From: Dyella sp. C11
GTDB lineage: Bacteria; Pseudomonadota; Gammaproteobacteria; Xanthomonadales; Rhodanobacteraceae
DNA length: 64,000 nt
NCBI RefSeq assembly: GCF_003121485.1
Contig: NZ_QAVX01000009.1
Location: 62,001-126,000, forward strand
Reading direction: 5' to 3'
A program made the translations under genes and the position numbers. This document shows, piece by piece, positions 1 through 64,000 of the stretch. Numbering within the stretch: position 1 is the stretch's first letter; every line of letters begins with the position of its first letter. The notes below the pieces were generated by a model, which saw only the letters and a program-made list of their open reading frames with translations, had not been told where the DNA came from and searched no databases.

Positions 1-248
1 TGGCCACCCTGGTACGACGACAGCGCGATGGCGTCGGCGTCTTCCTGCAGCGCCGCGCGAACCACGTCCTCCACCGAGCGGTTATGACCCAGATGGATCA
101 CCTCCGCGCCCTGCGACTGGATGATGCGACGCATGATGTTGATGGCCGCATCGTGGCCGTCGAACAGGCTGGCGGCGGTGACGAAGCGCAACGGGCGGGT
201 TTCCGCCTGGGCGGAACTGGCGGAAACGTGCTGGGCGGGCGAGCTCAT
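1..248 (-). CDS. icmF: Fused isobutyryl-CoA mutase IcmF, N-terminal fragment (cut by window edge)
   Basis: Only the first 82 codons are present; the gene runs off the left edge. The fragment is the N-terminal adenosylcobalamin-binding domain. It reads [20 protein letters not shown] at about residues 21-40, where DGH supplies the cobalt-ligating histidine, followed by [17 protein letters not shown] and ALSSYQGG. This order (B12 domain first) is typical of IcmF, in which B12 domain, G-protein chaperone and mutase domain are fused; free-standing mutases carry the B12 domain at the C-terminus or on a separate chain. The family interconverts isobutyryl-CoA and butyryl-CoA and, more slowly, isovaleryl-CoA and pivalyl-CoA. 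The ATG at 248 precedes a short polar lead-in. The downstream domains cannot be checked here. Confidence 0.88.
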
Positions 249-395
249 GGGGACTCCGGGGACTGCGGATGCGTCGGACTCCCGATTTTAGTGGTTTGTT
301 ACGTTTGGAACATGTTGCGGCGCGGAGAAGTGAGGCGTGGCAACGGTTTCCCCTCACCTCGGCGCGGACCGTGCGGACAGGTATCGTGCATGTAG

Positions 396-466
396 CTGTC
401 GCGCACAGGGTGCGCTCCCACAGGGATTCGGCGACATTGTGTGGGAGCGCACCCTGTGCGCGACAG
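396..466. repeat. REP-like paired inverted repeat, copy 1 (GTGGG type)
   Basis: Two perfect 27-nt inverted arms (396-422 and 440-466) of the type TGTGGGAGCGCACCCTGTGC plus GCGACAG are separated by 17 nt. It lies between icmF and the hydrolase gene, both on the minus strand. Seven further pairs occur in the window, all intergenic. The layout matches REP doublets mobilised in trans by RAYT-type transposases; no such transposase is in the window. Confidence 0.85.
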
Positions 467-471
467 GCGCT

Positions 472-1404
472 TCAGGAATCCCCAAACGGCAAATTCGGCG
501 ACGACACCACGCGCTCGCCCACCGTCTCACCACGCAAGAATGCCAGCGAAGCCTCGATCACTTCCGGTGCATCCAGCACATGGTGATGTCCCAGCCCCTG
601 CGTGGTGAGCAAACGCGCGCCGTGCATGTGGCGCGCGTAACGCTCGCCTTCGGCCCAGGGTACGTCGCGATCATCCAGGTCATGCACGACCAGTGTCGGC
701 TGCCCCAGCAACGGCAGGTGACGATGCACCTGCAGTTCGTGGATGTTGATGCCCGTCATGGCTTCCAGGCTGTCATGCAGGCGTACGCGCAGGTGCTCGC
801 CAAGGCGCACGAACTGCGTGAAGCGCTGGGTGGCCGCCACGGGATCTGCCGCTGGCGCGATGAGGATGAGTTTCCGCGCGTGCCATGCCTCGCCCTGCGC
901 CAGCGCGGCGGCGGCACCACCCAGCGAGTGGGCGATAGTCAGCTCGGCATCGCCGAAGTGGCGCCCGACGTCGCGCACGGTATCGATGAAATCGGGCAGC
1001 GTGCACTGGCGCCCGCCGCTGTTGCCATGTCCCGGCTGGTCGAACGTCACCAGCGCGTAGCCCATGTCGCGCAACGCCTGCACCCACGGCAGATAGCGCA
1101 GGCCGAAGCTGGACCAGCCGTGCACGAGCAGCACATAGGGCTGCCGCGAGGGATCGCCCCATGTATAGGTAACGATGCGCCGGCCGTTGACCTGAAGCTC
1201 GCCGCGCTGCATGTGGGCATCTGCCTGCGCGGCCTGCGCGCGTGCGCGGCTGCTGGCAAACGGCGTGACGAACAGACGCAGCGCACGCTCCACCGCGCGC
1301 GTCGGCGCAAGTCGGCTTGCCAGCGTGAAGCCCGCACGCACGGCACCCAGCGCGAACGGATGAGGACCACGACGATGCTTGGCGACGGTGGTGGCGTGGG
1401 TCAT
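472..1404 (-). CDS. Alpha/beta hydrolase
   Basis: A 310-residue protein of the alpha/beta hydrolase fold. The oxyanion segment is LLVHGWSSFG (about residues 92-101). The nucleophile elbow reads AHSLGG, the acid is probably within HDLDDRDVPW and the catalytic histidine within GLGHHHVLD near the C-terminus. There is no clear signal peptide; the first 60 residues are basic and Ala/Arg-rich. The substrate cannot be told from sequence; esterases and small-molecule hydrolases are the likely range. Its start overlaps the end of the TetR gene by 4 bp (ATGA), so the two are co-transcribed and the regulator probably controls this gene. Confidence 0.8.
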   Translation of the reverse strand: MTHATTVAKHRRGPHPFALGAVRAGFTLASRLAPTRAVERALRLFVTPFASSRARAQAAQADAHMQRGELQVNGRRIVTYTWGDPSRQPYVLLVHGWSSFGLRYLPWVQALRDMGYALVTFDQPGHGNSGGRQCTLPDFIDTVRDVGRHFGDAELTIAHSLGGAAAALAQGEAWHARKLILIAPAADPVAATQRFTQFVRLGEHLRVRLHDSLEAMTGINIHELQVHRHLPLLGQPTLVVHDLDDRDVPWAEGERYARHMHGARLLTTQGLGHHHVLDAPEVIEASLAFLRGETVGERVVSSPNLPFGDS

Positions 1405-2024
1405 GGCGCAGTCCTCTGCCCGGCTTGCGGGCTGTAGCTGGCGATCAAGCGCTCGAACGCGGCCAGCGTGTGGCGGCGTGCTTCGTCAAAACCGAACAGG
1501 CCCGCATCGTGGTGCAGGCCAAGCATGAGTGCGTAGATTTCGAAGGCGAGCTGCGGCGGGTCAGTGTCGTCGCGCAGTTCGCCGTTCTCCACCGCGTGGC
1601 CGATGGCACGGCACATCTCCTGCCGCCATCCCGCCTGCTGCTTCGTCACGGTGTCGTGCAATGCGCCTTCGCGGCCGTCGTATTCGCTGGCTGCCGTGAG
1701 AAGCACGCAACCACTTTGATATTCCTGGCCCCATTCAACCCAGTTGGTAACGATGGCGCGCATGCGTGGCAAACCGCGCGGCAGTTTCAGCGCCGGCCAT
1801 TTCACGCGCTGCAGGAAACGCAGCTGCCCTGCCTCAAGCACCGCCAGTTGCAGATCCTCACGCGAACCGAAGTGGGCGAAGACGCCGCTCTTGGACATGC
1901 CCACGTCCTGCGCGAGTGCGCCGATGGACAGCCCTTCCAAGCCCTCCCTGCGCGCGAGTTCGAAGGCGTGGTCGAGGATGAGTTCGCGCGTGGCGGCGCG
2001 TTTGCCGGGGGCGGCGACGTTCAT
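1401..2024 (-). CDS. TetR/AcrR family transcriptional regulator
   Basis: A 207-residue repressor. The N-terminal helix-turn-helix (about residues 10-55) contains GLEGLSIGALAQDVGMSKSG followed by VFAHFGSREDLQLAVL, the usual TetR pattern. The C-terminal two thirds is helical and resembles the TetR_C ligand-binding domain; a conserved QSGCVL segment lies near its start. It is the first gene of a two-gene unit with the alpha/beta hydrolase. The plus-strand gene upstream begins at 2201, so the 2025-2200 gap can hold divergent promoters and an operator, but no convincing palindrome was identified there. The inducer is unknown. Confidence 0.87.
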   Translation of the reverse strand: MNVAAPGKRAATRELILDHAFELARREGLEGLSIGALAQDVGMSKSGVFAHFGSREDLQLAVLEAGQLRFLQRVKWPALKLPRGLPRMRAIVTNWVEWGQEYQSGCVLLTAASEYDGREGALHDTVTKQQAGWRQEMCRAIGHAVENGELRDDTDPPQLAFEIYALMLGLHHDAGLFGFDEARRHTLAAFERLIASYSPQAGQRTAP

Positions 2025-2200
2025 GACACGAAAATAGCACGACCGTTCGTTCTTTTCTCGTCAAGAAAACTGAACGGATCGCAGCGTTTTGCCCCCGCGA
2101 ACCTGAACGAGCCGGGCCTCAACGGTCAACAAGGCAAGGAAATGCGCCGTTCCCCGCATTGAGGCCGCGGGGTGCGGCCGATTACCAAGGAGACGACATC

Positions 2201-2527
2201 ATGCTGAGCAATACCCGCAAACTCGCCCTGCTCGTTGGTCTTGGCATCGCAAGCGCGGGAGCGATGACGTTCGCACCGCCCGCCTCGGCAGGCGTCGATG
2301 TCTCGGTCGGCATTGGCGTTGCACCGCCGCCGCCGCGTTATGAAGCCGTGCCGCCGCCGCGCCCGGGTTACGCCTGGACGCCTGGCTACTGGCGTTGGGA
2401 TGGCGGTCGCCACGTATGGGTGGGCGGAACGTGGGTGCGTGCGCGCCCCGGTTACGTTTATCACCCGGCCCGCTGGGAACATGCGCACGATGGCTGGCGC
2501 ATGCATGAGGGTTACTGGGGCCGCTGA
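2201..2527 (+). CDS. Secreted YXWGXW-repeat protein
   Basis: A 108-residue secreted protein of unknown function. The ATG at 2201 is preceded by AAGGAGACGACATC, a strong ribosome binding site; upstream extensions are unlikely. A signal peptide ([17 protein letters not shown]...ASA) ends near residue 30. The mature part is rich in Pro, Tyr, Trp and Arg: a PPPP stretch, then three related motifs, [30 protein letters not shown] and [12 protein letters not shown]. These match the YXWGXW/WxxGxW repeat family, small envelope-associated proteins. The next gene encodes a related lipoprotein, so the two look like a diverged pair. Confidence 0.8.
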
Positions 2528-2757
2528 TTCCGCAGCTCCTTGCGGCTTGGATGATGTCGCCGAAGACATCGTGAAACCTGCCGCATCAACCACCTAGCCG
2601 AACGCAGCCGGGCGCATCGCGCGCCCGGCCTGCATCGGCGGCGCAAATCCTTGCTGTTCAACGAAAAAGAGCGTCTTTCGCAAGAAAGGTGGCCCTCAGC
2701 CACGCACGTCATCGTCCGCCGCCGCAGTCATCCACTTTCACAAAGGCCACTTCATTT

Positions 2758-3114
2758 ATGTCGATTCGTTTCGTCGCACTTGCCGCCGTCGTCATGCTCG
2801 CCAGCGGTTGCGTGGTCGAGCCGCCTCCGCCGCCGCGCCATCATCCCGTGGTTGTCGAAGAACCCGCACCGGCGCCGGCTTACGTCGAAGTCATCGCACC
2901 GCAGCCGCCGCCGACCGTGCTGGTGGAAGAAGAACCCGCACCGCGCCCGGGTTACATCTGGGCTCGCGGCTACTGGCACTGGAATGGTCACAAGTACATC
3001 GCCATGCACGGTCACTGGGAGCCGGCGCGCCCGGGTTACCACTACGTGCACCCGCATTACGTGCAGCGTGGTGACGGCTGGCATTTGAACGTGGGCGTGT
3101 GGGTGCAGGGCTAA
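2758..3114 (+). CDS. YXWGXW-repeat lipoprotein
   Basis: A 118-residue predicted lipoprotein. Start at 2758 (MSIRFVALAAVVMLASGC) places a lipobox LASG-C after a normal signal peptide; the longer reading from 2689 would bury the signal and is rejected. After the Cys comes a Pro/Val/Glu-rich spacer with the repeated block VVEEPAPAPAY / LVEEEPAPRPGY, then RPGYIWARGYWHWNG, MHGHWEPARPGYHYV and DGWHLNVGVWVQG. This is the same motif set as the preceding protein. Probably outer-membrane anchored; no enzymatic motif is visible. Function unknown. Confidence 0.8.
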   Translation: MSIRFVALAAVVMLASGCVVEPPPPPRHHPVVVEEPAPAPAYVEVIAPQPPPTVLVEEEPAPRPGYIWARGYWHWNGHKYIAMHGHWEPARPGYHYVHPHYVQRGDGWHLNVGVWVQG

Positions 3115-3199
3115 GGCCGCAAGCCCATACGGCGGCGCTTTGATGCGGCGCGGCACCAGCCTCGCCTCGCCCCGTATTAGAATTGGGAACTCGATTCAT

Positions 3200-3223
3200 C
3201 GCCCCAGCCCTGCTGGGGCGTTT
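3200..3223 (+). terminator. Hairpin between the lipoprotein gene and ldh
   Basis: CGCCCCAG (3200-3207) and CTGGGGCG (3213-3220) form an 8-bp stem with a 5-nt loop, followed by TTTGAGTTTC. This is a weak rho-independent terminator for the upstream lipoprotein gene, or a leader hairpin for leucine dehydrogenase. Confidence 0.35.
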
Positions 3224-3324
3224 GAGTTTCAGGCGTTTTCAGCCTTGGCGGGTTCGCGCTGCACCGTTCCCGCCGCCATCCCGGCGTGCCGTCCCCGGGC
3301 ACACAACTTGGAGTTTCCGTTCCA

Positions 3325-4428
3325 ATGATTTTCGAAACCATCGCCAAAACGGGTCACGAAGAAGTCGTCTTCTGCCACAACCAGGACGCTGGCCTGAAGG
3401 CCATCATCGCGATCCACAACACGGTGCTGGGCCCTGCGCTCGGCGGTCTGCGCATGTGGCCGTACAAGAGCGAGCAGGACGCGGTGAACGACGTGCTGCG
3501 CCTGTCGCGCGGCATGACCTACAAGAACGCCGTGGCCGGCCTGAACCTGGGCGGTGGCAAGGCCGTCATCATCGGCGATCCGAGCAAGGACAAGTCCGAG
3601 GCGCTGTTCCGCGCGTTCGGTCGCTTCGTCAACTCGCTCAATGGCCGCTACATCACGGCCGAAGACGTTGGCATCGACGTCAACGACATGGAATACGTGT
3701 TCCGTGAAACTGAATACGTCACCGGCGTGCACCAGGTGCACGGCGGTTCGGGCGACCCGTCGCCGTTCACCGCGTTCGGCACGCTGCAGGGCCTGATGGC
3801 CGCGCTGCAGGTCAAGCACGGCAACGAAGACGTGGGCAAGTACAGCTACGCCGTGCAGGGTGCCGGCCACGTGGGCAGCGAATTCATCAAGCTGCTGCGC
3901 GAACAGGGCGCCAAGGTGTTCGTCACCGACATCAACAAGGATGCCGTGCAGCGCTGCGTGGACGAGCTGGGCTGCGAAGCCGTGGGCCTGGACGAGATCT
4001 ACGACGTCGACGCCGACGTGTACTCGCCGTGCGCCCTGGGTGGCACGCTCAACGAGCAGACGATTGACCGCATCAAGGCCAAGATCATCTGCGGCGCGGC
4101 CAACAACCAGCTGGCCACCGACGCCATTGGTGACGAACTGCAGCGTCGCGGCGTGCTCTACGCCCCCGACTACGCCGTCAACGCCGGCGGCGTGATGAAC
4201 GTGTCGCTGGAAATCGACGGCTACAACCGCGAGCGCGCCATGCGCATGATGCGCACCATCTACTACAACCTGGGTCGCATCTTCGAAATCTCCAAGAGCG
4301 AAGGCGTGCCGACCTACAAGGCGGCCGATCGCCTGGCCGAAGAGCGCATCGACGCCATCGGCAAGATCAAGCTGCCGAGCATGGGCAACCACGGTCCGCG
4401 TTTTGCGGGTCGCATGCGCGGTCAGTAA
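3325..4428 (+). CDS. ldh: Leucine dehydrogenase (Glu/Leu/Phe/Val dehydrogenase family)
   Basis: A 367-residue NAD-dependent amino acid dehydrogenase that reversibly deaminates leucine and other branched-chain amino acids to 2-keto acids. The start at 3325 (MIFETIAKTGHEEV) has GGAG 11-14 nt upstream and matches the family N-terminus. Visible motifs: LGPALGGLRMW and MTYKNAVAGLNLGGGKAV, with substrate-binding and catalytic lysines; the dinucleotide loop GAGHVG in the second half; and GAANNQLATD. Length is typical. It stands alone between hairpins, with a strong terminator 23 nt downstream. It supplies the first step of the leucine route whose later enzymes follow over the next 26 kb. Confidence 0.93.
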   Translation: MIFETIAKTGHEEVVFCHNQDAGLKAIIAIHNTVLGPALGGLRMWPYKSEQDAVNDVLRLSRGMTYKNAVAGLNLGGGKAVIIGDPSKDKSEALFRAFGRFVNSLNGRYITAEDVGIDVNDMEYVFRETEYVTGVHQVHGGSGDPSPFTAFGTLQGLMAALQVKHGNEDVGKYSYAVQGAGHVGSEFIKLLREQGAKVFVTDINKDAVQRCVDELGCEAVGLDEIYDVDADVYSPCALGGTLNEQTIDRIKAKIICGAANNQLATDAIGDELQRRGVLYAPDYAVNAGGVMNVSLEIDGYNRERAMRMMRTIYYNLGRIFEISKSEGVPTYKAADRLAEERIDAIGKIKLPSMGNHGPRFAGRMRGQ

Positions 4429-4450
4429 GCACGGCGGTACGTGTGACGAA

Positions 4451-4478
4451 AACGCCGGCCTCGTGCCGGCGTTTTTTT
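4451..4478 (+). terminator. Rho-independent terminator of ldh
   Basis: AACGCCGGC (4451-4459) and GCCGGCGTT (4465-4473) form a 9-bp stem with loop CTCGT, followed by a run of seven T ending at 4478. It starts 23 nt after the leucine dehydrogenase stop codon. Confidence 0.93.
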
Positions 4479-4488
4479 GCGGTGCCCC

Positions 4489-4570
4489 TGTAGGAGCGCA
4501 CTTGTGCGCGACCGGCCTACCAGAGCGACACGCCGTTCGCATGCCGGTCGCGCACAAGTGCGCTCCTACA
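4489..4570. repeat. REP-like paired inverted repeat, copy 2 (GTAGG type)
   Basis: Arms TGTAGGAGCGCACTTGTGCG plus CGACCGG (4489-4515) and its exact complement (4544-4570) flank a 28-nt loop. It lies between the ldh terminator and the FUSC gene. This is the GTAGG variant, shared with the copy at 25858. Confidence 0.87.
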
Positions 4571-4609
4571 AAATCCTACAAGGGCATCGCCGCATCGTAT
4601 GCTGCCCCC

Positions 4610-6760
4610 ATGCTCGATACCCTCGCCCACCGCTGGCGCCGCCTGCGCGGCTCCGACCGCTACGCCGAATGCCTCCGCGTCTTGCTTGCGCTGGGAGGCG
4701 CCGCGGGGTGGTGCTTCGGCACGGGGCGCATCAACGAAGTGGTATCCATCCTTCTGGGCGTCATCGCCTGCGCGCTCGCAGAAACCGAAGACCACTGGCG
4801 CAACCGCATCACCACGCTGCTCCTTACGCTGGCGTGCTTTGCCGTCTCGGCGTTCGCCGTGCAGTGGCTGTTTCCCCACCCTCTCCTTTTCGGCATCGGC
4901 CTGCCCGTCTCCACCTTTTTGCTGGTGATGCTGGGGGCGGCGAGCGAACGCTACGCCACGGTCGCCGGCGCCACCTTGCTGCTCGCGGTGTACACCATGA
5001 TCGGCGCCGACCAGGCGAATACCGGCCCGTGGTGGCATCAGCCCTTGCTCCTGCTGGAAGGCGCCGCGTGGTACGGCGCGCTGTCCCTGTTGTGGAGCGT
5101 GCTCGCGCCACAGCAAGCCGTGCGCCTGTCGCTGGCGCGGCTGTTCGATGCACTCGCGGACTACCTCGAAGGCAAGGCCGCGCTGTTCACGCCGGTTCAT
5201 GGCGTCGATCGCGAAGCGTTGCAATGGTCGCTGGCCATGCAGAACGAACGCGTCGTCGAAGCGCTGAACGACACGCGCTTGATGCTGGTGGACCGCATCG
5301 GCGCGCGTCGGCCGCGCGGCACGACAGCAACGCGACTGCAAACGTATTTCCTCGCGCAGGACATCCACGAACGCATCAGCTCAGCGCACTATCCGTACGA
5401 TGCGCTGAGCGAGGCGCTGTTCCACAGCGATGTGCTGTTTCGCTGTGAACACATGCTTCGACTGGAAGCCAAGACCTGCCGCCTCCGCGCCGACGCGCTG
5501 CGCTTTCGCACGCCAACGCAAGTAAACGCGAGCAGTGAAGCCGCCATCGCCGACCTGCGCGGCGCATTGGCCGCGCTGCACGACCTGCCACAGCCACCCG
5601 CCGCGCATTTGCTGCGCGCGCTCGACGCACTCATCCGCAACATCGCGGCCATCCAGCAATCATTGGCGGGCAACACGCCCATCGAGACGCCGGACAGCCC
5701 GCAGGAAAGGCTGTTGCAGAACCCCGGCCCGCAATCCTTCGGCGATGCATGGGACCGCATCCGCTTGCAGCTCACCGCGCGATCGTTCCGCTTCCGGCAT
5801 GCGCTGCGCCTCTCGCTGGCCCTGCTGGTGGGCTACGCGGTGCTGCACGCCGTGCATCCCAAGCACGGCTACTGGATTTTGCTGACGACGCTGCTGGTCT
5901 GTCAGCCCAGCTACGGCGCCACGCGTGTGCGGCTTCTTCAGCGTGTGGCGGGCACGGTCATTGGCCTGGTGCTGGGTTGGGCCACGCTGAAACTCGTACC
6001 GTTCGGTCCGGGGCAAATGCCGCTGATCGTGATTTCGGGCGTGGTGTTTTTTGCTGCACGCCTTCGCAAATACACCACGGCAACCGCGGCCATCACGTTG
6101 TTCGTCGTGCTGTGCTTCAACCAGGTGGGCAGCGGTTACGACGTCATGTGGCCACGCTTGCTGGACACGCTGATCGGCACCGCCATTGCCGCGCTTGCCA
6201 TGCGCCTGATTCTGCCCGACTGGCAAGGACGCCGCTTTGACGATGTGCTCGCCGACATGGTGCGCAGCGACGCGCATTACCTCACGCAGATCATGCGGCA
6301 GTACGTCGATGGGCGACGCGATGACCTCGATTACCGTATCGCCCGTCGCGATGCGCATAACGCGAACGCCACGCTGAGCGCCGTGCTCGCCAACATGTTG
6401 CGCGAACCCGGACGACACCGACGCGGCACGGAGACGCTGCTTCGCTTCCTGTCCGCAGCCCACACCCTGCTCGGGCAGCTTTCCGCCCTGGGCGCCAACC
6501 GCGAGGCCATTGCGTCGCCCGCGTCGCGCGACGCGGTAACCCGCGCCGGCAGCACGGTAGTCGATGCGCTGGCACAGCTGGGCGATGCATTGGCCCGTGG
6601 CATGACCGCGCAGACCGTCACCGATGACACCGCCCTGCTGGAACCGCTCGCCACGCATGCCCACGACGACACCGAACGTCTCGTGCTCGGCCAGCTCGCG
6701 CAGGTACTGGCACAGCGCGACCGACTTGCCGAACTGGCCACGGTGCTGAACGCGCCCTGA
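4610..6760 (+). CDS. yccS: FUSC/YccS family inner-membrane protein
   Basis: A 716-residue protein close in length to E. coli YccS. Start ATG at 4610; the reading frame stays open upstream only through the terminator and REP, so earlier starts are rejected. The N-terminal half has several membrane helices (about residues 25-170, including VVSILLGVIACALA and LLFGIGLPVSTFLLVML). A long soluble helical region follows, then the FUSC membrane core (about residues 400-540: HGYWILLTTLLVCQPSYGAT, RVAGTVIGLVLGW) and a cytoplasmic tail. The family is related to aromatic-acid efflux pump AaeB and to fusaric acid resistance proteins, but the YccS substrate is not established. A second FUSC protein lies at 38501. 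Confidence 0.85.
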   Translation: MLDTLAHRWRRLRGSDRYAECLRVLLALGGAAGWCFGTGRINEVVSILLGVIACALAETEDHWRNRITTLLLTLACFAVSAFAVQWLFPHPLLFGIGLPVSTFLLVMLGAASERYATVAGATLLLAVYTMIGADQANTGPWWHQPLLLLEGAAWYGALSLLWSVLAPQQAVRLSLARLFDALADYLEGKAALFTPVHGVDREALQWSLAMQNERVVEALNDTRLMLVDRIGARRPRGTTATRLQTYFLAQDIHERISSAHYPYDALSEALFHSDVLFRCEHMLRLEAKTCRLRADALRFRTPTQVNASSEAAIADLRGALAALHDLPQPPAAHLLRALDALIRNIAAIQQSLAGNTPIETPDSPQERLLQNPGPQSFGDAWDRIRLQLTARSFRFRHALRLSLALLVGYAVLHAVHPKHGYWILLTTLLVCQPSYGATRVRLLQRVAGTVIGLVLGWATLKLVPFGPGQMPLIVISGVVFFAARLRKYTTATAAITLFVVLCFNQVGSGYDVMWPRLLDTLIGTAIAALAMRLILPDWQGRRFDDVLADMVRSDAHYLTQIMRQYVDGRRDDLDYRIARRDAHNANATLSAVLANMLREPGRHRRGTETLLRFLSAAHTLLGQLSALGANREAIASPASRDAVTRAGSTVVDALAQLGDALARGMTAQTVTDDTALLEPLATHAHDDTERLVLGQLAQVLAQRDRLAELATVLNAP

Positions 6761-6872
6761 TAAAACCGTGATTCGCGGTGCAAATTGCGCCTGGCGGTTG
6801 TGCGACGCGCAACGGCTTGTCATGGGCGGCGCGGTACCATGAACGCCTCAGGCATTTGTGGAGTCCGTAGGC

Positions 6873-8030
6873 ATGCGTCCGTTTCCGCTGGGTGAAGAGA
6901 TCGATCTGCTGCGCGACAGCGTGCATGCATTCGCGGAGAAAGAGATCGCCCCGCGCGCCGACCACATCGACCGCGAAAACCTTTTCCCGGCCGACCTGTG
7001 GCGCAAGTTCGGCGACATGGGCCTGCTGGGCATCACCATTCCCGAAGAGTACGGCGGCAGCGGCATGGGCTTCCTGGCCCACATGGTGGCGATGGAAGAA
7101 ATCTCGCGTGCATCCGGTTCGGTCGGCCTTTCCTATGGCGCCCACTCCAACCTGTGCGTGCAGAACATCTTCCACAACGGCAACGAAGCACAGCGCCGCA
7201 AATACATTCCCAAGTTGTGTTCGGGCGAATACGTCGGCGCGCTGGCCATGAGCGAACCCGGCGCCGGCTCCGACGTGGTCGGCTCGATGAGCTGCAAGGC
7301 CGAGAAGAAGGGCGACGTGTGGGTCGCCAACGGCTCGAAGATGTGGATCACCAACGGTCCCGATGCGGATGTGCTGCTGGTCTACATGCGCACCGCGCCG
7401 CGTCCGGCCGGCAGCCGCTGCATGACGGCCTTCATTGTCGAAAAAGGCATGAAGGGTTTCAGCACCGCGCAGAAGCTCGACAAGCTCGGCATGCGTGGTT
7501 CCAACACCTGCGAACTGGTGTTCGAGGATTGCGAGATCCCCGAAGAGAACATCGTGGGTGAAGTGAACGAAGGCGTGCGCGTGCTGATGAGCGGCCTGGA
7601 CACCGAACGCCTTGTGCTGTCGGGTGGCCCCATCGGCCTGATGCAGGCTGCACTGGATATTTCCCTGCCGTACGTGCGGGAGCGCAAGCAGTTCAACGCC
7701 CCCATCGGCACCTTCGGCGTGATGCAGGCGAAGATCGCCGACATGTACACCGCGCTGCAAAGCTCGCGTGGTTTTGCCTACATGGTGGCCCAGCAATTCG
7801 ACAGCAACGTGAAGTCGCGCATCGACCCTGCGGCCTGCCTGCTCAACGCATCGCAGAACGCCGTGAAGGTCGCGCTGGAAGCCATTCAGACGCTGGGCGG
7901 CAACGGATACATCAACGAGTTCCCGGCCGGTCGCCTGCTGCGTGATGCGAAGCTGTACGAGATTGGCGCCGGCACCAATGAACTCCGCCGCATGCTGATC
8001 GGGCGAGAGTTGTTTCACGGCAAGGCGTGA
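6873..8030 (+). CDS. liuA: Isovaleryl-CoA dehydrogenase
   Basis: A 385-residue FAD acyl-CoA dehydrogenase for the third step of leucine degradation, isovaleryl-CoA to 3-methylcrotonyl-CoA. The ATG at 6873 has GGAG 10 nt upstream; a GTG at 6858 would add five residues. Motifs: [15 protein letters not shown] and [14 protein letters not shown] (flavin/substrate region), then [16 protein letters not shown] with Glu245. That Glu occupies the helix-G position of the catalytic base characteristic of isovaleryl-CoA dehydrogenases; most acyl-CoA dehydrogenases place it nearer the C-terminus. The end reads [20 protein letters not shown] and [19 protein letters not shown]. The electron acceptor would be ETF. 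No adjacent liu gene; partners follow downstream. Confidence 0.93.
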
Positions 8031-8159
8031 TGTTGGGACTTGGCTCTTTTGTGAGTCTCACTGATTCCTTGACGCTCTCACTATCCACATAGCGAGTACC
8101 TCGCAGTGCACTCGCATGAAGAGGGTTCCAAGCAGACTTTTCGCGCACGTTGCACTTCT

Positions 8160-8182
8160 CCCTCTCCCCTTCGGGGAGAGGG
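8160..8182. terminator. Perfect 10-bp hairpin between convergent genes
   Basis: CCCTCTCCCC (8160-8169), loop TTC, GGGGAGAGGG (8173-8182). There is no T tract on either side. It lies between the convergent liuA and autotransporter genes, so it may act as a bidirectional end-of-transcript hairpin or be a dispersed palindromic repeat; this copy is the only one recognised in the window. Confidence 0.45.
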
Positions 8183-8196
8183 TGTCAAATGCCGGG

Positions 8197-11022
8197 CTAG
8201 AAGCTCAGGCGATAGGCCAGCGTGTCCATCTTTCCGTGTTCGTGTTCGGCGACGTACTGATCCATGCCGAGCGACAAACGTGACCGGCGAGACAGAGCCC
8301 AGTCGACGCTCAACCCTGCATCGCCACCGTAGCGCGACAGGCCGATGCCGCCCACGGGCGACCACTGGTTGAGCACGGAGAAGCTGGCATCCATCACATC
8401 GCCGCGCATGCTGAAAGCGCGCTGCCACAGCAGGTGTGCCTGCACGCTCAGGCTGCTGCCGCCGGACATCGACCAGTCACGACCGGCGCGCAAGCCCGCA
8501 CCACCCTGCCAGCGTTCGATGGCCTGGCTGGAGCCCTTGAGGCCAAAGCCATCGCCGCCCAGTTCATCGAAGCCATCGGTGCGGATGTTGGCGTACTGCA
8601 GATTCACGTACGGCGTGACATGCACGCCGGCCACATCCATGCGGTAACCGCTTTCACCATAGGCAATGTCATAGGTGCCGTTGGTGTCGCTGGCAACGCT
8701 CTCCACATCGCTGCCCAGTTCCACGTGGCGGCGCATGTCTTCGCGATAGCTGCCCATGCCCAGGCGTCCCATGGCGTACCACTGGTTCTGCACCAGGCCG
8801 CCGTAGAGCATGCCTTCGAAAGCACGACTGTTGCCCTGGTCGGCGAACTCGTCGAGGCGGCCAAGATCCTGCGTCTGGCTCACGGCGAAACCGAGCACGC
8901 CATTGCTGCCGAGGCGGCGGTCCTGGCCCACCATCCAGCCGCTGAGGTCATAGCCGACGCTGTCGTAACCGCTGCGATCCATGCTGCCGTAGCTGCTGAG
9001 GTTTTGCGTCCAGCCGCCGGTGGCGTACACGTCGCCCAGTTGGTCGAAGCGTTGCGACAGGGCGCGAGTGCCGGCATCCATGGCATCGAAGGTCATGGCC
9101 GCGCTCGCCGCATGCAGCTGGCCGGAAAGCGAGCTGAGCGACTGCTGCAAGGCACTGACCGACGAGGTCTGTTGCAGGCTCGCCGCGCCGCTGATGAAGG
9201 AACTCGGCAGCGGATTGCCGGTGACCGTGGTGCCCGAAACCGTCTGCGCATTGATCTGGCTGAAGGCGCCGTCGATGCGCACCGCCGCACCGAACGATGC
9301 CGGCGTGTACGTCATGCCGGTGACCGCCGTCGCCTGCACCTGGCTCACGTTCAACCACGCGTCGGTGCTGTTGTAGTTGAGCGACGCTGCCAGCAGCACA
9401 CCCGTGGCGACATTCAATGCAGAGAACGTTCCTGAGATACCGCCATTGGCCGTAAGGACGTCCGTATGGGTATTGGCCACGTAGCCCGAATTGATGCCAG
9501 TGACATAGAGGTCACCGCCGGTGAGCGACGCCGTTCCCGTGACGCGCAACGCCGAACCCAGCGAGACCGCGAGTCGACCCGCACCCTGCTGCGTGTAGTT
9601 GCCACCGACCGTGACGTCGGAACCGGCCACCGCCAGCACACCGGCATTGGTCACCGAACCGCCAATGGACGGCGTGCCGCTCACCACGCCCTGCGCTTCA
9701 ATGCTGAGGCTCGATGCCAGCGACTTCGCCACCAGCATGCCGCCCTGCACATCCGTCAAACCGGTGTAGCTGGAAGGCTGCGTCAGCGTGAGCGTGCCCG
9801 TGCCCTGCTTGACCAGGCCGCCCGCGCCCGAAATGGGGTTATTCCAGCTGGAGCTGCCGCTGAAACTGACGGTAACGTCGCCCCAGTTGAACTGCTCCGG
9901 CCCGTTCACCGCCTTGCCCACGTCGAGTTCGCCGTAACCGTAGGTGGCGTTGGGCTGCGAACCACCCAGCGGATCGGCCGTACCCAACAACGTCTGGCGC
10001 ACGAGGTCGTTGGTGAAATACGGATAGGCCTGCCATACCAGCGCCGCCGCACCGGATACCTGCGGCGCCGCCAGCGATGTGCCTTCGACGATCCAGTAGG
10101 TTTCGTTCGCTGTGCTGGTATCGCTCTTGCCGCTCACGATCACGTCGCCTGGTGCGGCCAGGCAGTAGTTCATGGCGATGCCGCACTTGTTGGAATAGCT
10201 GTCCAGCTGCGTCGGACTGTTGCTGTTGATCGCCACCACCGTGAGCCAGCCTTTTTCAAGATCCGGCGCAAGACTGGGTAGCGAGGCAATGGTGCTGGGG
10301 TTGGCCTGGGAATCGTTGCCCGCCGCAAACACCACCAGTCCGCCCCAGGTGTTGATGAAGGGGCTGTAGGCGTCGTGGAAAGCCTGCGTGGGGGCCGTAT
10401 CGCTGGAGCTCCAGCTGATGCCGCCCCACGAGTTGTTCATCACCTTCACGCCGTTGGTGATCAGGTCCGCATTCACCTGGCCCAGCGGTATGGCATCCGA
10501 TGACGTAACCGTCGCCGGCGCGGTGGAGCCGTTATCGTCCGGCGCGCTGTCGTCGATGATGCGCGCGGAAACGATATCCGCGCCCGGCGCGATGCCGCCC
10601 GCGAATTGCCCGAACGATGTACCTGCCGCGATCTCCGCCACATAGGTGCCGTGACCGTTGACGTCGTCCACCTTCAGGTTGTTGGTCGACGGATCGACGT
10701 AGGTCAGTTCCTTGATCACGCGCCCCGTCAGCGCCGGATGCGTGGATGTCACGCCGGTATCCACAATGCCGATGGTGACGCCGGCACCGGTATAGCCGGC
10801 GTTGTGCGCGGCATAGGTGTTGGTCAGGTTCAACTGGGCGTCAATGGGTGGCGTCGGCACGGAGGACGCGGGTGCAGGCGCCGGAGCGGGTGCCGGTGCG
10901 GGAGCTGGCGCTGAAGGCCGGGTGTTGCCGCCACCTCCGCCGCCGCAGGCCGCCAGCGCCATTGCCACAAACGCCAATACCGCTCCCTGGCGGTATCGAT
11001 AACCACGCTTCGCCCTGTTCAT
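8197..11022 (-). CDS. Subtilisin-like (S8) serine protease autotransporter
   Basis: A 941-residue autotransporter. Start at 11022 (MNRAKRGYRY) gives an export signal ending in the lipobox-like LAAC (Cys26), then six Gly and a (Pro-Ala) repeat linker (about 38-51). The S8 protease domain has the full triad: Asp86 in GIVDTGV, His122 in NGHGTYV, Ser314 in GTSLAAP. A passenger stretch of autotransporter-repeat character (GGLVKQGTGTLTLTQPSSYT, about 430-450) follows. The last 270 or so residues form a beta-barrel translocator ending in LAYRLSF with terminal Phe. Passengers of this family are exposed on or released from the cell surface. Single gene, convergent with liuA. Confidence 0.92.
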   Translation of the reverse strand: MNRAKRGYRYRQGAVLAFVAMALAACGGGGGGNTRPSAPAPAPAPAPAPAPASSVPTPPIDAQLNLTNTYAAHNAGYTGAGVTIGIVDTGVTSTHPALTGRVIKELTYVDPSTNNLKVDDVNGHGTYVAEIAAGTSFGQFAGGIAPGADIVSARIIDDSAPDDNGSTAPATVTSSDAIPLGQVNADLITNGVKVMNNSWGGISWSSSDTAPTQAFHDAYSPFINTWGGLVVFAAGNDSQANPSTIASLPSLAPDLEKGWLTVVAINSNSPTQLDSYSNKCGIAMNYCLAAPGDVIVSGKSDTSTANETYWIVEGTSLAAPQVSGAAALVWQAYPYFTNDLVRQTLLGTADPLGGSQPNATYGYGELDVGKAVNGPEQFNWGDVTVSFSGSSSWNNPISGAGGLVKQGTGTLTLTQPSSYTGLTDVQGGMLVAKSLASSLSIEAQGVVSGTPSIGGSVTNAGVLAVAGSDVTVGGNYTQQGAGRLAVSLGSALRVTGTASLTGGDLYVTGINSGYVANTHTDVLTANGGISGTFSALNVATGVLLAASLNYNSTDAWLNVSQVQATAVTGMTYTPASFGAAVRIDGAFSQINAQTVSGTTVTGNPLPSSFISGAASLQQTSSVSALQQSLSSLSGQLHAASAAMTFDAMDAGTRALSQRFDQLGDVYATGGWTQNLSSYGSMDRSGYDSVGYDLSGWMVGQDRRLGSNGVLGFAVSQTQDLGRLDEFADQGNSRAFEGMLYGGLVQNQWYAMGRLGMGSYREDMRRHVELGSDVESVASDTNGTYDIAYGESGYRMDVAGVHVTPYVNLQYANIRTDGFDELGGDGFGLKGSSQAIERWQGGAGLRAGRDWSMSGGSSLSVQAHLLWQRAFSMRGDVMDASFSVLNQWSPVGGIGLSRYGGDAGLSVDWALSRRSRLSLGMDQYVAEHEHGKMDTLAYRLSF

Positions 11023-11238
11023 AACGCCCCCGCGTCGCCTGAAGCACCACATATGGTGGAAAGCGCGGCCCCCATTGCATCCGCGCACCGCCATCTTTGC
11101 ACAACGAAATCGCAACTAAATGCCAGCAAGATCGCGCTGCCATCGCACAAGGGCCGGTTTGCCCCCGCTGTTGGGGGGCTGCGATAATTCCCCGACTAAA
11201 CCGGGGCATGACCCCATCAAGTACTTGCGGAGATCTCC

Positions 11239-12420
11239 ATGTCGGACGTCAGCGTTGTCATCGCCGGTGCCAAGCGCACCGCCATTGGCTCCTTCCTCGG
11301 CCAGTTCACCGGCGTTCCCACCCCTACGCTGGGTGCCACCGCCATTCGTGCCGCCCTGGAGCAGGCCGGTGTGGCTCCCGCTGATGTCGGCGAGGTGATC
11401 ATGGGCTGCGTGCTGCCCGCCAACCTCGGCCAGGCACCTGCGCGCCAGGCGTCGCTGGGCGCCGGCCTGCCCGTGTCGGCTGGCTGCACCACGGTCAACA
11501 AGGTCTGCGGTTCGGGCATGAAGGCCATCATGCTGGGCCACGATCTGATCAAGGCCGGCTCGGCCGGCGTCGTTGTCGCGGGCGGCATGGAGTCCATGAC
11601 CAATGCGCCGCACATGGTCAACGCGCGTACCGGCATCCGCTACGGCGACGGCACGCTGGTGGACCACATGGCGTGGGACGGCCTGACCAACCCGTACGAC
11701 GGCAAGGCCATGGGCGTGTTCGGTGAACAGTGCGCGGACAAGTACCACTTCACCCGCGAAGACCAGGACAAGTTCTCGGTGGAATCCGTTGAGCGCGCGA
11801 AGGCTGCACAGGCCTCGGGTGCCTTCGCCGACGAGATCGTCCCGGTGACCGTGTCCGGCCGCAAAGGCGACGTGAAGGTCGACACCGACGAGCAGCCGAG
11901 CCGCTCCGACGTCACCAAGATCCCGACGCTCAAGCCCGCGTTCCGCAAGGAAAACGGCACCATCACGGCCGCCAGCTCTTCCAGCATCTCCGACGGTGCC
12001 GCCGCCGTGGTGCTGCTTTCCGCGGACGATGCCAAGGCCCGCGGCCTGACTCCGCTGGCGCGCATCGTGGCCCACGCCACGCATTCGCAGGAACCGGAAT
12101 GGTTCACCACCGCACCGGTGGGCGCGCTGCACAAGGTGCTCGAGAAGGCGGGCTGGAAGGTCGGTGACGTGGACCTGTTCGAGGTCAACGAAGCCTTTGC
12201 CGTGGTCGCCATGGCCGCGATGAAGGAACTGGACATTCCGCGCGACAAGATCAACGTCAACGGTGGCGCCTGTGCGCTGGGCCATCCGATCGGCGCCAGC
12301 GGCGCGCGTCTGGTGGTGACGCTGCTCAACGCATTGAAGACGCGTGGCCTGAAGCGTGGCGTAGCCTCATTGTGCATCGGTGGCGGCGAAGCCACCGCAC
12401 TCGCCATCGAAGTGCTCTAA
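11239..12420 (+). CDS. Acetyl-CoA C-acetyltransferase (thiolase)
   Basis: A 393-residue thiolase of standard length. The nucleophile is Cys90 in NKVCGSGMKA; the second half shows EVNEAFAVV, NGGACALGHPIGASGAR with the catalytic His, and the second active Cys379 in SLCIGGGEA. It condenses two acetyl-CoA to acetoacetyl-CoA or cleaves the reverse. It could process acetoacetyl-CoA derived from the acetoacetate made by HMG-CoA lyase (28845); a role in fatty-acid or polyhydroxybutyrate metabolism is equally possible, since no phaB or phaC is nearby. The gene stands alone. ATG at 11239 follows GGAGATCTCC. Confidence 0.92.
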   Translation: MSDVSVVIAGAKRTAIGSFLGQFTGVPTPTLGATAIRAALEQAGVAPADVGEVIMGCVLPANLGQAPARQASLGAGLPVSAGCTTVNKVCGSGMKAIMLGHDLIKAGSAGVVVAGGMESMTNAPHMVNARTGIRYGDGTLVDHMAWDGLTNPYDGKAMGVFGEQCADKYHFTREDQDKFSVESVERAKAAQASGAFADEIVPVTVSGRKGDVKVDTDEQPSRSDVTKIPTLKPAFRKENGTITAASSSSISDGAAAVVLLSADDAKARGLTPLARIVAHATHSQEPEWFTTAPVGALHKVLEKAGWKVGDVDLFEVNEAFAVVAMAAMKELDIPRDKINVNGGACALGHPIGASGARLVVTLLNALKTRGLKRGVASLCIGGGEATALAIEVL

Positions 12421-12579
12421 GACGCTATGGCAGAAGCTCATCGGAGGCCCGCCAAGGGCCGCCGATGAAAGCGGGGTTAACCGATTTTTGGCTGTTTCAG
12501 ACAAAGATGTGGCGCATTTCCCATGAAAGCGCTATTAATACGCCCGCCAAACGGCATTCCACGGCAAAGGAGATTCACC

Positions 12580-12846
12580 ATGAAGTTCACGCGTACCCTT
12601 CTCGCCTCTGCGCTCGTCGCGCTGCTGGCGGCTTGCAGCAACGGCGCGCAGGATTCCGCGCAGGACGCTCAGAAGTCGGCTGACCAGGCTCAGCAGGCTG
12701 CTGACCAGGCTCAGAAGGCTGCAGCAGAGGCTCCGGCCGCTGCTCCGGCTCCGGCTACGCCCGCCGCTGCTCCGGTTGAACAGCCGGCTCCGATGCCGGC
12801 TTCGACCGCTGCCGCTCCGGCTGCTGCCTCGACCGCTGCACACTAA
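12580..12846 (+). CDS. Small Ala/Gln/Pro-rich lipoprotein
   Basis: An 88-residue predicted lipoprotein of unknown function. AAAGGAGATTCACC precedes the ATG at 12580; a 19-codon upstream extension is rejected. The signal MKFTRTLLASALVALLAAC gives Cys19 as lipidated residue. Next come heptad-like Ala/Gln/Asp repeats (QDSAQDAQKSADQAQQAAD, QAQKAAAEA) that would form a helical segment in the manner of Lpp-like proteins. A flexible Ala/Pro tail follows with the repeated blocks APAPATPAAAP and STAAAPAAASTAA. It probably sits at the outer membrane. Low-complexity composition limits any homology call. A strong terminator follows. Confidence 0.75.
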   Translation: MKFTRTLLASALVALLAACSNGAQDSAQDAQKSADQAQQAADQAQKAAAEAPAAAPAPATPAAAPVEQPAPMPASTAAAPAAASTAAH

Positions 12847-12865
12847 GTACACTCGTGTACTTCCG

Positions 12866-12897
12866 AAACCGGCCGCCTTCGGGCGGCCGGTTTTTTT
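12866..12897 (+). terminator. Strong rho-independent terminator (first of three tandem copies)
   Basis: AAACCGGCCGCC (12866-12877), loop TTCG, GGCGGCCGGTTT (12882-12893), then T to 12897. It ends the small lipoprotein transcript, 20 nt after its stop codon. Confidence 0.94.
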
Positions 12898-12910
12898 GTG
12901 CCTGTGAAAA

Positions 12911-12990
12911 GCGTGGCCGCCCTCGGGTGGCCGGTTTTCTTTGTGCCTGTGGCACGCCTGACCGCCTTCGAGTGGTCGTTCTTTTTTGGT
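12911..12990 (+). repeat. Two decayed tandem copies of the preceding terminator
   Basis: The terminator unit recurs twice at a period of 44-45 bp. Copy 2 has GGCCGCCCTCGGGTGGCC then GGTTTTCTTTGTGCC (from 12915); copy 3 has GACCGCCTTCGAGTGGTC then GTTCTTTTTT (from 12960). Each keeps the stem, loop, T-rich tract and parts of the spacer GTGCCTGTG. Compensating changes in copy 3 (GACC with GGTC) preserve the outer stem. Confidence 0.85.
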
Positions 12991-13030
12991 CATGAAAAGT
13001 GCGCATGACCGGTGCCGCGTGGATCATCTT

Positions 13031-13156
13031 CCTCACCGTCATTCCGGCGCGGGCCGGAGGCGCTTTTCAACGGCCGAAGGGCCGGTCATCCAGTGCCGTG
13101 AGCCGGGTCCAGAGCAAAGGCGCTGGATTCCGGCCTTCGCCGGAATGACGGTGAGG
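13031..13156. repeat. Inverted-repeat element with CCTCACCGTCATTCCGG ends
   Basis: The left end CCTCACCGTCATTCCGG (13031-13047) and the right end CCGGAATGACGGTGAGG (13140-13156) are exact 17-bp inverted complements. Inside, CTGGATTCCGGCCTTCGCCG pairs less perfectly with the left side. It belongs to the same family as the elements at 50461, 54004 and 55330. Its translated right end gives the well-known spurious peptide PAKAGIQ. Confidence 0.8.
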
Positions 13157-13282
13157 TAACAGTGACGGTGAGGTAACAGTGACGGTGAGGTAACAGTGAC
13201 GGTGAGGTAAGAACGACGGTGAGGTAAGAACGACGGTGAGATAGGGATAGCGGTGAGATGGGAACAAAGGTGAGGCAGGCAT
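13147..13282 (+). repeat. 17-bp tandem repeat, eight units
   Basis: Units start at 13147 and repeat every 17 bp. Units 1-3 are GACGGTGAGGTAACAGT, units 4-5 end in AAGAAC, units 6-7 carry GAGATAGG or GAGATGGG changes, and unit 8 (AAAGGTGAGGCAGGCAT) is degenerate. The array is seeded by the GACGGTGAGG end of the adjacent inverted-repeat element. There are no spacers between units, so it is not a CRISPR. The rest of the 12847-13381 interval holds only the terminator copies and this element. Confidence 0.93.
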
Positions 13283-13381
13283 GGCTGGTCCGCCACCGAA
13301 CCCCTCCATGTTGCGACGCCGATTTAGCCACTGCGCCGGGACCGCTATCATCCGGGGCTCCCCAGAGAGCAGCCCCAGCCC

Positions 13382-14989
<1,608 letters not shown>

Positions 14990-14995
14990 CGCGTC

Positions 14996-15018
14996 ACCCG
15001 CCGCACGATGCGGCGGGT
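14996..15018. terminator. Bidirectional hairpin downstream of liuB
   Basis: ACCCGCCGCA (14996-15005), loop CGA, TGCGGCGGGT (15009-15018): a perfect 10-bp stem without a T run, between liuB and the convergent small ORF at 15040-15225. Confidence 0.55.
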
Positions 15019-15039
15019 GCCATGCAACTCAACCGGGAA

Positions 15040-15225
15040 TCAGCGCGGAACCCGCAGGGAGGATTCGCGCAGCGCCGTCTCGTGGTCCACCTCGTCGTGC
15101 CCCGCGATGTCCAGGCTGTCGGCCACGCTGTGACCGGCCGGATGATGCACATGCGTGGGCGAAATGGTGATGTCGGCGGTATCGCCGTCGGGCACCGCGG
15201 ATTCGGGGTTGGGCGTGTGCTGCAT
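15040..15225 (-). CDS. Small hypothetical protein (61 aa)
   Basis: A 61-residue acidic, His-rich protein beginning MQHTPNPESAVPDGDTADIT and containing SPTHVHHPAGHSVADS and AGHDEVDHETALRESS. The ATG at 15225 has AGGAG with suitable spacing on the minus strand, and the ORF fills the gap between liuB and hscC. There is no signal peptide, no membrane segment and no cysteine. No family recognised. The good ribosome binding site and non-repetitive composition favour a real gene over a chance ORF, but that is the only support. Confidence 0.5.
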   Translation of the reverse strand: MQHTPNPESAVPDGDTADITISPTHVHHPAGHSVADSLDIAGHDEVDHETALRESSLRVPR

Positions 15226-15353
15226 GGGGGACTCCTGTGCAATCGGCGGATTTTAGTCGCGGCCAGTCTCACGCGTGCTAAGCCGGATGGCCAGCCCTGT
15301 CGGGCGGTCGCCCCCGTGTAAACTCGCAAGGACTTTCAGGGGGTCTGGCAGGG

Positions 15354-17045
15354 ATGATCGTAGGCATTGATCTGGGCACCACCCATTCGCTGATCGGCGT
15401 TTTCGGGGAGGAAGGCCCGCGGCTGTTTCCCAATGCGCTGGGCGACGTGCTGACGCCATCGGTGGTGAGCGTGGACGACGACGGCCACGTGATCGTCGGC
15501 CGTGCCGCGCGCGACCGCATGGTCAGCCACCCCGACAGCAGCGTGGCCACCTTCAAGCGCTGGATGGGCACGCCGCGTGAAACCCGCCTGGGCAAGCACA
15601 CGTTCCGCCCCGAAGAACTCTCCGCACTGATCCTGCGCGCCTTGATTGCCGACGCGGAAGCCGCCACCGGCACCAAGGTGACCGAGGCCGTCATCAGCGT
15701 GCCCGCGTACTTCTCCGATGCACAGCGCAAGGCCACGCGCGCCGCGGGCGAACTCGCCGGCATCCGCGTGGAACGCCTCATCAACGAACCGACGGCAGCC
15801 GCCCTCGCCTATGGCCTGCAGGAGAATCGCGACGGGTCGCGCTTCCTCGTGTTCGATCTCGGCGGCGGCACGTTCGACGTGTCGGTGCTGGAGATGTTCG
15901 AGGGCGTGGTGGAAGTGCATGCCAGCGCCGGCGACAACTTCCTTGGCGGCGAGGATTTCCTCGATGGCCTCGAAGCAGCGTTTTGCACCGAGCAGCAGAT
16001 CGAGATCGCCTCGCTGGCTGCGCAGGAGCGCGGCCAGCTGCGTCGTCGCCTGGAAGTGGCCAAGCGCCAGCTCGGCAACGGCGCGTCGGCCACGGTGGAA
16101 TGGCAGCGCGGCGAGCAACTCTTCACCTGGCAGATCGATGAAGAACGTTTCGCGCGACTGAGCGAGCCACTGGTACATCGCCTGCGTGCGCCGCTGGAAC
16201 GCGCCATGCGCGACGCCAACCTGCAGCCGGCGCAGCTGAGCGAGATCGTGCTGGTGGGCGGCGCCAGCCGCATGCCGCTGGTGTCGCGACTGGTGTCGCG
16301 CATGTTCGGCCGCCTGCCGCTGCGCCATGTGAATCCGGATGAAGCCATCGCGCTGGGTGCCAGCGTGGCTGCCGGTTTGAAAGCGCGTGATACGCGCCTG
16401 GACGAAGTGATACTCACCGATGTGTGCCCGTACACCCTGGGCATCGAAGTGTCGCGCCGTGACGATGCAGGCAATCCGCAAACGGGGTTCTTTGCACCGA
16501 TCATCCACCGCAACAGCACCGTGCCGGTGAGTCGCGAGCAGTCGTTCCAGCCCGTGCGCGACAACCAGGCCCAGCTCGAACTGAATGTGTATCAGGGCGA
16601 GAACCCGATGGTCGAGCGCAACATCAAGCTCGGCACGCTCTCCATCGACTTGCCGCAACGACGCGCCTCGCACGAGAACTCGGTGGACGTGCGTTTCACC
16701 TACGACGTCAACGGCGTGCTGCAGGTTGAAGCCACCGTGCGCGCGACGAATGCGCGCCATGAGCTGGTGCTGGAGCAGAACCCGGGCGTGCTCGATCCCG
16801 CCGATATCCGTGCACGCCTGGCTGCGTTGCAGGACATCAAGGTTCACCCGCGCGACAAGCAGGAAAACATCGCCATGCTGGCGCGTGCCGAACGCATGTA
16901 CGAGGAGTACCTCGCTGCGCGGGCACAGCTTCAGCAATGGATCATGCAGTTCCGCACCGTGCTGGACAGCCAGGACGACCACCAGATTCGCGAGCATCGC
17001 CGCCTGTTCGGCGAGGCGATGGATCTGCTGGAGAAAAGCCTGTGA
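15354..17045 (+). CDS. hscC: Hsp70-family chaperone HscC
   Basis: A 563-residue DnaK-like protein, shorter than DnaK (about 640) and matching HscC. The ATPase domain begins MIVGIDLGTTHSLIGVF and shows VPAYFSDAQRKATRAAGELA, INEPTAAALAYGLQ, DLGGGTFDVSVLEMFEG and LVGGASRMPLVSRL. The substrate-binding domain follows from about residue 360, with a shortened helical lid. Its stop overlaps the GTG start of the downstream J-domain-like gene (GTGA), so the two are translationally coupled. E. coli HscC is likewise encoded near J-proteins (DjlB/DjlC). HscC proteins do not replace DnaK; their clients are poorly known. Confidence 0.9.
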   Translation: MIVGIDLGTTHSLIGVFGEEGPRLFPNALGDVLTPSVVSVDDDGHVIVGRAARDRMVSHPDSSVATFKRWMGTPRETRLGKHTFRPEELSALILRALIADAEAATGTKVTEAVISVPAYFSDAQRKATRAAGELAGIRVERLINEPTAAALAYGLQENRDGSRFLVFDLGGGTFDVSVLEMFEGVVEVHASAGDNFLGGEDFLDGLEAAFCTEQQIEIASLAAQERGQLRRRLEVAKRQLGNGASATVEWQRGEQLFTWQIDEERFARLSEPLVHRLRAPLERAMRDANLQPAQLSEIVLVGGASRMPLVSRLVSRMFGRLPLRHVNPDEAIALGASVAAGLKARDTRLDEVILTDVCPYTLGIEVSRRDDAGNPQTGFFAPIIHRNSTVPVSREQSFQPVRDNQAQLELNVYQGENPMVERNIKLGTLSIDLPQRRASHENSVDVRFTYDVNGVLQVEATVRATNARHELVLEQNPGVLDPADIRARLAALQDIKVHPRDKQENIAMLARAERMYEEYLAARAQLQQWIMQFRTVLDSQDDHQIREHRRLFGEAMDLLEKSL

Positions 17046-18430
17046 CGTCGCCACTGGATGCGTTCGGCCTGCCGCACGATGCCGACGAACGTGCGCTCAA
17101 GCGTGCCTACGCCCAGCGGCTGCGGGTGACGCGTCCGGATGAAGATCCGCAAGGTTTTCAGCAATTGCATGCGCAATACGAGCGCGCCCTCGCCTATTGC
17201 CGCGCACAGGCCCGCAACGCTGGCGATGCACCAGTGACGCCAGCAGAGCCCGAGCCATCGACGCCGCTTTCGCCGCCGGTGTCCACACACACCGTGGAAG
17301 ACGTCGCCACAACGCCGGCGATGCCCGTGCCTGTGGATGTGCTCGCCCTGGCCCATTCCGTCATCGCCATGGCCACGCGCAGCGATGCCGACGCCTTGCA
17401 CGCATGGCTGCGCGAACGGCCTGAACTGTGGTCGCTTCACGTCAAACAAGCCGTCGGCTGGCGTTGCGTAGAACAGATGTCGCGCGAAATCCCGCCGATG
17501 TCGCCTGCTTGCCTCGACATCCTGCTCGGCTTCTTCGATCTCGACCGCGTTCGCAGTGGCCTGGACGCTGCCGCGCTGGCCAAGGTCGCGCGGCGCATGC
17601 GTCTTGCCTGGGAAGTACAGCCCGAACACGCCGAGGCACTTCACGCACGCCTCGATTCACGGCAATGGACGCTCGCCAAAGTGCAACGCCTGTTGACCGA
17701 CTTCACGCGGCCATTCCGCTGGCCGTCCGTGTTGCTTGCCGGCTTCCGCCCCAGTGCCGTGCGGGAACGCATGCAGTTCATGGCGGCCGTGAGCCAGGGA
17801 CGTCCGGACGAATTGCCTGCCGCGTTCGACCGCCAGCGCATGCGCTTCTGGTGGGATGCCGCGCAGACACAACAGGTGACGCGCGCGCGCCTGGGCCTGG
17901 GTTTGGCGCGGTGGGCCGTCGCCCTGATCCTGGCGGTGCTCCTGGGCGTGCTGCCCTTGCTTGGCGGCGTGCCGGACACCAACCCGCTGATCGGCCTTCT
18001 GCTGCTCGTCAACGCGCCCATGCTGATCTGGCTGCTGTGGCTGGCCTATTTGCCACTGGACGCGTGGCACGCGCGGCCCGAGCAGGTATCGGCGCGCTGG
18101 CCCTGGCTGAACCTGCTGATGGTGCCGCTGCTTTGCCTGCTGGGCGCGGCACTCAAGATCGCCCAGCCGAACAACCTGCTCTATCTCGTTCCCATGCTGC
18201 CGGCGGCGTGGCTGGCGTTGCGGCGCTACTGGCGACGCTCGTGGACGGGCGCCAAATGGGCGTCACCCAACGTGTTGCGCATCGCCGTTTTCCTGGCCTT
18301 CCCGTTGCTGCGGTTCACCCTGGAGCGTGACATCACCTGTGAATGGCTGGCCTTGCTGGCGCTGGTGCCGTGGGGTCTGGATGTCTGGCACCAGCGAACC
18401 GTGCTGCGTGTCACGGCCAGCCGCGCCTGA
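17042..18430 (+). CDS. Membrane-anchored J-domain-like partner of HscC
   Basis: A 462-residue protein starting at GTG 17042, inside the hscC stop region. The N-terminal 60 residues resemble a J domain: LDAFGLPHDADERALKRAYA, then QRLRVTRPDEDPQGFQQL and HAQYERALAYC. In the loop where canonical J-proteins have HPD this one has RPD, so the key His is replaced. A Pro/Thr-rich linker (about 65-100), a soluble helical middle and four to six hydrophobic segments follow (about 300-455, for example WAVALILAVLLGVLPLLGGV and LLMVPLLCLLGAAL). The linkage suggests it recruits HscC to the inner membrane. Upstream in-frame starts inside hscC are rejected. Confidence 0.78.
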   Translation: MTSPLDAFGLPHDADERALKRAYAQRLRVTRPDEDPQGFQQLHAQYERALAYCRAQARNAGDAPVTPAEPEPSTPLSPPVSTHTVEDVATTPAMPVPVDVLALAHSVIAMATRSDADALHAWLRERPELWSLHVKQAVGWRCVEQMSREIPPMSPACLDILLGFFDLDRVRSGLDAAALAKVARRMRLAWEVQPEHAEALHARLDSRQWTLAKVQRLLTDFTRPFRWPSVLLAGFRPSAVRERMQFMAAVSQGRPDELPAAFDRQRMRFWWDAAQTQQVTRARLGLGLARWAVALILAVLLGVLPLLGGVPDTNPLIGLLLLVNAPMLIWLLWLAYLPLDAWHARPEQVSARWPWLNLLMVPLLCLLGAALKIAQPNNLLYLVPMLPAAWLALRRYWRRSWTGAKWASPNVLRIAVFLAFPLLRFTLERDITCEWLALLALVPWGLDVWHQRTVLRVTASRA

Positions 18431-18437
18431 CCAACAT

Positions 18438-18453
18438 TCAACCTGTTGGTTGA
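18438..18453. promoter_or_regulatory. Palindromic operator 1 of the ArsR/SRPBCC unit
   Basis: TCAACC-TGTT-GGTTGA, preceded by ACAT. The same 6-bp arms and 4-nt spacer recur in the site at 18477, with centres exactly 40 bp apart. Probable binding site for the ArsR protein encoded immediately downstream. Confidence 0.7.
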
Positions 18454-18476
18454 CATTCAGTCCTGAGCGGCAGACA

Positions 18477-18494
18477 TTCAACCCTATGGTTGAA
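18477..18494. promoter_or_regulatory. Palindromic operator 2, overlapping the arsR-type start codon
   Basis: TTCAACC-CTAT-GGTTGAA is a perfect palindrome with 7-bp arms. The start codon ATG (18486-18488) lies inside it, so repressor bound here would cover the translation start region of its own gene. Shares the ACATTCAACC core with operator 1. Confidence 0.72.
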
Positions 18495-18848
18495 CATCAA
18501 GCCCCCGCGCTGGACATCGTGTTCCAGGCCCTGATGGATGGCACGCGCCGCGCCATGCTGCGCAGCCTGGCCGAAGGCGAACGCAACATCGGCGAGCTGG
18601 CCGCCCCCTTCGACATGTCGCTGGCGGCCGCCTCCAAGCACGTGAAGGTGCTGGAGCGTGCAGGGCTGGTGCGACGCCTGGTCCAGGGCCGCACACATGT
18701 CTGCCAGCTGGAACCCGCGCCGCTCGCCATGGCGGATGACTGGCTTCGCTTCTACGAACAGTTCTGGAACCGCGAGCTCGACGCACTCGACGCCCTGCTC
18801 GGAGCGGAAGACGACGGCCTGGACGCCCGCGGAGACACATCACCATGA
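18486..18848 (+). CDS. ArsR-family winged-helix transcriptional regulator
   Basis: A 120-residue regulator. The winged helix spans about residues 8-90: DIVFQALMDGTRRAMLRSLA, ERNIGELAAPFDMSLAAASK (recognition helix), HVKVLERAGLVRRLVQGRTH. No paired-cysteine metal site is visible; the protein is of the metal-independent ArsR type that accompanies SRPBCC genes. Its ATG overlaps the next gene by 4 bp (ATGA at 18845). No ribosome binding site is obvious because the start lies within an operator palindrome, which suggests autoregulation and possibly leaderless or weak translation. Upstream in-frame starts run back into the J-protein gene and are rejected. Confidence 0.88.
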   Translation: MVEHQAPALDIVFQALMDGTRRAMLRSLAEGERNIGELAAPFDMSLAAASKHVKVLERAGLVRRLVQGRTHVCQLEPAPLAMADDWLRFYEQFWNRELDALDALLGAEDDGLDARGDTSP

Positions 18849-19285
18849 GCACCGCCCTGCGCACCCTGCGCATCACCCGTCATTTCGCCGCCAGCCCGGA
18901 ACGTGTTTTCGATGCATGGCTCGATCCCGCCACCGCGGGACGCTGGCTGTTCGCGACGCCGAAGGGCGAGATGGTGAAGGTGGATATCGACGCCCGTGTC
19001 GGCGGGCGGTTCTGCTTCCGCGACCGACGCGACGGCGTGGACGTGGATCACGTGGGCGAATACCTGGAAATCGACCGGCCCCGCAGGCTCGTCTTCAGCT
19101 TCGCGGTGCCCAGGTATTCCGAGGCGACAACGCGTGTGAGCATCGATATGGTTCCGGCCGGATCAGGTTGCGACCTCACCCTGCTGCACGAACAGGTGTT
19201 GGCCGAATGGGCGGATGCGACGCAGCACGGCTGGGGCGAGATCCTTGCGCACCTGGCGCGCCATCTTGAACAGGCGTCCGGTTGA
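18845..19285 (+). CDS. SRPBCC / AHSA1-domain protein
   Basis: A 146-residue START-like (SRPBCC, activator-of-Hsp90 homologue 1) domain. It begins TLRITRHFAASPERVFDAWL, then DPATAGRWLF, GGRFCFRDRRDG and GEYLEIDRPRRLVFSFAVP, and ends in a long helix (DATQHGWGEILAHLARHLEQ), the usual order for the fold. It is translationally coupled to the ArsR regulator, a very common two-gene arrangement in proteobacteria. The hydrophobic cavity of such domains binds small lipophilic ligands, but the natural ligand of these pairs is unknown. Confidence 0.86.
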   Translation: MSTALRTLRITRHFAASPERVFDAWLDPATAGRWLFATPKGEMVKVDIDARVGGRFCFRDRRDGVDVDHVGEYLEIDRPRRLVFSFAVPRYSEATTRVSIDMVPAGSGCDLTLLHEQVLAEWADATQHGWGEILAHLARHLEQASG

Positions 19286-19385
19286 CGCATAGCGGTTGGA
19301 TGGCCCAGCCATGTGCGATTGCCCGCCGCGAGTCACGGGCGTAACTTGGCATGGCTGCCACTTCAGGCAGACACGAGGTATCGCC

Positions 19386-20285
19386 ATGAACGCGCGAAAC
19401 CATCTGATGTCGCTTCGCATCGCCGCACTGGCCGGGCTGCTGATCTGCCCCACCCTTCATGCCGCCGACGCCAGCCTGCCCACCATACCGGTCGACACCC
19501 AGGCGCCACCGCCCCAGGTGGTGAGCTATGCGGCCACGCCGGATGTCCCCCGCGACCGCACCGATCCGTTCAATCGCCCCGAAGACGACGCCCGTCCCGG
19601 CGAATATTTTTTCTATCTCGGCGCGCTGGCCAACCAGAAGCGCGACTACGAGCATGCCATCGCGATGTACAAGGTTGCCGCGTCGTGGGCGTACAAGCCG
19701 GCCGAATACAACCTGGGTGTGATGTACCTCAATGGCCTCGGTTCACCGGTGGACCTGCCACGCGCGATGGCCTGGTTTGCGTTGGCAGCGGAGCGCAACG
19801 AAACGCAGTACGTGTACGCCAAGCAATTGCTCTACGCACACCTGACGCCGGACCAGTTCAACGAGGCCAACGTGATCTGGCGCGAGCTGCTGCCCACCTA
19901 CGGTGACAAGGTGGCGCTGGCTCGCGCCAAGGCGCGCTGGCGCGAGGTACTGATGTCGGCCACGGGATCACGCGTGGGTTCGGCGGCACCGCATCTGATC
20001 GTCGGTGGAACAATCGGCTTCAACAGCCATGACTCGGTCACCGTCTACGACATGGGAGACAACGGCAGGCAGGCCTTCACGGCGGGTGACGTCACAGGCG
20101 TCTATCAGACCGATGGTGCCATTGCCTACCAGCAACTGCGCGCCAGCAGGGATCCCTACGATCCCAAGTTTGCCTCGTATCTGCGGTCGGGCACGGTGAC
20201 CGTGGGCATTCTTACGCCGATGAAGCCGGACGATCCGGCTATACGGAAGATCAATCCGCCACTGAACGACTCGGACCACCCGTGA
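19386..20285 (+). CDS. Exported Sel1/TPR-like repeat protein
   Basis: A 299-residue protein with a signal peptide (about residues 8-27, ending LHAADA). Start at 19386 (MNARNHLMSLRI). After a Pro-rich N-terminal stretch come helical repeats of Sel1/TPR type (about 75-170): YFFYLGALANQKRDYEHAIA, MYKVAASWAYKPAEYNLGVM and YLNGLGSPVDLPRAMAWFAL. The C-terminal 110 residues (HLIVGGTIGFNSHDSVTVYD onward) look beta-rich and are unassigned. It is probably periplasmic. Single gene; the feo cluster follows on the opposite strand. No specific function is proposed. Confidence 0.7.
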   Translation: MNARNHLMSLRIAALAGLLICPTLHAADASLPTIPVDTQAPPPQVVSYAATPDVPRDRTDPFNRPEDDARPGEYFFYLGALANQKRDYEHAIAMYKVAASWAYKPAEYNLGVMYLNGLGSPVDLPRAMAWFALAAERNETQYVYAKQLLYAHLTPDQFNEANVIWRELLPTYGDKVALARAKARWREVLMSATGSRVGSAAPHLIVGGTIGFNSHDSVTVYDMGDNGRQAFTAGDVTGVYQTDGAIAYQQLRASRDPYDPKFASYLRSGTVTVGILTPMKPDDPAIRKINPPLNDSDHP

Positions 20286-20300
20286 ACGCGTAACCCGCCG

Positions 20301-20600
20301 TTACTTGCCGCGCGGACGAAATTCCAGCGGAAACGCATCGCGCGCAGCGGCAGGCGGCTTGGGCCCGCACGAACCGCACGTATCGCAGCCATCGCTGCAG
20401 TTGCCGGTGGATTGCTTCGGCTGGAGGCGATGCGCCAGCGAGCGCTTCCACGCCGCACTGCCCGGCTTGTCCAGGCCAAGTGCCAGCGACGCCAGCCAGC
20501 GGCTGGTCATCTTCGGTGCGAGCTTGCGCAAGGTGATCCATGCGCCGGCCAGCACCACCAGGCCGATGATCACGTACTGGACGAGCAGGCCGGTACTCAT
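20301..20600 (-). CDS. FeoB-linked small membrane protein with Cys-rich tail
   Basis: A 99-residue protein whose ATG overlaps the feoB stop (ATGA at 20597-20600). One N-terminal membrane helix (VQYVIIGLVVLAGAWITL, about residues 7-24) is followed by a basic region and the cysteine cluster NCSDGCDTCGSCGPK (about 72-86), then a Pro/Arg tail. The position and the single-helix-plus-cysteines layout recall the small FeoB-associated Cys-rich proteins found after feoB in many bacteria, but it is not the winged-helix FeoC. The four Cys could bind iron or zinc; this is inference. Confidence 0.72.
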   Translation of the reverse strand: MSTGLLVQYVIIGLVVLAGAWITLRKLAPKMTSRWLASLALGLDKPGSAAWKRSLAHRLQPKQSTGNCSDGCDTCGSCGPKPPAAARDAFPLEFRPRGK

Positions 20601-22441
20601 GCCAGCCAGCTCGTGATCTGGTACGTGAGGAACGAAGCCAGGTATGCCACGGCGAACATGTAGCCGAACGAGATGCCCACGTTGCGCCACGAGTTGGTTT
20701 CGCGACGGATCACCGCCAGCGTGGACATGCACTGCGGCGCAAACGCAAACCACACCATCAGCGACAGCGCGCTGGCCAGCGAGAAGTTGGCTGCCAGTGC
20801 CTGTGCAAGGCCTGCCCCGTCGGCGCCTTCACCGCCCACCGCATACACCGTCGCCAGCGCAGCCACGGCGGTCTCGCGCGCGGCGAAGGCGGGAATCAGC
20901 GACACGCTGATCTGCCAGTTGAAGCCCAGCGGCGCAAAGATGTACTGCAGGCCGCGTCCCATGTAGCCGGCAAAGCTGTAGTCGATGGCCGGACCGGTGG
21001 CGCCTGCCGGTGCCGAAGGGAACGTGGAGAGGAACCACATCAGGATCGTCAGGCCGAGAATCACGCCAGTCAGGCGCTTGAGGAAAATCATGCCGCGTTC
21101 GTAAAGGCCAATGGCCACGTCGCGCACCTTCGGCAAGCGATACGACGGCAGCTCCATCAGCAGTGCATGCTCGCTGCGGTCGCGACGCAGCTTCTTCATC
21201 ACCCATGCCACCACCATGGCGCCAAGAATGCCGGCTGCATACAACGCGAACAGCACCAGGCCCTGCATGTTGAAGATGCCCCACACGCGCCTTGTGGGAA
21301 TGAATGCACCAATCAACAAGGCATACACCGGAAGGCGCGCCGAACACGTCATCAAGGGCGCCACGAGAATCGTGGACAGGCGATCGCGCGGGTCGGTGAT
21401 GCTGCGCGTACCCATGATGCCGGGAATGGCGCAGGCGCAACTGGAAAGCAACGGAATGAACGAACGCCCCGTCAAACCGACCGAAACCATCATGCGAGCG
21501 AGCAGGAAAGCCGCGCGCGGCAGGTAGCCCGATTCCTCAAGCACCAGGATGAAGAAGAACAGCACCAGGATTTCCGGCAGGAAGCCGATCACGGTGCCGA
21601 GGCCACCAAACAGGCCATCGACGATCAGGCTTTGCAGCGGACCCGCCGGCATCCACGCGGTGACGTGTTCGCCCATCCACGAAAAACCGTCACCGATCAG
21701 GTCGGTCATCGGTTTGCCGGCCGCATACACCGCCTGGAAGATCAGGAACATCACGAAGGCGAGAATCGCGATGCCGAAGACGGGATGCAGCGCCCATCGA
21801 TCCAGCGCGTCATCCACTTCGGCCGTGGCGCGCGGCATGGTCACCGTCGCGGCCATCAATTCACGCACCTGCGCGTGCAGGTCGGCACGGCTTGCCGCAT
21901 CGTCCGACTGCGCCGGGGATGCCTGCGGAATCTCGCCGTCCACCTGCGCGATCAGTGCCTGCACGCCGTCGCGTTTCACCGCTATGGTTTCCACCACCGG
22001 CACGCCGAGTCGGCGCGACAACTCCGCCACGTCGATCACGATGCCGCGACGGCGCGCGGCATCCATCATGTTGAGCGCCAGCACCACCGGCCGACCCAGG
22101 CGCTTCACTTCCAATACAAAGCGCAGGTGAAGGCGCAGGTTGGTGGCGTCGGCCACGCACACCACCAGGTCCGGCACGGCCTCGCCCGGATAATTGCCTT
22201 CCAGCACGTCGCGGGTGATCTGTTCGTCGGGGCTGGTGGCGTCGAAGCTGTACGTGCCGGGCAGATCCAGCAGCTGAAGCACGCGACCGGAGGGCGCCGT
22301 AAAACGGCCTTCCTTGCGCTCCACCGTGACACCGGCGTAGTTCGCCACCTTCTGGCGACCACCCGTGAGCTGGTTGAACAAGGCGGTCTTGCCGCAATTG
22401 GGGTTGCCGACCAGGGCAATACGCAAGGTGCCGGCGCTCAT
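20597..22441 (-). CDS. feoB: Ferrous iron transporter FeoB
   Basis: A 614-residue Fe(II) transporter, at the short end of the family (E. coli FeoB is 773). The cytosolic G domain has G1 GNPNCGKT (residues 12-19), G3 DLPGTYSFD and G4 NMMD. A soluble linker leads to the membrane domain (from about 245) with Gate motifs: SSCACAIPGIMGTRSI and APLMTCSARLPVYALLIGAF. Start at 22441 (MSAGTLRIALVGN); the reading frame stays open far upstream but only through feoA and its promoter. It overlaps feoA by 4 bp and the Cys-rich gene by 4 bp, giving a tight three-gene operon under a Fur box. Confidence 0.95.
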   Translation of the reverse strand: MSAGTLRIALVGNPNCGKTALFNQLTGGRQKVANYAGVTVERKEGRFTAPSGRVLQLLDLPGTYSFDATSPDEQITRDVLEGNYPGEAVPDLVVCVADATNLRLHLRFVLEVKRLGRPVVLALNMMDAARRRGIVIDVAELSRRLGVPVVETIAVKRDGVQALIAQVDGEIPQASPAQSDDAASRADLHAQVRELMAATVTMPRATAEVDDALDRWALHPVFGIAILAFVMFLIFQAVYAAGKPMTDLIGDGFSWMGEHVTAWMPAGPLQSLIVDGLFGGLGTVIGFLPEILVLFFFILVLEESGYLPRAAFLLARMMVSVGLTGRSFIPLLSSCACAIPGIMGTRSITDPRDRLSTILVAPLMTCSARLPVYALLIGAFIPTRRVWGIFNMQGLVLFALYAAGILGAMVVAWVMKKLRRDRSEHALLMELPSYRLPKVRDVAIGLYERGMIFLKRLTGVILGLTILMWFLSTFPSAPAGATGPAIDYSFAGYMGRGLQYIFAPLGFNWQISVSLIPAFAARETAVAALATVYAVGGEGADGAGLAQALAANFSLASALSLMVWFAFAPQCMSTLAVIRRETNSWRNVGISFGYMFAVAYLASFLTYQITSWLA

Positions 22442-22683
22442 GCCGCCTTCTCCGCATGGACCAGCACGCGCTCGGCTTCCTTGCGACGCAGGGCGAAACG
22501 CGTGGAGCCGATCTGGATCAGCAACGGGTCCGCTCCCAGCGGGCCCTGCGCCACCACGCGAACGGGCTCGCCTGCCACGAACCCGAGGTCGCGCAATCGC
22601 TGCGCGATGGGGTCTGAAGCATGAGCATCGTCCACTCGGTCCACCACGGCAGTAGCCCCTTTCGGAAGATCGGACAGGCGCAC
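22438..22683 (-). CDS. feoA: Ferrous iron transport protein FeoA
   Basis: An 81-residue SH3-like FeoA protein, normal length. MRLSDLPKGATAVVDRVDD opens the fold and LRDLGFVAGEPVRVVAQGPL is the core family signature, followed by PLLIQIGSTRFALRRKEAER. It is needed with FeoB for Fe(II) uptake and is thought to act on the cytosolic side of FeoB. First gene of the feoA-feoB-Cys-rich operon; the start codon is 15 nt from the Fur box at 22698-22716. Confidence 0.94.
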   Translation of the reverse strand: MRLSDLPKGATAVVDRVDDAHASDPIAQRLRDLGFVAGEPVRVVAQGPLGADPLLIQIGSTRFALRRKEAERVLVHAEKAA

Positions 22684-22697
22684 TAGTCACCAACTCA

Positions 22698-22716
22698 AAT
22701 AAGAATGGTTCGCATT
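22698..22716 (-). promoter_or_regulatory. Probable Fur box upstream of feoA
   Basis: The plus-strand sequence AATAAGAATGGTTCGCATT matches an inverted-repeat Fur consensus of the form AATGAGAATCATTCTCATT at 15 of 19 positions by hand alignment. It lies 15-33 nt upstream of the feoA start, where Fur bound with Fe(II) would block transcription. Confidence 0.75.
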
Positions 22717-22912
22717 GTACATGAGGCACCCGGCAGGTGCAGCGCGGCCCCATGCCACGCCCCATGCGGTGCGGCGCAAGAACATGAAGGCTGAACCCCT
22801 GCCATCGGTACCGCCTTGGAACTGATCGCGAATGCCCCGATAGCGTTTCCATGTTCCGACGCAATACCGCGCCGGCCACGCCTTTCCCGCTTTCACGGAT
22901 ACCGAGGTCCAC

Positions 22913-24004
22913 ATGGCTTTGTTCGCCCGCCACGCCACCGGGTTGCGTCTGGAACGCATGCAGGCCTCGCCGCAGCATTCGGGCGAGACGTTCATCAACA
23001 CCTACCCCGCCAGCACGCCGCGCGTGGTGGACGACAAACCCTCCCTGGACGACTTCATGTTCCGCGGTGAAGACCGCACGCCCGCCCATCCGCTTCCCAC
23101 GCTCGACCCTCGCCCGCAATGGACGCGCCCGATAGACACCGGCCTGCGCACGACCTGGCTGGGGCACTCCACCGTGCTGCTCGAAATCGATGGCGTACGC
23201 GTGCTCACCGATCCGGTCTGGGGCGAACGCGCCTCGCCCTTCTCGTTCATGGGCCCCAAGCGCTTCCAGCCGGTGCCGGTGGATATCTCGCAACTGCCTC
23301 CGCTGGATGCCGTGTTGATCTCGCACGATCACTACGACCATCTCGATTACCCGAGCATTCGCGAGCTGGCGAAGTTGCAGGTGCCCTTCATCACCTCGCT
23401 GGGCGTCGGTGTGCATCTGGAAGCCTGGGGCGTGCCGGCCGAGCGCATCATCGAACTGGACTGGTGGGAAAGCTTCACCGTGCCGGCGGGACTGACGTTG
23501 ACTGCCGCACCATCGCACCACTTCTCCGGCCGCAGCCTGCACGACCGCAATGCCACGCTGTGGTCATCGTTCGTGCTGCGCGGCGAACGCCATGCGGTGT
23601 TCTTCAGTGGCGATACCGGCCTCTCGCCGCACTTCACGGAGATCGGCCAGCGGCTTGGCCCGTTCGACCTGGTGATGATCGAAGTGGGCGCGTTCCATCC
23701 TTCGTGGGGCAGCGTGCACCTGGGCCCCGACAACGCCATCACGGCGTGGCGCCAGCTTGGCAGCGGGCGTTTCCTGCCGGTGCACTGGGGCACCTTCAAC
23801 CTCGCCATGCATCCCTGGTGCGAGCCGGCCGAAGTCCTGCTGGCGAAGGTACCGGAAGGCCTGGTGATGCCACGCCTGGGCGAAGTCATCGAGCCGGCGC
23901 AGTTCGAGACAGCGCAGCCGTGGTGGCGCGACCTCAGCACCCAACACTCGCGCGGCTGCGCGCGGCAGGCCGCCGAATTCCTGGTATTGCCGGCCAAGGA
24001 CTGA
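22913..24004 (+). CDS. MBL-fold metallohydrolase, NAPE-PLD/UlaG type
   Basis: A 363-residue metallo-beta-lactamase-fold protein. Features in order: TWLGHSTVLLEIDGVRVLTD (about 80-99), VLISHDHYDHLDYPS carrying the HxHxDH zinc motif, PSHHFSGRSLHDRNATLWSS, FFSGDTGLSPHF, and PVHWGTFNLAMHPW with the last metal-binding His. This arrangement matches the N-acyl-phosphatidylethanolamine phospholipase D-like and RomA-like branch. The bacterial substrate is not known. No signal peptide is evident. The gene is divergent from feoA and lies just upstream of liuC with a 64-nt gap. Confidence 0.83.
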   Translation: MALFARHATGLRLERMQASPQHSGETFINTYPASTPRVVDDKPSLDDFMFRGEDRTPAHPLPTLDPRPQWTRPIDTGLRTTWLGHSTVLLEIDGVRVLTDPVWGERASPFSFMGPKRFQPVPVDISQLPPLDAVLISHDHYDHLDYPSIRELAKLQVPFITSLGVGVHLEAWGVPAERIIELDWWESFTVPAGLTLTAAPSHHFSGRSLHDRNATLWSSFVLRGERHAVFFSGDTGLSPHFTEIGQRLGPFDLVMIEVGAFHPSWGSVHLGPDNAITAWRQLGSGRFLPVHWGTFNLAMHPWCEPAEVLLAKVPEGLVMPRLGEVIEPAQFETAQPWWRDLSTQHSRGCARQAAEFLVLPAKD

Positions 24005-24068
24005 CGCAGCGCACGACGTCGCACGACAGGGTTCGGTTTAGGATGTCGCTCCCCAGCAGGAGCTTTCC

Positions 24069-24863
24069 ATGACCAGCAGCATCCAGATCGCCGACCACGG
24101 CGGCGTGCGTCGCATCACGCTGAATCGTCCGCAGGTGCACAACGCCTTCGATGACGGCCTGATCGCCGAACTCACCGCGGCCCTGGAAAACGCCGGCAAT
24201 GACCACAGCGTGCGTGCCGTGGTGCTCACCGGCGAAGGCGCCAGCTTTTCCGCCGGCGCCGACCTGAACTGGATGCGCGGCATGGCCAGCGCGAGCGAGG
24301 CGGACAATCGCGACGATTCGCTGCGCCTCGCCACGCTCATGCGCACGCTGCAATACCTGCCCAAGCCCACCATCGCACGCGTGAATGGCGCCGCCTACGG
24401 CGGCGGCGTGGGACTGGTGGCGTGCTGCGATATCGCCATTGGCGTGGATTCCGCGCGCTTTGGTTTGACCGAAGTGAAGCTTGGCCTGGTGCCTGCGGTG
24501 ATCTCGCCGTATGTGATCCACGCCATCGGCCTGCGCCATGCGCGTCGACTGTTTGTGACAGGCGAACTGTTCGATGCCGGCACGGCGTTGCAGATCGGGC
24601 TGCTTCACCAGTGCGTGCCGGCGGAACAACTCGATGGCGCCGTCGATGCCGCGCTGGCGTTGCTTTCCAAAGCCGGTCCGGTCGCACAGGCAGAAGCCAA
24701 GCAACTGGCCTTGCGCATGGCAGGTGCCGATGAAGCACGCGCTGAAAGCATCGATCGCGAGAACGCAGCCTTGATCGCTCGCCTGCGTGTTTCCGAGGAA
24801 GGCCAGGAAGGCCTTGGCGCGTTTCTTTCCAAGCGCGCTGCTGCGTGGTGCGCACCAGGCTGA
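24069..24863 (+). CDS. liuC: Methylglutaconyl-CoA hydratase (enoyl-CoA hydratase family)
   Basis: A 264-residue crotonase-fold enzyme. VRRITLNRPQVHNAFDDGLI opens the fold. LTGEGASFSAGADLNWMRGM holds the oxyanion-hole segment, and VNGAAYGGGVGLVACCDIAI plus SARFGLTEVKLGLVPAVISP complete the active site. The SAGADLNWM and YGGGVGL stretches resemble the AUH/LiuC type. In this setting, between MCC-beta and MCC-alpha genes, hydration of 3-methylglutaconyl-CoA to HMG-CoA is the most likely role; a general enoyl-CoA hydratase cannot be excluded. It heads a run with VOC and cupin genes. Confidence 0.85.
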   Translation: MTSSIQIADHGGVRRITLNRPQVHNAFDDGLIAELTAALENAGNDHSVRAVVLTGEGASFSAGADLNWMRGMASASEADNRDDSLRLATLMRTLQYLPKPTIARVNGAAYGGGVGLVACCDIAIGVDSARFGLTEVKLGLVPAVISPYVIHAIGLRHARRLFVTGELFDAGTALQIGLLHQCVPAEQLDGAVDAALALLSKAGPVAQAEAKQLALRMAGADEARAESIDRENAALIARLRVSEEGQEGLGAFLSKRAAAWCAPG

Positions 24864-24904
24864 AAGCGCATACTCGTTGTTCCATTGCGTAAAGGAACGA
24901 CGCC

Positions 24905-25297
24905 ATGATCGACCACGTGGGTTTGCTGGTATCCGGTTACGAACGCAGTCGCGAGTTCTACCGACAGGTGCTGGCGCCCCTGGGCATCGAGCTGGTGATG
25001 GAGATCACCGCCGAGCAGACCGGTGATGGATGGCACGCCGGTTTCGGTGCCCATGACAAACCCGTGTTCTGGATCGATACGTCGCAACATCCGCGCGCCA
25101 TGGGCGGTGCACACGTCGCCTTCACCGCGCCCAACCGCGAAGTCGTGCGGACGTTTCACCGTCTTGCCCTCGACGCCGGCGGCACCGACAACGGTGCGCC
25201 CGGCCTGCGCCCGCATTATCACGAGCACTATTACGGCGCTTTCGTGCTCGATCCGGACGGCCACAACATCGAAGCCGTCTGCCACGCGCCGGAATGA
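24905..25297 (+). CDS. VOC-family (glyoxalase/dioxygenase-fold) protein
   Basis: A 130-residue vicinal-oxygen-chelate protein. It starts MIDHVGLLVSGYERSREFYR, giving the first His of the metal site; LRPHYHEHYYGAFVLDPDGH and NIEAVCH at the end give the second half of the fold with a terminal Glu ligand. The form is that of the small single-module VOC proteins related to glyoxalase I and lactoylglutathione lyase-like enzymes; no substrate can be assigned. GGAACGACGCC precedes the ATG. It lies 41 nt after liuC and 15 nt before a cupin gene, so co-transcription is likely. Confidence 0.83.
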   Translation: MIDHVGLLVSGYERSREFYRQVLAPLGIELVMEITAEQTGDGWHAGFGAHDKPVFWIDTSQHPRAMGGAHVAFTAPNREVVRTFHRLALDAGGTDNGAPGLRPHYHEHYYGAFVLDPDGHNIEAVCHAPE

Positions 25298-25312
25298 CCT
25301 CGAGGTCACGCC

Positions 25313-25831
25313 ATGACACATCCCATCATCAACATCGACGACGTTGAGTTGCAGCCGTATCCGCCCGGCATGGGCCCCAGCGGCGACACGGCGGAGCGAT
25401 TCGAAGCGCGCATGGGCCGGTTTTCCGCCCAGATCGGCGCCAGGAAGCTGGGCTACAACATCACCGCCGTGCCACCCGGCAAACGTGCGTTTCCCTTCCA
25501 CTGCCATCGCATCAATGAAGAAATGTTCTTAATCATCGAAGGCAGCGGCGAAGTGCGCATGGGCGACGAGCGCCATCCCATTCGCGCGGGCGACGTGATT
25601 GCCTGCCCGCCCGGTGGCCCGGAGAAGGCGCACCAGATCATCAACACCGGCACCACCGACATGCGTTACCTGGCGGTGAGCACCAAGGAGACCCCGGAGA
25701 TCTGCGAATACCCGGACACGGAGAAAGTCGGCATTCTCGCCGAGTACCCGCCCGGTCCGGATGGCGCACCGCGCGGCCTGCGCATGGTGACGCGCACGGA
25801 TCTGCAAGTGGGTTACTGGGACGAGGAATAA
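25313..25831 (+). CDS. Cupin-domain protein
   Basis: A 172-residue single-domain cupin. The first metal motif is in AFPFHCHRINEEMFLIIEGS with GEVRMGDERHPIRAGDVIAC, and the second in PGGPEKAHQIINTGTTDMRY. Both cupin motifs keep their His/Glu ligands (HCH, E, H), so a mononuclear metal site is likely. The C-terminal extension (EYPDTEKVGILAEYPPGPDG) is typical of a subset annotated as sugar- or amino-acid-binding cupins. Enzyme function unknown. It shares a probable transcript with liuC and the VOC gene and is followed by a REP doublet. Confidence 0.8.
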   Translation: MTHPIINIDDVELQPYPPGMGPSGDTAERFEARMGRFSAQIGARKLGYNITAVPPGKRAFPFHCHRINEEMFLIIEGSGEVRMGDERHPIRAGDVIACPPGGPEKAHQIINTGTTDMRYLAVSTKETPEICEYPDTEKVGILAEYPPGPDGAPRGLRMVTRTDLQVGYWDEE

Positions 25832-25857
25832 GGACTCCGTCCAACAGAAACCTGTTT

Positions 25858-25942
25858 TGCAGGAGCGCACTTGTGCGCGACCGCTTCATCGGATGGCATC
25901 GTGGAATGGGGCGCAGCGGTCGCGCACAAGTGCGCTCCTACA
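25858..25942. repeat. REP-like paired inverted repeat, copy 3 (GTAGG type)
   Basis: Arms at 25858-25884 (TGCAGGAGCGCACTTGTGCG plus CGACCGC) and 25916-25942 are complementary except for one base near the tip. It lies between the cupin gene and liuD. Same variant as copy 2. Confidence 0.85.
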
Positions 25943-26032
25943 GGGCTCATGCGGTGTCATGCTGCGCCGCGCATCGGCGGCAGCGCGGCAATCTGCTAGT
26001 TTTGGCAGCTTCGCACCGTCCCCGGAAGCCGC

Positions 26033-28021
26033 ATGTTCGAGCGCGTACTCATTGCCAACCGCGGCGAGATTGCCTGCCGCGTCATCCGCACCTGCCGACG
26101 CCTTGGCATCCACACCATTGCCGTGTATTCGGAAGCGGATGCCAACGCCCAGCACGTGCGCCTGGCCGATGAAGCGTGGCCCATCGGCGGCCCGCGCCCC
26201 ACGGAATCCTATCTGCGTGGCGATGTGATTCTCGATGTCGCACGCAGGAGCGGCGCGCAAGCCATCCATCCCGGTTACGGTTTTCTTTCCGAGAACACGG
26301 CGTTTGCCCGCGCATGCAGCGAGGCCGGCATTGTCTTCATCGGCCCGCGCCCGGAAAGCATCGACGCCATGGGTTCCAAGGCAGCGGCCAAGGCGCTGAT
26401 GGAAAAGCACGACGTGCCGCTGGTACCCGGTTACCACGGCGAAGACCAATCCGCCGATGTGCTCGCCGAACAGGCACGCCGCACCGGCTTTCCGCTGATG
26501 ATCAAGGCTGCTGCCGGCGGTGGTGGCAAGGGCATGCGCATCGTTCGCAGCGAAGCGGAATTTGCCGATGCACTGGCCTCCGCGCAGCGTGAGGCGGCCA
26601 GTTCGTTCGGCGACACGCGCGTGATCCTCGAACGCTACGTCGATCATCCGCGCCACATCGAATTCCAGGTGTTCGGCGATACGCAGGGCAACGTCATCCA
26701 CCTCAACGAGCGCGAATGCTCCGCACAGCGCCGGTACCAGAAAGTGCTGGAGGAAACGCCCTCGCCTTTCCTCGACCAGGCACGTCGCACAGCCATGGGC
26801 GCCGCTGCCGTAGCCGCCGCCAAGGCAGTGAATTACGTGGGCGCCGGCACGGTGGAATTCATCGTGGGCCAGGATGGCGAGTTCTTCTTCATGGAGATGA
26901 ACACGCGCCTTCAGGTGGAACATCCCGTCACCGAAGAAACGCTGGGACTGGATCTGGTGGAGGGGCAGCTGCGCGTGGCCGCCGGCCAACCGCTGCCGCT
27001 GGCGCAGGAACAGGTCAAGGCGCACGGTCACGCCATCGAAGTGCGCCTGTATGCCGAAGATCCCGACCAGAACTTCCTGCCCGGCTCCGGCAAGCTGATC
27101 AAGCTGCGCCTGCCCGCACCCTCGCGCCATGTGCGCCTGGACGGTGGCGTGATCGAAGGCGACACGGTCACCATTTTCTACGACCCGATGATCGCCAAGC
27201 TCATCGTGTGGGACGCGGATCGTCCGCAGGCACTGCAACGCCTGCGTGATGCGTTGATGGCCAGCGAAATCGTAGGCCCGAAATCCAACATCGCGTTTCT
27301 CGAACGCTTGTCGCGCCATCCCGTGGTGGTCGAGGCGCGCACCGACACGGGCTACCTGGATCGTCACCTCGACGAATTCCTTGCCGGCGATGCGGCACCG
27401 GAAGCGCACGTGCTGTTTGCCGCAGCCGCAACCGCGTTGATGCACGACGAAAACCACGTAGCGGCGAATGCCGCCGACCCGCATTCACCGTGGGCGCGTG
27501 CCGATGCATGGCGCGTGGGTCACGCCGGCAAGCGCATCGTTGCGCTTTCGTTGCATGGCCAGCGCCATGAAGTGGAAGCCTACGGCCACGATGGCAACTA
27601 CCAGCTTCGTCATGGCGACGCCGCGACGGAAGTGCGAGGCGCACGTCTTGGCGACGACGCATTGAGCGCACGCTTCGACGGCGAAGCGCGACGCACGCCC
27701 GTGCGTACGGATGCCGCGCGCGTGACAGTGCACGATGCCCATGGCAATCGTCATACCTTCGAGCGCGCTGCCGCGTTCGCGTGGGCATCGAAGGAAACTG
27801 CCGGCGGCAATCAGATCGTGGCTCCCATGCCGGGTCGCATCGTCCTGGTGAAGGCCAGCGCCGGTGACACGGTGGAAGAAGGCCAGGAACTGCTGGTGAT
27901 GGAAGCCATGAAGATGGAACTGGCACTCAAAGCACCGCGTGCCGGCACCCTTGCGAGCGTCCACGCCGCGCAGGGCGATTTCGTGGAAGCCGACACGGTG
28001 CTGCTGCGCTTCGCCGATTGA
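26033..28021 (+). CDS. liuD: 3-Methylcrotonyl-CoA carboxylase, alpha (biotin) subunit
   Basis: A 662-residue biotin-dependent carboxylase subunit. The biotin carboxylase part (about 1-450) begins MFERVLIANRGEIACRVIRT and has KAAAGGGGKGMRIV (ATP grasp), ERECSAQRRYQKVLEETPSP and FFFMEMNTRLQVEHPVTEET. A short BT-type bridging domain precedes the C-terminal biotinyl domain, where Lys627 in MEAMKMELALKAP is the biotin site. The size and order match MCC-alpha, which pairs with liuB (13382). The gene is preceded by a REP doublet and is not in an obvious operon with liuB, so the two subunits must be balanced in trans. Confidence 0.93.
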   Translation: MFERVLIANRGEIACRVIRTCRRLGIHTIAVYSEADANAQHVRLADEAWPIGGPRPTESYLRGDVILDVARRSGAQAIHPGYGFLSENTAFARACSEAGIVFIGPRPESIDAMGSKAAAKALMEKHDVPLVPGYHGEDQSADVLAEQARRTGFPLMIKAAAGGGGKGMRIVRSEAEFADALASAQREAASSFGDTRVILERYVDHPRHIEFQVFGDTQGNVIHLNERECSAQRRYQKVLEETPSPFLDQARRTAMGAAAVAAAKAVNYVGAGTVEFIVGQDGEFFFMEMNTRLQVEHPVTEETLGLDLVEGQLRVAAGQPLPLAQEQVKAHGHAIEVRLYAEDPDQNFLPGSGKLIKLRLPAPSRHVRLDGGVIEGDTVTIFYDPMIAKLIVWDADRPQALQRLRDALMASEIVGPKSNIAFLERLSRHPVVVEARTDTGYLDRHLDEFLAGDAAPEAHVLFAAAATALMHDENHVAANAADPHSPWARADAWRVGHAGKRIVALSLHGQRHEVEAYGHDGNYQLRHGDAATEVRGARLGDDALSARFDGEARRTPVRTDAARVTVHDAHGNRHTFERAAAFAWASKETAGGNQIVAPMPGRIVLVKASAGDTVEEGQELLVMEAMKMELALKAPRAGTLASVHAAQGDFVEADTVLLRFAD

Positions 28022-28105
28022 CCGCGGGGCTTGACGCCGCGTCGACAGGACAATGCCGACGCTAGCCCCCATTGTCCGTGCCAGTGCACGGACCGGGGAG
28101 AATCC

Positions 28106-28819
28106 ATGCGTGCATCGTTTCGTTCGCTGCAGCCGACGATGTTGTCCGTGTTCGTCGCCATGACGTTGCTGACCGCCTGCGGCAAGCATCAAGGTGATGA
28201 GGAAGGCGGCGCGCAGGGAAATGGCCAGCCAGACGCCGCAGCGCAGGCGCGGGAAGATGCAGCATCCACCGCAAAATGCGAGGACAACCCGCTGGCGCAG
28301 TCGCTGCCTCCCAAGGAAACCGTCGGCGGACTGCCCTTCCTTCTACGGGATTGCGCATCCGACAGTATTCGCGCCGTTTACGGCACACATGGTGGCAGGC
28401 AAATCGAGATTTCGATGACCGACACCAGCCCGCCGCCGGCCGCCGGCGACCAGGCAGCGCAGCAGGACCTGAATCGGCGCACGCGCGACATGCAGCGCTC
28501 CACCAGCCGCGCGGCGATAGAAATGCTTACCGCCATGACCGACCCCATGCAGACGAGTGCCGATGCTCTGGCTGCCATTGGCGGCCCTGACTACGCTCCG
28601 ATTCTGGTGCCCACGGCCACCAAGGACTCGTTCATCGTCCACGTCACGGCCAAGACGCAGGTGGGCCCTGCTGAAGCCTTGGCGTTGTTCAAGGACCGCT
28701 ACATGGTCACCTTGCAGGCCAGCGACAACGGCAGCGCGCTCACCGGCCTCACGACGCCGCAGGCGCAGGCGCTCTACCTTCCCTTCATCCAGGCGTTCCA
28801 TCCCGAACGCCTGCCCTGA
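28106..28819 (+). CDS. Hypothetical lipoprotein
   Basis: A 237-residue predicted lipoprotein. GGGGAGAATCC precedes the ATG at 28106. The signal peptide ends MTLLTACGKH, with the Cys as lipidation site. The acidic Gly/Gln-rich N-terminus (about 30-60) is followed by a compact domain holding CEDNPLAQSLP and LPFLLRDCASDSIRAVYGTH, with two Cys that may pair, then TSRAAIEMLTAMTDP and FIVHVTAKTQVGPAEALALF. No family recognised. It sits between liuD and liuE; a link with that pathway is not implied by sequence. Confidence 0.68.
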   Translation: MRASFRSLQPTMLSVFVAMTLLTACGKHQGDEEGGAQGNGQPDAAAQAREDAASTAKCEDNPLAQSLPPKETVGGLPFLLRDCASDSIRAVYGTHGGRQIEISMTDTSPPPAAGDQAAQQDLNRRTRDMQRSTSRAAIEMLTAMTDPMQTSADALAAIGGPDYAPILVPTATKDSFIVHVTAKTQVGPAEALALFKDRYMVTLQASDNGSALTGLTTPQAQALYLPFIQAFHPERLP

Positions 28820-28844
28820 GAGGCTTCACAGGCGGGAACGCGCT

Positions 28845-29753
28845 ATGCTGATCGGCATGAGTACGAATCATGTCCGCATTGTCGAAGTTGGCGCGCGCGA
28901 TGGCCTGCAGAATGAAAAGACGCTGCTGCCCGCCGACGTCAAGATCGCCCTGATCGATCGCCTTTCCAGCACCGGCTTGAAGACCATCGAGGCCACCAGC
29001 TTCGTCAGTCCCAAGTGGGTGCCGCAACTGGCCGATGCCGCCGAAGTGTTCCAGGGCATTCGCAAGGTGCCGGGCGTGAGTTATCCCGTGCTGGTGCCCA
29101 ACGAGCAAGGCTACGAGCGGGCACGCGCCGTTGGCGTCAGCGAGATCGCCGTCTTCACCGCGGCATCCGAAGCGTTCAACCGGAAGAACATCAACGCCAG
29201 CATCGATGAGTCCATCGAACGTTTCATCCCCGTGATGAAACGCGCGAAAGACGACGGCGTGAAAGTGCGCGGCTATGTTTCCACCGTACTCGGCTGTCCC
29301 TATCAGGGCGAGGTGCCGGTGAGCGATGTGGTGCGCGTGGCGCGACGCCTGCACGAGGTCGGCTGCTACGAAGTATCGCTGGGCGACACCATTGGCGTGG
29401 GTACGCCTGCCAAGGCACGCGCGATGCTGAAGGCGGTGGCGCAGGAAGTGCCCATGTCCGCGCTGGCAGTGCATTTCCACGATACCTACGGGCAGGCGCT
29501 GGCCAATATCCTGGCGTGCCTTGAAGAAGGCGTGCGCGTAGTCGACAGCGCCGTCTCCGGCACGGGCGGCTGTCCTTATGCCAAGGGCGCCACGGGCAAC
29601 GTGGCCAGCGAAGACGTGGTCTACATGCTGCATGGCCTGGGCATGGAAACGGGTATCGACCTGGACATCCTCGTCGCCACCGGCGCCTGGCTGGCCGGCC
29701 AGTTGCACAAGGAAACGGCCAGCCGCGTGACGCGGGCGCTCACGGCCGCCTGA
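28845..29753 (+). CDS. liuE: Hydroxymethylglutaryl-CoA lyase
   Basis: A 302-residue TIM-barrel lyase that splits HMG-CoA into acetoacetate and acetyl-CoA, the last step of the leucine route. Motifs: EVGARDGLQNEKTLLPADVK (metal and substrate site), TSFVSPKWVPQLADA, AVHFHDTYGQALANIL with metal His residues, and the signature SGTGGCPYAKGATGNVASED carrying the catalytic Cys. Start at 28845 (MLIGMSTNHV) has GGCGGGAA upstream; an in-frame ATG at 28857 lacks one. Weak terminator at 29758. Confidence 0.94.
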   Translation: MLIGMSTNHVRIVEVGARDGLQNEKTLLPADVKIALIDRLSSTGLKTIEATSFVSPKWVPQLADAAEVFQGIRKVPGVSYPVLVPNEQGYERARAVGVSEIAVFTAASEAFNRKNINASIDESIERFIPVMKRAKDDGVKVRGYVSTVLGCPYQGEVPVSDVVRVARRLHEVGCYEVSLGDTIGVGTPAKARAMLKAVAQEVPMSALAVHFHDTYGQALANILACLEEGVRVVDSAVSGTGGCPYAKGATGNVASEDVVYMLHGLGMETGIDLDILVATGAWLAGQLHKETASRVTRALTAA

Positions 29754-29757
29754 GCGC

Positions 29758-29784
29758 AAAGCGGGCGCTGACCTCGCCCGTTTT
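29758..29784 (+). terminator. Probable terminator of liuE
   Basis: CGGGCG (29762-29767) and CGCCCG (29775-29780) pair across a 7-nt loop, followed by TTTT. It starts within a few bases of the liuE stop codon. A short stem. Confidence 0.6.
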
Positions 29785-29898
29785 CATTCCCGTCGGGCCC
29801 GGGTTCGTCGGCTTGGTGGCGGTTTCGTCGAAAAGCGCGCGCCAGCTTCGATAGGGCTGGGTATTCTCCGTCGCATCCAAGCCAAGGATGCTGCCACC

Positions 29899-31152
29899 AT
29901 GAAGAGCGTTTTCTTCGTCGCCCGTCTCGTTGTTTTCTGGTTCTTCGTGCTGCTGTTCGCGGCCATCTTGATTGCGCACACGCCGCCGTTCGAGTACCGC
30001 GACACGGGCAGCATGTTTGTCCTGCTGATCTTCATCGCACTCGTGCTGGTGGTGACCAGCGCGGTCTCGCACCTGCGGCGCGTGCGGCTTATCGCCGGCC
30101 ATATCGACGACAGCACCATCGGCAACCGCCAGCGTCGGCAGATCGAGATTCCCTTCGAAGCCGGCGAGGCGTTCGACCTGCTCGACGCAGCCGTGCGAGA
30201 ACTGCCCCGCAGCGAAGACATCGAAAGCGCACGCGACAGCCTGCAGATTCGCGCCAAGGTGAAGCGTCCACTGACCTACGGCCGGCAGCTGGGCAGGCTC
30301 GATCCATCCACGTGGTTCGGCCACCTGCGCAATCAGATTTTTGCGACGGTGACACCAGGCGAAGGCATCGGCAGCGTTACGCTGGTGTGCGAACCGGAAC
30401 TGGGCGCATGGAGTGACTGGTTCCGCGTGGATGACGGCACCAACCTGGAAAACGCCGAAGCCATTACGCGTGCCATTACCCGGCGCATTGCCGAAAAGCG
30501 TCGCAACGAGCAGATGCGCGCCCAGCAGACGGAACGCGAGAAAGAACGCACGGTGGCCCGCCTCAACCTGTTGCATGCCCAGGTGGAACCGCACTTCCTC
30601 TACAACACGCTGGCGAGCGCGCAATACCTGACGCGCAGCGATCCGGCACAGGCCGACCAGATGCTGGGTCACCTGATCCACTACCTGCGCCACTCCCTGC
30701 CCTTGCGCGACGACACCTTGTCCACCCTGGGCGACGAACTGGAACGCACCCGCGCCTACCTGGAAATCATGCGACTGCGCATGGGACCACGTCTGTCGCT
30801 GCAGCTCGACGTACCCGACGTACTGCGTGCCATGCCCATGCCGCCGATGATGCTGCAGACGCTGGTGGAAAACGCCATCAAGCACGGCCTGGAGCCCAAG
30901 CCCGGCGGCGGCACGATCTGGATTCTTGCGCGACGCGACGACGATGCGGTGTCCATCACCGTTGCCGACGACGGACGCGGTTTCAGCGAAGCGGGCGGCG
31001 GTACCGGTATCGGCCTGAAGAACGTGCGCGAACGCCTGCGCCTGATCTACGGCACCGACGCCTTGCTGTCGGTGGTAGGCAACGTGCCCGAGGGCGTGGC
31101 CGCCACCATCACCATCCCCATGCACAACGACACCACGAGTGACGCATCGTGA
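29899..31152 (+). CDS. LytS/YehU-type sensor histidine kinase
   Basis: A 417-residue membrane sensor kinase. Two N-terminal helices (about residues 5-27 and 38-57) flank a short periplasmic loop. A cytoplasmic region of about 130 residues follows, then the His_kinase domain with the phospho-accepting His in LHAQVEPHFLYNTLASAQYL, and an HATPase domain with LVENAIKHGLEPKPGGGTIW, VADDGRGFSEAGGGTGIGLK and NVRERLRLIYG. Its stop overlaps the LytTR regulator by 4 bp. The sensory loop is small, so a membrane-embedded or cytosolic signal is likely. Target genes unknown. Confidence 0.9.
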   Translation: MKSVFFVARLVVFWFFVLLFAAILIAHTPPFEYRDTGSMFVLLIFIALVLVVTSAVSHLRRVRLIAGHIDDSTIGNRQRRQIEIPFEAGEAFDLLDAAVRELPRSEDIESARDSLQIRAKVKRPLTYGRQLGRLDPSTWFGHLRNQIFATVTPGEGIGSVTLVCEPELGAWSDWFRVDDGTNLENAEAITRAITRRIAEKRRNEQMRAQQTEREKERTVARLNLLHAQVEPHFLYNTLASAQYLTRSDPAQADQMLGHLIHYLRHSLPLRDDTLSTLGDELERTRAYLEIMRLRMGPRLSLQLDVPDVLRAMPMPPMMLQTLVENAIKHGLEPKPGGGTIWILARRDDDAVSITVADDGRGFSEAGGGTGIGLKNVRERLRLIYGTDALLSVVGNVPEGVAATITIPMHNDTTSDAS

Positions 31153-31913
31153 CCACCGCGATCATTGCCGAAGACGAAGCCCTGTTGCGCCAGGCGTTGA
31201 GCGATCTGCTCGCCCGTGTCTGGCCCGACCTGGAAGTGCTGGCCGAATGCGAGGACGGCGCCAGCGCGCTTGAAGCCATCAGCGAGCAGAAGCCCGACGT
31301 GGCCTTCCTGGATATCCGCATGCCCGGCCTCAACGGTCTTGAAGTCGCCGCCGCAACGGCCGAAGCCAGCCCGGGCACGCAAGTGGTGTTCACCACGGCC
31401 TACGACCAGTACGCCATCGATGCGTTCGAGCGCGGTGCCGTGGACTACCTGCTCAAGCCGATCAACGAAGAAAGGCTGACAGCAACCATGCAGCGGCTGC
31501 AGACACGCGCCGCTTCGCGCGTCACCGATGCCGCCGCACTTTCCCAGCTGCTGCGCGAGATGGTGCTGAACCCGGGGCCGCGCGCCGAGCCGCTGACGTG
31601 GATTACCGCCAGCAATGGCCGCGAAACACGCCTGATCATGGTCGATGACGTCGCTTACTTCCGCGCCGACAACAAATACACCGTCGCCATGACCGCCGAA
31701 GGCGAGGCGCTGCTGCGCACGCCCATCCGCGAACTGGCCGCCGTGCTCGATCCGAACGTGTTCAAGCAGATTCACCGTTCCACCATCGTCAACCTGCGTG
31801 CCGTGGCGTCCGTCGTCCGCGACGACACGGGCAAGGGCACGCTGCGGCTCAAGCAGCGGCCGGAAACGCTGGTGGTCAGCCAGCCTTTCATGACCCTGTT
31901 CCGAAACATGTAA
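31149..31913 (+). CDS. LytTR-family response regulator
   Basis: A 254-residue response regulator. The receiver domain (1-120) has acidic residues EDEALLRQ, the phospho-Asp in VAFLDIRMPGLNGLE, and the conserved Thr and Lys in VVFTTAYDQYAIDAF and DYLLKPINEERL. The C-terminal LytTR DNA-binding domain (about 150-254) shows DDVAYFRADNKYTVAMTAEG, LRTPIRELAAVLDPNVFKQI and HRSTIVNLRAVASV. It is coupled to the LytS-type kinase by a 4-bp overlap. No LytTR target repeat was identified in this window. Confidence 0.92.
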   Translation: MTTAIIAEDEALLRQALSDLLARVWPDLEVLAECEDGASALEAISEQKPDVAFLDIRMPGLNGLEVAAATAEASPGTQVVFTTAYDQYAIDAFERGAVDYLLKPINEERLTATMQRLQTRAASRVTDAAALSQLLREMVLNPGPRAEPLTWITASNGRETRLIMVDDVAYFRADNKYTVAMTAEGEALLRTPIRELAAVLDPNVFKQIHRSTIVNLRAVASVVRDDTGKGTLRLKQRPETLVVSQPFMTLFRNM

Positions 31914-31951
31914 CGGAGACATTCCGCCACCAAGAATCACAAGAGGTCGCC

Positions 31952-32326
31952 ATGGAAAAGCTGATTCTTCTGTTTCACTTGTTGTTGTCGCTTACGGGCT
32001 TCGAACCGGTGCGCACGGTCGTTACGCATGAACTCGCCAATGGCCGCGACCTGATCTACAGCACCATCCAGATCAGCGGCGAACTGGCCACGTTCCGTTG
32101 CCTGCGCAGCCAGAGCGGCCTGTGCCACTACACCCTGCTGCCGGGCTCATGTGGCACACGCAGCGTGGATTGCGAACCGCCCATCACCGTCTTCACCATG
32201 CGGCAGGGCGATACGCTGTTGCTGACGCGCCTGCCGGAAGACTTCGCCAGCTGCGTCACCGCGACGCCTGCCGCCGACAACGCCTGTGCCCGGCAATTGG
32301 CACAAACCGGACACGCTACTCCCTGA
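31952..32326 (+). CDS. Small Cys-containing exported hypothetical protein
   Basis: A 124-residue protein with a hydrophobic N-terminus (MEKLILLFHLLLSLTGFEPV) that could be a signal peptide or anchor. The rest carries six cysteines, among them RCLRSQSGLCHYTLLPGSCG, SVDCEPP and ASCVTATPAADNACARQL, an even number that suits disulfide bonds in the periplasm. No family recognised. AAGAGGTCGCC precedes the ATG. It lies 38 nt downstream of the response regulator gene and may be co-transcribed with it. Confidence 0.62.
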   Translation: MEKLILLFHLLLSLTGFEPVRTVVTHELANGRDLIYSTIQISGELATFRCLRSQSGLCHYTLLPGSCGTRSVDCEPPITVFTMRQGDTLLLTRLPEDFASCVTATPAADNACARQLAQTGHATP

Positions 32327-32392
32327 AACGTCCTATCGCGGCATCCTGCCGCGGCTCGCTAGAATCGGACGCATCGATGGCGGGAGTACACG

Positions 32393-33712
32393 ATGCGGTG
32401 GAAGCGACATAAAGCCTGGACGGCCCTGCTCATGGCCCTGATGGTGACGGGTGCCTCAGCGACCGCTGCCGTGCCGGCCAAGGGCGACGTGCTGCTGGCG
32501 CCTGAGCGCATATGGACCGCCGACGGCGACACGGCCCACACCGGCTGGGAAGTGCTGGTGCACGACGGCACCATCGCTGCCGTGGGGCCCGCCGGCAGCA
32601 TCCAGGCACCTGCCGGTGCCCAGCGCATCGCATTGCCGGGCGCCACGCTCACGCCGGGCCTGATCGATCTTCACTCGCACGTGTTCCTGCACCCGTACAA
32701 CGAGACGCTGTGGAACGACCAGGTGCTGAAGGAGCCGCAGGACTACCGCACGCTGGAAGCCGCCGCCCATGCCCGCGCCACCCTGCTCGCCGGGTTCACC
32801 ACCCTGCGCGACCTGGGCACCGAAGGCGCAGGCTATGCCGATGTCTCCATCAAGCGGGCCATCGATGAAGGCATGATCCCCGGCCCGCGCATGTTCGTCG
32901 CCACCCGCGCCATCGTGGCCACCGCCAGCTACGGCCCCGGGCCGCGCGGCTTTCGTCCGGACATGGACCTGCCCAGCGGCGCGCAGGAAATCAGCGGCGT
33001 GGACGAAGCCATTCGCGCCACCCGCGAACAGGCGGGACACGGTGCCGACTGGATCAAGCTCTACGCCGACTATCGCGTGGGCACCGACGGCAGCACGCAA
33101 CCCACGCTGTCGCTGGCCGAGATGAAGGCCATCGTGGATACCGCCCATCTGTCCGGGCGTCCGGTCGCCGCTCACGCATCCAGCGACGAAGGCGTACGCC
33201 TTGCGGTGGAAGCGGGTGTGGACAGCATCGAGCATGGGTATGGCGCCAGCGAAGCCACGTTCCGTCTGCTGAAGCAGCATGGCACCGCGTACGAACCCAC
33301 GCTCACCGCGGTGGAGTCCACGGCGCAGTATTTCGAACACTACGTGCCCGGCCAAAGCGCACCCACTGCCCGCATGAAAGACGCCGAACGCGCTTTTCGC
33401 ACCGCACTCAAACTCGGCGTGATCATCGGCAACGGCAGCGACGTGGGCGTATTCACCCACGGTGACAACTGGCGCGAACCGGCCAACATGGTGCGCGACG
33501 GCATGACACCGCCGCAGGCACTGCACGCCGCCACCAACGTGGCCGCGCGCATTCTTCGCCAGCAGCAGAATTTCGGGCGCATTGCGCCGGGCATGCACGC
33601 GGATCTCGCGGCGTTCACCGGCGACCCCAGCACGCATATCGACGACCTGCAGCATCCCGTCTTCGTGATGAAGGACGGCACCGTTTACCGCACGCCACAA
33701 AGCACGCCATGA
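32393..33712 (+). CDS. Exported amidohydrolase (imidazolonepropionase/prolidase-like)
   Basis: A 439-residue metal-dependent amidohydrolase with a signal peptide (about 8-26). The metal-binding segment is PGLIDLHSHVFLHPYNETLW, followed by LAGFTTLRDLGTEGAGYADV. A His in RPVAAHASSDEGVRLAVEAG and another in SIEHGYGAS supply further ligands, and NGSDVGVFTHG has the final Asp. This matches the subfamily that includes Xaa-Pro dipeptidase-like and other secreted aminoacyl hydrolases, probably with a binuclear zinc site in the periplasm. The gene overlaps the next by 4 bp (ATGA), beginning a run of coupled genes. Confidence 0.83.
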   Translation: MRWKRHKAWTALLMALMVTGASATAAVPAKGDVLLAPERIWTADGDTAHTGWEVLVHDGTIAAVGPAGSIQAPAGAQRIALPGATLTPGLIDLHSHVFLHPYNETLWNDQVLKEPQDYRTLEAAAHARATLLAGFTTLRDLGTEGAGYADVSIKRAIDEGMIPGPRMFVATRAIVATASYGPGPRGFRPDMDLPSGAQEISGVDEAIRATREQAGHGADWIKLYADYRVGTDGSTQPTLSLAEMKAIVDTAHLSGRPVAAHASSDEGVRLAVEAGVDSIEHGYGASEATFRLLKQHGTAYEPTLTAVESTAQYFEHYVPGQSAPTARMKDAERAFRTALKLGVIIGNGSDVGVFTHGDNWREPANMVRDGMTPPQALHAATNVAARILRQQQNFGRIAPGMHADLAAFTGDPSTHIDDLQHPVFVMKDGTVYRTPQSTP

Positions 33713-34194
33713 CTGACGCACTGATTCGCCCCATCGAAGCGCGCGACAATCCCGTTGTCGCACAGATCATCCGCACCGTGATGCCCGAATTCGGCGCAGA
33801 CGGCCCGGGCTTTGCCATCCACGATGCCGAAGTGGACACCATGTACGAGGCCTACGCGCGCCCACGCAGCGCCTACTTCGTGGTGGAGCGCGACGGCAAG
33901 GTGATCGGTGGCGGCGGCATGGCGCCACTGGAGGGCGGCGAAAGCGACGTGTGCGAGCTGCGCAAAATGTATTTCCTGCCCGAAGCCCGCGGCATCGGTG
34001 CCGGCAGCGCCATGATGCTTCGCTGCCTCGACGCCGCGCGCGAACACGGGTTCCGTCGCTGCTACCTCGAAACACTGACCGGCATGGACGCAGCGCAAAC
34101 GCTGTATCGCCGCCACGGCTTTCGCACCATCGATGCACCCATGGGCGGTACGGGGCATTTCAGCTGTGACCAGTTCTACATGCGCGACCTGTAA
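33709..34194 (+). CDS. GNAT-family N-acetyltransferase
   Basis: A 161-residue acetyltransferase. TDALIRPIEARDNPVVAQII is the first strand and helix; YFVVERDGKVIGGGGMAPLE is the central sheet; LRKMYFLPEARGIGAGSAMM is acetyl-CoA motif A with the R/Q-x-x-G-x-G/A form, followed by YLETLTGMDAAQTLYRRHGF and the tail. The acceptor is not predictable. It overlaps the amidohydrolase by 4 bp and lies 9 nt before the YdeI-like gene. Confidence 0.87.
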   Translation: MTDALIRPIEARDNPVVAQIIRTVMPEFGADGPGFAIHDAEVDTMYEAYARPRSAYFVVERDGKVIGGGGMAPLEGGESDVCELRKMYFLPEARGIGAGSAMMLRCLDAAREHGFRRCYLETLTGMDAAQTLYRRHGFRTIDAPMGGTGHFSCDQFYMRDL

Positions 34195-34203
34195 GAGAAG
34201 CCC

Positions 34204-34806
34204 ATGGCCAGCCACGATCCACGCATCGACGACTACATCGCCCACGCCGCGCCCTTCGCGCAGCCGGTCCTGGAACACCTGCGTGACCTCGTCCACGAGG
34301 TCTGCCCCGAGGTGGAAGAGGACGTCAAGTGGAGCATGCCGTTCTTCATCTACAAGAACACGCCGTTGTGCTCGATGGCGTCGTTCAAAAGCCACTGCTC
34401 GTTCGGCTTCTGGCGCTACAGGGAATTGGCCGGCGACAAGGATGCCGAAGGCATGGGCCAGTTCGGCAAGCTCACATCGCTGAAGGACCTGCCGCCCAAC
34501 CGCATCCTCATCGAGCTCATTCGCAAGGCCATGGCGCTGAACAAGAGCGGCGCGCGGACAAGGCGAGCCCGTGCGGCCGCCAAGTCCGCGCCCGTGCTGC
34601 CCGAGGACTTCGCCGCCCTGCTCGTCTCCCGGCCGCATGCCGCGGCACGAAAAACGTATGAAGCCTTTCCACCAGGCGCCAAACGCGAGTACGTGGATTG
34701 GATCAACGAAGCGAAAACCGACGCCACCCGGCAGAAGCGCATGGCCACCGCGCTGGAATGGCTGGCGGAAGGCAAGCGCCGGAACTGGAAATACGAATCA
34801 TGCTGA
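34204..34806 (+). CDS. YdeI/DUF1801-family protein
   Basis: A 200-residue protein. The N-terminal DUF1801 domain (about 8-115) reads HLRDLVHEVCPEVEEDVKWS, MPFFIYKNTPLCSMASFKSH and CSFGFWRYRELAGDKDAEGM. The C-terminal OmdA-type module has LPEDFAALLVSRPHAAARKT, YEAFPPGAKREYVDWINEAK and RMATALEWLAEGKRRNWKYE. Proteins of this double type are common in soil bacteria; their function is unknown. It overlaps the next GNAT gene by 7 bp. AGAAGCCC precedes the ATG. Confidence 0.83.
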   Translation: MASHDPRIDDYIAHAAPFAQPVLEHLRDLVHEVCPEVEEDVKWSMPFFIYKNTPLCSMASFKSHCSFGFWRYRELAGDKDAEGMGQFGKLTSLKDLPPNRILIELIRKAMALNKSGARTRRARAAAKSAPVLPEDFAALLVSRPHAAARKTYEAFPPGAKREYVDWINEAKTDATRQKRMATALEWLAEGKRRNWKYESC

Positions 34807-35267
34807 AGGCGCCGGTACTGCATTTCGAGGTGGACGATCCGTCATCACTCGACGTGTCGCCGCTGATTCGCGAATTGGACGGCTATCTTGCCGAGCTCTA
34901 TCCCACCGGCAATATCCGTCCGGTACCCGCCGAAGAATTGAAGCAGCCCAACGTCACCTTCCTCACCGCACGCGTCGACGGCACACCCGTCGCCTGCGGC
35001 GCCTTCGTGCGCCATGACGACTACGTGGAGGTGAAGCGCATGTACGTGCTGCCGGCCTGCCGCGGCCTTGGCCTGGGCAAGCAGTTGCTGGAAGCGCTGG
35101 AGACTGAAATTGTCCGTGCAGGCGGCGCGCTCGTGCGCCTGGAAACCGGCACGGCACAAACGGAAGCCTTGGAACTCTACGAGCGCGCCGGTTATCGTCG
35201 CTGCCCGCCCTTCGGCGAACACCGCGCCAACCCGCGCAGCATCTGCATGGAGAAACCGCTCCCATGA
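34800..35267 (+). CDS. GNAT-family N-acetyltransferase
   Basis: A 155-residue acetyltransferase. Start at 34800 inside the preceding gene (MLKAPVLHFEVDDPSSL); an upstream extension is rejected. VTFLTARVDGTPVACGAFVR is the central sheet and VKRMYVLPACRGLGLGKQLL is motif A for acetyl-CoA. LVRLETGTAQTEALELYERA and GYRRCPPFGEHRANPRSICM close the domain. Second of three GNAT proteins in this run; it is not closely similar to the other two. Overlaps the next gene by 4 bp. Confidence 0.87.
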   Translation: MLKAPVLHFEVDDPSSLDVSPLIRELDGYLAELYPTGNIRPVPAEELKQPNVTFLTARVDGTPVACGAFVRHDDYVEVKRMYVLPACRGLGLGKQLLEALETEIVRAGGALVRLETGTAQTEALELYERAGYRRCPPFGEHRANPRSICMEKPLP

Positions 35268-35839
35268 TCCGCATTGCGCTGGCCGATGATGCCACCGCCT
35301 TCCACGACATCTACACGCCTTCCGTACTGCACGGCGTGGAAACCTTCGAGACCGAACTGCCCGGCGTCGATGCGATGCGCGAGCGCGTCGTCACGCGCCT
35401 GCGCCAATATCCGTGGATTGTCTGGGAAGAAGACGGCCGCGTGCTGGCCTATGCCTACGCCAGCCGCTTTCGCGAACGTGCCGCCTACGACTGGATCGCC
35501 GAAACGTCCATCTACGTGCATCCCGATGCACGCCGGCGCGGCATCGCCCGGCGTCTCTACGGCGCCCAACTCGATGCCATGCGCCTGCAGGGCATCAACC
35601 AGGCGGTGGGCGTCATTACCCTGCCCGGCCAGAGCAGCGTGACCATGCACGAATCCATGGGCTTTACGCCTGCGGGTGTCTGGCGCAGCTCGGGCTACAA
35701 GCTCGGCCAGTGGTGGGATGTGGGCGTGTGGCAGCTGCAATTGCAGGCGCCTGAAAACCCGCCGCGCCCGGTGGTGCCGTTCGCGGCCCTGCGTGAGACA
35801 GCGGAGTGGGCCGCGTTGTTGCAACGCATCAATTCCTGA
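35264..35839 (+). CDS. GNAT-family N-acetyltransferase, phosphinothricin-acetyltransferase type
   Basis: A 191-residue acetyltransferase. Signature pieces of the Pat/YncA group are visible: YTPSVLHGVETFETELPGVD, YPWIVWEEDGRVLAYAYASR, FRERAAYDWIAETSIYVHPD, ARRRGIARRLYGAQLDAMRL and MHESMGFTPAGVWRSSGYKL. These match the phosphinothricin, L-amino acid or methionine sulfone acetyltransferase group. Native substrates in such bacteria are usually amino acid analogues. Last gene of the coupled run; a REP doublet follows. Confidence 0.86.
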   Translation: MIRIALADDATAFHDIYTPSVLHGVETFETELPGVDAMRERVVTRLRQYPWIVWEEDGRVLAYAYASRFRERAAYDWIAETSIYVHPDARRRGIARRLYGAQLDAMRLQGINQAVGVITLPGQSSVTMHESMGFTPAGVWRSSGYKLGQWWDVGVWQLQLQAPENPPRPVVPFAALRETAEWAALLQRINS

Positions 35840-35849
35840 CCCGGCTACA

Positions 35850-35928
35850 TATGGGAGCGCACCCTGTGCGCGACGCCCGATGACCGACCTCTCGGCACAC
35901 CCTGTCGCGCGCAGGGTGTGCTCCCACA
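35850..35928. repeat. REP-like paired inverted repeat, copy 4 (GTGGG type, diverged)
   Basis: Left arm ATGGGAGCGCACCCTGTGCG plus CGAC (from 35850); right arm GTCGCGCGCAGGGTGTGCTC plus CCACA (to 35928). Several mismatches between arms. Lies between the last acetyltransferase gene and the SDR gene. Confidence 0.8.
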
Positions 35929-36017
35929 AACAAAGGTGACGGCCGGGGCCGGTGTCACGCGCGGCCAGCCCCTTTCCTCGGCTACCATTTCGTTTTTGGC
36001 ATTTCCGAGGACGTTCC

Positions 36018-36779
36018 ATGCAGCTCAATCAGGTCAAGGCGATCATTACCGGCGGCGCCTCCGGTCTCGGCCAGGCCGTGGCTCAGTTCCTGGTCGCCAA
36101 CGGCGGCACGGTGTCCCTGTTCGACGTGAACGAGGAAAAGGGCCAGGAAGCGGCGAAGGCATTGAAGGGCCACTTCTACCGCACCGACGTCACCTCCGAG
36201 GAAGGCGTGTCCGCCAACGTTGCCGCCGCGCGCGACGCGATGGGCGGCCTGAACGTGGTGGTGAACTGCGCCGGCATCCTGGGCGCCGGCCGCATGCTCG
36301 GCAAGGAAGGCCCGATGCCGCTGAGCACCTTCGCCACCACGGTGATGGTGAACCTGGTTGGCAGCTTCAACGTCGCCAAGGCAGGCGCTTCGCTGATGCA
36401 GGGCAACGAAGCCGGTGAAGACGGCGAGCGCGGCGTAATCATCAACACCGCGTCCGTTGCCGCCTTCGAAGGCCAGATCGGCCAGGCCGCGTATTCCGCC
36501 TCCAAGGGTGGCGTGGTCGGCATGACCCTGCCGATGGCACGCGAGCTGTCGCGGTTCGGTATCCGCGTCGTGACCATCGCCCCGGGCATCTTCTGGACGC
36601 CCATGGTGGACGGCATGCCGCCGCAGGTGCAGGAGTCGCTGTCCGCGTCCATTCCGTTCCCGTCCCGCCTGGGCAAGCCGGACGAGTTCGCCAACACGGT
36701 GGGCTTCATCCTGGGCAATCGCTACATCAACGGCGAAACCATCCGCCTCGACGGCGCGGTGCGCTTGCAGCCAAAGTAA
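36018..36779 (+). CDS. SDR dehydrogenase, 3-hydroxyacyl-CoA dehydrogenase type II-like
   Basis: A 253-residue short-chain dehydrogenase. The start at 36018 (MQLNQVKAIITGGASGLGQA) puts the NAD motif TGGASGLG at residues 11-18; earlier in-frame Met is rejected. VVNCAGIL is the structural motif; the catalytic Ser is in INTASVAAFEGQIGQAAYSA with YSASK supplying Tyr and Lys. RVVTIAPGIFWTPMVDGMPP and INGETIRLDGAVRLQPK resemble the HSD17B10 group, which acts on 2-methyl-3-hydroxybutyryl-CoA and other short 3-hydroxyacyl-CoAs. That would suit isoleucine degradation. Single gene. Confidence 0.85.
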   Translation: MQLNQVKAIITGGASGLGQAVAQFLVANGGTVSLFDVNEEKGQEAAKALKGHFYRTDVTSEEGVSANVAAARDAMGGLNVVVNCAGILGAGRMLGKEGPMPLSTFATTVMVNLVGSFNVAKAGASLMQGNEAGEDGERGVIINTASVAAFEGQIGQAAYSASKGGVVGMTLPMARELSRFGIRVVTIAPGIFWTPMVDGMPPQVQESLSASIPFPSRLGKPDEFANTVGFILGNRYINGETIRLDGAVRLQPK

Positions 36780-36792
36780 GGCAGTAAAGGGG

Positions 36793-36937
36793 AAGTAGTA
36801 AGTGGTAAAGGGAAAGAGCAAGGGCTACCCGCCCGCTCAATGCCACTCAGCTATTTGCACTTGCTTCCCCTGCATGGCGCGCACGGATAGGCGCCTCAGT
36901 CCGCTCTTCCTACTTACCATTTACCACTTACTACTTA
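36793..36937. repeat. Long inverted repeat in the efpL leader
   Basis: AAGTAGTAAGTGGTAAAGGG (36793-36812) is matched at 19 of 20 positions by the complement of 36918-36937; inward, GGAAAGAGC and GCTCTTCC extend the pairing with an insertion on the right side. The right arm lies a few bases upstream of the efpL start. It could be a mobile inverted-repeat element or a leader hairpin that affects efpL translation. Confidence 0.75.
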
Positions 36938-36944
36938 CCCAAAC

Positions 36945-37511
36945 ATGAAAGCTTCCGACGTCAAGAAAGGCAATGTGGTCGAACACGAAGGCACCGTCTA
37001 TCAGGTGCGTGACATCGAGCGCAGCTCGCCCACGGCGCGTGGCGGCAACGTCACCTTCCGCTTCACCATGTATTCGATTCCCGGTGGCCGCAAGTTCGAC
37101 CTGAGCCTGCGCGCCGACGACGATCTCAGGGAAATGGACCTGGTCCGCCGCGAGGCGAATATCTCGTACATGGACGACGGCGCCTTCGTCTTCATGGACA
37201 ACGAGGATTACACCCAGTACCTGCTCTCATCCGAACTGGTGGGCGACAACGCCGGCTACATCGTGGAAGGCGTGGAAGGCTATTACGTGCAGCTGATCGA
37301 CGACGCACCGGTGGGCCTGCAAGTGCCGACCAGCGTCACGCTGACCGTGGTCGACACCGCGCCGGAACTGAAGGGCGCCAGCGCCACCAAGCGCACCAAG
37401 CCGGCGAAGCTCAACACCGGCATTGAAATCCAGGTGCCGGAATACATCACCAACGAAGAAAAAGTGTGGGTGAACACGCTGACGGGCGAATTCGCCGGCC
37501 GCGCCTCCTGA
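36945..37511 (+). CDS. efpL: Elongation factor P-like protein EfpL (YeiP)
   Basis: A 188-residue EF-P paralogue. [20 protein letters not shown] opens the KOW-like domain. The domain I tip loop reads [10 protein letters not shown] with Arg32 at the tip, where EF-P has a modified Lys or Arg in a PGKG-type loop; this longer Arg-containing loop defines EfpL. OB domains II and III follow ([40 protein letters not shown], and the end [20 protein letters not shown]). EfpL relieves ribosome stalling at proline-rich and related motifs. Single gene ended by a strong terminator. Confidence 0.92.
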
Positions 37512-37534
37512 TCAACGCTTCGTCGTGATGCCTG

Positions 37535-37563
37535 AAAACGCCGGGGAAACCCGGCGTTTTTTT
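37535..37563 (+). terminator. Rho-independent terminator of efpL
   Basis: AAAACGCCGGG (37535-37545), loop GAAA, CCCGGCGTTTT (37550-37560), then T to 37563. It starts 24 nt after the efpL stop codon. Confidence 0.93.
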
Positions 37564-37618
37564 CGTTGCCTTGACGCCACCGCGCCGCTGCGGCACGTTC
37601 ACTACTTCCCGCTCAGGA

Positions 37619-38425
37619 ATGCATGCCGTGTCGCGTCCCCACGCCCCGCATCCACGTCCATGGCGCGTAGCGCGCCTGCTGCTGATCGGCGCGACGTTCG
37701 CGCTCGCCGCGTGTGCTCCCGCGCCGGTGCGCAATCCCATCGCGCAATGGGTGCCGTCGCCCAACTTCGACGCGCGCCGCCCGGTGCTGATCGTCATTCA
37801 TTTCACCAACGAGCACTCTGCCGAGCAGGCGCTGCACACGCTGCGCACGGCCAACAGCGGCGGCCCGGTGAGCTCGCATTACCTGATCGGCAACGACGGC
37901 CACATCTACCAGCTGGTCGCCGACGGCGAACGCGCCTGGCATGCAGGCGCGGGGCGCTGGGGCACGATCACCGATGTGAACTCCGCCTCCATCGGCATCG
38001 AGCTGGACAACGACGGCGACTCCCCTTTCACGCAGGTGCAGATCGACAACCTGCTGCGCCTCTTGGCCGACCTGTGCGACCGCCTGCGTATTCCGCGCAC
38101 GCAGATTATCGGTCACGAAGATCTAGCACCCGGACGCAAGGACGATCCGGGCCCGCGTTTTCCGTGGCAGCAACTGGCACAGGCCGGGTTTGGCTTGTGG
38201 CCGCGCGGATCGTTGGTCGATCCGCCACCGGGTTTCGATCCGTGGGCGGCGTTGGGGTTGATCGGTTACCCGCTGGACAACCGCGATGCGGTGGTGCGTT
38301 CGTTCCACCACCACTTTCGCGGGATGGATGGCGATGCGCTGGACCAGCAGGACTTGCGCATCCTGTTCAACCTGGCGCAGCAGCTTGGCGTAGACGGTCA
38401 TGTCACCACGGCACCCGCCGGCTGA
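37619..38425 (+). CDS. N-acetylmuramoyl-L-alanine amidase, AmiD-type lipoprotein
   Basis: A 268-residue amidase_2 domain lipoprotein. The signal ends LIGATFALAACAP, giving a lipobox LAAC. The zinc amidase domain begins RPVLIVIHFTNEHSAEQALH (first His), then VSSHYLIGNDGHIYQLVADG, AWHAGAGRWG (second His) and IIGHEDLAPGRKDDPGPRFP with the last His and the Lys/Asp pair. A C-terminal peptidoglycan-binding-like helical segment follows (GFDPWAALGLIGYPL). It probably recycles or trims murein at the outer membrane. Start at 37619; a GTG at 37628 with a better spaced CAGGA is an alternative. Confidence 0.87.
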   Translation: MHAVSRPHAPHPRPWRVARLLLIGATFALAACAPAPVRNPIAQWVPSPNFDARRPVLIVIHFTNEHSAEQALHTLRTANSGGPVSSHYLIGNDGHIYQLVADGERAWHAGAGRWGTITDVNSASIGIELDNDGDSPFTQVQIDNLLRLLADLCDRLRIPRTQIIGHEDLAPGRKDDPGPRFPWQQLAQAGFGLWPRGSLVDPPPGFDPWAALGLIGYPLDNRDAVVRSFHHHFRGMDGDALDQQDLRILFNLAQQLGVDGHVTTAPAG

Positions 38426-38500
38426 CGCGCCCGATCCGTCGCGTCCGCTTCAGCCTGGATAAGGCAAACTTGCGTCGTTACCAGGGAGCTTCGCCACGTC

Positions 38501-40585
38501 ATGTCCTCGACGGGTTATTCGCTGCGCGCCACGGTTGTCGATAGCCTGCTGACCACGAAACGGCCGGACGTGCCGGTGCGCGTGGTGGTACGCAACACCG
38601 CGGCGGTCATCCTGCCGCTGGCGATCGGCATTCTGATGGGACATCCGGGCATTGGCCTGGGTATCGGCGCCGGCGCGCTGGACACCATGTTCTCGGACCA
38701 GCCCGGCCCCTATCGCCAACGCATGACGCGGCTGCTGCTCGCATCGGTGGCGGCGGGCCTCGCCTCGTTGATCGGTTTCCTGATCGGCGACCAGCTGGTT
38801 CCCATCCTGATCGCCACGGCCGCGTTCGGCTTCGTCGGCGGCTTGCTGGTGGTGTTTGGCACCGACATGACCCGCGTAGGCATGACCAGCATGATCCTGC
38901 TGGTAGTCACGGCGGCCAATCCCCGACCGCTGCATGAAGCACTCGGAGCATCCGCGCTGATCTTCGCCGGCGGCCTGCTGCTGACGCTGTTTTCAGTAGC
39001 GGCATGGCCACTGCAACGCTACCGGCCCGAACGCCATGCACTGGCCGCCGTGTATCGCGGACTGGCCACGCTCGCGCGCCAGCAGGAACACGACGATGCC
39101 GACGTGCCGGCGCTTACCGATGCCATGACCACGCTGCAGCACACCTTGCTGGGCCGGCACCATGCACGCGGGCGTGCCATGGAGGCTTTCGGCGTGCTGC
39201 TTGAGCTGGCCGAGCGCATCCGCCTTGAACTCACCGCCATGGCCGAGTTGCGCGCCAACCCCACCATCCATGCGATGTTCCGCGGCGATGCGGCGCGCGT
39301 GCTCGCCGCCATTGCCGATGCGCTGGAAGTGGCCGAATCGCCCCGTCAAGCGCAGCACGCGCTGCAAACGCTGCAAGCCAGCGAGAACGCCCTGCTCGGC
39401 GATGGCGGCAACGCCGATGGCCTGGCGACGCACATCCACGCGCTTTCCGGCCAGCTGGCGGCCGCGGTGCGTAACGCGAACTGGGCAGGCAGCCGTGGTG
39501 AAATCCGCGCGGCCGCGGCGGAAACGCCACTGCCGACGGCACTGCGCAGCAGTTCGGCGCGCGCCACCTTGCGTGCCAACCTTACCCCGCATTCGGTAGC
39601 GTTTCGCCACGCCGTGCGCAGCGCCGTCACGCTGACGGCCACGCTGTTCGTGTCGCGCGAACTCGCCCTTCCCCACGGCTACTGGTTGCCGATGACGGCG
39701 GCCATCGTCTTGCGCCCCGACTTTGCCGCCACGTTCAACTTAGGCCTGCTGCGCGTGGTCGGCACGGTGCTCGGCCTGGTCATCACCACCGCGCTGCTGC
39801 ACTTCACGCCACACGAGATGTGGGCGCATCTCGCGCTGATGGCGGTGCTGTGCATGGCGTTCCGCTACCTGGCCACGGCGCACTACGGCATGGCGGTGGC
39901 CGCGCTGACAGGCACCGTGGTGATCCTGCTCTCGTTCGAAGGCGTCAATTCCAGCGACGCGGTGATGGATCGCGTGATCAATACGGCGCTGGGCAGCGGC
40001 ATGGCCTTGATTGCCTACGTGCTGTGGCCAACATGGGAGCGCACCCGTGCGCGTGCGGCGTTGTCGGACATGGTCGATGCGTACGCCGATTACCTCAATG
40101 CGCTCGCCCACCCGGAACGTCGCGATGGCCGTCGCGAAGCGCGCACGGCGGCGCGCACGGCACGCAGCAATGCACAGGCGTCTTTGGACCGCATGCGCGC
40201 CGAACCCGCCACGCCCGCGCAGCTGCTGGAGCTTGCCAACGCGCTGTTTGCCAACAGCAACCGACTGGCGCGCACGGCCATGACGCTGGAAGCGTTGATC
40301 GACGATCACGCCAACCTGCCTGAAACCGCCGAAATGTGCGCGTTCGTCGAGCACGCCGCGGGAGCGCTGCACGAAATTGCCAGCGCCATTCGCGCGCAAC
40401 GCGCACCCGAACGCCTGCCCGACCTGCGCAGCCTGCAGCGCACATTTGCCGCGTTGCTGGGCATGGCCGAGGACAAACAGGCCGCCGACCTGCTCACGCG
40501 CATCAGCGACCGCCTGGTGGACAACGTGAACACGCTCGCGCACATCACGGGCCGCAGTCACCACAAGTCGACGGCCACGGTGTAA
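38501..40585 (+). CDS. FUSC-family membrane protein (second copy type)
   Basis: A 694-residue FUSC protein, unlike the 4610 gene in sequence. N-terminal helices span about residues 30-165 (AAVILPLAIGILMGHPGIGL, LLLASVAAGLASLIGFLIGD). A long soluble helical region follows, then the FUSC core at about 370-515 (SAVTLTATLFVSRELALPHG, YWLPMTAAIVLRPDFAATFN, RVVGTVLGLVITTALL) and a cytoplasmic tail. Such proteins resemble aromatic-acid and antibiotic efflux pumps, but AaeA-like partners are absent here. The last 33 codons are duplicated downstream at 40722. Its stop is followed by a REP doublet. Confidence 0.85.
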   Translation: MSSTGYSLRATVVDSLLTTKRPDVPVRVVVRNTAAVILPLAIGILMGHPGIGLGIGAGALDTMFSDQPGPYRQRMTRLLLASVAAGLASLIGFLIGDQLVPILIATAAFGFVGGLLVVFGTDMTRVGMTSMILLVVTAANPRPLHEALGASALIFAGGLLLTLFSVAAWPLQRYRPERHALAAVYRGLATLARQQEHDDADVPALTDAMTTLQHTLLGRHHARGRAMEAFGVLLELAERIRLELTAMAELRANPTIHAMFRGDAARVLAAIADALEVAESPRQAQHALQTLQASENALLGDGGNADGLATHIHALSGQLAAAVRNANWAGSRGEIRAAAAETPLPTALRSSSARATLRANLTPHSVAFRHAVRSAVTLTATLFVSRELALPHGYWLPMTAAIVLRPDFAATFNLGLLRVVGTVLGLVITTALLHFTPHEMWAHLALMAVLCMAFRYLATAHYGMAVAALTGTVVILLSFEGVNSSDAVMDRVINTALGSGMALIAYVLWPTWERTRARAALSDMVDAYADYLNALAHPERRDGRREARTAARTARSNAQASLDRMRAEPATPAQLLELANALFANSNRLARTAMTLEALIDDHANLPETAEMCAFVEHAAGALHEIASAIRAQRAPERLPDLRSLQRTFAALLGMAEDKQAADLLTRISDRLVDNVNTLAHITGRSHHKSTATV

Positions 40586-40680
40586 CCACGCAGCGCCCCC
40601 CGCCGTTGTGGGAGCGCACCCTGTGCGCGACGGCTATCGCGATGAGCTTGGGGAATGTCGCGCACAGGGCGCTCCCACAG
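40485..40680 (+). repeat. Direct repeat, copy A: FUSC 3' end plus REP
   Basis: From 40485 the sequence matches 40720 onward with very few differences: the last 33 codons of the FUSC gene, the stop, and the whole following REP doublet. Offset is 235 bp at the start and 239 bp at the end because copy B carries a 4-bp insertion in the C-rich stretch after the stop. A 39-bp unique spacer (40681-40719) separates the copies. Confidence 0.93.
40607..40679. repeat. REP-like paired inverted repeat, copy 5
   Basis: TGTGGGAGCGCACCCTGTGC from 40607 to the complementary CTCCCACA at 40679. Lies after the FUSC stop; part of direct repeat copy A. Confidence 0.88.
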
Positions 40681-40721
40681 AGGTCTCATGGCTTGCAGGG
40701 GTTACGCGCCGACATGTCACC

Positions 40722-40820
40722 GACCCGCTCACGCGCATCAGCGACCGCCTGGTGGACAACGTGAACACGCTGGCGCACATCACGGGCCGCAGTCACCACA
40801 AGTCGACGGCCACGGTGTAA
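40722..40820 (+). pseudogene. Duplicated 3' fragment of the FUSC gene
   Basis: 33 codons including the stop that repeat the FUSC C-terminus, DPLTRISDRLVDNVNTLAHI onward to HHKSTATV. It lacks any start or promoter and is not in frame with the parent gene. The reading frame happens to stay open upstream to 40608 through the REP, but this is a coincidence of the duplication. Confidence 0.85.
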
Positions 40821-40845
40821 CCACGCAGCGTCACCCCCCCGCCGT

Positions 40846-40920
40846 TGTGGGAGCGCACCCTGTGCGCGACGGCTATCGCGACGAGCTTGGGGAAAGTCGC
40901 GCACTGGGTGCGCCCCCACA
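40846..40920. repeat. REP-like paired inverted repeat, copy 6
   Basis: Left arm from 40846 (TGTGGGAGCGCACCCTGTGC) is intact; right arm ends GCACTGGGTGCGCCCCCACA with two changes. Part of direct repeat copy B. The 40586-40949 interval otherwise holds no gene. Confidence 0.85.
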
Positions 40921-40949
40921 AACAGGAAAGGCTGCGTCCGCTTTCGGGC

Positions 40950-41324
40950 TTATGCCCCGACGCGTCGACGCACGGCATCGATATCCCTCACCGGCCGGAT
41001 TTCGATACGCCCCGTGCGGGACCACGGAAATTCAGAGGCAATGCGCACGGCTTCGTCCATGTCCGCGGCCTCGATAAGGTTGAAGCCGCCGAGGTATTCC
41101 TTCGCCTCGGCAAAGGGGCCGTCCATCACCGATAGCTTGTCGTCGCGCATGCGCAGCGCCTTGGCTTGCGAGGGCGCCTCCAGCTGCATGGAATCCAGCA
41201 GGCAACCTTTCGCGCGCAGCTCGTCCGCGTGGACGAAGCAGCCGTGCATCATGGTGTCGAACTCGCCCGGCGGCAGGGCGTCGAGCAGGCTGTCGTCGCA
41301 ATAGATCATGACCAGGAACTTCAT
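40950..41324 (-). CDS. YCII-related (DGPF-domain) protein
   Basis: A 124-residue protein of the YCII/DGPF family. MKFLVMIYCDDSLLDALPPG starts at 41324; a 13-residue upstream extension is rejected. MHGCFVHADELRAKGCLLDS is the central helix. The defining DGPF motif is in LSVMDGPFAEAKEYLGGFNL, and IEAADMDEAVRIASEFPWSR plus GRIEIRPVRDI end the fold. The active-site His/Asp pair of YCII-like proteins is represented by H39 or nearby and the D of DGPF. Often linked to ECF sigma factors elsewhere; none lies here. Divergent from the ACMSD gene. Confidence 0.85.
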   Translation of the reverse strand: MKFLVMIYCDDSLLDALPPGEFDTMMHGCFVHADELRAKGCLLDSMQLEAPSQAKALRMRDDKLSVMDGPFAEAKEYLGGFNLIEAADMDEAVRIASEFPWSRTGRIEIRPVRDIDAVRRRVGA

Positions 41325-41511
41325 GTTGCCTCCGATGGCGTACGGCGTCGTCGCGCCAGCCATGATGACCGCAAAACGTTACGCCGGCATATGCCGTCAG
41401 GCCCGGGTTCACGCAGTGGCCGGCTGCGTCTCCCCGGCGGGTGAGCCGATGGCCGGAGTTACGCTGCACTGCGCCGAGACGGCACCCCGCCCCTCACTTA
41501 CACTCGGGGGC

Positions 41512-42546
41512 ATGCTCAAAATCGACACACACGCCCACATCCTTCCTCGCGACTGGCCCAACCTTGCCGCCAAGTACGGCGACGAGCGCTTCCCCGTGAT
41601 GATCCACAACGACGGGCGGCATCGCATCTACAAGGATGGCAAGTTCTTCCGCGAGGTATGGGAGTCGGCGTTCGACGCGCAGCAGCGCATCGACGACTAC
41701 GCCCGCTTCGGCGTCAGCGTGCAGGTGGTGTCCACCGTGCCGGTGCTGTTTTCCTACTGGGCGCCCGGTTACCAGGCGCTGGAGCTGCATCGTCATCTGA
41801 ACGACGAGACGGCGCGGATCTGCAACGACTACCCCCGCCATTACGCGGGCATCGGCACGGTGCCCCTGCAATCCCCGGAACTGGCGATACGCGAGCTGGA
41901 GCGCTGCATCGACGAGCTGGGCCTGCAGGGCGTGCAGGTCGGTTCGCACTGCAACGACTGGAACCTCGACGCGCCGGAACTGTTTCCGTTCTTCGAAGCG
42001 GCGGCCGACCTGGGCGCCGCCGTGATGGTGCACCCGTGGGACATGATGGGCGCGGCCAGCATGCCCAAGTACTGGCTGCCCTGGCTGGTGGGCATGCCGG
42101 CCGAACAGACCCGCGCGGCCTGCTGCCTGGTGTTCGGCGGTGTGCTGGAGCGCCTGCCCAAGCTGCGCGTGATGCTGGCCCACGGCGGCGGCAGTTTCCC
42201 GTGGACCATCGGCCGCATCGAGCACGGCTTCCGCATGCGCCCCGACCTGGTCGCCACGGACAACCCGCGCAACCCGCGCGAATACCTGCAACGCCTGTAC
42301 TTCGACTCCTGTGTGCACGATCCCCAGGCCCTGCGCTATCTCCTGGATGTGACCGGGGTCGAGCGCGTCATGCTGGGGACCGATTATCCTTTCCCCCTGG
42401 GGGAACAGCATCCTGGCAGCGGCATCGAGTCACTCGGGCTCGACGACGTGGCCCGCGCGCGGCTCTTCCACGGCACCGCCCTGGAATGGCTGGGGCTGCC
42501 GCTGCAACGATTCGAACCTCACACCCTCGCACAGGAAAAGGCATGA
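41512..42546 (+). CDS. 2-Amino-3-carboxymuconate-6-semialdehyde decarboxylase (ACMSD)
   Basis: A 344-residue amidohydrolase-fold decarboxylase. MLKIDTHAHILPRDWPNLAA has the HxH metal motif. GVSVQVVSTVPVLFSYWAPG, YPRHYAGIGTVPLQSPELAI, MVHPWDMMGAASMPKYWLPW (metal His), MLAHGGGSFPWTIGRIEHGF and MLGTDYPFPLGEQHPG (metal Asp) match ACMSD. The enzyme decarboxylates ACMS in tryptophan or 2-nitrobenzoate degradation and so diverts it from quinolinate. Kynureninase 1.7 kb downstream supports the tryptophan route; kynurenine monooxygenase and 3-hydroxyanthranilate dioxygenase are not in the window. Earlier in-frame Met residues are rejected. Confidence 0.9.
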   Translation: MLKIDTHAHILPRDWPNLAAKYGDERFPVMIHNDGRHRIYKDGKFFREVWESAFDAQQRIDDYARFGVSVQVVSTVPVLFSYWAPGYQALELHRHLNDETARICNDYPRHYAGIGTVPLQSPELAIRELERCIDELGLQGVQVGSHCNDWNLDAPELFPFFEAAADLGAAVMVHPWDMMGAASMPKYWLPWLVGMPAEQTRAACCLVFGGVLERLPKLRVMLAHGGGSFPWTIGRIEHGFRMRPDLVATDNPRNPREYLQRLYFDSCVHDPQALRYLLDVTGVERVMLGTDYPFPLGEQHPGSGIESLGLDDVARARLFHGTALEWLGLPLQRFEPHTLAQEKA

Positions 42547-43049
42547 GCTTCTTCCGCAACATCGGTTTGGCCGGCGCCCTCTTGCTTGCCGGCGCTGCGC
42601 ACGCCACGGACGTCAGCATGGCCGGCGGCAGCGTCAACTTCAGCACGCCGGATCAGTGGATGGGCATCATGGAAACCCAGGGCGACCCGGAAGTACGCGT
42701 GTTCCAGGTGCCCGCCCCCTCGCCCAACGGCAGCAGCAACCTGGCCCGCGTGTCGGTGACGGTGAAGCAGCTCGGCACCGCCAGCGACTTCCAGCAGTAC
42801 TTTTCCGGCGCCATGAGCAAGGCCAAGGCCCTCACCGGCTACCAGCCTGCCACGGGCGGCTCACCGGACAACTTCGTCTACACGGCGCAGGAAAACGGCG
42901 CGCAGTTCAGCTACAGCGAGCGCTACTGGTTCAAGGACAATCACGCCATCCAGCTGCGCTGCGTGCGCCCGGCGCAAAGCGCGGCCGGCGCGGCCTGGCG
43001 TGCGTCGTTCGACAAGGGCTGCGATGCGATTGCCGCGCGGCTGAAGTAA
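42543..43049 (+). CDS. Secreted hypothetical protein coupled to ACMSD
   Basis: A 168-residue exported protein with a signal peptide ending GAAHA-TD (about residue 21). Start overlaps the ACMSD stop (ATGA at 42543). The mature part has VSMAGGSVNFSTPDQWMGIM, VFQVPAPSPNGSSNLARVSV, TVKQLGTASDFQQYFSGAMS and FSYSERYWFKDNHAIQLRCV, with two Cys near the end (RCVRP, KGCDAIA) that may pair. It resembles no family I recognise with certainty. Translational coupling to a cytosolic catabolic enzyme is unexpected and may be only positional. Confidence 0.7.
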   Translation: MSFFRNIGLAGALLLAGAAHATDVSMAGGSVNFSTPDQWMGIMETQGDPEVRVFQVPAPSPNGSSNLARVSVTVKQLGTASDFQQYFSGAMSKAKALTGYQPATGGSPDNFVYTAQENGAQFSYSERYWFKDNHAIQLRCVRPAQSAAGAAWRASFDKGCDAIAARLK

Positions 43050-43201
43050 GCATTGGACAAGTCCAGTCGGCATCGGATGCTACGACGCCTCCGCCCCCGC
43101 AACTGAAAGCGGTAGGACGTCGGCTACATCGGAAAACTACGCTGCCCGACACGAGCAATGTGCATGGCACGATAGCGATCTCTAACCAAGCGTTTCACTG
43201 T

Positions 43202-43236
43202 AAAAAAGCGTCGCAATTTATTGCGACGCTTTTTTT
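43202..43236. terminator. Strong bidirectional terminator
   Basis: AAAAAAGCGTCGCAA (43202-43216), loop TTTA, TTGCGACGCTTTTTT (43221-43235), with a T run to 43236 and an A run at the other end. It lies just upstream of the ribosome binding site of the next gene, so that gene's transcript must either start within about 25 nt or read through. Confidence 0.92.
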
Positions 43237-43259
43237 GCAACCTGGGAGGGGACGTACTC

Positions 43260-44153
43260 ATGAAATTCCACGCGATACCCGGCATATTCATTGGCGTATT
43301 TGGCATAACGGCAACTGCTAATGCCTTTGACGGCATTCTCGATCAATGCCAGACATGCACGACGGATGCTTATTTTCGCCAAACAGCCAAGTCCTACTAC
43401 GACCTCGGCAATCCAACGCTCTACAACCTCAAGACCGGAGCAATTCACTCCTACCGCCTCAGCCTGAAGCGGGGCTATTCCCAGGAATTTGATCCGCCGC
43501 CAGACGCGATCGAGGTTACTGAAGTATCAGTTGATTCAGCCATCTATAGCGCTTTCGTCAATCTAAGCGGCTTCTATCAAATCGCAGGATTCAAGCTGCA
43601 AGGAGCAATCAATATTCCCTACACCGATTTGGGTTCAAATATTCCCGGACTCAATCAAGGTACTACGGCCTATGACGTAACCGAAGATGCGAATCTGCGT
43701 AACCGTATTGGCTTCGAAATCGTCAATAACAGAGATCGATGGAATCAAGTTCGATCCTTCTACAACACCGTTAACGAAGCGGGACTTGTATTCTTCGGCC
43801 TCAAGAGTGAGATATCGCTGGAAGTTCGAATCACCTTTGCCGATGGCAGTTACGTCATCTACCGAAAGACCGCCAACGACGCTAACCAGACGCAGCTGCA
43901 ATTCGTGCCTGGCAGCGCAAGAACACCAAAAACCCAACTTATCCCCGACTCAATCCAACCTCAAAACCAAGGGAAATGGTATGGACCCGGGGCTGGTGGC
44001 GATGATATGGGTCGGTTTGGCAAGCACATGAACTCCATCGGTGCTCCAACTGATTGGAACTACAACGGCGGCTCAAGCCCTCGCGAGGTCGTATGTACAT
44101 GGAAGGTTGGGCAAGGTGGTAACACCCTAATCTGTGCCGCCGCAGCTTACTGA
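43260..44153 (+). CDS. Orphan secreted protein, AT-richer than its surroundings
   Basis: A 297-residue protein of unknown function. GGGAGGGG precedes the ATG at 43260. A signal peptide ends ITATANA-FDG (about residue 21). The mature N-terminus has ILDQCQTCTTDAYFRQTAKS with a CxxC pair; the middle is rich in Asn, Tyr, Ser and Ile (YQIAGFKLQGAINIPYTDLG, VNNRDRWNQVRSFYNTVNEA, ISLEVRITFADGSYVIYRKT). The C-terminal part is Gly/Asn-rich (GKWYGPGAGGDDMGRFGKHM) and ends WKVGQGGNTLICAAAAY with two more Cys. Codon usage has many A/T-ending codons (AAT, ATT, CAA, TAT), unlike both neighbours. No homologue recognised; probably acquired by transfer. Confidence 0.78.
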   Translation: MKFHAIPGIFIGVFGITATANAFDGILDQCQTCTTDAYFRQTAKSYYDLGNPTLYNLKTGAIHSYRLSLKRGYSQEFDPPPDAIEVTEVSVDSAIYSAFVNLSGFYQIAGFKLQGAINIPYTDLGSNIPGLNQGTTAYDVTEDANLRNRIGFEIVNNRDRWNQVRSFYNTVNEAGLVFFGLKSEISLEVRITFADGSYVIYRKTANDANQTQLQFVPGSARTPKTQLIPDSIQPQNQGKWYGPGAGGDDMGRFGKHMNSIGAPTDWNYNGGSSPREVVCTWKVGQGGNTLICAAAAY

Positions 44154-44266
44154 CATTCGAGCGTGTCATGGAACGAGGCCGTATCCATGGGTGACGCCTC
44201 GTTTCAGTTGGAGTATCGAGGCCAAGTCATGGCAATCTAGCTTCTTGTCCAAGCGTGACTAAGTTT

Positions 44267-45547
44267 ATGCCCTACAGATACGAAAACACCCTCGCTTGGG
44301 CGCAAGCGCAGGACGCCGCCGACCCGCTCCGCTCCTTCCGCGATGAATTCCTGATACCTCCGCACGAAGGCAGGGACAGCCACTACTTCTGCGGCAATTC
44401 GCTGGGGCTGCAACCGCGCGCCGTGCGTGACGCACTGGCCGCGGAACTGGACGACTGGGCGGGGCTTGCGGTGGAAGGCCACTTCAAGGGTCGCCTGCCG
44501 TGGATGAATTACCACGAGTTCGTGCGCGACGACCTCGCCACCGTGGTGGGTGCGCAGCCGTCCGAAGTGGTGGCGATGAACACGCTGGGCGTGAACCTGC
44601 ACCTGATGATGGTGAGCTTCTACCGGCCCACGCCGGAACGCCACGCCATCCTTATCGAATCAGGCTCGTTTCCCACCGATCGCTATGCGGTGGAATCGCA
44701 GATTCGTTTCCATGGCTTCGACCCGGCGACGTCGCTGATCGAACTGAAGGGCGATGAAGCCAACGGCACCATTTCGATGGAAGCCATCGAGCGTGTACTG
44801 GCCGAACACGGCTCCCGCATCGCACTGGTGATGCTGCCCGGCGTGCAGTACCGCACGGGGCAGGCCTTCGACCTCGCCGCCATCACGCGTCTCGCCAGCC
44901 GCCATGGCTGCATGGTCGGCTTCGATCTCGCGCATGCGGTGGGCAATCTGCCCTTGCAGTTGCACGACATCGGCGCGGACTTCGCCATCTGGTGCAGCTA
45001 CAAGTACCTCAACAGCGGGCCGGGCGCGGTCGGCGGTGCGTTCGTGCACGAACGCCATGCGCGCACCACCCTGCCGCGCTTCGCCGGCTGGTGGGGCCAC
45101 GACAAGACCACGCGCTTCCAGATGGGCCCGGCATTCGTGCCCACCTACGGCGCGGACGGCTGGCAGCTGAGCAACCCGCCCATCCTGGCGCTCGCACCGC
45201 TGCGCGTGTCGCTGGAAATCTTCGTGCGTGCAGGCATGGCGAACCTACGCGAGAAGTCGCTGCGCCTCACCGGCTACCTGGAATGGCTGGTGCAGACCCA
45301 GCTGAGCGACGTGCTGGAAGTGGTAACGCCCAGCGATCCGGCGCGCCGCGGCTCCCAGTTGTCCATCCGCGTTCAGGGTGGCCGCGAGCGCGGTCGTTCG
45401 CTGTTCGAATACCTGATGGAGAACGGTATCGTCGGCGACTGGCGCGAACCGGACGTGATTCGCATCTCGCCCACGCCGCTGTACAACCGCTTCGCCGATT
45501 GCGTGGCGTTTGTCGAAGCCGCTCGCGCCTGGGCAACCAAGGCCTGA
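44267..45547 (+). CDS. kynU: Kynureninase
   Basis: A 426-residue PLP enzyme, normal length. It cleaves kynurenine to anthranilate or 3-hydroxykynurenine to 3-hydroxyanthranilate, with alanine. HYFCGNSLGLQPRAVRDALA, VVAMNTLGVNLHLMMVSFYR, HAILIESGSFPTDRYAVESQ and LVMLPGVQYRTGQAFDLAAI match the family. GFDLAHAVGNLPLQLHDIGA precedes WCSYKYLNSGPGAVGGAFVH with Lys246 as PLP lysine; the C-terminal domain has GIVGDWREPDVIRISPTPLY. ATG at 44267; a GTG at 44255 would add four residues. With ACMSD nearby, a 3-hydroxylated tryptophan route is likely. Confidence 0.94.
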   Translation: MPYRYENTLAWAQAQDAADPLRSFRDEFLIPPHEGRDSHYFCGNSLGLQPRAVRDALAAELDDWAGLAVEGHFKGRLPWMNYHEFVRDDLATVVGAQPSEVVAMNTLGVNLHLMMVSFYRPTPERHAILIESGSFPTDRYAVESQIRFHGFDPATSLIELKGDEANGTISMEAIERVLAEHGSRIALVMLPGVQYRTGQAFDLAAITRLASRHGCMVGFDLAHAVGNLPLQLHDIGADFAIWCSYKYLNSGPGAVGGAFVHERHARTTLPRFAGWWGHDKTTRFQMGPAFVPTYGADGWQLSNPPILALAPLRVSLEIFVRAGMANLREKSLRLTGYLEWLVQTQLSDVLEVVTPSDPARRGSQLSIRVQGGRERGRSLFEYLMENGIVGDWREPDVIRISPTPLYNRFADCVAFVEAARAWATKA

Positions 45548-45574
45548 GAGTTCGCGGGCAAATGGACGTCCAGC

Positions 45575-45597
45575 CGTCCGCGGACTGTCCGCGGACG
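45575..45597 (+). terminator. Hairpin downstream of kynU
   Basis: CGTCCGCGG (45575-45583) and CCGCGGACG (45589-45597) form a perfect 9-bp stem. It is followed by a third GTCCGC and no T run. Possible transcript-end hairpin. Confidence 0.4.
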
Positions 45598-45712
45598 CTG
45601 TCCGCAGCCCCGCCTGTCTTCGGGTAACCTTCCGCATCAAGCACTTGGGCTACGCTCCGTTTTGGCACGCCCATTGCCTGATGATAAGCACCACTCCAGA
45701 CAAGGAATGCCC

Positions 45713-46195
45713 ATGCGTACCGTCCGACTGAGCTGTCTGATGTCCCTGCTTCTCGGCGCCGCCGCCGCACACGCCGCCGCGCCGGATGCACCGCCCACGG
45801 GCGACGAACTCAACCGCACCATCGCCGCGCTCGACACCAAGGTGTTCGACGCCTACAACACCTGCGACATGACGACATTCGGCACGTTCTTCAGCGCGGA
45901 CGTCGAGTTCTATCACGACAAGGGTGGCCTGATGACCGGCCGCGACGCCGTGGTGGACGCCACCCGCAGGAACATCTGCCACAAGGTAAAGCGCGAGCTG
46001 GTCGGTACGCTCGAGGTCTATCCGATAAAGGATTACGGCGCGATCGAAATGGGCACGCACCGCTTCTGCAAGCTCGATACCGGCAAATGCGAAGGCATCG
46101 GCAAGTTCCTCCACATCTGGCGCTACCAGAACGGCCAGTGGCAGATGACGCGCGTGGTGAGCTACGACCATCACGCCATCGACAGCGGCAAGTAA
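45713..46195 (+). CDS. Exported SnoaL/DUF4440-like protein
   Basis: A 160-residue protein with signal peptide ending AAAHAAAP (about residue 21). AAGGA lies 6 nt upstream of the ATG at 45713. The rest looks like a nuclear transport factor 2-type cone fold: NRTIAALDTKVFDAYNTCDM, TTFGTFFSADVEFYHDKGGL, MTGRDAVVDATRRNICHKVK, GAIEMGTHRFCKLDTGKCEG and KFLHIWRYQNGQWQMTRVVS. Such domains bind small ligands or act as isomerases; no residue set points to an activity. It is convergent with proA; a REP doublet lies between. Confidence 0.78.
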   Translation: MRTVRLSCLMSLLLGAAAAHAAAPDAPPTGDELNRTIAALDTKVFDAYNTCDMTTFGTFFSADVEFYHDKGGLMTGRDAVVDATRRNICHKVKRELVGTLEVYPIKDYGAIEMGTHRFCKLDTGKCEGIGKFLHIWRYQNGQWQMTRVVSYDHHAIDSGK

Positions 46196-46209
46196 AACCA
46201 CACCCTGAT

Positions 46210-46292
46210 TTGTTGTGGGAGCGCACCCTGTGCGCGACTGGCTCAACAGACATCGCTAGCCCAGTCGCGCACAGGGTGCGCTCCCACAACAA
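46210..46292. repeat. REP-like paired inverted repeat, copy 7 (GTGGG type)
   Basis: TTGTTGTGGGAGCGCACCCT plus GTGCGCGACTGG on the left and the matching complement ending CTCCCACAACAA on the right. The most extended arms in the window. It lies between two convergent genes, where it can serve both transcripts as a 3' hairpin. Confidence 0.88.
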
Positions 46293-46302
46293 GCAATGCG
46301 AC

Positions 46303-47564
<1,262 letters not shown>

Positions 47565-47568
<4 letters not shown>

Positions 47569-48740
47569 GCGTCGATGTCCCCTGTGGTTTCGATGTCGAC
47601 CAGCGTGGCGAGATCGTCTCGGTGCACGATCTCCGCGCCGTAGCTGTAGCCCAGCAGGGGCTCGATGTCGCGACTGTGTCGCCCGGCCATGCGCTTCACT
47701 TCAACCGCACCGTACTGGCTAAGCCCACGCGCCACGACGCGGGCCGCCTCGTCCACGATCTCCACGAGATCGCCGCGATGGAATTCCCCGGTTACGTCGA
47801 GCACACCACCGGGCAGCAGCGAAGCGCGACCACCTGCCAACGCCCGCGCTGCACCGGCATCCACTTGGATGCGCCCCGGCGCGGCAGGCGCATGGCGCAA
47901 CCAATATTTGCGTGCCTGCATGCGCGTCTTGCCCGCCACGAAGAACGTGCCCCGCAACTGCCCCTGCGCCAGCGCGTCGACCGTTTCCGAACGCCTGCCA
48001 CTGAAGATCGCGGTGGGAACGCCTGCAGCACCGGCCTTGGCGGCGGCTTCCAGCTTCGTGCGCATGCCACCGGTGCCGACGGTGCTGCCGCTGCCACCGG
48101 CCATCGCCATCACTTCCGGCGTCAATGCCTCAATACGCTGCAAAGGCGTTGCCAGGGGATCGCGCCGTGGATCGGCGGTGTAAAGCGCATCGATATCCGA
48201 GGCGATCAGCAACAGGTCCGCGTCCACCAGCGCAGCCACGATCGCGGCGAGGTTGTCGTTGTCGCCGAGCTTGAGTTCGTCCACGGCCACCGTGTCGTTC
48301 TCGTTCACCACCGGCAGCACATCCAGCGTCAGCAGCTCTCTCAAGGTGGCGCGTGCATTGAGGTAACGGCGGCGATTGCGCAGGTCGTCGTGCGTCAGCA
48401 GCACCTGGGCGACCGGCCGTGAACTCAGCGACTGCCATAACGCGATCATCGGCGCTTGCCCCAACGCGGCCAATGCCTGCCTCGCAGCAATATCGCCGCC
48501 GCTTGGCGTGTGCGCGCGCAGTTGGGCACGCCCTGCGGCCACGGCACCCGACGACACCAGCACGACCTGGCGACCGGCGTCACGACTGGCACGGATGAAG
48601 TCCGCCAAGGCCGCGGCATAGATTGATGTGAGGCCACCGCCGTCGGCCGCAAGCAGGTTGCTGCCCACCTTCAGCACGCAACGACGCCATGTGGGCAGCG
48701 CCTGCATGGGAATAACCTGCGAGCGCTGCCCTTCGTTCAT
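47565..48740 (-). CDS. proB: Glutamate 5-kinase
   Basis: A 391-residue kinase, first step of proline synthesis. The amino acid kinase domain (about 15-270) starts [20 protein letters not shown], then [60 protein letters not shown] and [20 protein letters not shown]. The C-terminal PUA domain (about 295-380) holds [20 protein letters not shown]. Proline feedback inhibition is usual for this type. Its ATG at 48740 overlaps the cupin gene stop by 4 bp, and its end overlaps proA by 4 bp. Confidence 0.95.
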
Positions 48741-49111
48741 GCGTGATCGCCCAAGGGCGTTTCGATACGATCCCCGTGGCTGCGGGGCGAGGAAACGACC
48801 AGCATCCGCACGTCGGCGTGGCTGTCGTTACGGACTTGATGGGGGCGCCCGGGTGGCACATGGAGACCCTGCCTGGGCGACAATCGGTGTGACGCGCCGT
48901 CCAGCTCGATGGTCAGCTCCCCCTGAAGCACATAGAAGAACTGGCGGGAGCGCTCATGGCGGTGACGAACCTCCCACGCGCCCTGGGGCATGCGTTCTTC
49001 GATCACACTGAGGTCCGCGCCGGCCAGCAGATGCCAGCCGTCGCAGTCTTGTCCCCAGTGGTAGTGTTCGGCATTTTCCGTGCTGACGGTTCCCATGCCG
49101 ATCTCCAACAT
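48737..49111 (-). CDS. Cupin-domain protein between argH and proB
   Basis: A 124-residue single-domain cupin. WEVRHRHERSRQFFYVLQGE plus LTIELDGASHRLSPRQGLHV is the first motif with RHRH and E ligands; PPGRPHQVRNDSHADVRMLV is the second with its His. It begins MLEIGMGTVSTENAEHYHWG. The fold is a small sensing or isomerase-type cupin; function unknown. It is 11 nt after argH and overlaps proB by 4 bp, so it is transcribed with arginine and proline biosynthesis genes. Whether it senses an intermediate of that pathway is open. Confidence 0.82.
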   Translation of the reverse strand: MLEIGMGTVSTENAEHYHWGQDCDGWHLLAGADLSVIEERMPQGAWEVRHRHERSRQFFYVLQGELTIELDGASHRLSPRQGLHVPPGRPHQVRNDSHADVRMLVVSSPRSHGDRIETPLGDHA

Positions 49112-49122
49112 GCCTATTCCTT

Positions 49123-50418
49123 TTAGCCGTCCAGACGGCTGAGTCTATCGCGCAATGCGTCCAGGCGCAGGTCGTTTCCGGAACCGGGCGAGACGCGTGC
49201 TGCGAGGCTGGCCTCGGGCGTGCGTCCCTCGCCGGCCGAGGCGGCCGCATCCGCTGCCGCACGATACGCATCGCGGAAGGGTACGCCCGCCGCTGCCTGC
49301 TCGATCGCCACGTCGGTGGCATACATGGCCGGCTCGATGGCGGCGCGCATGGCCGGCTCGTTCCATTCCATGCGGGCCAGCAGGTCCGGCACCAGTTCCA
49401 GCGCGGCCAGGCCATGACGGCAACCGTGGAACAGGGAACCTTTGGAGAACTGCAGGTCACGCTGATAGCCCGACGGCAGCGACAGCAGCTGCTCGATCTC
49501 GGTACGGGCGGCGGCGACACTGGCGTAGCTGGCGCGCAGCAGCTCCACCACGTCCGGATTGCGCTTGTTCGGCATGATCGAGCTGCCTGTGGTGTATTCG
49601 CTCGGCAGCTTCACGAAGTTGAATTCGGCCGTGGTGAACAGCGAGAGGTCCCACGCCAGGCGACGCAGGTCCAGCAGCGCCGCGGCAATGGCTTCCAGCA
49701 CGGCCATTTCGAACTTGCCACGCGAGAGCTGTGCGTAGATGGGCGACACCTGCATGCGGGCAAAACCCAGCGCCTGCGTGGTGTGCTCGCGGTCCAGCTT
49801 GAGGTTCACGCCATAGCCCGCCGCCGTACCCAGCGGGTTGGCATCGATCAGCAGCGCGGTCTGCTGCGCACGCAGCGCGTTGTCGATGAAACCCTCGGCA
49901 AAGCCCGCAAACCACATGCCGGTGGACGACACCACCGCACGCTGCAGATGCGTATAGCCCGGCAACGGGATGGCCGGCTGCGCGGCGCGATCCAGGCAAA
50001 CCTTGGCAATGGCCTTGCAGGTGCCTTCGAGCGTGGCCAGCTGCTCCTTCAGCCACAGGCGCGTGGCGACCAGGATCTGGTCATTGCGGCTGCGACCGGT
50101 GTGCACGCGGCGGCCGGCATCACCCAGGCGCTCGGTAAGACGCGCCTCGATGGCCGAGTGGCCATCTTCATAACGGTCGTCGAGCACGAAGTTGCCGGCG
50201 CGGAAGTCCTCCGCCAGCACGTCGAGCTCGCGCTTCAACGCCGCGGCTTCATCCCCGCTCACCACACCGATGTTGGCTAGCCCTTCCACATGCGCCTTGC
50301 TGGCCGTGATGTCGTGCAGGAAGAACTCGCGATCCAGCACCACGTCGTCGCCCGCGAGGAACGTCATGATGCGGGTGTCGATCTTGATGTTGGATTTTTG
50401 CCAGAGAGGTTGGGTCAT
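49123..50418 (-). CDS. argH: Argininosuccinate lyase
   Basis: A 431-residue lyase of the fumarase/aspartase superfamily. Start at 50418 ([20 protein letters not shown]) with AGGACACCACG upstream; a longer frame would run into the inverted-repeat element. It splits argininosuccinate to arginine and fumarate. [40 protein letters not shown] and the superfamily signature [20 protein letters not shown] are present, with the catalytic Ser in GSSIMP. The N-terminus is of the shorter type found in xanthomonads. Last enzyme of the arginine route here; followed by a cupin gene. Confidence 0.93.
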
Positions 50419-50460
50419 CGTGGTGTCCTGCAATCTTGGTAAGGCGCCATCTTTCTGCTC

Positions 50461-50582
50461 GTCATTCCGGCGCAGGCCGGAATCCAGCAGAGACACGGCC
50501 TGGTTGTCGCAAAAAGCTGATCTGCTGCTACCGCAGGGACCCTTCGCCATCGCATCTGGATTCCGGCCTGCGCCGGAATGAC
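50461..50582. repeat. Inverted-repeat element between argC and argH
   Basis: GTCATTCCGGCGCAGGCCGG plus AATCCAG (50461-50487) and its exact complement (50556-50582), 27-bp arms with a 68-nt loop. It lies between the argC stop at 50585 and argH at 50418 in the operon. Confidence 0.88.
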
Positions 50583-50584
50583 GG

Positions 50585-51541
50585 TCAGGTGATCGGGATC
50601 GCCGTGTACTCGTCAACGCCAATGGCGCGATTGATGTTCTGCATGGCCTGCGTCGCCGCGCCCTTCAGGAGGTTGTCGAGCGTGGCCACCACCACGACAC
50701 GCTTGCCGTCGTTGGACACGGCAAAACCGCCGATATCCACGTGGTGCTTGTTGGCGATGTGGCTGACCCACGGCGCCTCATCCACCACATGCACCAGCTT
50801 TTCGCCTTCGTACGCACCGTTGAAGCGCTGCACGATGTCCTCACGCTTCACCTGGCGTGCCAGATACAGGTTCGTGGTGACCGTGAGCCCGCGGAAATGC
50901 GGCGCCACGTGCGGCATGAACTCCACCGGCACATTCAAATGCCGGCTCGCTTCCTTCTCGTGCATGTGACCGGTGAGCGAGTACGGCATCAGGTTGTCGC
51001 GCAGCTTCTCCGGGTTGTTCTTGTCCGACGGCGTGGTGCCGGCACCGGAGTAGCCGGATACGCCAAAGCTCACCGGCGGTGCCGCCAGCAGATCCTTCAG
51101 CGGTGCGATGGACAGCTGGATGGCAGTCGCGTAGCAACCCGGATTGCTGATGCGCTTCTCGCCGCGCCACAGCTGGCGCGTGAGTTCCGGCAGACCGTAG
51201 TACCACTTCTCGTTGAAACGATAATCGGCGGAAAGGTCGACGATGATCGTCTCAGGCCTGGCCTTGTCGATGGCTTCGACATACGGCGCAGCCTTCCCAT
51301 TGGGGAGCGCCAGCACGACGATATCCGCGCCCTGCGCTGCCACGTCATCGGCGTCGAGGCTGGCGTAACGCAGCTCGCCTTCGAAACCCTCGACGTTATC
51401 CGCCACGCGCTGGCCATCCAGCTCACGCGAGGAAACAAACGCCAATTCCAGCGCCGGATGTGCGGCCACCAGCCGGATCAGTTCGGCACCCGTGTGCCCG
51501 CGTGCGCCGACGATGCCGATGCGATGCTTGTTCGTGCTCAT
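50585..51541 (-). CDS. argC: N-Acetyl-gamma-glutamyl-phosphate reductase
   Basis: A 318-residue enzyme that reduces N-acetylglutamyl phosphate to N-acetylglutamate semialdehyde. [20 protein letters not shown] is the Rossmann nucleotide loop. The active-site Cys is in [28 protein letters not shown] and [20 protein letters not shown] match the family, with a His important for catalysis in the latter. Starts 3 nt after the fused argB/A gene, so the two are tightly coupled. Confidence 0.93.
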
Positions 51542-51544
51542 GGA

Positions 51545-52861
51545 TCAGTCCACCAGGGTCGGCAGGCGCTGCGCACAATGCGCGACGCAACGGGCGATCG
51601 TGTCGAAGTCTTCAATGCCGTACCAGAACACTTTCCAGCTCGGCTGCTTGAGGCAGCCATCGGATTCGGCATAGTAGAAATGGTTCACCGTGTTGCCGTG
51701 GCGCGAGCGCCAGAACAGTTGCGGATTTTCCTCGCGCATCACCTGCCACACGGCGCGGCCCAGGCCTTCACCCTGCGCGTCGTCGAGCACGGCGAACTTG
51801 TCGAGATACGGCAAGCCGCCTTCCATGGTCAGGATCATCGCGGTGCGGTAGTTCTCGCTTACGTACACGCGAAACGGCTTGGTGCGCTCGAAATAATCCG
51901 GCACCAGCGTACGACCGAAGCTGGACTCGATCAGCTCGCGCATGCGACCCAGGTCGATGCCCTCCCACGACTCGAAACGCTTCACCTTCTCGCCACGACG
52001 CACCAGCGTGCCCGAACCCTTGTGCGTGAACAGTTCCTTCGCCAGCTCCGACGGCTTGGTGATGGATACCGACGAGGTCAGCGGCAGATCGTTCAGCAGG
52101 TCCGCGATCTGTTCGATCTTCAGGCGCATGCCGCCGTTGATCCACGGCTGGGCCATCAGGTGCTCGAACTCGGTGCTGAGATTGATCGAGTCGATGATGT
52201 TGCCCTTGTCGTCCAGCAGGCCGCCCGTGCCGGTGAGGAACACGATCTTGTACGGTTGCAGCACGCGCACCAGTTCGTTGGCGGCGAAATCGGCATTGAC
52301 GTTGAGGATCTGCCCCTCTTCCGTCTCGCCGAGGCTGGCGATCACGGGAATGGAACCCGCACGCAAGCTGGCTTCGATCGGCGCGAGGTTGATGCTGGTG
52401 ACCTTGCCCACCAGGCCATAGGTGTCGCGGTCCAGATAACTGGCCGTGAATACGCCCGACGGCACCGAAGTGGCACGCGTATCCATCGTCTGCAGCGCCT
52501 CGACCAGACGCAGGTTCTGCTCCTGGAACACCTTGCGCACGATGGCCAGCGCCTTGGGCGTGGTCACGCGCAGGCCGTTCACCGTGTGCTTCTCGATGCC
52601 GGCGGCGGAAAGTTCTTCGTCCAGCTGCGGGCCCGCGCCGTGCAGCACGATGGGTGTCAGGCCCACCTGCTGCAGGAAGGTGAGCGACGAGGTGAGTGCC
52701 GGCAGGTCGTCGCGCAGCACGGCGCCACCGACCTTCACCACGGCGAAGCGCTTGGCGTCCAGCTGCGAGAAGCGCTTGAGGTATTGCTGGATCTCCTTCG
52801 CGCTACCCATGCTCGAAAGCAGGCGGACGATGGTTTTCCGGGTGTGCTTGTGGGCTTCCAC
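51545..52861 (-). CDS. argB: Bifunctional N-acetylglutamate kinase / N-acetylglutamate synthase
   Basis: A 438-residue fusion. Residues about 35-285 are the amino acid kinase domain: [60 protein letters not shown] and [20 protein letters not shown]. Residues about 290-438 form a GNAT synthase domain: [20 protein letters not shown] style strands and [20 protein letters not shown] for acetyl-CoA, ending [17 protein letters not shown]. Such NAGS-K fusions are known from Xanthomonas and Xylella and resemble the animal NAGS architecture. It makes and phosphorylates N-acetylglutamate. Arginine inhibition of the synthase is likely from family knowledge. Confidence 0.94.
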
Positions 52862-52867
52862 TGTTGC

Positions 52868-53962
52868 TTAACTCTTGTCGATGATGCGGTAGATGGTGTC
52901 GGCGTAATGCTGCAATTGGTCGAGTGAAACCCACTCGTCGGCGGTATGCGCCTGCGCGATGTCGCCGGGGCCGTAGACGAAGCTGGTGTAGCCGGCAGCG
53001 GAGAACAGCGCCGCCTCGGTCCAGAAGTCCACGGCGTTGCCGATGGGAATGTTCAACTCGTCGGCGAGGTCACGCGCTGCGAGGCGACGCGTTTCCGCCG
53101 TGGCTGTGTCGCCAGCAGGCAGCGAATCGCCGTGGAAGAGTTCGTCGAACTCTACCGGCTGCGGTTCGACCAGCGTGCGGAACGTGTTGAGCAGGTCTTT
53201 CGGGTTCATCGTCGGCAACGGACGGAAACCGAAACGGACATCCGCCGACGGCGCGATCATGTTTGCCTTGATGCCACCATCGATGCGACCGATGTTGAAG
53301 CGCAGGCCGGTAAGGCCTCCGAAGCGCTCATGCGCCTGCTTCTCCACGTAGTCGAGCGCCGCAGCACCCCAACGCACCACCTGATGCACGGCGCTGTCGC
53401 TGGGCTTCTGCTCGCCCGACGCGTGACCGGCACTGCCCTTGAAGCGCATCTGCACCGAATGGATGCCGCGATGCGCCAGCACCGCTTCACCCTTGGTCGG
53501 CTCGGCCACGATGATGGCGTCGTACGCCGGCTTGTCCTTGAGGAAACCGGCGATGCAGCGCGGGTCGTTGGCTTCTTCGTCGGTCGACAGCAACAGCGCC
53601 ATGTCGCCCTTGGTGACGTTCGCCACGGCGACAAGCGCAGCGGCTGCGCCCTTGATGTCGCATGCGCCCAGGCCAATCGCGCGATCCTCCGTCACGCGCA
53701 GCTCGTGCGGACTGGCCGTCCAGTGCGGTGAATCGGGCACGGTATCCAGGTGCACGTTGAACAGCACTTTCGGTTGGCCACGCACGGCGTACAGCGTCAC
53801 GGCGCCTGCGCCGTAGTCGGTCGCGGTGACGTCGAAGCCCGGCAGGTTGTCCCGCAGGTAGTCGAAGATGCCGCCGGTGCCGATCTCGCGCGGCGGATTG
53901 CGCGTGTCGTAGCTGACCAGCGCGCGAAGGTGTCGGAGAGTGTCGTCGAGTAGAGAGCTCAT
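52868..53962 (-). CDS. argE: M20 deacetylase of the arginine route (acetylcitrulline/acetylornithine type)
   Basis: A 364-residue M20 metallopeptidase. VLFNVHLDTVPDSPHWTASP has the first zinc His/Asp pair, IGLGACDIKGAAAALVAVAN gives the bridging Asp and LLLSTDEEANDPRCIAGFL the catalytic Glu-Glu. IIVAEPTKGEAVLAHRGIHS and FKGSAGHASGEQKPSDSAVH hold later ligands and the dimerisation region. Since the transcarbamylase is of the acetylornithine type, the physiological substrate should be N-acetylcitrulline, as in Xanthomonas; this is inferred from context. It lies 6 nt before the argB/A fusion. Confidence 0.9.
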   Translation of the reverse strand: MSSLLDDTLRHLRALVSYDTRNPPREIGTGGIFDYLRDNLPGFDVTATDYGAGAVTLYAVRGQPKVLFNVHLDTVPDSPHWTASPHELRVTEDRAIGLGACDIKGAAAALVAVANVTKGDMALLLSTDEEANDPRCIAGFLKDKPAYDAIIVAEPTKGEAVLAHRGIHSVQMRFKGSAGHASGEQKPSDSAVHQVVRWGAAALDYVEKQAHERFGGLTGLRFNIGRIDGGIKANMIAPSADVRFGFRPLPTMNPKDLLNTFRTLVEPQPVEFDELFHGDSLPAGDTATAETRRLAARDLADELNIPIGNAVDFWTEAALFSAAGYTSFVYGPGDIAQAHTADEWVSLDQLQHYADTIYRIIDKS

Positions 53963-54003
53963 GCGATCCGGATAGTGAAGGGTTGCTTCGGGATTCCCTT
54001 AGC

Positions 54004-54049
54004 CGTCATCCCCGCGAACCCCGAAAAGGGGGCAAGGGCGGGAATGACG
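54004..54049. repeat. Short inverted-repeat element between argG and argE
   Basis: CGTCATCCCCGC (from 54004) and GCGGGAATGACG (to 54049) are imperfect inverted ends of the same family as 13031, 50461 and 55330. A shortened member with a small loop. Confidence 0.75.
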
Positions 54050-54060
54050 AGCAAAAAGAA

Positions 54061-55251
54061 TCAGCGGTTGATCTCAGCCCACAGCGTGCTGCTCATGCCG
54101 AACAGCTTGATGAAACCTTCCGCCTCTTCCACGCCCCAGTCGGCCGACTGCGCGTAGGTGGCGCCCTTGGCGTTGAGGATGTGCGGCGAACGCACTTCCA
54201 CCGCTGTCACCTGCGCGCCGGAGGTTTCCAGAACCACTTCACCGTTGACCGTGCCCTGGCTGGACGTGAGGAACGCTTCCAGGTCGGTCTTGATCGGATC
54301 GTGGAAGAAGCCTTCGTACACCACTTCCACCCACTTGCGCGCCACTTCCGGCTTGAAGCGGTTCTGCTGCTTGGTCAGCACCGCTTCTTCCAGCGCGCGG
54401 TGCGCCGTGAGCAGCGAAATCAGGCCCGGCGCTTCATACACGATGCGACCCTTCAGGCCGATGGTGGTGTCGCCGGTATACATGCCGCGGCCCACGCCGT
54501 ACGGCGCAAACAGCTCGTTGAGCTTGGCCAGCAGCTTGGCGCCCGGCAGCTTTTCACCGTTGAGCGACACCGCCTCACCCTTCTCGAAGCCAAGGGTGAC
54601 GGTGAGCTTTTCGGACGGCCATTCGGCGCGCGGCTTGCACCAGCCGCGGGCGCCTTCACCCGGCGTCTTCCAATGGTCGATTTCGCCGCCCGAGAGCGTC
54701 ACGCCCAGCAGGTTTTCGTTGATGGTGTAGCTCTTCTGCTTGGCGCGCACGTCGAAGCCGCGTTCTTCCAGGTACGCCTGCTCGTAGGCGCGCGTCTGGG
54801 TGTGTTCCTTCTGGATCTCGCGAATCGGCGCCACGATCTGGTAGTCGCCCAGCGCCTTCACGGCCAGGTCGAAACGCACCTGGTCGTTGCCCATGCCGGT
54901 GCAGCCATGTGCGATGGCCTTGGTGCCCAGTTCCTTGGCGCGCGCAATGGCAGCGTCCACGATCAGGTAACGGTCGGACACCAGCAGCGGGTACTGGCCC
55001 TGGTAGGCCTCGCCGGCCTGCACGAAGGGCTTCACGAAACCGTTCCAGATGGCCGGGCCGCCATCGACGGTGACATGGCTTGCCACGCCCAGTTCCTTGG
55101 CGCGGGCCTCGATGTAGGCGCGTTCCTCGGCGTCCACGCCGCCGGTATCGGCGAACACGGTATGGACGGCCCAGCCGCGCTCCTTGAGGTAAGGCACGCA
55201 GAAGCTGGTGTCGAGACCACCGGAGAAGGCGAGAACGATGTCTTTGCTCAT
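54061..55251 (-). CDS. argG: Argininosuccinate synthase
   Basis: A 396-residue synthase. [20 protein letters not shown] has the PP-loop SGGLDTS for [43 protein letters not shown] and [20 protein letters not shown] match the family, with [17 protein letters not shown] and [20 protein letters not shown] in the C-terminal half. It condenses citrulline with aspartate. Deacetylated citrulline would come from the argE product. It is separated from the osmC-like gene by 183 nt containing an inverted repeat, so a separate promoter there is possible. Confidence 0.93.
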
Positions 55252-55329
55252 GACTTGTGGATCCTGGAAATGGAAGGCTAAACGGAAATACGTATATCAG
55301 GTGGATAGCTGGAAGCTAAAGCTTTTGAT

Positions 55330-55414
55330 CGTCATCCCAGCGAAAGCTGGGATCCAGTGACTTTGACCTTCACGGACGGAAAGACGCTGGATTCCTGCTT
55401 TCGCAGGAATGACG
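55330..55414. repeat. Inverted-repeat element between osmC-like gene and argG
   Basis: CGTCATCCCAGCGAAAGCTG plus GGATCCAG (55330-55357) and CTGGATTCCTGCTTTCGCAG plus GAATGACG (55387-55414) are inverted arms with a few mismatches across a 29-nt loop. Confidence 0.85.
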
Positions 55415-55434
55415 AGGTAGGAGAGGTCTCGTGC

Positions 55435-55911
55435 TCACGACCCCACCACGATGCGTGGCACAACGCGCACCGGAAAGTTCACGGAATTGGCAATGAAGCA
55501 GCCGTGGTGCGCGGGATCGTGCGCCGCCTCGGCCTTGGCTGGGTCGCTGTCGGCGGTGATGGTGACCACCGGATGCAACACCACTTCGATGAAGTGGCCG
55601 CCATGGACGTCCGTTTCCATGCTGCCCTCGGCGCTGTCGGTGTACGCAGTGACCACCACGCCAGCCAACACGGCCTGGTGCAGATACGACAGCATGTGGC
55701 AGGTGGAGAGCGCCGTCACCAGCATGTCTTCGGGGTTGTACTTGCCCTTGTCGCCCCGGAACGTGGGATCGGACGAACCTTGCAGCGCAGGCTTGCCGTC
55801 GATGCGGATCTCGTGATCGCGGCCGTAACCCTGGTACGTCTTGGTGCCCGTGCCCTGGTTGCCGGTCCAGACCACGTCGACTTTGTAGTGATGCTGATGC
55901 GTATGGCTCAC
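55435..55911 (-). CDS. OsmC/Ohr-family peroxide reductase-like protein
   Basis: A 158-residue OsmC-fold protein. The two redox cysteines are in LVTALSTCHMLSYLHQAVLA and AHHGCFIANSVNFPVRVVPR. It begins with a short His-rich segment, HTHQHHYKVDVVWTGNQG. The subtype (OsmC, Ohr or YhfA-like) cannot be settled by eye, but the GKYNPEDMLVTALSTCHMLS region fits the OsmC-like group acting on organic peroxides. It overlaps the paiB-type gene by 4 bp and is part of the arginine operon's second half. Confidence 0.85.
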   Translation of the reverse strand: MSHTHQHHYKVDVVWTGNQGTGTKTYQGYGRDHEIRIDGKPALQGSSDPTFRGDKGKYNPEDMLVTALSTCHMLSYLHQAVLAGVVVTAYTDSAEGSMETDVHGGHFIEVVLHPVVTITADSDPAKAEAAHDPAHHGCFIANSVNFPVRVVPRIVVGS

Positions 55912-56528
55912 GACTTGCCCTCTTGTTGCGACATGAGTTCCGCCAGCACCGCGTCGTCATGGCGACCGCGCTGATGCAGTCCTTCCACAACGCCCGCGCG
56001 GTTACCTGCCGGGTGGTTCTGGTTCAACTTGAACTTGCCTTCGATGCGGTCGATGGAAATTTCCAGGCCGCTGATGGCGCGGAGCATCTTTTCAATGTGG
56101 TCTTCCGGCGCATCGGAGACATGCCACGGCGCGGGCTGATCCGCCTCGTGACGGTCGGTCAGACGCTCCAGCAGCGCGCGCAGCCAGGCCGCATCTTCCG
56201 TGACACGCAGGCGACCATGCACGTGCACCACCGCGTAATTCCACGTGGGCACTTCGCGATGGGTTTCCTGCTTGGTCGGATACCAGTTGGGACTGATATA
56301 GCCATCCGGACCGCGGAAGATCACCAGCACCTCGGCACCGTCCATGCACGACAGTTCATTGCCGCGCGCGACATGGCCGTGCAGCGTGCCATCAACCAGC
56401 TCCACGGGAAGATGGTTCGCCGCCAGCCCGTCCGCGCCCTGCACCACCACGGTGGCGAACGGGTACGCGCGCATGAACGCGTGCAGCGCGTCGCTGTCCG
56501 TCACCTTGAAGTGCGCAGGCTGGTACAT
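55908..56528 (-). CDS. PaiB-family FMN-binding protein
   Basis: A 206-residue protein of the PaiB/FMN-binding split-barrel family. MYQPAHFKVTDSDALHAFMR is the start; DGLAANHLPVELVDGTLHGH, HVARGNELSCMDGAEVLVIF, PDGYISPNWYPTKQETHREV and PTWNYAVVHVHGRLRVTEDA are family-typical, and IEGKFKLNQNHPAGNRAGVV is the C-terminal signature. B. subtilis PaiB was described as a negative regulator of sporulation and degradative enzyme genes, but its homologues are flavin-binding proteins of uncertain role. It overlaps argF' by 1 bp and osmC by 4 bp, so it is transcribed with them. Confidence 0.88.
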   Translation of the reverse strand: MYQPAHFKVTDSDALHAFMRAYPFATVVVQGADGLAANHLPVELVDGTLHGHVARGNELSCMDGAEVLVIFRGPDGYISPNWYPTKQETHREVPTWNYAVVHVHGRLRVTEDAAWLRALLERLTDRHEADQPAPWHVSDAPEDHIEKMLRAISGLEISIDRIEGKFKLNQNHPAGNRAGVVEGLHQRGRHDDAVLAELMSQQEGKS

Positions 56529-57535
56529 CAGCGCTGACCGATCAGCGAGGCCATCACGGCCTTCTGCACGTGCAGGCGGTTTTCGGCTTCATCGATGGCG
56601 ATGCAGGCCGGCGAATCCATCACGGCGTCCGTGGCCTTGACGTTGCGGCGCAGCGGCAGGCAGTGACTGAAGAGGCCGTTGTTGGTCAGCGCCATCTTCT
56701 GCTCGTCCACAATGAAATGCTTGTGCGCATCGCGGATCGGCTTTTCCTGGTCCCAGCGACCGAAGAACGGCAGCGCGCCCCAGCTCTTGGCGTACACCAC
56801 GTCGGCGCCCGTGTAGGCCTCTTCGATGTTGTGGCTCACCTTGAGCGAGCCGCCGTTTTCCTTGGCGTTCTGGTAGCCAAATTCCATATAGCGCTCATCG
56901 AGCACGTAGTCGGGCGTGGGACACAACAGCGTCACGTCCATGCCCATCTTGGTGGCGATGAGCAGCGCGGAGTTGGCCACGGCCGTGTTGAGCGGCTTAG
57001 GGTGGTACGTCCAGGTCAGCACGTACTTCTTGTTCTGCAGGTTGCCCAGGTGTTCCTTCAGCGCCATCGCGTGCGCCAGTTCCTGGCACGGGTGCGTGAT
57101 GGTCTCCATGTTGATCACCGGTACCGTGGCGTACTTGGCGAACGCCTTGATGACGTTGTCCTCGCGGTCCACTTTCCAGTCCTGGAACTTCGGAAAGGCG
57201 CGCACGGCGATCAGGTCCACATAGCGCGACAGCACGCGTGCCACTTCGGCGATGTGCTCTTCCGTATCGCCGTCCATCACCGTACCGACGTCGAACTCGA
57301 TCGGCCATGCGTCCTTGCCCGGCGCCAGCACAATGGCATGGCCGCCCATGTGGAACGCGCCCAGTTCGAAGCTGGTGCGCGTACGCATGGACGGATTGAA
57401 GAACATCAACGCCACCGACTTGCCAGCCAGCTGCTGGCCGCGCGGGGAACGCTTGAAGGCGGCGGCCTCCTCGAGCAGCGCATCGATCTCGGCGCGGCTG
57501 TAATCCTGGGTGGTCAGAAAGTGGCGAAGCGTCAT
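56528..57535 (-). CDS. argF': N-Acetylornithine carbamoyltransferase
   Basis: A 335-residue transcarbamylase of the acetylornithine type. The carbamoyl phosphate loop is FFNPSMRTRTSFELGAFHMG with S49-M-R-T-R53. Trp77 in PGKDAWPIEF and Glu92 in MDGDTEEHIAEVARV are at the positions that define acetylornithine specificity in Xanthomonas campestris AOTCase; Pro near there would indicate succinylornithine. ETITHPCQELAHAMALKEHL, VLTWTYHPKPLNTAVANSAL and FSHCLPLRRNVKATDAVMDS follow. It makes N-acetylcitrulline. It is the first structural gene of the operon, downstream of a hairpin at 57578. Confidence 0.95.
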   Translation of the reverse strand: MTLRHFLTTQDYSRAEIDALLEEAAAFKRSPRGQQLAGKSVALMFFNPSMRTRTSFELGAFHMGGHAIVLAPGKDAWPIEFDVGTVMDGDTEEHIAEVARVLSRYVDLIAVRAFPKFQDWKVDREDNVIKAFAKYATVPVINMETITHPCQELAHAMALKEHLGNLQNKKYVLTWTYHPKPLNTAVANSALLIATKMGMDVTLLCPTPDYVLDERYMEFGYQNAKENGGSLKVSHNIEEAYTGADVVYAKSWGALPFFGRWDQEKPIRDAHKHFIVDEQKMALTNNGLFSHCLPLRRNVKATDAVMDSPACIAIDEAENRLHVQKAVMASLIGQR

Positions 57536-57574
57536 GTTGGTGGTTGCCCTTGTCGAATTTCTGGATTCGGAAAC

Positions 57575-57645
57575 AAAAAAACCCGGCTGCTAGCCGGGTT
57601 TTTGTCGTCTATGCACGTTAAACGCGTGCGACAGCCTACCCGGCC
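57575..57645 (-). promoter_or_regulatory. Candidate attenuator upstream of argF'
   Basis: On the minus strand AAAACCCGGCT (57602-57592) and AGCCGGGTTTT (57588-57578) form an 11-bp terminator stem with a 3-nt loop, then T to 57575. It lies 40 nt before the argF' ATG. Upstream, GGCCGGGT (57645-57638) can pair with ACCCGGCT, the 5' arm of the terminator, forming an exclusive antiterminator. The antiterminator strand overlaps the stop codon of the possible leader ORF 57636-57770. Confidence 0.6.
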
Positions 57646-57770
57646 AATTGGCGGAGCAGCGGTCGGCGAGCACGCGACGTCATCCCAGCGGCCATGCGGG
57701 CGCTAGTGAGGACAGTGGCGGTATAGACGGCTGCGGACATGAAAGTCTCGGGAGGTTGAACTTTCATCAT
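57636..57770 (-). CDS. Possible arginine-rich leader peptide
   Basis: A 44-codon ORF from ATG 57770 to TAG 57638-57636. Its last third reads MTSRARRPLLRQLAG, with four Arg codons among the final 12 before the stop, and it ends inside the antiterminator strand. The order leader, Arg codons, overlapping antiterminator and terminator matches amino acid attenuation. Against it: no clear ribosome binding site precedes any Met (57770, 57740, 57695, 57683), and part of the ORF resembles the GGGATGACG end of the repeat family. Confidence 0.35.
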   Translation of the reverse strand: MMKVQPPETFMSAAVYTATVLTSARMAAGMTSRARRPLLRQLAG

Positions 57771-57829
57771 GACGGGATTTTCGCTGCCATGCAACAAGAA
57801 ACGATCCAAAAGCGGTCCCTGGACACGAA

Positions 57830-57851
57830 ATCGCCGCCCGAGGGCGGCGAT
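57830..57851 (-). terminator. Probable terminator of the glycine-zipper gene
   Basis: ATCGCCGCCC (57830-57839) and GGGCGGCGAT (57842-57851) form a strong stem; on the minus strand it is followed by TTTCG. It lies 12-33 nt beyond the end of the 57863 gene and separates it from the argF' leader region. Confidence 0.6.
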
Positions 57852-57862
57852 CGTGGCGAATC

Positions 57863-58405
57863 TCAGTCGGCGGGAGAAACGCTCACCCGCACACGAAGGC
57901 GCTCGCCGGGGTCGTAGTTGAGGCGGGACAGGTAGACCTCGCCACGGTAACGGTATTCCACGTCGTAACCCATGATGCGGCGCTGCTCGCTCACGGCGGC
58001 CACCTGGCGGCAGTGCGTCTCCGTGCTCTGGTATTCGCCCCCGCCAGACTGGGTGGCCGCGTTGCCTACCGCGCCGCCAGCCACCGCGCCAGCCACAGTG
58101 GCCGCCGTGCGGCCATTGCCACGGCCGACCGTGCTACCCAGCACACCACCCACGACGGCACCCAGGATGGTGCCCGCCGCCGAACCCTGGCTGGGCGCCT
58201 GAGTCACCACCTGCTGGTCATAGCATTCCTGACGCGGCACTTCGGTACGGGCCACGCCATACACGGGATCGACGCGCAGCACATCCGCCCAGCCGTAATG
58301 GGTGTTGTCGTCGTTCTGCGTTTGATTCGGATACCGCGCATCCTGCGCCAATGCGCCGGTGGTCACCAAGGACAACACCAGCGCGGGGAACAACCACTTG
58401 GTCAT
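57863..58405 (-). CDS. Glycine-zipper 2TM envelope protein
   Basis: A 180-residue exported protein. The ATG at 58405 has GGAGG upstream; a 7-residue longer reading is rejected. Signal peptide LFPALVLSLVTTGALA-QD. The mature part has a Cys in RQECYDQQVVTQAP, then a glycine zipper AAGTILGAVVGGVLGSTVGR and TAATVAGAVAGGAVGNAATQ (about residues 86-125), and a beta-rich end with HCRQVAAVSEQRRIMGYDVE and YRYRGEVYLSRLNYDPGERL. This is the rickettsial 17-kDa surface antigen/Glycine_zipper_2TM group, outer-membrane or periplasmic. Function undefined. Divergent from cysS. Confidence 0.85.
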   Translation of the reverse strand: MTKWLFPALVLSLVTTGALAQDARYPNQTQNDDNTHYGWADVLRVDPVYGVARTEVPRQECYDQQVVTQAPSQGSAAGTILGAVVGGVLGSTVGRGNGRTAATVAGAVAGGAVGNAATQSGGGEYQSTETHCRQVAAVSEQRRIMGYDVEYRYRGEVYLSRLNYDPGERLRVRVSVSPAD

Positions 58406-58656
58406 TACGACCTCCGCTAGGACCAACCTCGAGGCGCAGCTCTACACCCCGTACCATCCATTGCAGCAAATTCACTCTGAATCGACGCTTAGAAGTTTCC
58501 CTAAAGTCTTGCGAACGGTGGCCGTTGTTCATCCATTGGGTACCGTTCTGGCCGACAACGCGCCAGCCCGCTGCGGGTCGCCCGGTGGCTTGTTAAGATG
58601 CGCGACCGGCTTGCGCCCGCCTGGCGCCTGCACCCACCGCCCGGACCACCCGACCG

Positions 58657-60045
58657 ATGCCGATTTCGCTCCACAACAGCCTGACGCGCCGCGTAGAACC
58701 GTTCTCCCCACTCGACCCGAACCGGGTCACGATGTATCTGTGCGGGCCGACCGTCTACAACTACGTGCATATCGGCAACGCGCGCGGACCCGTGGTATTC
58801 GATGTGCTGGCCAAGCTGCTGCGCCGCCACTACGCCAACGTGGTGTACGCCCGCAACATCACCGACGTGGACGACAAGATCAACACCGCCGCCCAGCAGC
58901 TGGGGGTGGGTATTGAAAGCATTACCACGCGCTATACCCAGGCCTACCGCGAAGACATGGCCAGGCTGGGCATTGCCCCGCCGGACGTGGAACCGCACGC
59001 CACCGCGCACATCCCGCAGATCATCACGATGATCGAGCGCCTTATTGAAAGTGGCCACGCCTACGCCGCCGAAGGCCATGTGCTGTTCAATGTGGATTCG
59101 TACCCCGCGTACGGCGAGCTCTCCGGTCGCGATCCGGAAGAAATGCTGGCCGGCGCCCGCGTGGAAGTGGCCCCGTACAAGAAGAACCCCGGCGACTTCG
59201 TGCTGTGGAAGCCCTCCACGCCCGAACTTCCCGGCTGGGACAGTCCCTGGGGTCGCGGTCGCCCAGGCTGGCATATCGAATGCTCGGCGATGAGCGAAGC
59301 CCACCTGGGTGACACCATCGACATCCATGCCGGCGGCGTCGACCTGCAGTTCCCGCACCACGAGAACGAAATCGCCCAGTCCACCTGCGCGCACGGTGGC
59401 AAGGTGTTTGCGCGCGTCTGGCTGCACAACGGCATGCTGACCTTCAGTGGCCGCAAGATGTCCAAGTCGCTGGGCAATGTGATGCTGGTGCACGAACTGC
59501 TTCAGCAGCACCCGCCGGAAGCTTTGCGCCTGCTCCTGCTGCGTGGTCACTACCGCCAGCCGCTGGACTGGTCCGACGCCGCCATCGCGCAATCGATCAG
59601 CACGCTGGACGGCTGGTATCGCGTGCTGCGCGACCTTGCCGACGTCGAGGTCGACACCACGAACCTGCCGATTCCCGCCTCCGTGGAAGCGGCACTGTGC
59701 GACGACCTCAACACCCCGCAGGCGCTCGCCGAGCTTTCGCAGCTAGCCGATGGGGCACGCCAGGCCGGTACGGCCGAGGAAAAGCGCGAGGCGAAGGCCG
59801 CGCTACTTGGAGCCGGCGCCCTGCTCGGCCTGCTGCAACAGGATGCCGAAGCCTGGTTCAAGCCGGCGGGCGGCGACCACGAGGTCGATGCGGCCCGCGT
59901 CGAAGCCTTGCTGGAGGAACGCCGCAGCGCGCGCGCCGCGAAAGACTTCAAGCGCGCCGATGCGATCCGCGAGGAACTGACCGCGATGGGCGTGGCCATT
60001 GAAGACGGCGCTCAGGGCACACGCTGGAGCGTGATCAAGGGCTGA
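58657..60045 (+). CDS. cysS: Cysteinyl-tRNA synthetase
   Basis: A 462-residue class I synthetase of usual length. [20 protein letters not shown] has the zinc Cys and the HIGH-type [24 protein letters not shown] follows. [20 protein letters not shown] and [20 protein letters not shown] carry further zinc ligands (Cys, His, Glu) and the strong substrate-selective pocket. [20 protein letters not shown] contains KMSKS. The C-terminal helical anticodon region has [20 protein letters not shown]. Single gene with a REP doublet following. Confidence 0.95.
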
Positions 60046-60059
60046 GTTCGCCTGGCCTG

Positions 60060-60124
60060 TGTGGGAGCGCACCCTGTGCGCGACGGCCTCGCCAAAAGCT
60101 GCCGCGCACAGGGTGCGCTCCCAC
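60060..60124. repeat. REP-like paired inverted repeat, copy 8 (GTGGG type)
   Basis: TGTGGGAGCGCACCCTGTGC from 60060 and the complement CGCGCACAGGGTGCGCTCCC to 60124; a short central loop. Between cysS and sufE. Confidence 0.87.
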
Positions 60125-60185
60125 CGTGGAGCTGCCCTCTCTCCCGCAAAGCCCGGCCCAGACCGAAACGCGCGATAATGGGGCG

Positions 60186-60620
60186 ATGAACACCACCGCC
60201 CCATCCAGCGCCGAGCAGGCGCAGCAAGACATCGTCGACGAATTCGCCTTCTTTGGTGACTGGACCGAGCGCTACCAGTACCTGATCGACCTAGGCAAGC
60301 CACTCCCGCCCTTCCCGGACGACCTGAAAATCGAGGAATACCGCGTGCACGGCTGCCAGTCGATGGTCTGGCTGGTGCCCAGCGGCGATGCGGACAAGCT
60401 GCATTTCCAGGCCACCAGCGATTCCGCCATTGTGTCGGGCCTGATTGCCCTGGTGCTTCGTGTTTACTCCGACCGCTCGGCCCGCGACATTGTCGCCACC
60501 GAGCCGCGCTACATCGAAGCCATTGGCCTGGCCAAGCATCTCTCACCCACGCGCTCCAACGGGCTTGCCGCCATGCTGGCGAAGATCAAGGCCTACGCCG
60601 CCGCGACGTTGAAGAGCTGA
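60186..60620 (+). CDS. sufE: SufE-family sulfur acceptor
   Basis: A 144-residue SufE protein. [20 protein letters not shown] opens the helix; [20 protein letters not shown] is the core. The acceptor Cys57 is in [20 protein letters not shown], and [20 protein letters not shown] and [20 protein letters not shown] close the domain. It takes persulfide sulfur from SufS and passes it to the SufBCD scaffold for Fe-S assembly; no suf genes are adjacent. Start at 60186, with earlier in-frame Met rejected because they lie in the REP. Confidence 0.92.
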
Positions 60621-60650
60621 TACGCGGCCGCCGTCTTGCCGAATGCAAAC

Positions 60651-60681
60651 AAAAAGCCCCGCCAATGGCGGGGCTTTTTTT
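60651..60681. terminator. Strong bidirectional terminator between sufE and dksA
   Basis: AAAAAGCCCCGCC (60651-60663), loop AAT, GGCGGGGCTTTTT (60667-60679) plus T to 60681. A 13-bp stem with A and T runs on either side, so it can stop both convergent genes. Confidence 0.95.
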
Positions 60682-60702
60682 CCAGGCGCAGGGCGCGCTG
60701 GC

Positions 60703-61797
60703 TCAGTCGCCCATCTGCTTCTGCAGGTGTTCGCGACGTTCCTGCGCGTCGAGCGACAGCGTGGCGATCGGGCGGGCGTCGAGACGCTCCAGGCCGATTT
60801 CCTCGTCGGTCTCTTCGCAGTAGCCGTAGCGACCTTCCTCGATGCGGCGCAGTGCCTTGTCGATCTTGGAGATCAGCTTGCGGTAACGATCGCGCGTGCG
60901 CAGTTCCAGCGAGTTTTCGGTCTCGCGGGTGGCGCGCTCTGCCTCATCGCCCACGTCGCGCACTTCGTCACGGAGGTTCTCCATGGTCTGGCGCGACTCT
61001 TCCACCAACTGCTCGCGCCATTCGCGCAGCTTGTTGCGGAAGTAGGCGAGATGCTTGGGGTTCATGTACTCGTCCTCGTTCGAGGAGGGACGGTAACCCT
61101 TGGGCAGGTCGATCGTGGTCGTCGAAGGCAGCGCGTAGCGACCGTCTTCACGGGTGATGCCATTGTCGAGAGTTGCGGTTTTGTTCATCGAAGACTGCTG
61201 GGCTTTCTGTTTTTTGACGGGGGTATGTCGAGCGGTTGCGCTGGCCACCTTGCCCGTGAAGGGCGAAGAGGCCGGCTTGGCCGGCTCGGAGGGGACCGGA
61301 GCCGCCTTGACGGGTGCCGGCGTCGCCTGCCGCGCAGCGACGGGCTGCTTGGCGGGAGCGGCGCTGGCTGCCGGCTTGGCAGGCGCAGGCTTGGCAGCCT
61401 TGGCCGGAGCGGCGACCGGCTTGGTCGCGGCCTTGGCGGGCTGCTTGGCCGGTGCCGTTGCTTTCTTGGCGGCCGGCTTCTCGGTTGTCTTTTTGGCGAC
61501 GACCGGTTTCTTGGTCGGCGCCACCTTCTTGGCCACGGGCTTGGGAGCAACTTTCTTGGCGGCGCTCTTTGCCGGCGCCTTGGCCGCCACCTTTTTCGCG
61601 GCAGGCTTCTTGGCGGCGGCAGCCACCTTCTTCACTGGCGCCTTCTTGGCGGCCGGCTTCTTGGCGGCAGCAGCCTTGGATGGCGCTGCACTTCGTCCGG
61701 TAGCGGTTTTCTTGGCTGCCTTCACGTCTTTCACCTTGCCGGCAGGTTTTCCCTTCTGCGGCTTGGCGGCTGAAGCACTACGCGTCGTTTTCGCCAT
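60703..61797 (-). CDS. dksA: DksA-type RNA polymerase-binding protein fused to a Lys/Ala/Pro-rich N-terminal domain
   Basis: A 364-residue protein. Residues 1-205 or so are a low-complexity, histone-H1/AlgP-like tail of [30 protein letters not shown] repeats. Residues about 240-364 are Dks[21 protein letters not shown], the coiled-coil tip [11 protein letters not shown] (D then E then A, where E. coli has D, D, A), [20 protein letters not shown] and [20 protein letters not shown]. The zinc module keeps only the first of four Cys; the others are Thr, Ser and Ala (CEET...LSLDAQE). DksA with ppGpp controls transcription initiation. The basic tail may bind DNA. Confidence 0.88.
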
Positions 61798-61923
61798 TTC
61801 CCTTCACCATTTTTGGCCTTGGCGGCCGGGTGTTATAGCCCATGCGGCTTACACCGGCAACCGTGCTTCTGGAATACTTGCGACACTACATGCCGCAAGC
61901 TGTTTCGGCAGCGTCAAACCGTC

Positions 61924-62181
61924 GTGACCCGACTGATACTTTTACTGCTCGGCTTCTACAAGCGCTGGCTAAGCCCCCTGCTGGGACAGCGCTGCCGCTT
62001 CCATCCCAGCTGTTCCGATTATGCACGGATTGCGGTCGCCCGCTTCGGGCCGCTCAAGGGCGGTGCCCTCGCCGGCTGGCGTCTGATGCGATGCCAACCG
62101 CTGTGCGAGGGCGGTGAAGATCCCGTTCCGGAGCAATTTACCTTCCGCCGCCGTCCCCCGGGAGAACCTCATGCCCATTGA
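61924..62181 (+). CDS. yidD: Membrane protein insertion efficiency factor YidD
   Basis: An 85-residue protein of usual size. The GTG at 61924 starts [20 protein letters not shown]; upstream codons are rejected. [20 protein letters not shown] is the family signature with its conserved cysteines, followed by [20 protein letters not shown]. YidD is a peripheral membrane protein that helps YidC insertion. In many genomes yidD lies next to rnpA and yidC; here it is apart, overlapping the dihydroorotase start by 11 bp. Confidence 0.9.
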
Positions 62182-63508
62182 CTGGCTGATCAAGAACGCC
62201 GAACTGGTCAACGAGGGCCGCCGATTCCATGCCGATGTGCGCGTCAGGAACGGCCGCATCGACGCCATCGCCGGCGACCTCGATGCCCGTGCCGGCGAGC
62301 AAGTGATCGACGCCAGCGGCCTGTGGCTGTTCCCCGGCATGATCGACGACCAGGTGCATTTCCGCGAACCCGGCCTGACCCAGAAGGCCGACATCGCGCA
62401 CGAGTCGCGCGCCTGCGCCGCCGGCGGCATCACCAGCTTCATGGAGATGCCCAACACCAAGCCGCCGGCGCTGGACCGCGAGACACTGGAAGCCAAGTAC
62501 GCACGCGGCGCGGAAACCTCCGCCGTGAACTACGCGTTCTACATGGGCGCCAGCAACGACAACCTCGAAGCCATCAAGAGCCTGGACCCGCTCGCTGCAC
62601 CGGGCATCAAGGTGTTCATGGGCGCCTCCACCGGCAACATGCTGGTGGACAACCCCGAAATACTGGACGGCATCTTCAAGTACGCGCCCACGCCGATCAT
62701 CACGCACTGCGAAGACACGCCGATGATCGATGCCAACCTGGCCAAGGCGCACGAGAAGTACGGCGACAACATCCCGGCCTGGGAACACCCGCTGATCCGC
62801 TCGCGCGAGGCCTGCATCAAGTCCACGCGCCTCGCGCTGGAACTGGCGCGTCGCCCCAAAAGCCGCCTGCACGTGCTGCACATTTCCACGGCGGATGAAC
62901 TGGCGCTGTTCGAGCCGGGTCCGCTCAAGGGCAAGCGCATCACCGCTGAAACCTGCGTGCACTTCCTGCACTTCGACGACCGCGACTACGAGCGCCTTGG
63001 CTTCCTGATCAAGTGCAACCCGGCGATCAAGACGGCGGCCGACCGCGAAGCCATCACCAAGGCCCTGGCCGAAGGCCGCATCGACGTGTTGGCCACCGAC
63101 CACGCACCGCACCTGCTGGAAGAAAAGGAACAGCTGTACGACAAGGCGCCGAGCGGCCTGCCGCTGGTGCAGTTCGCCTTGCAGGCCGCGCTGCAGCGCG
63201 TGTTCGAAGGCAAGCTGACCCTGGAACGCGTGGTGGAAGCGGTGACGCATGCGCCGGCCACGTTGTTCGACGTGAAGGATCGCGGCTACCTGCGCGAAGG
63301 TTACGCAGCCGACCTGGTGCTGGTCGATCCGAACAAGCCGCACACCGTGGCTCGCGAGGAAGTGCTCTCCAAGTGTGGCTGGTCGCCATTCGAGGGCTAC
63401 ACCTTCAACAGCTCGATCGTCAGCACCTTCGTCAACGGCCAGCGCGTGTGGGACGGCAAGCAGATCGCCCAAGGCGTGCGTGGCCAGCGCCTGGCTTTCA
63501 ATCGATGA
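62171..63508 (+). CDS. pyrC: Dihydroorotase
   Basis: A 445-residue amidohydrolase. GGGAGAACCTC precedes the ATG at 62171. [20 protein letters not shown] supplies the first metal ligands (DxH). [40 protein letters not shown] (Lys likely carbamoylated or equivalent), [40 protein letters not shown] and [20 protein letters not shown] give the remaining metal and catalytic residues. It closes carbamoyl aspartate to dihydroorotate in pyrimidine synthesis. The length of about 445 fits the longer dihydroorotase class rather than the short E. coli PyrC (348). Overlaps yidD and the next gene. Confidence 0.9.
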
Positions 63509-64000
63509 CACGGATGGCAAGCGCGGGCGCCCTGCTCGCTCTTTGTCTCGCTGCGTTGCCCACTTTGGCCAGCGACGTGCCAGCGCGCATGTCGCAAGGC
63601 GGCCTGGTGACGGCCACGGTGCCGGTGGGCTCGACGGCCACCGTGAACGGCAAACCCGTCCGCGTCGGCAACGACGGCATGCTGGTGTTGGGTGCGGGCC
63701 GGGACGAAAAGGGACCGATCACCGTGGTGGTCACGCGACCCGACGGGCAACGCGATACCACGCGCATTGTCGTCGCACCCCGGGCATGGCCGGTGGAACG
63801 CGTGAATGGCGTGCCGCCCAAGACCGTCAATCCACCGCCGGATATCGCCGCACGCATCCAGCGCGAAAACGCGGAAGTGGCCGCCGCACGCAAGCGTGAT
63901 GACGATCGCGAAGGGTTTGCGCGCGGTTTCATCTGGCCGGTGGTGGGCCGCATCAGCGGACGCTTCGGCAGCCAGCGCATCTTCAACGGCACGCCGAAGT
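63505..64000 (+). CDS. M23-family metallopeptidase, N-terminal part (cut by window edge)
   Basis: The first 165 codons of a gene that runs past the right edge. The ATG at 63505 overlaps the pyrC stop by 4 bp. A signal peptide (MASAGALLALCLAALPTLAS) is followed by a beta-rich domain (GSTATVNGKPVRVGNDGMLV, GPITVVVTRPDGQRDTTRIV), a helical linker (AARIQRENAEVAAARKRDDD) and the start of an M23 domain, FIWPVVGRISGRFGSQRIFN. The metal motifs lie beyond the edge. The family cleaves peptidoglycan cross-links in the periplasm; endopeptidase or regulator role is open. Confidence 0.85.
   Translation, partial: MTRMASAGALLALCLAALPTLASDVPARMSQGGLVTATVPVGSTATVNGKPVRVGNDGMLVLGAGRDEKGPITVVVTRPDGQRDTTRIVVAPRAWPVERVNGVPPKTVNPPPDIAARIQRENAEVAAARKRDDDREGFARGFIWPVVGRISGRFGSQRIFNGTPK

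Follow-up and report, generated by a model that had tools for sequence, protein, structure and literature searches.

A probable ribosome-mediated arginine attenuator with a conserved leader peptide upstream of argF' in Dyella and related Lysobacterales

The window, as the whole 64,000-nucleotide stretch of Dyella sp. C11 DNA analysed is called here, carries on its minus strand argF', encoding N-acetylornithine carbamoyltransferase (56528..57535; NCBIfam NF003384, 612.4 bits against a cut-off of 288). On the same strand a downstream cluster (46303..56528) contains genes for an FMN_bind_2 protein (55908-56528) and an OsmC-like protein (55435-55911), argG (54061-55251), genes for an ArgE-type deacetylase (52868-53962) and an acetylglutamate kinase of the Xanthomonas NAGS-K kind (51545-52861), argC (50585-51541), argH (about 49123-50508), proB (47565-48740) and proA (46303-47568), the last being named by eye from the sequence. 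The FMN_bind_2 and OsmC-like genes (55435-56528) sit between argF' and argG, and a role for them in arginine synthesis is not obvious. An arginine operon of X. campestris has been described in a paper whose main text, as far as it was covered here, does not contain the word ArgR (PMC1865377). A repeat scan of 53900-55500 returned one 21-nt direct pair, and a plasmid search gave no match.

The region 5' of argF' carries, also on the minus strand, a compact series of elements. A putative -35 element, TTGCAT (57789..57794), and a putative -10 element, CATGAT (57766..57771), were read from the sequence with a 17-nt spacer between them; the pattern TTGCNN-17-CATSAT is found 5' of the leader motif described below in 74 of 169 loci, and a stricter generic promoter scan of 56000-60000 reported no promoter. 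The leader ORF, MSAAVYTATVLTSARMAAGMTSRARRPLLRQLAG followed by its stop, has 34 codons and begins with the ATG at 57740 (57636..57740). It contains a fixed peptide core, A-R-M-A-A-G-M-T-S-R-A-R-R (57663..57701), delimited from codon and parsimony tables of 169 loci, with the core Arg codons CGT (57674-57672), CGC (57668-57666) and CGA (57665-57663). The 3' end of the leader reads TCG CGT GCT CGC CGA CCG CTG CTC CGC CAA TTG GCC GGG TAG (57636) and lies 32 nt from the terminator. The candidate antiterminator 5' arm, GGCCGGGT (57638..57645), has as its last base the first base of the stop codon, and the intrinsic terminator, AAAAACCCGGC-TAGCA-GCCGGGTTTTTTT (57575..57603), has a 5' arm, ACCCGGC (57599-57593), which can also pair with the antiterminator arm. 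Within the antiterminator loop the family version contains a hairpin, TGTCGCACG...CGTG...CGACA (57603..57633), which is partly present in the RNAalifold consensus of the family alignment A1 and belongs to a region of variable length and sequence in the order-wide alignment.

Much of this arrangement had been outlined in the original prediction, which was made from the window alone. The ORF does end in SRARRPLLRQLAG before its stop, with four Arg among the last 12 residues; the stop stands at GGCCGGG followed by TAG; the terminator lies at 57603-57575, with a gap of 39 nt to argF'; and the proposed pairing with its 5' arm is available in the window, as TTGGCCGGGT against ACCCGGCTAG, 10 bp including G-U. 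The ORF had been given 44 codons; the conserved start is the ATG at 57740, and the start at 57770 falls in the predicted -10 element. The suspicion that part of the ORF is the end of a repeat can be dropped, the covariance model matching once in the whole genome. A riboswitch or T-box was rejected, since every Rfam match in 57400-58000 (13 up to E 1) falls short of the gathering score of its family.

The distribution of the element follows that of argF'. A covariance model, R1, built from 30 loci of the family to which the window belongs, finds the element in 144 of 147 genomes of that family; all 143 family genomes with argF' carry it, at E 7.6e-12 or better, and among the four whose best argF' match is at paralogue level three are without the element and one has a weak match (G132, E 1.7e-4). 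In the order, 194 of 299 genomes match R1 at E up to 0.001, with strong matches in four families, f1-f4; among genomes with argF', the model matches 78/78 in f2, 3/3 in f3 and 7/9 in f4 (G149 weakly), the two f4 genomes outside the R1 matches being G195, which starts at a contig end, and G213. Matches outside f1-f4 are near noise, except for G262 (f8), and R1 is unspecific at weak scores, as this genome matches at 1.3e-7 and its leader (L346) is of the Arg-run type, lacking the motif. Scanning a collection of 84,980 species with a degenerate DNA pattern for the motif gave at least 119 loci; among the matches listed, argF' follows on the same strand 120-444 nt downstream in 114 of 119, and in the other five the sequence ends 56-266 nt past the motif. 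Genera among the matches listed include Xanthomonas, Stenotrophomonas, Lysobacter and Dyella, and we take them to belong to Lysobacterales, except for proteobacterial MAGs, [Pseudomonas] boreopolis (L290) and L331. The last, JAIBEO010000217.1, is from a MAG titled Rhizobium sp. and has both the motif and a downstream argF', which may reflect a mis-binned contig or a transfer.

At the level of the peptide, the motif [GS]-MTSRARR was present in 170 of 170 loci fetched from f1-f4 with argF', and R-A-R-R in 170/170 with substitutions of the coding type. Thirty of these loci were picked by argF' alone (30/30 with the motif) and 140 through R1 matches; the peptide rows were collected with the pattern [GS]MTSRARR, which all 170 passed. 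Six of seven further f3/f4 loci also carry [GS]-MTSRARR, the exception, L351, being a contig start. The tables of 169 loci used below omit L333-L338, L153 and L351; the structural comparisons cover 175 loci, that is the 169 together with the six loci L333-L338, and L153, whose leader lies outside the 480-nt window taken for a locus (the motif was found there), and L351 stand outside the 175. L002, L032 and L033 are not argF' loci and were dropped from the counts.

A terminator precedes argF' in 175 of 175 loci. By a simple scan, a terminator alone is not rare (2 in 56000-60000 against 2.5 expected in shuffles). The pairing upstream of it exceeds chance: a match of at least 7 nt to the terminator 5' arm is present in 88% of the 175 loci against 9.6% with shuffled upstream sequence, and a match of at least 5 nt in 174/175, 146 of which end at the first base of the stop codon. 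The three arms covary, GCCGGG/CCCGGC/GCCGGG occurring in 104/175 loci and GCTGGG/CCCAGC/GCTGGG in 34/175. In the main variable column (antiterminator, terminator 5' arm, 3' arm) the combinations are C-G-C in 132, T-A-T in 35 and the wobble T-G-C in 5 of the 175, and the same antiterminator/terminator column is incompatible in 3/175 (C-A-T 2, G-G-C 1). By parsimony on the argF' protein tree, three events change all three arms to a pairing state. All six antiterminator positions are paired in 154/175 loci and 21/175 fail.

Alignment A2, a hand-picked set of 66 of 172 distinct segments, gives a similar picture with its own exceptions. Paired cells amount to 91.3% for the antiterminator (88.6% in shuffled alignments, at most 52.1% in slid controls) and 100% for the terminator (94.8% and at most 50.0%), and cells with two-sided change number 24 and 33 respectively, where shuffles give 9.5 and 9.0. 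Two measures stay at the shuffled level, namely antiterminator pairs showing two-sided change (2 against 1.8, with 366 of 500 shuffles reaching 2) and terminator pair types (5 against 4.9, with 440 of 500 reaching 5); pair 20-76 is broken in 6/66 segments and the outermost pair in 34/66. RNAalifold on the family alignment A1 found it too conserved, with two-sided change in 1/44 pairs. The covariation check suggested with the original prediction came out in favour of both pairings, and the comparison supports a mutually exclusive antiterminator, with one strongly covarying column and the exceptions given above. The antiterminator ends 45-51 nt past the motif in 174/175 loci, and the stop ranges over 27-51 nt; this constant spacing beside a variable stop indicates that the position of the antiterminator is set by that of the Arg codons. 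Certain relatives have a stop as much as 18 nt short of the antiterminator end (L211), and a ribosome there would leave the antiterminator not fully covered. Extra hairpins or repeated inserts are seen between the terminator and argF' in L012, L013, L014, L020, L140 and L148, and the distance from leader stop to argF' spans 72 to 387 nt over the 169 loci.

By the toeprint convention, the leading edge of a ribosome lies 13 nt from the A site. Modelled in this way, a ribosome with its A site at R4, R6 or R7 exposes the RNA from offset 25, 31 or 34 onward, the antiterminator arm being at 41-48, and a ribosome at the stop covers the RNA to offset 61, the arm included. When folding was computed before the 3' arm of the terminator is made, the probability of the nascent antiterminator exceeded 0.5 in 172/175 loci with the A site at the last Arg (R7) and in 1/175 at the stop, and the terminator formed in silico in 175/175 with the ribosome at the stop. 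At equilibrium with the ribosome stalled, the energy of the antiterminator falls below that of the terminator in just 27/175; the antiterminator is the more probable structure in 103/175 when the U tract is left out, and in the window itself the terminator wins by both measures. Since the terminator is usually favoured at equilibrium, the switch would have to be kinetic. With no ribosome the median probability of the nascent antiterminator is 0.92, and that of the terminator at equilibrium 0.99 (169 loci). In these models ribosome position decides which structure forms in a kinetic sense, not at equilibrium.

The element is best read as a ribosome-mediated transcription attenuator for arginine biosynthesis, a reading well supported by comparison, to which we give a probability of roughly 0.9. 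RNA polymerase would start near 57758 and a ribosome would translate the 34-codon leader. Under a shortage of charged Arg-tRNA, the ribosome would stall with one of the three S-R-A-R-R Arg codons in its A site, so that its leading edge would be 7 to 16 nt short of GGCCGGGT; the free GGCCGGGT could then pair with the terminator 5' arm, and transcription would read through into argF' and the arginine genes. With ample arginine, a ribosome at the stop would cover GGCCGGGT, the terminator would form and a short RNA would be released. The reading is grounded in comparison of the parts, their conservation, covariation and spacing, the selection on the peptide and the lack of an ArgR over the cut-off (both described below), and from these we infer stalling on low arginine and read-through. 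Relatives keep the Arg-rich ORF, the stop with its antiterminator, the terminator and argF' together, where the original prediction would have been damaged by relatives that keep the terminator without the ORF or the antiterminator; its proposal of a logic like that of his, trp and leu attenuation, applied to arginine, is likewise favoured by conservation, covariation and the footprint arithmetic. It did not extend to how widely families share the element, to the Arg-run leaders found in sister families, to the identity with Xoo5 or to the constraint on residues other than Arg.

The his, trp and leu attenuators of enteric bacteria have a leader ORF with codons for the end product, mutually exclusive antiterminator and terminator structures, and pathway genes on the 3' side. 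The element has in common with them the leader codons, the exclusive structures and the downstream pathway genes, and Rfam Leu_leader (22 bits) and Thr_leader (20.3 bits) match weakly in the window, below threshold. It differs in concerning arginine, in having only three conserved regulatory codons, which lie within a strictly conserved peptide, and in an antiterminator arm that overlaps the stop codon, with no pause or 1:2 hairpin established. The SpeFL/ORF34 leader of enteric speF, as presented in parts of PMC6386406, is similar in that its peptide (DUF2618) is conserved and that consecutive Arg codons serve to sense arginine; it differs in peptide sequence and in controlling ornithine decarboxylase through Rho, mRNA structure and RNase G. 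The attenuator-like uORFC motifs and the carA motif resemble the element as uORFs with conserved tandem codons, one of them Arg-Leu-Arg, and as the leader of beta-proteobacterial carA; they concern other genes and taxa, and in the portions of PMC8632094 considered the stem xanthomon does not occur and arginine appears only in the carA passage and a reference. In the open-licence literature on Xoo5, arginine attenuators, Xanthomonas argF leaders, arrest leaders and peTrpL, neither the element nor an arginine attenuator in the order Lysobacterales was found described; in the text covered, PMC2965389 mentions Xanthomonas once, for rpsL, and has no word in argin-, and PMC5343134 treats ArgR regulons with no occurrence of the word Xanthomonadales.

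The sister families were sampled through 59 genomes from f3-f11, hand-picked among those with argF'. MTSRARR occurs in 0/52 argF' loci of f5-f11, of which 46 have a terminator; the six without a recognisable leader terminator before argF' (L342, L352, L358, L378, L383, L388) are from f6 and f10. An antiterminator match of at least 6 nt is present in 36 of these 46 (25.9% in shuffles), and at least four Arg within six codons in 29/52 loci, or 29/46 of those with a terminator (3.7% in shuffles), examples being leaders with RTNPRRRRVSQSTAG, DIRRLRRPRTGNRAG and AALRRRRRSSQRRAG, each before its stop. The search for Arg was limited to 20-60 nt before the antiterminator end, with ties resolved toward 40 nt, so that the spacing is partly built in. 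On the opposite strand a run of at least four Arg is as frequent (31/46), and, as CGN repeats read Arg both ways, the run alone is no proof of the frame, which is supported by a stop beside the antiterminator in several sister loci. Four f9 loci (L357, L359, L379, L380) have the arms CCTGG/CCAGG with a matching antiterminator. In five other f9 loci (L361, L382, L386, L387, L390) the antiterminator finder seemingly settled on a poor site, so the uncorrected count of Arg runs may be too low; the leader of L361 reads VVVRRRRPLRQ. The simplest reading of the comparison would be an ancestral Arg-run attenuator in which the run was replaced by a fixed peptide in f1-f4.

Control of the cluster by ArgR was considered and rejected, ArgR being under the cut-off in the genome of the window itself (0/1) and in all 147 family genomes (0/147, with 2 weak matches below the cut-off), in a search whose controls passed the cut-off in 8 of 14 cases. 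In the order, ArgR exceeds the cut-off in 8 of 299 genomes, all of f12 (G157, G166, G174, G181, G187, G193, G205, G211), and none of these eight has a strong argF' match, which suggests that arginine pathway and regulator go together.

The leader peptide of f1-f4 has the consensus A-x-x-A-[AST]-G-M-T-S-R-A-R-R, in which A(-5), A(-2), M, T, S, R, A, R and R are invariant in 169/169 loci and G is present in 168. Over nine codons (A-2 and G to R7), parsimony on the argF' protein tree counts 198 changes at third positions against 1 at first or second positions, with frequent change at residues -9 to -6 and +9 to +13. Three or four synonymous codons are in use at each of A(-2), A(-1), G, T and A(5); as residues, A(-2), T and A(5) are unchanged and G changed once. 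The last core Arg codon is CGA in 167/169 loci, a rare codon, used for 7 of the 266 Arg codons of eleven genes nearby, and the Ser codon is TCG in 165/169; the motif-to-stop distance is 16 codons in 149/169. Of the four Arg codons on which the original prediction relied, the three of SRARR are conserved and the fourth is not, the position being Arg in only 50/167 loci; this fourth Arg was also rejected as a sensor, as stalling at it would place the ribosome over most of the antiterminator arm. The peptide of the window has no NCBIfam family at E 1e-5, and two leader peptides compared with Pfam gave no family, bar one match at E 0.29. In 57 of the 169 loci (peptides with VYTA), codons 1-15 (57740-57696 in the window) encode an N-terminal half that resembles MS[AST]AVYTA[TN]VLTSAR. 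In the 30-locus alignment (L001-L031), GCCGTCTATACCGC is nearly fixed even in nucleotides, which the stall model and the terminator leave unexplained.

The invariance of the peptide and the fixed CGA imply that the peptide and one codon are both under selection. Residues fixed beyond the regulatory codons are a mark of arrest peptides of the TnaC, SpeFL and SecM kind, and, as his/trp logic does not explain an amino-acid constraint beyond the Arg codons, the nascent chain probably takes part in control. In f1-f4 the leader would seem to have evolved from a plain Arg run into a fixed peptide ending in the rare CGA, and the chain in the exit tunnel would most likely slow or gate decoding at the core Arg codons. 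It can therefore be proposed that the nascent peptide, and not the codons alone, is the sensor, an ancestral Arg-run leader that stood in for the missing ArgR having become, in a Lysobacterales clade, an arrest peptide tuned to arginine or Arg-tRNA with a hard-to-read CGA at the stall site; we regard this as having about an even chance of being right, the part of the chain and the direction of evolution being what we infer from the comparison. If true, a single operon would have passed in evolution from counting codons to sensing the nascent chain. The leaders at the same gene, from Arg runs to a fixed peptide, form a natural series in which the two modes of sensing could be compared directly. 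The attenuator reading also supplies the likely arginine control for a large part of a bacterial order that has ArgR in only 8/299 sampled genomes.

Alternatively, the leader might be an arrest peptide of the TnaC or SpeFL type whose ligand is arginine or an intermediate of the pathway: at high arginine the ribosome would arrest close to the stop, G-M-T-S-R-A-R-R lying 9-16 residues from the peptidyl transferase centre, the antiterminator would be covered and termination would follow, all of which is compatible with the attenuator reading. Non-Arg residues fixed at the amino-acid level and the 16-codon distance in 149/169 loci, which puts the motif in the upper part of the exit tunnel when the ribosome is at the stop, agree with ligand sensing; it nevertheless seems unlikely, because a minority of leaders with stops at 9-13 codons keep the motif, so that a fixed stop distance is not required, and because the 52 sister-family loci manage without it. 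Somewhat less likely still is plain Arg-codon attenuation in which RNA structure or codon effects, and not the peptide, hold the other residues fixed. The near fixation of CGA (167/169) and TCG (165/169) as codons and the alternative pairings predicted inside the ORF in the family of the window speak for such effects, but three or four synonyms at A(-2), A(-1), G, T and A(5), with A(-2), T and A(5) invariant as residues, argue for selection on the peptide.

The element also has a counterpart among known RNAs, being homologous, by covariance model, to Rfam RF02242 ("Xoo5"); it is not a formal member, the window giving a full-length match on the minus strand (57622..57742) of 35.9 bits, below the gathering threshold of 50. 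Sixteen other loci were scanned, and the threshold is reached in 11 (L193, L197, L199, L208, L209, L170, L231, L251, L265, L222, L233) and missed in L001, L211, L217, L264 and L256. It is passed on the leader before argF' in six of eight order loci (L170 in part only) and in five of eight named loci, those of X. vasicola, X. floridensis, X. hortorum, Xanthomonas sp. NCPPB 1128 and S. maltophilia. According to passages of PMC3039613, Xoo5 is a Northern-verified Xanthomonas sRNA with no assigned function; Table 2 there gives PXO_00353 as the gene downstream, and Table 4 names PXO_00353 as N-acetylornithine carbamoyltransferase and PXO_00352 as argininosuccinate synthase. The two are alike in locus, directly before argF' in Xanthomonas and Stenotrophomonas, and differ in that Xoo5 was described as an sRNA and that the RF02242 model ends before the terminator. 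The likeness gives an Rfam sRNA family a suggested function. Projected on L193 through the Rfam model, the RACE-mapped 5' end of Xoo5 given in that paper (PMC3039613) lies 2 nt before the leader ATG, and such a near-leaderless message would explain the missing ribosome binding site there.

Several details in the same passages (PMC3039613) speak against a simple identity of Xoo5 with the terminated leader: bands of about 130 and 100 nt and a 124-nt clone were obtained, the terminated leader would be expected at roughly 160 nt, longer than the bands, and the clone ends in the antiterminator loop; moreover, for seven sRNA deletions including Xoo5, flanking-gene expression and growth were reported unchanged. 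The short RNAs on those Northern blots, with the precedent of the tryptophan leader peptide peTrpL of Sinorhizobium meliloti (PMC7298713, as far as covered) and an amino-acid constraint stronger than codon counting needs, could suggest that the peptide or the short RNA also acts in trans, which would account for the fixed peptide. We consider this doubtful, as the Xoo5 deletion had no phenotype in the assays reported in those passages (PMC3039613), and the constraint stops at the Arg core and leaves residues 9-13 free, as would be expected more of action at the decoding site than of a free peptide. That Xoo5 is an independent small RNA gene with its own terminator, placed before argF' by chance, agrees with the Rfam entry type 'Gene; sRNA' and is very improbable given an ORF under amino-acid selection, a covarying antiterminator and the linkage to argF'. 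Beside thiC, a TPP riboswitch is the ordinary expectation. Another RNA in the passages that describe Xoo5, sRNA-Xoo1, adjoins thiC (PMC3039613).
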